DNA from: Candidatus Gastranaerophilales bacterium
GTDB taxonomy: Bacteria > Cyanobacteriota > Vampirovibrionia > Gastranaerophilales > UBA9971
Reading direction: 5' to 3'
DNA: 33,137 nucleotides
NCBI GenBank assembly: GCA_028278305.1
Contig: JANQEP010000134.1
Coordinates: 1 to 33,137, forward strand
The notes under the pieces are model-generated. The model searched no databases. It saw only the letters and a program-made list of their open reading frames with translations, and was not told the origin of the DNA. The stretch's first letter is position 1. Each line of letters starts with the position of its first letter. The position numbers were made by a program, and so were the translations under genes. Below, in pieces: positions 1 through 33,137 of the stretch.

Positions 1-19
1 TTAACAAAAGGAGCAAAAA

Positions 20-226
20 ATGAAATTAGAAGAACAAAAGAAAACACTTATTGAATGCAAAGACTCAATGCTGGCAATCTATACCACAAGTAAAATGGCA
101 CTTGAAAAAGCAGCTGGTAATAATTTAAGCGGCTTTGAAATGGGAAATGTTTTACGCTCAGTGAGGTTTCATAGCGATGATGCTATGAATAAATTATCTC
201 ATCATATTGAAAATTTTTATGAGTAA
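20..226 (+). CDS. hypothetical protein, 68 aa
   Basis: ORF with AAAGGAG ribosome-binding site just upstream of ATG; no recognised domain. Confidence 0.6.
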   Translation: MKLEEQKKTLIECKDSMLAIYTTSKMALEKAAGNNLSGFEMGNVLRSVRFHSDDAMNKLSHHIENFYE

Positions 227-443
227 ACTCCCGGACTATTTCCCGAAAAATCAAAGTAGCAGTAGGTTGAGGCTGTCCCAAAAGCCCTGAATTTCATATC
301 TTTATAAAAAAAAGAATAAAAACTTACGCATTTTAAAATTTTTTATTGCTTCCTTACCACAATACTTACCTGTATTGAATTTCCATATTTTTGCAGTATA
401 CTACGGTTTAACTTCATAAACCGGATTATGCAGGTAAGAACTT

Positions 444-2069
444 ATGAAATTTATACAAAAACCATATGTAATAATCGGCAGCGGGATTGCAGGATTGTAT
501 ACGGCGATAAAGCTTTCTGAAAAAACAGATAAGGAAATACTTTTAATAACCAAATCCGACTTAAGGGAAAGTAATTCGCGTTATGCCCAGGGCGGGATAG
601 TAGGAGTGCTGCCGGAGAATACCGAAGATTCCGTGGAACTTCATGTCCGGGACACTGTAAAAGCCGGGGCAGGGCTTACCGATGCTGGTGTTGCCCGGTT
701 TATTTCAGAAAAAAGCGCCGGTTCTATAATGGATTTAATCAGCTACGGGGTTGAATTTGATAAACATGCCGACCAGAAAGTCGAGCTAACACTGGAAGGC
801 GCGCATAGCGTAAACAGGATTTTACACGCCGGCGGGGATGCAACAGGAAGAAGCATCGAACTTGCGCTGTCTAACCGGGTAGAAAATAATCCCAAAATAC
901 ATATTTACAGAAAAACCCAGGCTGTTGACCTTCTGGTTGACTCAGAAAATAACTGTAAAGGTGTTATTGTATTTAACAAAACCAGGGGAGAATATGAAAC
1001 AGTGTTCTCTTCAGCGGTAATTATTGCTACAGGGGGAGCAGGACAGGTTTACAGCAGGACAACAAACCCTCAAATAGCTACCGGTGACGGAATTGCCCTA
1101 GCTTACAGGGCAGGCGCAACTATACAGAATATGGAATTTGTACAGTTTCACCCTACAGCTCTTGATTTTGAGGAAAAAGGCTCAAGGTTCCTGATTTCAG
1201 AATCTGTCCGCGGAGAAGGCGCGGTACTCAAGACCCCCGACCGCAAGCAATTCGCTTTTAAATACCATGAAAAAGGCGACCTTGCGCCCAGAGACGTGGT
1301 TACCAGGGCTATTTTTTTTGAAATGAGAGAACAGGGCTTTGATAATGTAATCCTTGACACTTCCGTGATTCCTGAAGAGAAGCTCAGAATAAGATTTCCC
1401 AATATAATGAAAGTTTGTGAAGAGCATGGAATAGACATAACTAAAGGTAATATTCCTGTTTCACCTGCTGCGCACTATATAATGGGAGGAATAAAAACCA
1501 CTGTTAAAGGTGAAACTTCACTACAGGGACTTTATGCTGTAGGAGAAGCAAGTTGTACTTCATTTCACGGGGCAAACAGGCTTGCAAGCAACTCCCTGCT
1601 TGAATGTGTAGTGGTAGCAAATGAGCTTGCGCAGTTTTTATCGGAAAAACAAACAGAAATAAGCGCTTTAAGTTCTGATTGTCAAATAGGATGCCTGATC
1701 AGCCTGTATGAAAAAAATAAATTTGAGTATAAAAGAGACATACAAACTCTTAAAAATACTTTAAGGGAAACCATGTGGGAAAAAGCGGGAATTGTAAGAA
1801 ATAAAGACGGACTTAACAGGGCTTTGCAAACTCTTAATGACTTGAAACTTGATTTTAACCAGCCATATAAGTGCAGGGATCCCGAAGAATACGAATTCAG
1901 AAGTCTTTTAATTATTTCCGAATTAATAATAAGAAGCGCACTTATGAGAAAAGAAAGCCGGGGCGGGCATTTCAGGAGTGATTTTCCAAAAGCCTCGCCT
2001 GAAGCTGATAACAGCTATATTTCCAGGGATTCCGCTTTTATAGCCGGAAACTGCTGTGACAGGTTTTAA
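444..2069 (+). CDS. nadB: L-aspartate oxidase
   Basis: N-terminal FAD motif (VIIGSGIAGLYTAIKL), SRYAQGGI, HPTAL and GANRLASNSLLE motifs typical of NadB; full-length 541 aa. Confidence 0.96.
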   Translation: MKFIQKPYVIIGSGIAGLYTAIKLSEKTDKEILLITKSDLRESNSRYAQGGIVGVLPENTEDSVELHVRDTVKAGAGLTDAGVARFISEKSAGSIMDLISYGVEFDKHADQKVELTLEGAHSVNRILHAGGDATGRSIELALSNRVENNPKIHIYRKTQAVDLLVDSENNCKGVIVFNKTRGEYETVFSSAVIIATGGAGQVYSRTTNPQIATGDGIALAYRAGATIQNMEFVQFHPTALDFEEKGSRFLISESVRGEGAVLKTPDRKQFAFKYHEKGDLAPRDVVTRAIFFEMREQGFDNVILDTSVIPEEKLRIRFPNIMKVCEEHGIDITKGNIPVSPAAHYIMGGIKTTVKGETSLQGLYAVGEASCTSFHGANRLASNSLLECVVVANELAQFLSEKQTEISALSSDCQIGCLISLYEKNKFEYKRDIQTLKNTLRETMWEKAGIVRNKDGLNRALQTLNDLKLDFNQPYKCRDPEEYEFRSLLIISELIIRSALMRKESRGGHFRSDFPKASPEADNSYISRDSAFIAGNCCDRF

Positions 2070-2102
2070 AAATTATTAACCCTCAGTGGATTCAGATAAA
2101 AA

Positions 2103-2963
2103 ATGAATATATTGAAAGAACTTTTCAATAAAACAGTGGATAAATTCACGGAAAATAGCATTACAAGCAGCGAAGCCCGGTATGAAGTTTATTTACTTAT
2201 AGAAGAAGTATTTGGATTAACCAAAAAGGATTTAGTTATAAATCCTTATCAAGAAGTGCCCGAAGATGGGGTTAAGAGATTTAACTCATTTGTAAAAAGA
2301 CGGATAGAGGATAAAGTCCCGGTTCAGTACCTGGTAAACAAGGCATATTTTATGGGACAGATATTTTATGTTAATGAAAACGTACTTATACCAAGACCTG
2401 AAACAGAAATACTCGTAGAGGAAACTCTGAAACTTGCGGATGACAGGGCAAAAATCATAGATATAGGCTCAGGGTCGGGATGTATTGCAATAATGCTTGC
2501 CGAAAAACTACTACAGGCGGAAGTTTTTGCTTCCGATATTTCTGAAAAAGCTCTTGAGGTAGCGAAGTTTAATGCCGAAAAGCTGGGAGTTGCTGACAGA
2601 ATTAAGTTTCTAAAATCAGATATATTTGAAAAGATTGATCCATCAGAGAATTTTGACATTATAATTTCCAATCCGCCTTATATCCCGGTAAAAGAAAAAG
2701 AACATCTCCAGATAGAAGTCGTCAGGCACGAACCGGAAATGGCGCTTTTTACAGAAGATGACACCGGAGTTTCTTTTTACGGGAAACTGGTGAACCAGGC
2801 AGCTTCCAGGCTGAATACCGGCGGCTTTCTTGCTGTAGAAACAGGGATTTTCCAGGCAGAAGCCGTAAAGGAAATTTTTAAAAACCACGGGTTTAAGGAT
2901 ATTCAGATCATAAAAGACCTTTCAGGCATTGATAGAGTTGTTATTGGAAAAATTATTTTTTGA
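2103..2963 (+). CDS. prmC: peptide chain release factor N(5)-glutamine methyltransferase
   Basis: IDIGSGSGCIAI SAM-binding motif and NPPYIP catalytic motif, PRPETE motif. Confidence 0.95.
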   Translation: MNILKELFNKTVDKFTENSITSSEARYEVYLLIEEVFGLTKKDLVINPYQEVPEDGVKRFNSFVKRRIEDKVPVQYLVNKAYFMGQIFYVNENVLIPRPETEILVEETLKLADDRAKIIDIGSGSGCIAIMLAEKLLQAEVFASDISEKALEVAKFNAEKLGVADRIKFLKSDIFEKIDPSENFDIIISNPPYIPVKEKEHLQIEVVRHEPEMALFTEDDTGVSFYGKLVNQAASRLNTGGFLAVETGIFQAEAVKEIFKNHGFKDIQIIKDLSGIDRVVIGKIIF

Positions 2964-3019
2964 TTAAAGATATATTAAAAAATTTTGATATTTTTTTACT
3001 GGTAATGCCTAAAATATCT

Positions 3020-3047
3020 GGATATCCGGGATAATATCCGTTTTTTT
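3020..3047 (+). terminator. candidate intrinsic terminator downstream of prmC
   Basis: GGATAT-CCGGGATA-ATATCC stem followed by G and TTTTTTT. Confidence 0.6.
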
Positions 3048-3260
3048 AATTTTTTTGGTCAGGAATTAGCATAAAAAGGGGAATGCAACAGAAATCTTCT
3101 AGCTGAATCCTCCTTTTTTATATTTATAGTTTTTACTTACTCTTTAACAGGTCCACAGGTATAAGTAACTTCATCTTCAAAAATCCCCTGTTCAACATTT
3201 AACCTTAAAACATTGCCCGAAGGGCATTTTGAAAAAATTTATAAATATTAACTTGAGTTT

Positions 3261-4187
3261 TTAAAGAGGTCTTCTTCTTGAGTTGATTACTCTCAGGAAA
3301 TGCTCATCTTCTTTATAAGATTCAAAGCATTTATCAATAAGAGCCATCTCTTTAATCAAAGGATTAAACTGCATAGAAACGCTTAGTTCCTTTAACGCCC
3401 TGTCTTTATCGCCAAGAGCCGCATAAGAGCAAGCTCTTTTATAAATTAAAATAGCATCTACCGAATTAGATTCCAGGGCTATATCAAAGACTTTCCTGGC
3501 TTTTTCAGCACATCCGGTTTCAAGGTATAAATCTCCCAGTTTATATAAAAGAATTATGTTATCAGGGTTAAACTCATATGCTTTTTTTATGAATGTAAGC
3601 GCAATATCCGGCTGCCCTATTCTTTTGAAGCACTCTGAGAGCATTTCATATGCCTTGCTGCCGGTCGGGTTCAATTCCAGGTATTTTTGCAAATACTTTA
3701 TGGATTCAGCCGGCTCCTGAATCTCCAGGTAAATAGCTCCGATATCAAGCAAGCAAACCGCATCATCAGGATTTATTTTAAGCACTTTTTTATATGAATC
3801 CAATGCTTCATTAAATTTTTCCATTTTTGTATATGCAACACCCTTGTTATAGTGCGCAAGAGCGAGGCTGGGTTCTTTTTCCAGAGCCTTATCATAGTAT
3901 TCTATTGATTCTTCAAATTCCTGTATATCCAGCAGGAAATTTGCATAGTTATAGAGTATCTCATAGCTGTCAGGGTCAGTATTAACTGCCTGTATGTAAT
4001 AATCTTTAGCTGTTTTTAGCCTGCCTCTAGCTGTTTCAACTTTTGCTATATTAACCCATCCCATACAGGCAAGTTCCGGGCATTCTATAAGCTTTTCATA
4101 AGCTGCTTTAGCTTTGTCATATTCACCGAGTTTCTGGTATAGCTCGCCTATTTCCAGATAACTTATGTAAGGATCAATATTCGACAA
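3261..4187 (-). CDS. tetratricopeptide repeat protein
   Basis: Multiple TPR units (ALAHYNKGVAYTKMEKFNEALDSYKKVLKINPDD etc.). Confidence 0.9.
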   Translation of the reverse strand: MSNIDPYISYLEIGELYQKLGEYDKAKAAYEKLIECPELACMGWVNIAKVETARGRLKTAKDYYIQAVNTDPDSYEILYNYANFLLDIQEFEESIEYYDKALEKEPSLALAHYNKGVAYTKMEKFNEALDSYKKVLKINPDDAVCLLDIGAIYLEIQEPAESIKYLQKYLELNPTGSKAYEMLSECFKRIGQPDIALTFIKKAYEFNPDNIILLYKLGDLYLETGCAEKARKVFDIALESNSVDAILIYKRACSYAALGDKDRALKELSVSMQFNPLIKEMALIDKCFESYKEDEHFLRVINSRRRPL

Positions 4188-4315
4188 CTTCGATTCCTCG
4201 CTTTCTTTATAATTTATTATTAATACCGGTAAGGAAGAAAAACAGGACTTCTTTCTCAGTTTCCGGCTGCAAAATATTCTTAAATTTTATCAAAAAATTA
4301 TGTGTTATTGAATTT

Positions 4316-4486
4316 TAGTGGTCTAAAAAAGTTTTCGATAAATGGAATTAAAATTCAACACTGTATCACCACCCCCTTCCTCCTCAAGGAGGGAGAAATA
4401 GGCTTAGGGAGGGGCTTGCCACCCAACCCCAAAATTTAATTTTGATATAATAATTTGCAATTAACGTTTATTTATTAAGACCACTA
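4316..4486. repeat. MITE-like element with 9-bp terminal inverted repeats TAGTGGTCT...AGACCACTA
   Basis: Perfect 9-bp TIRs at 4316-4324 and 4478-4486 in an intergenic region, with an internal CCTCCTTGAGGAGG-type palindrome; no coding content. Confidence 0.5.
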
Positions 4487-4513
4487 TATATAATAAGGAA
4501 CAAAGAAAAAACA

Positions 4514-4671
4514 CTTCGGTAAAATTTTTTAAAAATCCCACCTATGAATGAGGCGATGCGCCCGCTTACGCAAGCAAAGCCGGATCTTCACCTTTGCTTC
4601 GCAATTTAATAATTCCATATAGATTTTTGAAAAATTTTAAAATGCGTAAGTTTTTATTCTTTACCCCTTAA
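4514..4671 (-). repeat. dispersed intergenic repeat (large module shared with 8810-8924 inverted, plus the AAAATGCGTAAGTTTTTATTCTTTACCCC module)
   Basis: About 110 nt nearly identical to the reverse complement of 8810-8924, followed by a module seen at 309-356, 15031-15078, 17672-17727 and 21799-21847. Confidence 0.85.
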
Positions 4672-4955
4672 GACCGCTTCCAGATAAAATCTAATGAATT
4701 TTTACGAATTATTGCATTAATAATTAAATTTTTATTAATTTTTTAAAGGTTAATAAATTTATATTTTATATAAATTATTGTAAAGGGTTTCAGCAAAGAC
4801 CTGAATTACAGGGTATGAGTTGATGAATTTACTCAGGGATTGCATAAAAATTTAATGAAAATTCTATGGGTAAGTGAACTTGCAGACTATATTTGTGAAA
4901 AATATTGTTTTTGTTAGCATTAGAGTAAGTATTAATTTGGAGGAAATTAAAAAAA

Positions 4956-5258
4956 ATGGCACAAACTTTAAAGATTAAACCATTAGCTGACAGAGTCGTT
5001 ATTAAAGTGATTGAAGAAACAGAGTCTACACCGGGCGGAATTATCCTTCCTGACAGTGCAAGAGAAAAACCTCAAAAAGGTGAAGTTCTTGCTGTAGGTT
5101 CAGGAAAAACCCTTGAGCATGGCTCTAAGGAAGAAATGGAAGTAAAAGAGGGAGATATTGTACTTTATACAAAATACGGCGGAACTGACATTAAAATTAA
5201 CGACCAGGAGTACAAAATTTTATCTGCAAGAGATATTCTAGCGATACTTGAACAGTAA
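4956..5258 (+). CDS. groES: co-chaperonin GroES
   Basis: KIKPLADRVVIKVIEETESTPGGIILPDSAREKPQKGEVLAVGSG signature. Confidence 0.98.
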   Translation: MAQTLKIKPLADRVVIKVIEETESTPGGIILPDSAREKPQKGEVLAVGSGKTLEHGSKEEMEVKEGDIVLYTKYGGTDIKINDQEYKILSARDILAILEQ

Positions 5259-5284
5259 AAACCAGACGGTACTGTTCTTTTTTT
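5250..5284 (+). terminator. terminator/attenuator-like hairpin overlapping the groES stop codon
   Basis: GAACAGTA (5250-5257) and TACTGTTC (5270-5277) perfect 8-bp stem followed by seven T. Confidence 0.65.
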
Positions 5285-5330
5285 ACGGTATTGAAAATGT
5301 AGCTTAATAATTAAGAAATAAAGGAGTTAA

Positions 5331-6983
<1,653 letters not shown>

Positions 6984-6992
6984 GTTATAGAT

Positions 6993-7036
6993 AAAAAAAG
7001 AACCTGCTTTTTTTAAGTTAAGCAGGTTCTTTTTTA
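6993..7036. terminator. strong (bidirectional) intrinsic terminator after groEL
   Basis: AAAAAAAGAACCTGCTT ... AAGCAGGTTCTTTTTT long stem with flanking A/T tracts, between convergent genes. Confidence 0.85.
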
Positions 7037-7042
7037 TTGAAT

Positions 7043-7408
7043 TTATTGATATTCAGTCGTTTCAGTCTCGTAAGTATCTCTAATTCTTTCGCTTATCAGC
7101 CCGGCAACTTTTCTTGCTATATTGCCCTGGATTTCTTCAGGGCAATTTTCCAGCATCTGAACAGCTGTACGAATTGTCTGGTCCAGGTCATACCATCTTT
7201 CATTTCCCTTTTCGCAGCGTCCTTCCTCAACAGCGCATAATAAGTCGTCCACTGACCTGAAAGTGTCAGTTTCTATGTTGTGCTCTATAATTATTTTAAT
7301 CAAATTAATGGCAATTTTTAACTGAAACTGATCATCTGTTGTTTCCAGAATTCTCATTGCCTTTGAAAGTATAGGATCTTTATCATACCAGCGTCTGTTT
7401 TGATCCAT
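7043..7408 (-). CDS. hypothetical protein, 121 aa, with internal duplication
   Basis: ORF with two RWYDxD...LE...Q..IA...I.E repeat units. Confidence 0.75.
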   Translation of the reverse strand: MDQNRRWYDKDPILSKAMRILETTDDQFQLKIAINLIKIIIEHNIETDTFRSVDDLLCAVEEGRCEKGNERWYDLDQTIRTAVQMLENCPEEIQGNIARKVAGLISERIRDTYETETTEYQ

Positions 7409-7554
7409 ATTTTTATACCTGCGTTAATTTTTATATGTATATTTTATACTTTTTTTCAAAATTTTCAAAATTTTTTTCAAAATTTTTTGTTACTTCCTTA
7501 AAAATTCAGATTAAAGAAAAACAACTTAAAAAGCAGTATTCTACACCGGAATAA

Positions 7555-7627
7555 GTTAATTAACTCTAATCTCTAATTGCATAGTCATATCCTGGCTTTT
7601 GGATAACTGGCGATTCGGGTTAATTAA
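7555..7627. repeat. short dispersed repeat family E, copy 1
   Basis: TAACTCTAATCTCTAATTGCATAGTCATATCCTGGCTTTTGG...GCGATTCGGGTTAATTAA; related copies at 11068-11129, 12817-12869, 30535-30604. Confidence 0.75.
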
Positions 7628-8676
7628 TGCAATACCGCTTCAATATTGCTATGAGATAATTCTTGCAGAAGTTTTTTAAGTTTATTCAACTGAACCATAA
7701 GAGCTTTGAACTGGTCGGTGGTTAAACTCTGAGCCCCGTCAGAAGAAGCATTTTCCGGATCATGATGGACTTCTATCATAAGCCCGTGAGCGCCTGCTGC
7801 CAGTGCAGCCCTGGACATCGGTTCAATCAGGTATCTTCTTCCTGTTGCGTGGCTTGGGTCAACAATTACAGGAAGGTGTGAATATTTTTTGATAACGGGA
7901 ATTGAAGCTATATCAAGAATATTTCTTGTGTAATGTGAATCAAAACCTTTAACCCCTCTTTCACAAAGGATTATATCGGGGTTTCCGGCGTACATTATGT
8001 ATTCGGCAGCCAGCAGGAATTCCCTGATACTTGCGGCAGGTCCTCTTTTAAGAATTACAGGCTTACCAACTTTGCCTAAAGCCTTAAGCAGCTTGTAGTT
8101 TTGCATATTACGGGCGCCCACCTGTAAAATATCAGCATAGCTTGCCACAAGGTCAATTTCCGGGGTATCCATAACTTCTGTTGCTATGAGAAGCCCTGTT
8201 TTTTCCCTTGCTAAAGCAAGATACTTAAGCCCTTCTTCTTCCATGCCCTGAAAATCGTACGGGCTGGTTCTCGGCTTAAAAGCCCCGCCCCTTAGAACCT
8301 GAGCCCCGGCTTGCTTTGCGGTATAAGCTACTTTTAAAAGACCTTCCACATCTTTTTCAACACTGCATGGACCAGCCATAATCACAGGAGGATTCTTACC
8401 CCCGATTTTTATCCCATTTTTGAGGTTAATCACGGTATCATCAGCTTTACTTTCCCTGCCTGACAGCTTAAATGGTTCCTGGATAAGTTTTACTTCCCTT
8501 ACTCCCTCCATAGAAGCCAAAGAAGCAGGATCAATAAGTCTTTTATCCCCTATAGCGGCTAAAACTGTCATTACTTCCCCTCTGTTGAATACAATTTTAA
8601 AATCAAGGGTTTCAAGTTTTTTTGCCACTTTTTGTATCTGGTCTTCCCTGGCAGTAGGTTCCATTACTATGATCAT
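7624..8676 (-). CDS. aroF: 3-deoxy-7-phosphoheptulonate (DAHP) synthase, KdsA/AroAI-beta type with N-terminal ferredoxin-like domain
   Basis: VIMAGPCSVE, LRGGAFKPRTSPYDFQG, PVIVDPSHATGRR motifs. Confidence 0.95.
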   Translation of the reverse strand: MIIVMEPTAREDQIQKVAKKLETLDFKIVFNRGEVMTVLAAIGDKRLIDPASLASMEGVREVKLIQEPFKLSGRESKADDTVINLKNGIKIGGKNPPVIMAGPCSVEKDVEGLLKVAYTAKQAGAQVLRGGAFKPRTSPYDFQGMEEEGLKYLALAREKTGLLIATEVMDTPEIDLVASYADILQVGARNMQNYKLLKALGKVGKPVILKRGPAASIREFLLAAEYIMYAGNPDIILCERGVKGFDSHYTRNILDIASIPVIKKYSHLPVIVDPSHATGRRYLIEPMSRAALAAGAHGLMIEVHHDPENASSDGAQSLTTDQFKALMVQLNKLKKLLQELSHSNIEAVLH

Positions 8677-8755
8677 AGGATTAACCTCCTGTTTTTTTAG
8701 CTTTATTCACAAAAAGTTTACCATAAACATTGAGCTACAAATATTTTGTCTAAAT

Positions 8756-8924
8756 AACCTGAATCACGAAATACGTAAAACTCTAGTAATAGTCTGCTGA
8801 AATTTTCTCAAAATCTATATGGAATTGTTAAATTGCGAAGCAAAGGTGAAGATCCGGCTTTGCTTGCGTAAGCGGGAGCATCGCCTCATTCATAGGTGGG
8901 ATTTTTGAAAAATTTTACCGAAGT
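8756..8924. repeat. dispersed palindromic repeat family C, copy 1 (CCTGAATCACGAA end)
   Basis: AACCTGAATCACGAAATACGTAAAACTC...AAATTTTCTCAAAATCTATATGGAATTGTTAA shared with 10918-11066 and 17730-17890; right part shared with inverted 4514-4632. Confidence 0.85.
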
Positions 8925-9868
8925 ATTTTGTTCTTTTTTAGTTTTTCTTCAAAATACTCAATGGTTTTCATAAGACCATGCTCAAGCTCTACTGTAGGTT
9001 TCCAGCCTAACTTGTGTTCTGCAAGAGATATATCAGGTTTTCTTTGAATCGGGTCATCCTGGGGTAATGGTTTATATGTTATTCTTGAGCGGCTTCCTGT
9101 CATTTTTATTATTTTTTCAGCAAACTCAATTATTGGTGTTTCAACAGTATTGCCAAGATTTACAGGACCTGTGAATTCGTTTTCTGAATTCATCATTCTT
9201 ATTGCACCATCAACAAGATCGCTCACATAGCAGAATGATCTTGTCTGGAAACCATCGCCATAGACAGTAATATCTTCGTTTTTAAGTGCCTGGACTATAA
9301 AATTACTTACAACCCTGCCATCATTAGCTGCCATTCTTGGTCCATAGGTATTAAATATTCTTATAATCTTTATTTGAACACCGTTTTGCCTATGATAATC
9401 CATTGTTAATGTTTCTGCAACACGCTTTCCTTCGTCATAGCAGCTTCTTATCCCGATTGAATTAACATTTCCCCAGTAACTTTCATCCTGCGGGTGCACT
9501 TTAGGATCCCCGTAAACTTCTGAGGTGGAAGCCTGAAGAAACTTAGCCTTTAATCTTTTTGCCAGCCCGAGCATGTTTATGGTTCCCAGGACATTGGTTT
9601 TAACTGTTTTTATTGCATTATACTGATAATGCACCGGGGAAGCCGGGCATGCTAAATTATAGATTTCATCAACTTCAACCAGCAGGGATTTTATAATATC
9701 GTGTCTTATCACCTCAAAATACGGATTGTCCATTAAATGCAATATATTTTTTTTTGATCCGGTAAAAAAATTATCAGCACAGATTACTTCATGTCCTAAT
9801 TCAAGGAGTTTTTCGCATAGATGTGAACCTATAAATCCTGCTCCGCCGGTTACCAATATCTTTTTCAT
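8915..9868 (-). CDS. UDP-glucuronate decarboxylase-like NAD-dependent epimerase/dehydratase (SDR)
   Basis: [45 protein letters not shown] motifs typical of UXS; C-terminus/stop codon lies in a repeat. Confidence 0.88.
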
Positions 9869-9881
9869 TTATTAAATTCTC

Positions 9882-10853
9882 CTAATATCTTCTGTTTTGT
9901 TCCCAATACCAGGCTGTTGAAATTATATCATCTATTTTATTATATTCAGGTCGCCAGCCTAATTCCAGTTGCGCTTTTTTATTGTCTGCAAATAGCAAAG
10001 GCGGGTCACCGGGTCTTTTGTGTATTATTTCACTTTTTACGGTTTTACCGGTAATTTTTTCGCTAATATCAATTATTTCCTTTACAGAAACGCCTTTTCC
10101 TGTCCCTAAATTATAAAAATTACTGCCGGCGCCGTTAAGAAGCTTATCAAGTGCTAACCTGTGAGCAGATGAAAGATCATTAACGTGAATATAGTCCCTT
10201 ATGCAGGTTCCGTCGGGTGTATGATAATCGTCGCCAAAAATCTTAATCAATTCTCTTTTGCCTGATGCTGCTTCGAGTACCAGCGGAATGAGATGGGTTT
10301 CAGGGTTATGGCTTTCACCGATATTTGCCTTATTATCCGCTCCTGCCGCGTTAAAATACCTTAAAGCCATATATTTTAGCCCGTAAGCCCGGTCATAATC
10401 CTCAAGAATATTTTCAATCATCAATTTTGTCTTCCCATAGGTATTTATAGGGTTTTTAGGATGGTTTTCATCAATGGGCGTATATTTTGGGTTTCCGTAG
10501 GCAGCGCAGGTTGAGGAAAAAACTATTTTTTTTACATTGCTTTCAAGCATTACCTGAAGAAGGTTTAAGGTATTAACCACGTTGTTTTGGTAATATTTTT
10601 GAGGGTTTATAGCAGATTCTCCTACATAACAGCTTGCAGCGAAATGTATAACAGCTTCTATCGGATATTTTCTGAAAACCTCCCTTAATTTATCAACATC
10701 TTCGAGGTTTACCCGGCAAAAATTGTCTGTTTGAAGAGCTTCCAAATGTCCTTCTGAGAGGTCGTCCAGTACAACACAGTTATAGCCTGCTCTTGTTAAG
10801 TCAAGAGTACAGTGACTGCCTATATATCCGGCTCCTCCGGTTATTAAAATCAT
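9882..10853 (-). CDS. galE: UDP-glucose 4-epimerase
   Basis: TGGAGYIGSH, SSTCAAYG, YGKTKLMIE, ALRYFNAAGAD, RDYIHVNDL motifs. Confidence 0.94.
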   Translation of the reverse strand: MILITGGAGYIGSHCTLDLTRAGYNCVVLDDLSEGHLEALQTDNFCRVNLEDVDKLREVFRKYPIEAVIHFAASCYVGESAINPQKYYQNNVVNTLNLLQVMLESNVKKIVFSSTCAAYGNPKYTPIDENHPKNPINTYGKTKLMIENILEDYDRAYGLKYMALRYFNAAGADNKANIGESHNPETHLIPLVLEAASGKRELIKIFGDDYHTPDGTCIRDYIHVNDLSSAHRLALDKLLNGAGSNFYNLGTGKGVSVKEIIDISEKITGKTVKSEIIHKRPGDPPLLFADNKKAQLELGWRPEYNKIDDIISTAWYWEQNRRY

Positions 10854-10917
10854 AATTTTCCCGCATATTCACTTTCAAAAAAATTATACAATAACTCCGA
10901 ACATGCTTATATTATTT

Positions 10918-11066
10918 AACCTGAATCACGAATTGTATTTTTTGAAATTTTCTCAAAATCCCCCACCCGCCAGCCCTCAGAGGTGGTTAAAGGCTTTAAC
11001 GATTCCATATAGATTTTGAGAAAATTTCACCTATTACGGGGTTTCCTGTATTTCGTGATTCAGGTT
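10918..11066. repeat. MITE-like palindromic element, family C copy 2
   Basis: TIRs AACCTGAATCACGAA / TTCGTGATTCAGGTT; internal 17-bp perfect inverted repeat GAAATTTTCTCAAAATC / GATTTTGAGAAAATTTC. Confidence 0.85.
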
Positions 11067-11067
11067 G

Positions 11068-11129
11068 TTTAACTTGAACTACTAATTGCATAATCATATC
11101 CTTGCTTTTGGCTAATTGGCGAGTCGGGC
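11068..11129. repeat. short dispersed repeat family E, copy 2
   Basis: CTAATTGCATAATCATATCCTTGCTTTTGGCTAATTGGCGAGTCGGGCTATTTAA matches copies at 7555 and 30535. Confidence 0.75.
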
Positions 11130-11551
11130 TATTTAATTTGAAAAGGGCATTTTGAGCATCTGGCTTTGGGGTGTCTTACCATATTATCATCAAGGTCGTA
11201 CATAATCGCTACCCTGCAAATTAAATTTTCCCCGCATTCAGGACACGCAAGATCTTTAAGGTTCCCTTTCAGGATTTTCAGTTTTAATTCTTCGGTTTTA
11301 TCAGCAATTTCAAAATTTTTTACAGGCGCCAGGGGATATTTTTCCAGGGATTTTATTTTTCCAGGGCTTAATTTTAATGCTATTGCAAGTTTTTGCCTGA
11401 CAGTAGCAGAAAGAAATAATTCCCGTCCTGCTTCGATATCTTCAATAACAGACACGTCAAGATTAGCCCTGGTTGCAAGTCCAATCCGGGAATATCCTGT
11501 TTTTTCCCGTGTTTGCAATACCAATTGAGCTAATGTCTGTATTTTTTTCAT
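11129..11551 (-). CDS. XRE-like helix-turn-helix protein with C-terminal zinc-ribbon
   Basis: HTH-like LAQLVLQTREKTGYSRIGLATRANLDVSVIEDIEAGRE and CPECG...CSKCPF. Confidence 0.75.
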   Translation of the reverse strand: MKKIQTLAQLVLQTREKTGYSRIGLATRANLDVSVIEDIEAGRELFLSATVRQKLAIALKLSPGKIKSLEKYPLAPVKNFEIADKTEELKLKILKGNLKDLACPECGENLICRVAIMYDLDDNMVRHPKARCSKCPFQIK

Positions 11552-11682
11552 AACTTAAGCTGTTTATAAATTTCAAAAAAAATATTTTAATGCTAAACTT
11601 GCAATATGTAATTCTACAATAATAGTAATTCATTTGCGATATATAGTTAGTTAAAATTGATAAATTTTGAAAAGGAAGAAAA

Positions 11683-12771
11683 TTGAAGAAAAATACAGGT
11701 TTTCTTGCAACAGCAATAGGAAGTTTACCGCATACAGACCCGCAAAAAGCAGTTGAATTGATATTTAAACAATTTCCGGATATACCGGTTCTGCCCCAGC
11801 TGGCAAATGTTAATCCCAATGAAGACATGACAGCACAGCTTAACGAGAAGATTCCCGGTGTTCTCTATGATGAAACCGATAAGCGCTGGTATATAGATCA
11901 GGAATCAGAAACGTTTTTTGAGGAAATCGAAGAATTTTACCTTGATTATGAAAGCATTGTAAATGACGGTGATCAGGCACCTCTGGAAAAGTATGCGATT
12001 TCCCGGGAACATTGCTCTGCATTACCATTATTTCTTGAAAAACTGGCAGCTGAAAAACCTGGTTATGTAAAAGGACAGATAACAGGACCGTTTACATTCG
12101 GGACTTCGCTTGTTGACAGGGAGAAAAGATGTGCTTTTTATGATGAAACCCTCAAGGAAATTACAGTTAAGGCATTAACACTCAAAGCCCTCTGGCTGGT
12201 GAAAAAATTCCGCGAAGCATCCCCTGAATCACAGCCTGTTATCTTTATGGATGAGCCGACAATTTCTCAATACGGTACATCAGCTTTTATTACCGTGAAA
12301 AAAGATGATATAATCAGTAGTTTTTCGGAAATTGCAACTATATTAAAGTCAGCAGGGGCTCTTGTCGGAATTCATTGTTGCGGAAAGAGCGACTGGTCTT
12401 TAATTACAGAAAGTAATATTGATATTCTTAATTTTGATGCCTTTTATTTTGCGCAGAGCCTGGGCTTGTATGCCGGAGAAATCGGGAATTTTCTCAACAA
12501 CGGCGGCAAAATTGCCTGGGGAATTGTTCCTACTATGGACACAGACGCTCTTAATACAGCTACGGTTGAATCTTTAGTACAAAAATACGAAGAAGCTGTT
12601 TCATATCTTACAAATAAGAACATAGACAAAGACCTTATATTGGAATCATCAATCATTACTCCTTCCTGCGGCGCAGGCAGCCTGACTAAAGACCAGGCGG
12701 AAAAAGCTATGCAGCTTACAGCCGGGCTGACTGAAACATTAAATAATAAACCCGGGGCACGAATTAGTTAA
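11683..12771 (+). CDS. MetE C-terminal/uroporphyrinogen decarboxylase-fold protein
   Basis: TTG start; GSLPHTDP, KGQITGPFTFG, GIHCCGKSDW and TPSCGAGSLT motifs. Confidence 0.85.
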   Translation: MKKNTGFLATAIGSLPHTDPQKAVELIFKQFPDIPVLPQLANVNPNEDMTAQLNEKIPGVLYDETDKRWYIDQESETFFEEIEEFYLDYESIVNDGDQAPLEKYAISREHCSALPLFLEKLAAEKPGYVKGQITGPFTFGTSLVDREKRCAFYDETLKEITVKALTLKALWLVKKFREASPESQPVIFMDEPTISQYGTSAFITVKKDDIISSFSEIATILKSAGALVGIHCCGKSDWSLITESNIDILNFDAFYFAQSLGLYAGEIGNFLNNGGKIAWGIVPTMDTDALNTATVESLVQKYEEAVSYLTNKNIDKDLILESSIITPSCGAGSLTKDQAEKAMQLTAGLTETLNNKPGARIS

Positions 12772-12816
12772 AAATCAATCATAATAAGGTTTTTAGCTGA
12801 CCCGTCATTGAGGTTA

Positions 12817-12869
12817 CCTAACTCGAATCTCTGGTTGCATACATGCAATTAGTGACTCGAATTAATTAA
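12817..12869. repeat. short dispersed repeat family E, copy 3 (minimal palindrome)
   Basis: AACTCGAATCTCTGGTTGCAT/ATGCAATTAGTGACTCGAATT near-palindrome. Confidence 0.7.
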
Positions 12870-12903
12870 AATCATCTTTATGAAATTTTTCAGGTAAAAT
12901 TGA

Positions 12904-14091
12904 ATGCTTTTTCTCAGAATTTTTATTGCAGCAATATTTTTATATTCAATAGAGCCTGGCGGATGTTTTGCGCTGAACACATTCTTTAGCCACGAATCTA
13001 ATCCGCCTGTAGAGCTTGAATTTCCTGTTTCCTGCCGGTTAGAAGAAAATTGCCGGGTGGTAAATTATCCGGATCTTAACCCAACTAAAGACATAAAGGA
13101 TTATAAAAACAGAAAAATCACTTATGACGGTAATAAAGGAACAGATATTGCAGTGCAATCTTTTATGGACTTAAAAAACGGTGTAGCGATTTTAGCGGCT
13201 CAGGATGGAAAAGTTATTTTTGTAAGAAACACTATTGAAGATAATTATCCGTTTGGATTGAGAGACAATGACAAAGACACGCCGTTTTGCGGAAATTTTG
13301 TTTTGATTGAGCATAATAACGGCTGGAAAACAGCTTATTGTCATCTTAAAAAGGACAGTATAACAGTTAAACCCGGAGATTTTACCCCGCAGGGAAAACA
13401 GATAGGAGAAATGGGACTGTCCGGGCAAACCGGGTTTCCTCATCTTTATTTTGCGGTTTTACACCATAAAAGTTACTTTGACCCGTTTTCAGGACAGGAA
13501 TTAACCGGTAAATCGGAAAAAAAAGAATATAAGCCTTTCTGGAGTGTTTCTGCCGCGGAAAAATTAAAATACAGAGACGTTATCATAACTAACACGGGTA
13601 TTTCCATTGAAGACCCTACTCTATATAGTATCAGGCAGGGCAAGTATGAAAAGATTGAGATAATGAATGAGGAGCCGGAGATATTTATCTGGGTCCATGG
13701 GTTTCATTTTAAGAAAAATGACCTGATAAAAATTACCTTGCAAAACCCTGATCAAAAAATAATCTTAGATGATTTTACCCGGATAAACTCGGACCAGATG
13801 GAAGGATTAATTTCCTTTAAAAAGCCTAAAGAAGATAAAACCTGGCTGCCCGGGGTTTATACAGGGAAAATAAAATATATAAAACCTGATTTAAAGCTTC
13901 TTTATGAATATGATTTAAGTTTTGAAATAAAAAAACCGCCTGAGCCTGTTGAAGAAGAGGAAATCCGCAGGCAAGAAAGACTGGAAAAGTTGAGAATGAA
14001 GAAAAGAAAGATTATAATATTCCATAAACTTAAGCAGGAAGATAAACTTCCTGATAGCTACAAGGAAAATAAATATAAATACGGGGATTAA
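12904..14091 (+). CDS. LytM/M23-family domain protein, probably catalytically degenerate
   Basis: Secretion signal-like N-terminus; NKGTDIAV, NFVLIEHNNGWKTAYCHL, GQTGFPHLYFAV M23 fold motifs. Confidence 0.82.
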   Translation: MLFLRIFIAAIFLYSIEPGGCFALNTFFSHESNPPVELEFPVSCRLEENCRVVNYPDLNPTKDIKDYKNRKITYDGNKGTDIAVQSFMDLKNGVAILAAQDGKVIFVRNTIEDNYPFGLRDNDKDTPFCGNFVLIEHNNGWKTAYCHLKKDSITVKPGDFTPQGKQIGEMGLSGQTGFPHLYFAVLHHKSYFDPFSGQELTGKSEKKEYKPFWSVSAAEKLKYRDVIITNTGISIEDPTLYSIRQGKYEKIEIMNEEPEIFIWVHGFHFKKNDLIKITLQNPDQKIILDDFTRINSDQMEGLISFKKPKEDKTWLPGVYTGKIKYIKPDLKLLYEYDLSFEIKKPPEPVEEEEIRRQERLEKLRMKKRKIIIFHKLKQEDKLPDSYKENKYKYGD

Positions 14092-14135
14092 CTTTTTTTT
14101 TCCACGCAATTATTATTTTTAGCTGAAAAATTTGG

Positions 14136-14876
14136 TTAAAGATTTATGGATTTGCCTGCACGAAGCTTTTTAACAGAATTTTTCTGTCCGACAAATTCTT
14201 GCGCCATTTCTTTTACAAAATTCAGGGCTTCTATTTCCCGTGCAATAATGTCTTTTAAAGAAAGCATATCGTCTACTGAAAAACAAGATAAGTCATTCGA
14301 ATCAGATTCAGTTTCCCAGAAGTTTTTAAAATTCTTCATTGTCTTTTCTTCAAACCCGGGCAGATCATTTATATAAGATAGCCATAAATGAAACTGGTGT
14401 GATAATATATAAATATTTACGGGTTTATCTTTTAAAGCAAACATTGCAGGGGTTTTGAAACTGACCTTCAATTTAGCTGAAGAAAATTTATTAATGATTA
14501 AAGTAAATAATAAAGCTTTAATGCCGGTTTTTGGAGGTATAAAGCCTTCTTTTTCGCCCAGAATCCGGAGAAATTTGTCCATATAGCGGGACCTTATAAT
14601 TATAGTATCTTTTGACTCTACAAAATCAAGTAATGCCTCAGGGGCTTGCAGAGCTTTTTTTATCACAGAGCGGGCCTGTTTATTAATATCTTCTTTGATA
14701 AGCTTTTGCTTACCGCTTATAGAAAGCGTATCATCACCGGTAAAACAGTCTTTTACTCCTTTACGGGAAATGTTTTTTATAATTTGTTGGTTATATTCGG
14801 TAGATGCTATTTTTTTTCTTCTAAATAAAATATTCTTTATATTTTCAATTATTAAAAAAATTTGTCTAAAGCTCAT
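14136..14876 (-). CDS. hypothetical protein, 246 aa
   Basis: Long ORF with no recognised domain. Confidence 0.7.
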   Translation of the reverse strand: MSFRQIFLIIENIKNILFRRKKIASTEYNQQIIKNISRKGVKDCFTGDDTLSISGKQKLIKEDINKQARSVIKKALQAPEALLDFVESKDTIIIRSRYMDKFLRILGEKEGFIPPKTGIKALLFTLIINKFSSAKLKVSFKTPAMFALKDKPVNIYILSHQFHLWLSYINDLPGFEEKTMKNFKNFWETESDSNDLSCFSVDDMLSLKDIIAREIEALNFVKEMAQEFVGQKNSVKKLRAGKSINL

Positions 14877-15030
14877 AAAATCCCCTCCTTATTTTCTTTT
14901 CTTATATTTATAAAAACATTGAGGATGGGTTTATTGATTAATTTATTTTATTTTTGTAAATAAATATTAAAATTTTTTCTTTTTTAAAACCTAAAAACAT
15001 ATTAAAGAAAAAAATTACCTGATTTTATAA

Positions 15031-15078
15031 GGAAGTAATAAAAAATTTTAAAATGTGTAAGTTTTTATTCTTTACCCA
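15031..15078. repeat. dispersed repeat family A copy
   Basis: GGAAGTAATAAAAAATTTTAAAATGTGTAAGTTTTTATTCTTTACCC. Confidence 0.8.
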
Positions 15079-15324
15079 CTTATCATTAAGTAAACACGAA
15101 AAAGTTTTCAGACATTTTTGAGAAATTTACAAAAATTAGTAAGAATTGAAAATTAAAATTCTTATATGACAAAGGTTTCAAGTTTCATATAAAGATGTTA
15201 TATGGATTTTAATTAATTAAAAATTTTAGTTGTAGAATATTAGTTAAAGTTAAATAGTGTAGTTTTCACATTTAATGGATATTTAGTTTTAGAAAGGCAA
15301 GTTGCATATTACCAGGAGCAAAAG

Positions 15325-15786
15325 TTGGATCAAATGAACAGCACAATAACAAACCCGCTAAGACAGATAAAGGAAAAAAGCCGTATTGTAAGTAAGCTTA
15401 CAAGTATTATAAACAATATTGGTTTTGCAAAAGATAAAGAATTTACGCTCTCTGACCATGTTTTTTATCTTTTAAAAGCTTCCGAGAATTCTGACCAGCG
15501 GGCAAAAAGCAGAATTGAAAACCACCTTGTAAAAATGGGGGAAGACGCAGTGCCTTTTTTGATTCAATCTCTTATTGAAGCAAAAGGCTCAGCAAGAGGA
15601 CTGGCTGCAATGGCTCTTATAAGAATAGGAACACCTTCCATAAACTACTTAAAGCAAGTTGCATCGGATAATCCGGAACTAAGCTGGGTTTCTGAATATA
15701 TAATAAGAGAAATTAAAGGTACAGAGATCGAATTAAGCGGAAATTCCGTAATAAACCAAAAAATCGAAGACATGATGGTTGGTTAA
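15325..15786 (+). CDS. HEAT-repeat-like protein
   Basis: TTG start with CAGGAG upstream; HEAT-like segment GEDAVPFLIQSLIEAKGSARGLAAMALIRIG. Confidence 0.75.
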   Translation: MDQMNSTITNPLRQIKEKSRIVSKLTSIINNIGFAKDKEFTLSDHVFYLLKASENSDQRAKSRIENHLVKMGEDAVPFLIQSLIEAKGSARGLAAMALIRIGTPSINYLKQVASDNPELSWVSEYIIREIKGTEIELSGNSVINQKIEDMMVG

Positions 15787-15838
15787 CAGACAGTTTAAAC
15801 TTATATATTAAGGGGTAAAGAATAAAAAATTCTTACTT

Positions 15839-15857
15839 AAAATAGCTTAGCTATTTT
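15839..15857. terminator. hairpin between convergent genes (possible bidirectional terminator)
   Basis: AAAATAGC-TTA-GCTATTTT perfect stem containing the stop codon of the minus-strand CDS. Confidence 0.4.
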
Positions 15858-16915
15858 AATATATTTTGACAAATTTCATCCTTTTTTATAAACTCTTTTG
15901 CTCTCTCAATATTTTTTTCATCCGAAAGAACTGTATAAAAATCTTCTTTCATAGAAGACGCCATTTCTACTGATTTTATAAAAACTTCTTTATTTAGAGG
16001 TTTTTCTGCTACAAAATCGAAAAATCCGGTTGATTGAAGAAAATCTTTGACTGTTTCAAAATTATTTCCCTGAAGAAAGCTGCATATATAAGTTGCAACT
16101 CCTACCTGAATACCGTGTAAGGATGGAGTTTGTGCGATTTGATCATATGCATGTGATATTAAATGTTCGCTTCCGCTGGCAGGTCGGCTTAAACCTGCTA
16201 TTTCCATGGAGATTCCGTTCATAAGCAGGGAATTTGTAAGATGGAAAAGAAAATCATGATTTCTAATATCGCATCCTTTGTAATGAAGAACGCCAGAAAC
16301 AGTATTATTAGCTATTATATAGGCGAAATCATTGAACCTTTCCCCCGTAATTTTTGCAGCTTCTTTCCAGTCGTAGCCAGCGGTAATTTTAGAGATTAAA
16401 TCCCCTATGCCTGAATAAATGCAGTATTTTGGACTGGTCTTTATTGCGTCAATATCAACGATCACTCCGTATGGAATTTTTGCACTGACGGTCTTTCTTT
16501 TGCCTTCAACCAGTAAGGATGAATTCGGGCTGCAGAAACCGTCATTTGAAATGGATGTGGGTATACTTACAAAAGGAATTGCCAGTACATGCGCACAGTA
16601 TTTTGCGTAATCAAGAGCTTTTCCACCGCCTATTCCAGCGAGGACATCAACGGATTTAGGAATTGCAAAAGCTTCGCGGATTATGTTTTCAATATTTATA
16701 TCAGAAATTATGCTTCTATGAAGCACCTTAATTCCGCCTGTTTCAAGGCTATGGTAAATTTTTTCCCCAAAAAGCTCTTCTATTCCTTCGCTAAAAAATA
16801 GGGCTGCATGGTTAAAAAACTCATCTTTAAGATATTTTCCCGTATTATCAAGCTTACCTTCCGATATTTTCATAATGGAAGGGATTAAAATTTGTTTCTG
16901 ACAGAACTTAATCAT
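15851..16915 (-). CDS. sn-glycerol-1-phosphate dehydrogenase-like (AraM/EgsA family)
   Basis: GIGGGKALDYAKY, SIPTSISNDGFCSPNSSL, SRPASGSEHLISHAYD, LHGIQVGVATY motifs. Confidence 0.88.
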   Translation of the reverse strand: MIKFCQKQILIPSIMKISEGKLDNTGKYLKDEFFNHAALFFSEGIEELFGEKIYHSLETGGIKVLHRSIISDINIENIIREAFAIPKSVDVLAGIGGGKALDYAKYCAHVLAIPFVSIPTSISNDGFCSPNSSLLVEGKRKTVSAKIPYGVIVDIDAIKTSPKYCIYSGIGDLISKITAGYDWKEAAKITGERFNDFAYIIANNTVSGVLHYKGCDIRNHDFLFHLTNSLLMNGISMEIAGLSRPASGSEHLISHAYDQIAQTPSLHGIQVGVATYICSFLQGNNFETVKDFLQSTGFFDFVAEKPLNKEVFIKSVEMASSMKEDFYTVLSDEKNIERAKEFIKKDEICQNILK

Positions 16916-16932
16916 TGTCTTTTTCTCCGGTT

Positions 16933-17622
16933 TTATAAAATGTCGTCATTCTGACAGCAGCAGTTATTTTTAAGGTAATTAAAGACATTGCAGTATGAAT
17001 CCAGATTGTAAGTCTCAACGCTGTTGTTTTTACAAAGATCCAGCAATGATCCCCTTGCAAAAACAACATCCGCATACTCAGCCGCCGGAAAATCAGGAAT
17101 GCCATCGCCCGCAAAAATTACTTTTTTATATTTATTTTTAAGATATTTAACTGTACCTGCTTTATTTACGCCGTAGTTTTCAGAATAAAACGGGGAATCT
17201 TTCGGCGGTCTTGTCATTACAAGTCCTGTTTCAGGTGAGTATTTGCCTCCGTTGGCTATTATGTTTACAGAATCCTTTATTCCCAGAGCGTCCAGGATAA
17301 TTTTTATATAATAATCCGAACCTGCACTGATTATGTATATGTGTATATTTTTCTTTTGACAAAGTTTTATTGTGTCAATAAAGCAGTCTTCCAGAGGAAT
17401 TTCAAAGATAAGCCTGTGTAAATCTTCTGTAGAGATGCGAATTTTCTGAAAAATCCTGTTTAATCCGTCAAAATGGGTTATTTTTCCTGTCTGGTAATCC
17501 TGCCATGGCTCAATATCCTTCTCTGTAAGCACTTTATCGATAATATACCAGAAAAAATCTTTTTTAATAACGGTTCCATCAAAATCCGTAGCCAGTACGC
17601 ATAAATTGTTAGTTTCAGACAT
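16933..17622 (-). CDS. HAD-IB family phosphatase (MtnX/phosphoserine-phosphatase-like)
   Basis: DFDGTVIKKD, YIISAGSDYY, KVIFAGDGIPDFPAA motifs. Confidence 0.85.
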   Translation of the reverse strand: MSETNNLCVLATDFDGTVIKKDFFWYIIDKVLTEKDIEPWQDYQTGKITHFDGLNRIFQKIRISTEDLHRLIFEIPLEDCFIDTIKLCQKKNIHIYIISAGSDYYIKIILDALGIKDSVNIIANGGKYSPETGLVMTRPPKDSPFYSENYGVNKAGTVKYLKNKYKKVIFAGDGIPDFPAAEYADVVFARGSLLDLCKNNSVETYNLDSYCNVFNYLKNNCCCQNDDIL

Positions 17623-17671
17623 TTGCTTCTCTCTTTTGGAATAAATGCTTTTATAAATTATACAGCAATTA

Positions 17672-17727
17672 TAAGGGGGTAAAGAATAAAAACTTACGCA
17701 TTTTAAAATTTTTTATTACTTCCTTAG
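17672..17727. repeat. dispersed repeat family A copy
   Basis: GGGGGTAAAGAATAAAAACTTACGCATTTTAAAATTTTTTATTACTTCCTTA. Confidence 0.8.
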
Positions 17728-17729
17728 TT

Positions 17730-17890
17730 AACCTGAATCACGAAATACGTAAAACTCTGTAATAGTCTGCTGAAATTTTCTCAAAGTCGCCCACCCGCCC
17801 TCCCTCAGAGGTGGTTAAGGGACTTCGTCCCTTAACAATTCCATATAGATTTTGAGAAAATTTTAAAAAATACAATTCGTGATTCGAGTT
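17730..17890. repeat. MITE-like palindromic element, family C copy 3
   Basis: Starts AACCTGAATCACGAAATACG, ends AATTCGTGATTCGAGTT; internal TTAAGGGAC-TTC-GTCCCTTAA hairpin. Confidence 0.85.
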
Positions 17891-17967
17891 TATTAGAAAG
17901 ATTTTTACTTTATAACATTGCTGCCGTAAAAAAGAAGGTTTGAGCAAACTTCACAATAAAAACCAGC

Positions 17968-18132
17968 TTATAAAGTCTTTTTAATACATGACCAGATGCC
18001 CCCTATAAGTCCGAGCATTGAACAAATTATCGTAAACACCGGCGCGTCGGCTGAGAGATATTTATCAATGGACATTCCTATAAAAAAACCTATAATAATG
18101 GAAGCAAGAAGCCTGAAAGGTATATCCCACAT
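17968..18132 (-). CDS. AtpZ/AtpI-like small membrane protein, 54 aa
   Basis: Not in supplied ORF list; translates as MWDIPFRLLASIIIGFFIGMSIDKYLSADAPVFTIICSMLGLIGGIWSCIKKTL; resembles ATP synthase gene 1 (AtpZ) two-helix proteins; starts 1 nt after ggt ends. Confidence 0.7.
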   Translation of the reverse strand: MWDIPFRLLASIIIGFFIGMSIDKYLSADAPVFTIICSMLGLIGGIWSCIKKTL

Positions 18133-18133
18133 T

Positions 18134-19690
18134 TTATAACTCAACAATTCTGCTTTTGCCGCATCTTCTGGGGTCAGAACATGCTGTAAGCCTGTCTTTA
18201 TTTAACCTTACGCATTGAACGCCGCCAAAATACATATCCAGGTCGTCGAATTTTATAACTTCCCACTCATCAGGAATCCGGCTTTCATCAAGTTCCATTT
18301 TTGACTCAACTACAAGTTTTCCGTCTTCCCAGTGAACCCGTGGCATTTTAACGGCATCGCATAAATTAAGGTTAAGATCTGAAATATTAATTATAGTCTG
18401 CATTATAGCAGGGGCAATCCTGGAAGCCCCGGGGCTTCCTATTGCCAGGATATCATTGTTTTCAACATCAACAGCTATGGTCGGAGCCATTCCGCTTACC
18501 AGCCTCATTCCCGGTTCCAGGGCATGAAAACCAAACGGGTTCAGCTCAAGTTCCCCTAAAGTGTTTCCAAAACATATTCCCGTGCCGGGAAGCGCAACCC
18601 CTGAGCCATATCCCATACTCATTGTTATACTGCATGCATTTCCCAGGTCATCAGAGCATGAAATCTGTGTGGTATTCGGACAGGGAATAATATTAGCGTA
18701 TTTTTCCAGTACATAATCGTCTTTAACAAGGTTATACATATCATTAAAATTCCTGTTGCCCTGCCGGAAAAGCGAATACCTGTCATTAAGAGCTGTATGG
18801 ATTATCCTGCCCAGCTTTGATACTGTATTCGGGTCATAACCTTTAAAGTTAAGATAAGATATGGCTTTTAGCATCTGTATAAGCGCAAGTCCCCCTGCCG
18901 AAGGCGGGGGATTCGTGTATATACCGTAATTTTTATATTTCATGCCAAGGGGTTTTCTTTCGATAACCCGGTAATTTTTCAGGTCATCGGGCGTAACCAG
19001 CCCTCCGCCTTCACGTATGTGCTCAGACATTTTGCGGGCTATTTCACCTTTGTAAATAATGTCAGTGCCTTCATCAGCCATGATTTCAAAGGTATTTGCC
19101 AGATCAGGATTTTTCATCGGGTAGTCTTTAACCGGAATTTCCCCATTTCCAGAAGAAAGAAGGCTTTTTGAATATTCCGTGAACCAGTGAATCTTCCGGG
19201 CTGAGAGAGAAAGCCAGTATGCAACCGTTGAGTTCAGGGGAACCCCTTCCCTTGCATGTTTTATTGCAGGTGAGAGAATATCCTTCATAGCGAGGTTTCC
19301 AAAGTTTTTAGCTACAAGCTCAAGCCCCTTTGAAGTTCCCGGTACTCCAATTGAGCAATACCCGGTTATTACATCTATTCCGATTCCATAGGGAACTCTT
19401 ACGGTCCGCATATTTTTACCAAATTCACTTTTATCAAGACCCATGCCCGGCATGGCATCGAAAAAGTCAAATACAACAGGGTCTTTTCCCGCAACTTTTA
19501 TAGTTGCAAAACCACCCCCGCCAATGCTGCACATCAGGATATTCGAAACCATCAGGTCAAACGCCCCGGCTATCGCAGTGTCAAAAGCGTTTCCGCCCAT
19601 TAATGCGGCTTCTGCCGCTGCGTCGGTTGCGTATGGAGTACAGCTTGCTATTGCGACTTTACCGGGTTTTATCTTATTCATTCCATCCAC
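18134..19690 (-). CDS. ggt: gamma-glutamyltransferase family protein
   Basis: NPPPSAGGLALIQMLKA, TTQISCSDDLGNACSITMSMGYGSGVALPGTGICFGN, GSPGASRIAPAIMQTI; catalytic Thr context TTQIS. Confidence 0.92.
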   Translation of the reverse strand: MDGMNKIKPGKVAIASCTPYATDAAAEAALMGGNAFDTAIAGAFDLMVSNILMCSIGGGGFATIKVAGKDPVVFDFFDAMPGMGLDKSEFGKNMRTVRVPYGIGIDVITGYCSIGVPGTSKGLELVAKNFGNLAMKDILSPAIKHAREGVPLNSTVAYWLSLSARKIHWFTEYSKSLLSSGNGEIPVKDYPMKNPDLANTFEIMADEGTDIIYKGEIARKMSEHIREGGGLVTPDDLKNYRVIERKPLGMKYKNYGIYTNPPPSAGGLALIQMLKAISYLNFKGYDPNTVSKLGRIIHTALNDRYSLFRQGNRNFNDMYNLVKDDYVLEKYANIIPCPNTTQISCSDDLGNACSITMSMGYGSGVALPGTGICFGNTLGELELNPFGFHALEPGMRLVSGMAPTIAVDVENNDILAIGSPGASRIAPAIMQTIINISDLNLNLCDAVKMPRVHWEDGKLVVESKMELDESRIPDEWEVIKFDDLDMYFGGVQCVRLNKDRLTACSDPRRCGKSRIVEL

Positions 19691-19748
19691 TCTTTTTTTA
19701 CAGCTTTTATAAAGGTTATCTAAAATTGCTATGGGGTTTAAAAAAAAT

Positions 19749-19889
19749 TTAATTCTGATATAATATCTTTAGAGGGCGAGAGTGCGCTAATACTCTCATT
19801 AAAGCCCCTCTTAAGAAAACTAAGATTCGCAGAACGAGTAGTAGAAGTAAAAGTGCTACTCGTTCTTTAATTGTAATCTTAATTTCCAG
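19749..19889 (-). CDS. candidate hydrophobic small peptide, 46 aa, CTG start (speculative)
   Basis: Open frame (M/L)EIKITIKERVALLLLLLVLRILVFLRGALMRVLAHSRPLKILYQN, preceded by GAAAGGAGGTGAT with 9-nt spacing from GGAGG to CTG. Confidence 0.4.
   Translation of the reverse strand: MEIKITIKERVALLLLLLVLRILVFLRGALMRVLAHSRPLKILYQN
19759..19764 (+). promoter_or_regulatory. candidate -10 box (TATAAT) for a transcript antisense to the hydrophobic peptide frame
   Basis: Perfect TATAAT; weak -35; predicted start near 19771 at a strong hairpin AGAGGGCGAGAG...CTCTCATTAAAGCCCCTCT. Confidence 0.35.
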
Positions 19890-20000
19890 ATAGCATCACC
19901 TCCTTTCATCGGGTTATCACGTTTTGAGCGTGTCCGGCGAAGAAGAATCAGGGGCTGCCCGTCTGCTGTATTTTCAAAGTTCACTCTGAAAATTATTTTG
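19771..20000. ncRNA. candidate structured RNA (strand ambiguous: ggt leader on minus or independent RNA on plus)
   Basis: Successive stems: GAGAG/CTCTC within AGAGGG/CCCCTCT; AGAACGAGTAG/CTACTCGTTCT within AAGATT/AATCTT; CACG/CGTG; ATTTTCA/TGAAAAT near the end. Confidence 0.4.
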
Positions 20001-20082
20001 TAAGTTAATTTTTACAAACTTTTCAGAAAGCCGGTTAAAACTGTATAATTTTTTAAAGAAACTATTCAGATACTATTATATT

Positions 20083-21717
20083 ATGACTTCATCGGGTTTT
20101 GATCAAGAAAATAAACATAAATATACTGAATTACTTATAAATTCGAAAGATTTATTGCTGCTCGAGTTTAATAAAAATGCGGAAATCATCTTTGCAAACG
20201 CCGGGCTGGAGGAATTACTGGGATGGAAACAGTGTGATATCAAAGAATTAAGAGCATCCTGTATTTTTGACTTTAGAATCTCTGAAGTTGAGAGAATTCT
20301 AAGGGAAAAAGAGGATTATTTTTGTGAAATCAATCTTTTAACAAAAAATAAAGAATTTATTCCTTCAAAAACAAAATTTATCAGGCATGATAGCGGTATT
20401 ATAGCCCTGTCAACCCCGTTATTTGAGATTTATGAAGAAAAAAAATCCTCCTCAAAGCTCACTGAAACCTTACAGATAATAAAAGATATATTAATTCAAC
20501 AGCCGGAAGGTGATGTTTTTTCCCTGTTGTTTACTAAAATCAGAGAACTTCTTAAATATGACCAGGCTATAATTCTTCTTCTGGAAGGTGATTCACTGAT
20601 TATAAAAGCCAGGGACAATATAAGCCTGGCAAATCCGAATTACAGTAAGCTGATTTCCGTAAAAGACAGGGGCCTGGTAAAAATAATCAGGCAAAGAGCC
20701 AGTGTTCTTGAGAATAAAAATATTTCACTGCCCTCAGAACTTGGTATTGCTTCTGCGACTGCCCCGGCATCGGTGCTTGCAGCCCCTTTAACCGTAAGGG
20801 AAATGGTTTACGGAATCGTTGTTTTAATCAAGAATTCTGGCTGTTACGATAAAAATGATGCTAAAATGCTTGAAACTATTGTTTCTGCAGCTTCTTACCT
20901 TATCAAGGATGCCGAGTTAAGCGGTGTTTTTAAGATGCAGCTAAAGGTTTTAAAGGACAATATCAGGGAAAGAAGCCGGGCGCTCGAGCTTATAAGGGAG
21001 CAGAATAAGAAAATCCTTGAAGCTGACAGGATTAAAAACGAGTTTCTGGCAAATATGTCGCATGAACTAAGAACCCCTCTAAACGCTATTATTGGCTTTT
21101 CTGAAGCCCTAAATCTCAATATTTTCGGTGCGCTGAACGAAAAACAGACTGAATATATTAATGATATCCATGCCAGCGGGCTTCATCTTCTCAGGATGAT
21201 CAATGATCTTCTGGATTTGTCAAAGATTGAATCCGGGAAAATGGAACTTAACACTGAGCTTTTTAATGTTAATAATGCTATAGAAGAGGCTGTTAGCGTA
21301 ATTAAGTCTCTTGCTGATAAGAAAAATATAAGCCTGAAAATAGATTCAGATGGTAAAAATATTGAAATAACAGCAGATAAAAGAAAGTTTCAGCAGATTT
21401 TATATAATCTGCTGAGCAATGCCATAAAATTTACGGAAGAAAAAGGAAAAGTCACTGTAAGCCTTGTTGATAAAAAAGATAAAATGGAAATCTCGGTTAA
21501 AGACAACGGAATAGGTATACCAGAAGAATTTCATGAAAAAATATTCGAGAAATTTCAGCAGGTAGAAAACCATATTTCGGAAAAAACAGGAAACACCGGT
21601 CTGGGACTTACAATTACAAAGGAATTAATAGAAATGCACGGCGGTAAAATTCAGGTTGAAAGTAAGAAAGGTAAGGGGTCAAACTTTACTTTTACGCTCT
21701 CGAAGAGCCCTTTATAA
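20083..21717 (+). CDS. sensor histidine kinase (PAS, GAF, HisKA, HATPase)
   Basis: NMSHELRTPLNAIIGFSEAL H-box; NLLSNAIKFT; DNGIGIP; GLGLTITKELIEMHGG. Confidence 0.93.
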   Translation: MTSSGFDQENKHKYTELLINSKDLLLLEFNKNAEIIFANAGLEELLGWKQCDIKELRASCIFDFRISEVERILREKEDYFCEINLLTKNKEFIPSKTKFIRHDSGIIALSTPLFEIYEEKKSSSKLTETLQIIKDILIQQPEGDVFSLLFTKIRELLKYDQAIILLLEGDSLIIKARDNISLANPNYSKLISVKDRGLVKIIRQRASVLENKNISLPSELGIASATAPASVLAAPLTVREMVYGIVVLIKNSGCYDKNDAKMLETIVSAASYLIKDAELSGVFKMQLKVLKDNIRERSRALELIREQNKKILEADRIKNEFLANMSHELRTPLNAIIGFSEALNLNIFGALNEKQTEYINDIHASGLHLLRMINDLLDLSKIESGKMELNTELFNVNNAIEEAVSVIKSLADKKNISLKIDSDGKNIEITADKRKFQQILYNLLSNAIKFTEEKGKVTVSLVDKKDKMEISVKDNGIGIPEEFHEKIFEKFQQVENHISEKTGNTGLGLTITKELIEMHGGKIQVESKKGKGSNFTFTLSKSPL

Positions 21718-21718
21718 C

Positions 21719-21847
21719 ATTTTACCGCGGAATTTTTTGACTATGTCCCTTGAGGGCGGGCGCGGCAGCTAACGCAGTAGCTCATTCATGGGTGGGGGAT
21801 TTTTGAAAAATTTTAAAATGCGTAAGTTTTTATTCTTTACCCCTTAA
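21719..21847. repeat. dispersed mosaic repeat (module of 8885-8924 type plus family A)
   Basis: CATTCATGGGTGGGGGATTTTTGAAAAATTTTAAAATGCGTAAGTTTTTATTCTTTACCCCTTA shared with 4514-4671 and others. Confidence 0.75.
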
Positions 21848-21907
21848 AAAAATTTACTTTTAGAGGTAAAAAAATTAAAATTAATAATGTAAGGGAAAAA
21901 TAAAAAT

Positions 21908-23257
21908 ATGCAGGAAATAAATCATCAAAATCTGGTAGAAACTTTTCGTGACAGGGTTATTAGTATTATAGACAATACTGAAACCTATAAATACAGGGGT
22001 ACTGTATCTAAACTCCTGGGCTTAACTGTTGAGGCAAAGCTTCCCGGTCTTAAAATCGGAGATTTATGCTATATAGAAACCGTTAACGGAGAACAAAAAC
22101 CTGCAGAAGTCGTTGCTTTTAAAGGTGAAGTAGCGCAGATGCTGCTTTTATACGACGGGTCAGGAATTGCGCAGGGCAGCCTGGTCACGTCAACCGGAAT
22201 GCCCATCAGCTTTCCTATGGGTGAATTTCTTCTGGGCAGGCTTATAAACCCTTTAGGAATACCTCTTGACGGAAAACCCCTGGACACTTCCTGCGCTGTA
22301 TACAGACCCATAGACCATGACCCGCCTGATGCTTTTACAAGACCTATAATTAAGGAAAAATTCCAGACAGGGATCAGGGTTATTGATTCCCTGCTTACGC
22401 TGGGGGCAGGTCAGAGAATAGGGCTTTTTGCGGGAAGCGGGGTCGGTAAAAGTACACTGCTCGGCATGATGGCAAGAAATACGGAAGCTGATGTCAATGT
22501 TATGGCTCTGATTGGAGAGCGAGGCAGGGAAGTTAAGGAATTTATAGAAAACAGCCTCGGTGAAGAAGGAATGAAAAGGTCAGTGCTTGTCTGCTCTACA
22601 GGAGACCAGCCCCCATTGATCAGGATGAGGGCGTTTCAGTCAGCCACGGCTGTTTGTGAATATTTCAGGGACCAGGGTAAAAAGGTCCTTCTTATGACGG
22701 ATACCGTTACAAGATGCGCCATGGCAGGTAGGGAAGTCGGGCTTTCTATCGGGGAGCCGCCAACTATGAAAGGTTATCCTCCTTCAATCTTTTCCTGGCT
22801 GCAGAGGGTTCTTGAAAGAACCGGTACAAGCCCTAAAGGCTCTATTACAGCGCTTTATACCGTTCTTATGGAAGGCGATGACATTAACGACCCGGTTGTT
22901 GATACTGTAAGAGGAATCGTGGACGGGCATATCTTTCTTTCAAGGAAAATTGCAGAGATGAACCATTATCCTGCGGTTGATGTGCTTGGCAGTATCAGCA
23001 GGCTTTTTCCGGAAATTACCGATCTTGAGCATCAGGAAGCTGTCGCAAAAATGCGGAAGCTGCTTGCTGTTTACCGGGAAAACAAAGACCTGATTGACGT
23101 GGGGATGTACCAGGCAGGGCAAAACCCTCTTCTTGACAAGGCTATTGAAATGATGCCCGAGATCAACAGGTTTTTACAGCAGAGAATTACCGAGTCAGTC
23201 GATATGAAAAGTACCCTGACTCACTTAAAGCAAATGATGATAGATGTTGATGTGTAG
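21908..23257 (+). CDS. fliI: FliI/YscN (SctN)-family export ATPase
   Basis: GLFAGSGVGKSTLLGMMARNTEADVNVMALIGERGREVKEF; 449 aa; Walker A/B typical of FliI-type. Confidence 0.88.
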   Translation: MQEINHQNLVETFRDRVISIIDNTETYKYRGTVSKLLGLTVEAKLPGLKIGDLCYIETVNGEQKPAEVVAFKGEVAQMLLLYDGSGIAQGSLVTSTGMPISFPMGEFLLGRLINPLGIPLDGKPLDTSCAVYRPIDHDPPDAFTRPIIKEKFQTGIRVIDSLLTLGAGQRIGLFAGSGVGKSTLLGMMARNTEADVNVMALIGERGREVKEFIENSLGEEGMKRSVLVCSTGDQPPLIRMRAFQSATAVCEYFRDQGKKVLLMTDTVTRCAMAGREVGLSIGEPPTMKGYPPSIFSWLQRVLERTGTSPKGSITALYTVLMEGDDINDPVVDTVRGIVDGHIFLSRKIAEMNHYPAVDVLGSISRLFPEITDLEHQEAVAKMRKLLAVYRENKDLIDVGMYQAGQNPLLDKAIEMMPEINRFLQQRITESVDMKSTLTHLKQMMIDVDV

Positions 23258-23338
23258 AAATCGAGGGTATTTTTTTTTTATTGGTTTAAGTATAATTTTT
23301 ATACAGGAAAAAATAAAAATTTTTTATGAGGTCTTAAT

Positions 23339-23989
23339 ATGCCAAGAACTATAATGTTTGTTTTCGCACTGGGGTGCGTGTTTTTAAGTCTTTCAATGCA
23401 TGCACGGGCTGAAAATAAATTGACAGCTCCTTTTAAAGCGCCTTTTTCCATTTTTAGCGACAAAAAAAACAAAGAGGCTGAGGAAAATAGCGATAATTTA
23501 AATACACATATTGAAAAAAATGTAAAAGCAGGTGAAAACCAGAAATTAACCAGAGTTTATGATCCCAAAAATAAGCTTGGAATAACATATATTGAAAACA
23601 TAATCAGAAAAGCCGAGTTCTATCTTGAAGAAGAAGATTTTGATTCGGCAAAACAGGCTTTGGATAAGATTAGTGAATGGGTATATGATGCAACAGAATA
23701 TCATACAGATCTTTTTAAAACCCTGAAAAATATTGAAAATTCCGAAGCCCAGGCAAATGTCGAAAGAAACCTTGCCATACAATTCGCTATTTTAAGAGAC
23801 AGGGCTTTATTTCTGGAATCAAAAGTGCATATTGCAAACGGAAAGCAAAAACAGGCGGTTGAAAAACTTGTAGAAATTGTAAGATCCCAGCCTAAAACTG
23901 ATCTGGGATTTAAAGCATATGAAACTCTTCAGGAAATAGGTTTTACGTATAAGATTGAGTATGAAATGATTGATAATAAGGCAGAATAA
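23339..23989 (+). CDS. secreted TPR-like hypothetical protein
   Basis: Signal peptide MPRTIMFVFALGCVFLSLSMHARA; helical C-terminal region. Confidence 0.7.
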   Translation: MPRTIMFVFALGCVFLSLSMHARAENKLTAPFKAPFSIFSDKKNKEAEENSDNLNTHIEKNVKAGENQKLTRVYDPKNKLGITYIENIIRKAEFYLEEEDFDSAKQALDKISEWVYDATEYHTDLFKTLKNIENSEAQANVERNLAIQFAILRDRALFLESKVHIANGKQKQAVEKLVEIVRSQPKTDLGFKAYETLQEIGFTYKIEYEMIDNKAE

Positions 23990-24011
23990 AGTTTTTAAAC
24001 GGAGGAAAAAA

Positions 24012-24671
24012 TTGATTTTAAGTGAAATAACCCGGAGATACAGCGTAAGAAATTTTTCTGATAAAGAACTGCCTGATGAAGTTATAGAAGACATTCTGGA
24101 AGCCGCCAGGCTTGCGCCGTCCTGGATGAATATTCAGTGCTGGCATTTTATCGTTGTCAAAGACCCGGCAAATAAAGCCCTGCTATCCCAGCTTTCTCAC
24201 GGACAGCCGCATGTTGAGAGTGCAAAGGCTGTTATAATATGCTGCGGGGATAAAGATTCCTGGGAAGAAGAGCTCTACAGGAAAAATATCGAGGCTAAAA
24301 AGGGTATATCCGCGGAAAGAATAGAAATGATGCTTAAAAACCCCGCGTTTAATCCGAAATTAAAAGGAAGCGGCGTTGTAACCGCAAGAACCATTGAGCA
24401 GTTAACTTATGCTATTGCGTATATGACAATAGAAGCCCGGGCAAAAGGAGTTGGCGCCTGTGTAATAGGCGGTATGGGTAATGATCTTACCGGGTCAGTA
24501 CCGGAAGTTTACGAGCTTGCGAGAAAAACATTTGAAATTCCCGAAAACACAGAAATCATGACTATGCTGGCACTTGGATATCCTGAAGAGGATCAGGAAA
24601 AACCGGAAAAAATCAGGAAACCTTTTGAAGAAATTGTTTCCTGGGGGTTTTACGGAAATAAAAAGCATTAA
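24012..24671 (+). CDS. nitroreductase family protein
   Basis: RRYSVRNFSDKELPDEVIEDILEAARLAPSWMNIQCWHFIVV; TTG start at 24012 with GGAGG at 24001 preferred over the ORF-track start 23970. Confidence 0.9.
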   Translation: MILSEITRRYSVRNFSDKELPDEVIEDILEAARLAPSWMNIQCWHFIVVKDPANKALLSQLSHGQPHVESAKAVIICCGDKDSWEEELYRKNIEAKKGISAERIEMMLKNPAFNPKLKGSGVVTARTIEQLTYAIAYMTIEARAKGVGACVIGGMGNDLTGSVPEVYELARKTFEIPENTEIMTMLALGYPEEDQEKPEKIRKPFEEIVSWGFYGNKKH

Positions 24672-24822
24672 TTTTTAACTTTCCTTAATATTATGCCAAT
24701 TTAAAAAAATAATCGTTATACCAAAAAAAATTTATAAGCAGTAACTTGAGTTATAACAAGACAAGATTTGAAATTAAATGATAAAATATTTCTTGTGACA
24801 GTGACCGTAAGCTTTTGAAGAA

Positions 24823-26520
24823 ATGATAAGAAATCTTTATATAAAAAACTTTGCTCTTATAGACGAGCTGGAATTAAGTTTTGATAAAGGATTAAACATA
24901 CTGACAGGGGAAACCGGCTCAGGAAAGAGTATTATAATAGGAGCTATAGATCTCGCCTTTGGGGCGAGAGCTTTTAAAGATGTAATAAAAACCGGAGCAG
25001 ACAAAGCTTATATAGAGCTAAGCATAAAGCTGCAAGACTCATTTCCTTATGAAATCCTTGAGTCAAACGAAATAGAAATACCCGGGGAAAAAGAACTGGT
25101 AATTTCCAGGGAAATCACACCGAATACCACAAAATTAAGAATTAACGGAATTCCTGTAACCCTGGCTTATATTCAGAGATTGAGAAAATACATGCTGGAT
25201 ATTCATACCCAGCATGAAAGCTATAATTATATAAACCCCGGCATTCATACTGAACTTCTTGATAACTACGCCCAGCCTGGACACAGACAGGTTTTGAACG
25301 AATACAGGAAATGTTTTACCGGCTTAAAATCCGCACGCAAAGAACTGCAATCTCTACAGGCGGGGGTGCAGGAAAATATTCAAAAAATTGATTTTCTGAA
25401 ATTCCAGATTGAAGAAATTCAAAATGCTCAAATTGAAAATATAAATGAATATGATGAGCTTATTAATGAAAGATCAGTTCTTCTGAATGCTGAAGAACTT
25501 AAAGACCTTACATATTCAGCTTACAGTGCACTGTACGGAGAAGACCGGAGTATAACGGATGTTCTTTGCATGATTGAGCATAAGCTCGCAAAAGCAGCGG
25601 AGTTTGACGAAAAACTTTCAGAATTAAGAGAAATTATATCTTCAAGTACCATTAATCTGAAAGAAGCAGCAAAAGATCTCAGGGATTATTCCGAAAACCT
25701 TGAAACCGACGCTCAAAAGCTTCAGGAAATTGAAGAGAGAATTAGTATTCTTGATAAGTTAAAGAAAAAATATGGACCCATGCTCTTTGATGTATTAAAA
25801 AACCTGGAAAAATTTAACTTAGAACTTAATGAAATAAACTTTAGCGATGAAAAAATTTCCGATTTAATAAAACAGGTAAAGGATTTAGAAGAAAAAACAG
25901 CATGTTTTGCACAGGAATTATCTTTATCCAGGAAAGAGACCGCGGAAAAACTGTCCGGCATGATTCAAAAAGAGTTAATAAAGCTGGAAATGCCCGGGTG
26001 CAGGTTTTATGTTTCTGTAGAAACAACAGAAGAGCTGACTTCTGAGGGCTATGACAGCGTGGAGTTTTTAATTTCACCAAACCTGGGCGAACCTCTCAAA
26101 CCTCTTTGCAAAATTGCCAGCGGAGGTGAAATTTCCCGGCTAATGCTTGCTATAAAAACTATTTTTGCCAAATCAGACAGGATTAATACAGTAATTTTTG
26201 ACGAAATCGACACAGGAATCAGTGGAAAGACATCTCAGACTATTGCAGAAGCCTTTGCAAAGCTGTCTTTAAGCCATCAAATACTTTGCATAACTCATCA
26301 GCCAATAATTGCAGCAATGGCAGACAGGCATATACATATTCAGAAAACACGGGATCACACAGATACCAGAATACTTACCCAAATACTTGACCGGCAGGCA
26401 AGGCTTAAAACTATTGCCGGACTTGCTAGCGGCTTTGCAGATGATAAAGACTCAATTAACTTTGCGAGAAAATTGCTTAACCAGGCTGAGAACTGTAAAA
26501 AGGAAACTATTTTTTCCTGA
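24823..26520 (+). CDS. recN: DNA repair protein RecN
   Basis: MIRNLYIKNFALIDELELSFDKGLNILTGETGSGKSI, IASGGEISRLMLAIK, VIFDEIDTGISG. Confidence 0.97.
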   Translation: MIRNLYIKNFALIDELELSFDKGLNILTGETGSGKSIIIGAIDLAFGARAFKDVIKTGADKAYIELSIKLQDSFPYEILESNEIEIPGEKELVISREITPNTTKLRINGIPVTLAYIQRLRKYMLDIHTQHESYNYINPGIHTELLDNYAQPGHRQVLNEYRKCFTGLKSARKELQSLQAGVQENIQKIDFLKFQIEEIQNAQIENINEYDELINERSVLLNAEELKDLTYSAYSALYGEDRSITDVLCMIEHKLAKAAEFDEKLSELREIISSSTINLKEAAKDLRDYSENLETDAQKLQEIEERISILDKLKKKYGPMLFDVLKNLEKFNLELNEINFSDEKISDLIKQVKDLEEKTACFAQELSLSRKETAEKLSGMIQKELIKLEMPGCRFYVSVETTEELTSEGYDSVEFLISPNLGEPLKPLCKIASGGEISRLMLAIKTIFAKSDRINTVIFDEIDTGISGKTSQTIAEAFAKLSLSHQILCITHQPIIAAMADRHIHIQKTRDHTDTRILTQILDRQARLKTIAGLASGFADDKDSINFARKLLNQAENCKKETIFS

Positions 26521-26826
26521 AAACCTTGCAAACAAATTTTTTCTTTATTCCTTATTTACCCAACTGGTTATATCCTTTTGGGCTATATTTTTATAGTTCT
26601 TATTTTAATAAAAAATTTCATGTTAATATAAAATTTATGATAAAATAGAAAATAAATATTAATTTATATATAAACTTGTATATAAAAGAGTAATTTATTT
26701 TTTAACTTTTATTAAGTTTAAAAACTGATTCAATAATAAATCACGAGTAAATACTAAATGCAAAGTAGATTTATGAGGCTGAAAACTTTAGTAAAACTGT
26801 TTAATAAATAATGGAGGTAAATATAA

Positions 26827-27504
26827 ATGAACCCTGTACAAGCTGATGTTGTCAGAATAATAATTGTAGAAGATTACAAATTAACCAGAGTCGGATTAAG
26901 ATCTTCTTTAAATGAATTTGAAGATATTAAAGTCATCGGGGAATCAGAAACAGGAGAAAACGGGCTGCAAATAATCAAGGATCTCAGACCTGACGTTGTT
27001 TTAATGGATCTTGGATTGCCGGGGATGAACGGAATTGAGGTAACCCAGGAGGTCAAAGCATTTGATGAAAATATTAAAGTGGTTGTTTTAACTTCTCATG
27101 AAAGAGATGAAGAAGTTCTTGCAGCTCTTGGTTCCGGGGCTAATGCTTACTGTCTTAAGGATATTGATCCAACTACCCTGGTAAACGTAATAAAAAATGT
27201 AAAAAAAGGAGCAGCATGGCTTGATCCCAATATTGCCCAGGTAGCGCTTAAGCTCTTCCCAAAACCTGAATCAACTAAAGTTTTAAATGCTGCGGGAATT
27301 TCTGATGCAAGAGCCCAGCTTACTGAAAGAGAAATGGAAGTTTTAAGACTTCTGGTAAAAGGCAAGAGCAATACAGAAATAGCTAAAGATCTTATTGTAA
27401 GCGTTCATACAGCAAAGGCTCATGTTTGCAGTATTCTTCAAAAACTCTGCGTGGATGACAGAGTTCAGGCAGCAGTAAAGGCTATTAAGGAAAATATAAT
27501 CTAA
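26827..27504 (+). CDS. NarL/LuxR-family response regulator
   Basis: Receiver VIIVEDYKLTRVGL...VVLMDLGLPGMNG; LuxR HTH LTEREMEVLRLLVKGKSNTEIAKDLIVSVHTAKAHV. Confidence 0.95.
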   Translation: MNPVQADVVRIIIVEDYKLTRVGLRSSLNEFEDIKVIGESETGENGLQIIKDLRPDVVLMDLGLPGMNGIEVTQEVKAFDENIKVVVLTSHERDEEVLAALGSGANAYCLKDIDPTTLVNVIKNVKKGAAWLDPNIAQVALKLFPKPESTKVLNAAGISDARAQLTEREMEVLRLLVKGKSNTEIAKDLIVSVHTAKAHVCSILQKLCVDDRVQAAVKAIKENII

Positions 27505-27577
27505 ACTGATTTTATAAAAAATAATTTTCAGGAATATAAAAAAATACCCCCCCCTAATACTTCTTATAAGTGCATAT

Positions 27578-27601
27578 CCCTGCAGTTTTTGCAGGGTTTT
27601 T
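27578..27601 (+). terminator. intrinsic terminator downstream of the response regulator
   Basis: CCCTGCA-GTTTT-TGCAGGG followed by TTTTT. Confidence 0.8.
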
Positions 27602-27673
27602 ATTTAAATGTTTTTACGTCATTTTTTGGGGTTTAATGAGAAACTCATCCCTGCAAAGTCCGGAAATGACAGG

Positions 27674-29008
27674 TTATAATTTTTCTTCAAGCTTTTTAAT
27701 CAAATCTTTGTCTATAGCATTTTTTGCGGGAATTTTCCCTGAGTATACCGGCTCAAGAGCATTATCCAGAATATCTGTTATTTCATGATAATTTTCAGTT
27801 ACCGGAGTAGGCATGGAGTTTTTAATTGTCTCAATAAAGATTTCTGCATGCCCGGGTGCAAGGTTTTTACTCAAAAATGTATCTGAGTCTGCAATGTCAA
27901 TTCTTGCCGGGGTTATAAGCCCGCTTTGAGTGAAAGCCCTGATAGAAGTTTTTGAGGCAAGATAGCTTATAAAACGCCATGCTTCTCCGGGATGCTTTGT
28001 TTTGGAACTTATTGCCCAGCCCGAGGAATCACAGCCTACAACCGAACCTGCTTTTCCTGCGGGAAACCCGGCTATATCCCAGTTAAAATCTATATTAGCC
28101 CTGTATACAGGCACAAACCATCTGCCGCTAAGATGCATGGCAAGTTTTCCCTGCATAAAAAGCTGTGCCATAGTTGCGCTTCCGGCTTCACTTTTTGTGG
28201 GAGCAACATGGTATTTGTTTTTAAGATCAGAATACATCTGAATAGATTCAATTGATTCCGGTTTATCCAGGATTATATTTTTTAAATCCCGGCTTATAAT
28301 CCCTCCGCCGTTACTCCAGAGGTAAGGCAGCCAGAAAAGCGGTTCTTCCCTGAAACTTATTCCGAAAATATCAATCTTTCCGTCATTATCCGGGTCTTTT
28401 GTCAGTTTTTTGGCTGTGGTTATAAAATCCTCAAATGTCCAGTTTCTTGAGGGGTAAGGCACATTATACCTGTCAAAAAGGTCTTTATTATAATAAATAA
28501 CAAGGTTTGAAACATCTCGCGGAATCGCATAGAGCTTATTTTTATATTTAAAACTCTCCAGGGCTTTCGGGAAAAAGTCATTTTCCGATAATTGTGCATC
28601 TTTTTCAATAAAATCCGCTAAATCCATAAAAATATCATTTTTTGCATAGAGCGCCCCATAAATATTGTTAATGAAAACAACATCAGGAGTAAGGTTAGAA
28701 GCAGCCAGTAAATGAAGTTTCTGAAAATAATTTTTAGGCGTATGAATAAATTCAACTGAAATATCAGGGTTTTGTATTTCAAACTCTTTGATCAGGGGCT
28801 TGATTATTGCAACTTCTGATTTAGAACCCCAGCTCGTGAACTTAATTACGGTCTTCTCAGGAGTTTTAACGCAGCCTGAGAGGAATATAAAAACAGATAA
28901 TAAAAGAATTAATCCCGGTTTATTTATTTTTAATATAAACCTTCTCAGCGGTATAACAGGCTTCACTCCTACTCCAGAGCCCGGATTAATTTTAATATTT
29001 TTTATCAC
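27674..29008 (-). CDS. ABC transporter sugar-binding lipoprotein (family 1 extracellular solute-binding protein)
   Basis: Lipobox LSGC; VIKFTSWGSKSEVAIIKPLIKEFEIQNPDISVEF; LAMHLSGRWFVPVYR; start position uncertain. Confidence 0.88.
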   Translation of the reverse strand: MIKNIKINPGSGVGVKPVIPLRRFILKINKPGLILLLSVFIFLSGCVKTPEKTVIKFTSWGSKSEVAIIKPLIKEFEIQNPDISVEFIHTPKNYFQKLHLLAASNLTPDVVFINNIYGALYAKNDIFMDLADFIEKDAQLSENDFFPKALESFKYKNKLYAIPRDVSNLVIYYNKDLFDRYNVPYPSRNWTFEDFITTAKKLTKDPDNDGKIDIFGISFREEPLFWLPYLWSNGGGIISRDLKNIILDKPESIESIQMYSDLKNKYHVAPTKSEAGSATMAQLFMQGKLAMHLSGRWFVPVYRANIDFNWDIAGFPAGKAGSVVGCDSSGWAISSKTKHPGEAWRFISYLASKTSIRAFTQSGLITPARIDIADSDTFLSKNLAPGHAEIFIETIKNSMPTPVTENYHEITDILDNALEPVYSGKIPAKNAIDKDLIKKLEEKL

Positions 29009-29035
29009 GTTAAAAATTAATACTACTTTAAATTT

Positions 29036-30508
29036 TTACTTATCACTTGTTACCACCGAATTAAAAATCCTGTTGACAGGAATATGCCCATGAATTTTTT
29101 CAGCATCAACATTATAAATTATAATTTCATAACTGTCATAATTCGTAATAAGCGCTTTATTTTCTACAAGCCATATTTTTCCGGGAAATCCCCCGCTTTT
29201 TAGAGGAATTTTCTTTATTAAATCAAAATTTTCCATATCAATTATATTCAGTTCGTCTGATTCGGCACAGACTACCAGTATTCTTCCCATACTGTAAATT
29301 ACTTTCATATCAAGAGGTTTTTTCCCTGTTTTTGTCCGCTTTATTATTTCTGATTTTTTCAGGTCAAAAACCGTTATGGTATCCTCACTTCTGCTCAGGG
29401 CAAACAGGTATTTCCCGAATTGCTCTATTTTTGAAACATTTTTAACCTCAAATAATTCCCATGAGTAACCTGTCTGCAGGTTTAGCTGGTAAATTTTCCC
29501 TGTTCTGGAGTCGCTATAAAAAAGAAACTTATCATTTTCCGCAATTTGAATGCATTCAGGATATCCATTTACCGGAATCATTTTTTCTACCTGCATATTG
29601 ATAAGATCAATTTCTGAAATACCCGATGAAAACCTGTTGGCAACAAAAGCCCTGTTCATACCTGGCGGGGCAATAACCGAAGAAGGATATTTCCCGACAG
29701 GAATTACTTTTACAAATTCATTATTAAGGGTATCCACAACAAAAATTGAACCTGTAGCATTACCCGGCAATAGCAGGTATCTTTCATCAGCAGTAAGAGT
29801 CATATCAATTGCCATTGAAGGAAGATTAATCTCTGTTTCAATCCTTCCTGTCTGTGAATCAATGACATTTAATTTGTTATATTTATAATTTAATGTATAT
29901 AAATTTTTCCCTTTTAAAAAATCCAGTTCCGGTAATTTAGTTACATTCTCAGCAGTTTCTCCAATAATTTTCCCTTCATTATTTTCACTAATTTCAGTCC
30001 TGCCGTAAAAAGCTACTTCTCCTTCTTTGTCAGTCCTGGGTTTTAGGGGAATTTTCAAATCGCCTAAAATTACCTTCAGCTCCTGGGGAAGTTTCAGTCC
30101 TTTTGGAACGACCAGATCCTGCGGAAGCAGACCCAGTTTAACCTTTAAAGGCATTTCATCGCTGCTGATTACCGTAGGCGACTCACCTTTTTTTTCTATG
30201 ATTTTTAATAAAGCAAAATTATTATTGAAAAGCACCATATCGGGTTTTTCAGCAAAATCAGCACCGGCAGGAATTGTCTGGATAACTTCAAGAGGTTTTT
30301 TTTCTTTATCTCTGACAAGCGGTAAAACCAGTAAATATTTGGTTGCATCAGTAAGTTCTATCATTCCGTCAAACCTTATGCCGGCTTCAGGGAATTTTTC
30401 CCTGATAAAACTTACCAGGCTCTGCGGCAACTCTGTACAATTCCCGGGAAAAGAGATGCTTAAAAGTACGATTAGAGTAAATAAAATTTTTATTAACCTG
30501 ATTTTCAT
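29036..30508 (-). CDS. secreted YVTN/YncE-like beta-propeller protein
   Basis: Signal peptide; repeats such as VIPVGKYPSSVIAPPGMNRAFVANRFSSGISEIDLINMQVEKMIPVNGYP. Confidence 0.82.
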   Translation of the reverse strand: MKIRLIKILFTLIVLLSISFPGNCTELPQSLVSFIREKFPEAGIRFDGMIELTDATKYLLVLPLVRDKEKKPLEVIQTIPAGADFAEKPDMVLFNNNFALLKIIEKKGESPTVISSDEMPLKVKLGLLPQDLVVPKGLKLPQELKVILGDLKIPLKPRTDKEGEVAFYGRTEISENNEGKIIGETAENVTKLPELDFLKGKNLYTLNYKYNKLNVIDSQTGRIETEINLPSMAIDMTLTADERYLLLPGNATGSIFVVDTLNNEFVKVIPVGKYPSSVIAPPGMNRAFVANRFSSGISEIDLINMQVEKMIPVNGYPECIQIAENDKFLFYSDSRTGKIYQLNLQTGYSWELFEVKNVSKIEQFGKYLFALSRSEDTITVFDLKKSEIIKRTKTGKKPLDMKVIYSMGRILVVCAESDELNIIDMENFDLIKKIPLKSGGFPGKIWLVENKALITNYDSYEIIIYNVDAEKIHGHIPVNRIFNSVVTSDK

Positions 30509-30534
30509 AATATTCTTAATAATTTTTTGGCAAA

Positions 30535-30604
30535 TGTTGCATAGTTATATCCTGGTTTTGGGCTAATTCGCGACTCGGGTTATTTAGCAATTCGGGTTAA
30601 TTAA
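30535..30604. repeat. short dispersed repeat family E, copy 4
   Basis: GTTGCATAGTTATATCCTGGTTTTGGGCTAATTCGCGACTCGGGTTATTTAGCAATTCGGGTTAATTAA. Confidence 0.75.
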
Positions 30605-30758
30605 ATTAAAAGATTTTATTACTTTGCTGCGGTTATTGTATTATAATATATCTTTATATAGTAATATGATTTAGTGATAAAACAAAATTTTTATTAAAAA
30701 CCAAAAAAACCAACGTTGAATATTAGTTTTTTTAAAAAATTTTCTACGGTAAGTTTAA

Positions 30759-31484
30759 ATGAACATTTTTGTTACAGGTACAGATACAGGAGTAGGAAAA
30801 ACAGTTGTAACAGCCGGGCTTGCAGCTGTTATGCAGAGCCTGGGATATATTACGGGAGTTTATAAACCTGTGCAAAGCGGCGCTGTTGAAAAAAACAATG
30901 AGCTTATCGCGCCTGACCTGGAATTTGTTAAATCAATTGACCAAAACGTACTGACAAAAGTGTCATATAACTTTAAAGCGCCTGTAGCACCTTCGCTTGC
31001 AGCGATCCTGGATAATGCAAAAGTTTATAAAAACCGTCTAAAAATAGATTATGAAAGCATGAAAGACAGCTGTGATTTTGTAATTACAGAAGGCGCCGGG
31101 GGGCTTTTAGTTCCTGTAGTTGATAATTTTATGATAAGAGACCTTGCAAAGTTACTGGATTTGCCAGTTTTAATAGTTGCAAGGCCTGACCTGGGGACTA
31201 TAAATCACACGCTGCTGACTATAGAAGCAGCGATAGCGAGGGGGCTGGAGGTGTTAGGGGTAATAATTTCCAATTATCCGTCTGGTACTGATGATATAGC
31301 GGTAAAAACTTCTCCTGATATTATTGCAGAGCTTACCGGCGTCAAAATTCTTGGAATTTTACCCCGTGTAAAAGAAGTTTACAACGATGAACCCGGTAAG
31401 CCCGAAGCGCTGATTGACATGGTTATTAATAATATCGATGTTCAGAGTCTTTTCAGGATAAAAATACCAAAACTTACATCTTAG
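30759..31484 (+). CDS. bioD: dethiobiotin synthase
   Basis: MNIFVTGTDTGVGKTVVTAGLA, YKPVQSGA, EGAGGLLVPV motifs. Confidence 0.94.
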   Translation: MNIFVTGTDTGVGKTVVTAGLAAVMQSLGYITGVYKPVQSGAVEKNNELIAPDLEFVKSIDQNVLTKVSYNFKAPVAPSLAAILDNAKVYKNRLKIDYESMKDSCDFVITEGAGGLLVPVVDNFMIRDLAKLLDLPVLIVARPDLGTINHTLLTIEAAIARGLEVLGVIISNYPSGTDDIAVKTSPDIIAELTGVKILGILPRVKEVYNDEPGKPEALIDMVINNIDVQSLFRIKIPKLTS

Positions 31485-31487
31485 AGC

Positions 31488-31664
31488 CTAATACTCCTGT
31501 TCAAATAAAAAATTCACTGACTTGTCATAGTTAAAATGATCCCTGAAGTTTTTCAATTCAAACAAGAGCCTTTTCTTCTGGGTTACATACTTTGAGTTAG
31601 GCATTTTGGCGGAAAAAGAAGAAAGTACTAGAGTATGCTTTTTTTTCATTGGCTTATCTCCCAT
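31488..31664 (-). CDS. small basic hypothetical protein, up to 58 aa
   Basis: Below the ORF-list cutoff: MGDKPMKKKHTLVLSSFSAKMPNSKYVTQKKRLLFELKNFRDHFNYDKSVNFLFEQEY; GGGAG before the internal ATG at 31649 suggests that start. Confidence 0.45.
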   Translation of the reverse strand: MGDKPMKKKHTLVLSSFSAKMPNSKYVTQKKRLLFELKNFRDHFNYDKSVNFLFEQEY

Positions 31665-32105
31665 ATCCAGAAAACTAACCGTAAGAAAGAGCTGTTAGTT
31701 ATAAATGCCTTCCATGTAAATTACATTTTTTTTAAGATTTTTAAGCATTAGCTGATTAAACTCACGCAATATCTAAAGTGTAAGACCAACATTTAAATAT
31801 CTAATCATTCCTTTTCAGAGTATAAAAACATAGAAGGCATAAATAACATAAAAATTATATCATAAATTTTAAAATTGGAAATAGAATATGAAATAATATT
31901 ACAATTAATTTTTTATTAATTTTTTAAAATTAAATTACAATTAAAATTTTTATATTTCTAGTACAAATACCTGATGAATTTATGTTTAAAATAAATGTAT
32001 ACTTATTTTTCAATACTGTAAAAGTCCGGTTTAGCAATAATAAGTGTAAAAAAGACCATAGTTATTTTGAAATTTCAATAGTAGTAAGTCTAAAAGAGGT
32101 AAAAA

Positions 32106-32264
32106 ATGAAAAAAACAAACGCAGCAGAATCCAAACTCAGTTTAAACTCCAAAAAACCGGATTTCCAAAATACAGAAATTACAAATATTGTCTATAATTA
32201 CAAGAATATGTTGACTTACGCACCGGCTGAGAGTTCAAAGTACAATAATAATAAAATAAAGTGA
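32106..32264 (+). CDS. small hypothetical protein, 52 aa, upstream of nuclease
   Basis: AGAGGTAAAAAATG start; MKKTNAAESKLSLNSKKPDFQNTEITNIVYNYKNMLTYAPAESSKYNNNKIK; stop 5 nt before next ATG. Confidence 0.5.
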   Translation: MKKTNAAESKLSLNSKKPDFQNTEITNIVYNYKNMLTYAPAESSKYNNNKIK

Positions 32265-32269
32265 ACTAA

Positions 32270-32947
32270 ATGCAGGAAAATATTTTTACTCATGACCATT
32301 TTAATACCTGGCAGGTCTGTAAGGGCAGGTATTATTTTAAATACATTAAAAAGCTTAACTGGCCCGATTTTGATGGGGACTATGAGCTGGGGCAGAATTT
32401 TCATGCTCTTATAGATTATTTTTTAAGGGGGTTTAATGTAGATAACCTGCTGCAAGACGCTTCTGAGGAAGTTAAAGACTGCTGGAGCCGCATAAAAGAC
32501 CACCCTGTCCTGCATAAAAAGATTATAAAAACAGAATGGGGTTTTAACTCCAGGATAGAAAATACGGATAACTGGCTTACAGGAAGAATAGACGCTATTT
32601 TTTATGATCCCGGGGAAAGCAAATATATAATAGCTGACTGGAAAACAGGAAAATATATCCCGAAAAAAATTGACCCTAATTTCCAGCATAAAATTTACCT
32701 CTATGCCTTTTACAGGGGAAGAAAAGACTTGAACCTTGATTTTAAGCCCGGACAGCTGGAATTTCAATATATAAAAATCCAGGATGAGGTCTCTATAAAT
32801 ACTATAAGCTTTTCTGCGGATAAAGAAACTGAATTTGCGGGAAATTTTTTAAATATAATTGAAAATATTAATAATACCGAACATTTTAGAAGCTCTGACT
32901 GCTGCCCGCTAAAACATTGCGCCTATAAAAACCTTTGTTTTAAATAA
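32270..32947 (+). CDS. PD-(D/E)XK nuclease (RecB/Cas4-like) with Cys-rich C-terminus
   Basis: LGQNFHALIDYF, GRIDAIFYDPGESKYIIADWKTGK, QHKIYLYAF, CCPLKHCAYKNLC. Confidence 0.88.
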   Translation: MQENIFTHDHFNTWQVCKGRYYFKYIKKLNWPDFDGDYELGQNFHALIDYFLRGFNVDNLLQDASEEVKDCWSRIKDHPVLHKKIIKTEWGFNSRIENTDNWLTGRIDAIFYDPGESKYIIADWKTGKYIPKKIDPNFQHKIYLYAFYRGRKDLNLDFKPGQLEFQYIKIQDEVSINTISFSADKETEFAGNFLNIIENINNTEHFRSSDCCPLKHCAYKNLCFK

Positions 32948-33010
32948 CCTGAATCATAAAATACCTGAACCCCGGTAACAGGTGAAATTTTCTCAAAATC
33001 TATAATATAA
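32946..33010. repeat. dispersed repeat family C, copy 4 (partial)
   Basis: AACCTGAATCATAAAATACCTGAACCCCGGTAACAGGTGAAATTTTCTCAAAATCTATA matches reverse complement of the right half of 10918-11066. Confidence 0.75.
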
Positions 33011-33137
33011 GACTCAAGTTGCCGCCTATAAAAATTTCCCTTGTCTCCCGGCACCATGTTGATAGCCCCCGAAATGTCATTCCGAGCAGCGCGGGCGAGA
33101 AAGCGAGAATGTAAGCAGGTAATTGTTATTCGCCCGA

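Follow-up and report, generated by a model that had tools for sequence, protein, structure and literature searches.

A probable multicopy type I toxin-antitoxin-like module of Candidatus Gastranaerophilales, with a predicted antisense terminator inside the peptide codons

The window, a 33,137-nucleotide stretch of contig JANQEP010000134.1 from a Candidatus Gastranaerophilales bacterium, carries a compact two-stranded unit between ggt and a histidine kinase gene. An earlier note on this DNA had read the unit as a possible type I toxin-antitoxin locus, with a structured leader regulating ggt as the main alternative. The features of the locus are as follows.

18134-19690, minus strand: ggt, gamma-glutamyltranspeptidase, a neighbour of the unit.
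19737-19764, plus strand: putative antisense promoter, with -35 TTTAAA at 19737-19742, a 16-nt spacer and an extended -10, TG-n-TATAAT, at 19756-19764.
19749-19889, minus strand: peptide open reading frame (ORF) of 46 codons with a CTG start, of which codons 1-25 (19815-19889) are conserved.
19770-19809, minus strand: predicted toxin mRNA 3' end and terminator, consisting of GGGC, the hairpin GAGAGU..ACUCUC, GCCC and a U/A-rich tail.
19771-19875, plus strand: predicted antisense (antitoxin) RNA of about 100 nt, deduced from the promoter and the coding-sequence (CDS) hairpin.
19801-19809, minus strand: 3' AGGGGCTTT, which pairs with the 5' AGCCCCU.
19831-19874, plus strand: predicted antisense RNA terminator within the toxin codons, AGAACGAGTAG / CTACTCGTTCT and then TTTAATTG.
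19895-19907, minus strand: Shine-Dalgarno (SD) sequence GAAAGGAGGTGAT, near-invariant among copies.
19899-19947, minus strand: leader hairpin, UUCUUCUUC... paired with ...GAUGAAAGGAGG, hiding the SD, from folding and from covariation of the SD-adjacent arm.
19918-19932, minus strand: inner mini-hairpin CACG-CUCAAAA-CGUG, with a conserved 7-nt loop (CUNNAAA) and a covarying stem.
19950-19960, minus strand: 5' terminal element GGGCAGCCCCT (GGGUAAGCCC in relatives), a small hairpin and the partner of the 3' AGGGGCUU.
20083-21717, plus strand: GAF/HisKA histidine kinase gene, a neighbour of the unit.

The frame described in the earlier note was located at 19889-19749, and nearly all of the strong SD before it, at 19907-19895 on the minus strand, can pair with the 16S tail. 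The 12-mer core of this SD, AAAGGAGGTGAT, has no second occurrence in the 2.17-Mb assembly. The remark that no AUG stands in a usable place is correct for the window's genus, and the CTG aligns with the site where relatives have GTG, ATG or TTG. The plus-strand TATAAT at 19759-19764 is present as described, and it also has a TG before it and TTTAAA 16 nt upstream. The minus strand of the region folds with z = -4.0 relative to shuffles (0/200). Rfam, tRNA and tmRNA searches of the region returned no family above its gathering score and no tRNA or tmRNA, so that no Rfam covariance model accounts for the region; the note had named such a model as grounds for refuting its reading. Weak sub-threshold Rfam matches to K10_TLS, SpR18 and SprD were judged to be chance.

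Copies of the unit were collected by several searches. When 60 relatives were searched at the DNA level, a same-genus species proved to have a syntenic copy with 80% identity, and genomes from other genera of the family gave up to nine matches each. A covariance model of the leader matched 46 of the 193 genomes of the order, and in samples of the class and the phylum the matches were confined to that same order. A signature scan of 85,462 species genomes gave 93 stretches; among the 80 records listed, the informative titles were nearly all Melainabacteria, Gastranaerophilales or Cyanobacteria metagenome-assembled genomes. Three gut records with the unit, L105, L126 (Fusobacterium sp. CAG:439) and L152 (Brachyspira sp. 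RUG745), are probably misnamed metagenome bins. The resulting collection holds 107 copies with 97 different ORFs, and a blind test added 32 further copies. Apparently, all copies come from Candidatus Gastranaerophilales/Melainabacteria, a lineage of non-photosynthetic relatives of cyanobacteria, and the carriers live in animal guts and groundwater. The 3' signature had no match in viral contigs, and carriage by phages was rejected on this ground.

The same order of parts was seen throughout the 107 copies. From the 5' end, these are GGGUAAGCCC, the leader hairpin with AGAAAGGAGGUGAUG at its end, a start codon within a few nucleotides of it, the hydrophobic ORF and its stop; after the stop follow GGGCUUUUAA, a hairpin, GCCCUU and then the opposite-strand -10 and -35. 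The 3' end and terminator of the window have the conserved form found in the copies read. Genomes hold 8-9 copies at most, and tandem arrays are spaced at about 305 bp. Arrays of two to four units, about 305-335 bp apart and mostly with different peptides, were seen at L186 (G057:C34:29800-31300), L214 (G102:C20), L197 and L200. Elsewhere, copies precede starts that look by eye, in fetched sequence, like gpmI, metG, pabA/trpG and coaE. One species of the window's genus has an 'empty site' (L223, G001:C385), in which the gap between ggt and the kinase gene is about 127 bp instead of 393 bp.

The peptides are 19-39 aa long in relatives, below 60 aa and hydrophobic, typical ones being VDFSVTEKALVIILLIILALKLL in the gut family and MRVAVNKTDWFAIIVILLLLTATKKELVDILTLFLQK in the window's family. 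Among the copies collected, the start codon is GTG in 48, ATG in 40, TTG in 17 and CTG in two, the last being the window copy and its sister. Across 32 non-overlapping ORF pairs, single-base codon differences were synonymous in 92 cases and non-synonymous in 52, giving a dN/dS of ~0.18, compared with 0.71 and 5.1 in the shifted-frame controls. Synonymous-biased conservation, whose absence the earlier note had named as refuting its reading, is thus present, and the peptides are under purifying selection. Searches of the peptides against Pfam and NCBIfam profiles found nothing above cut-off; TatA-like matches, with E ~0.01 and far below cut-off, were judged to reflect hydrophobicity only. The family is absent from Pfam, NCBIfam and Rfam and is undescribed.

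The 46-aa peptide proposed earlier stands for its first 25 codons, which are conserved; its last 21 residues are read-through into the 3' hairpin and not conserved protein. The sister species, of the same genus and with the same ggt/kinase synteny, has a 25-aa ORF, LEIKIKLKERVAFLLLLLILKILVF, which stops there through one T fewer (TTTTCTAAGAG vs TTTTCTTAAGAG). Since a single base separates the two, the 46 aa of the window can be read as the 25-aa form plus read-through, and the true window peptide is probably about 25 aa.

Across the 62 leaders compared for covariation, the six inner pairs are 85% formed, and the covariation score of the inner stem is 0.577, compared with 0.194 in shuffles (0/500) and 0.01-0.14 in slid controls. 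The mini-hairpin with the CUNNAAA loop is 94% paired, and all four of its pairs vary on both sides. A perfect match between the SD-adjacent arm and the upstream region of the same copy occurs in 43% of copies, vs 9% when arms are exchanged. In computed folds, whole family mRNAs reach a mean z of -5.9 with a mean predicted SD pairing of 0.83. These results indicate that the leader stems are conserved as RNA structure, in which the SD is predicted to be hidden. A first RNAalifold consensus had shifted the SD pairing, probably through gap placement, and was superseded by the anchored tests. The CUNNAAA loop, at 19918-19932 and in all leaders, resembles an anticodon loop (C32-U33-N-N-A-A-A).

In the predicted fold of the window mRNA, a helix between the 5' and 3' ends closes the molecule, which further contains the SD, CDS and 3' hairpins. 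The 5' terminal element, GGGTAAGCCC and variants, is present in most copies and forms the closing helix in computed folds. This helix has little covariation support because its pairing is nearly invariant; one clear compensating variant, GUCC/GGAC, was found in the sister species. The modelled SD of the window is paired with a probability of 0.91, and of 0.86 once the 3' end is removed. Since the SD stays paired, folding gives no support to a hok-type activation by 3' trimming.

On the antisense strand past the ORF, 103 of the 107 copies match the sigma-70 consensus at 10-11 of 12 positions, compared with mostly 7-9 in shuffles; for the -10 this evidence is partly circular, as ATTATAA belonged to the collection search pattern. 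The clean test used 32 new copies picked by the leader alone. All 32 have a hydrophobic ORF and a perfect antisense TATAAT with a -35 at 16-17 nt, and in 31 of them the -35 is TTGAAA. We regard this test as decisive: the predicted antisense promoter, located past the toxin stop codon in relatives, is part of the unit.

Where the antisense RNA would end was addressed through the palindrome in the ORF. The antisense strand folds there with a mean of -21.2 kcal/mol, compared with -12.5 kcal/mol for synonymous codon permutations (mean z = -3.2), and 77% of the hairpins are at or near the best of 100 permutations. In the 8 nt after the hairpin, T occurs 4.5 times on average on the antisense strand vs 1.8 times on the sense strand, so the hairpin resembles a terminator of the antisense RNA and not of the mRNA; part of this T-run is owed to Glu-Lys codons (GAAAAA), which the peptide may require. 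As judged from these comparisons, the codons are tuned beyond what the peptide needs, in favour of a putative antisense hairpin and T-rich stretch. The antitoxin RNA, about 100 nt in the window, appears to end inside the toxin codons. The antisense RNA of the earlier note therefore survives in its promoter, which is kept in every testable copy, and is revised in its extent, for it likely ends inside the ORF, short of the SD. If both RNAs are made, the antisense RNA is complementary to the toxin mRNA by cis overlap of the ORF and 3' UTR.

Taken as a whole, the region is best read as a chromosomal type I toxin-antitoxin-like module, in which a restrained mRNA for a membrane peptide is opposed by an antisense RNA, and we put the probability of this reading at about 0.82. 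The layout proposed by the earlier note is thus supported by genome comparison, and toxicity is what we infer from it. The minus strand would be transcribed into a compact mRNA, encoding a peptide of about 25 aa that crosses the membrane as a single helix. With its SD locked in a hairpin and its 5' and 3' ends paired, this mRNA would be nearly silent. Opposite its 3' end, a strong, constitutive-looking promoter would produce a plus-strand RNA of about 100 nt, spanning the 3' UTR of the toxin mRNA together with the larger part of its ORF and terminating at the hairpin in the toxin codons. First contact would most likely be made through the loop of the 3' hairpin, after which the sense-antisense duplex would be cut or would hold the mRNA inactive. 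With an antisense RNA expected to stop short of the SD, duplex cleavage or mRNA refolding through the 3' UTR, as in TxpA/RatA or BsrG/SR4, fits better than direct SD blocking. If the antisense RNA were lost, the stable mRNA would be translated and the peptide could harm the membrane.

A more speculative extension, which we consider rather doubtful, is that the in-codon terminator is itself a regulatory device, coupling toxin and antitoxin via one palindrome that serves as both membrane helix and transcription stop. Read-through of the terminator would then carry the antisense RNA over the SD, and antisense termination could respond to translating ribosomes or to pairing with the mRNA.

Another possible explanation is that the ORF encodes a non-toxic regulatory small membrane protein, tuning a transporter or kinase and restrained by the antisense RNA. 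The conserved, membrane-like peptides would suit such a protein as well, toxicity being a matter of interpretation, but type I toxins, and not single-target regulators, are typically present in many diverged copies per genome and in tandem arrays, with a patchy distribution and under heavy repression, and we consider this explanation unlikely. Less probable by a wide step is a mobile or repetitive DNA element, such as a palindromic repeat, with an incidental ORF. The unit is multicopy and palindromic, and direct repeats surround some copies; yet selection acts on the amino acids (dN/dS 0.18), the start codon, SD and antisense promoter are all kept, and neither a transposase nor a fixed target duplication was seen around the copies. 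That a structured leader or attenuator of ggt lies here, with the ORF as its leader peptide, is hardly credible, for although two species of the genus carry the unit upstream of ggt and in the same orientation, the third (G001) has ggt and the kinase gene adjacent without it, other copies lie beside unrelated genes or in tandem arrays, and the 3' end of the unit resembles a terminator of its own.

A mobile cassette with target-site duplications was also considered and rejected, as the flanking direct repeats came mostly from neighbouring tandem copies. Two isolated cases remain, L049 and L050, in which the unit is flanked by direct repeats of 30-odd bp. The L049 repeat is the beginning of a coaE-like gene; the arrangement looks like an insertion that duplicated its target and so rebuilt the start of the gene.

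We know of no sequence relation between the Gastranaerophilales family and AapA/IsoA of Helicobacter pylori, the known system nearest to the toxin-antitoxin reading in logic. AapA/IsoA is a multicopy chromosomal family with a peptide of ~30 aa, a cis antisense RNA of ~80 nt, SD-hiding hairpins and pairing of the 5' and 3' mRNA ends (PMC6733600), and the Gastranaerophilales unit, with its predicted RNAs and folds, resembles it in these traits. IsoA has its -10 box within the aapA ORF (PMC6733600); an antitoxin -10 within the toxin ORF is not a feature of the Gastranaerophilales family, in which the promoter lies past the normal stop and the predicted terminator inside the ORF instead. Nearest in taxonomy and in overlap is MsoT1/MsoA1 of Microcystis aeruginosa, from the same phylum, whose antisense RNA of 56-83 nt overlaps the last part of the coding region together with the 3' UTR (PMC12390103). 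By its description it is set apart by a 63-aa toxin with two predicted helices and by being a single characterised locus, with no SD-leader family described; the closest described relatives are photosynthetic cyanobacteria (PMC12390103).

Ldr/Rdl and Ibs/Sib of E. coli likewise encode short hydrophobic peptides, repeated several times in the chromosome and in part arranged in tandem, and the arrays at L186, L214, L197 and L200 resemble those of Ldr. Rdl overlaps the 5' UTR only and Sib the whole ORF and ribosome binding site, whereas the Gastranaerophilales antisense RNA should stop within the ORF. In TxpA/RatA and BsrG/SR4 of B. subtilis and the Fst par locus of pAD1, convergent transcripts also overlap at the toxin 3' end, and repression occurs via RNase III cleavage or mRNA refolding; the TxpA/RatA and Fst overlap stops short of the coding region, unlike that predicted for the Gastranaerophilales unit. 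According to a 2025 paper, which reported the first type I system in Cyanobacteria, such systems had so far been known from Proteobacteria, Firmicutes and Tenericutes alone (PMC12390103). If our reading is correct, the unit would be a large multicopy type I family in the non-photosynthetic sister lineage of cyanobacteria. Codon choice that builds an antitoxin terminator would offer a clean way to study the joint evolution of peptide, mRNA fold and antisense termination, and a covariance model combined with a promoter signature could be a route to such systems without protein similarity.

Of the 49 testable copies, 45 have a sense -10 with five or six matches immediately before the 5' GGG, and no good sense promoter was found for the window copy. 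Its CTG start, shifted stop and lack of a clear sense promoter make the window copy atypical, and it may be weak or decaying. A ACTTTGAAAAT-like sequence, similar to boxA, the antitermination motif of rRNA leaders, was seen upstream of the leader in some copies of the window's family, namely in the window (19970-19982) and at L009, L016, L039, L040 and L047. In several copies with the boxA-like sequence, a larger distance than usual, about 45 nt, separates the -10 from the 5' GG motif downstream of it.
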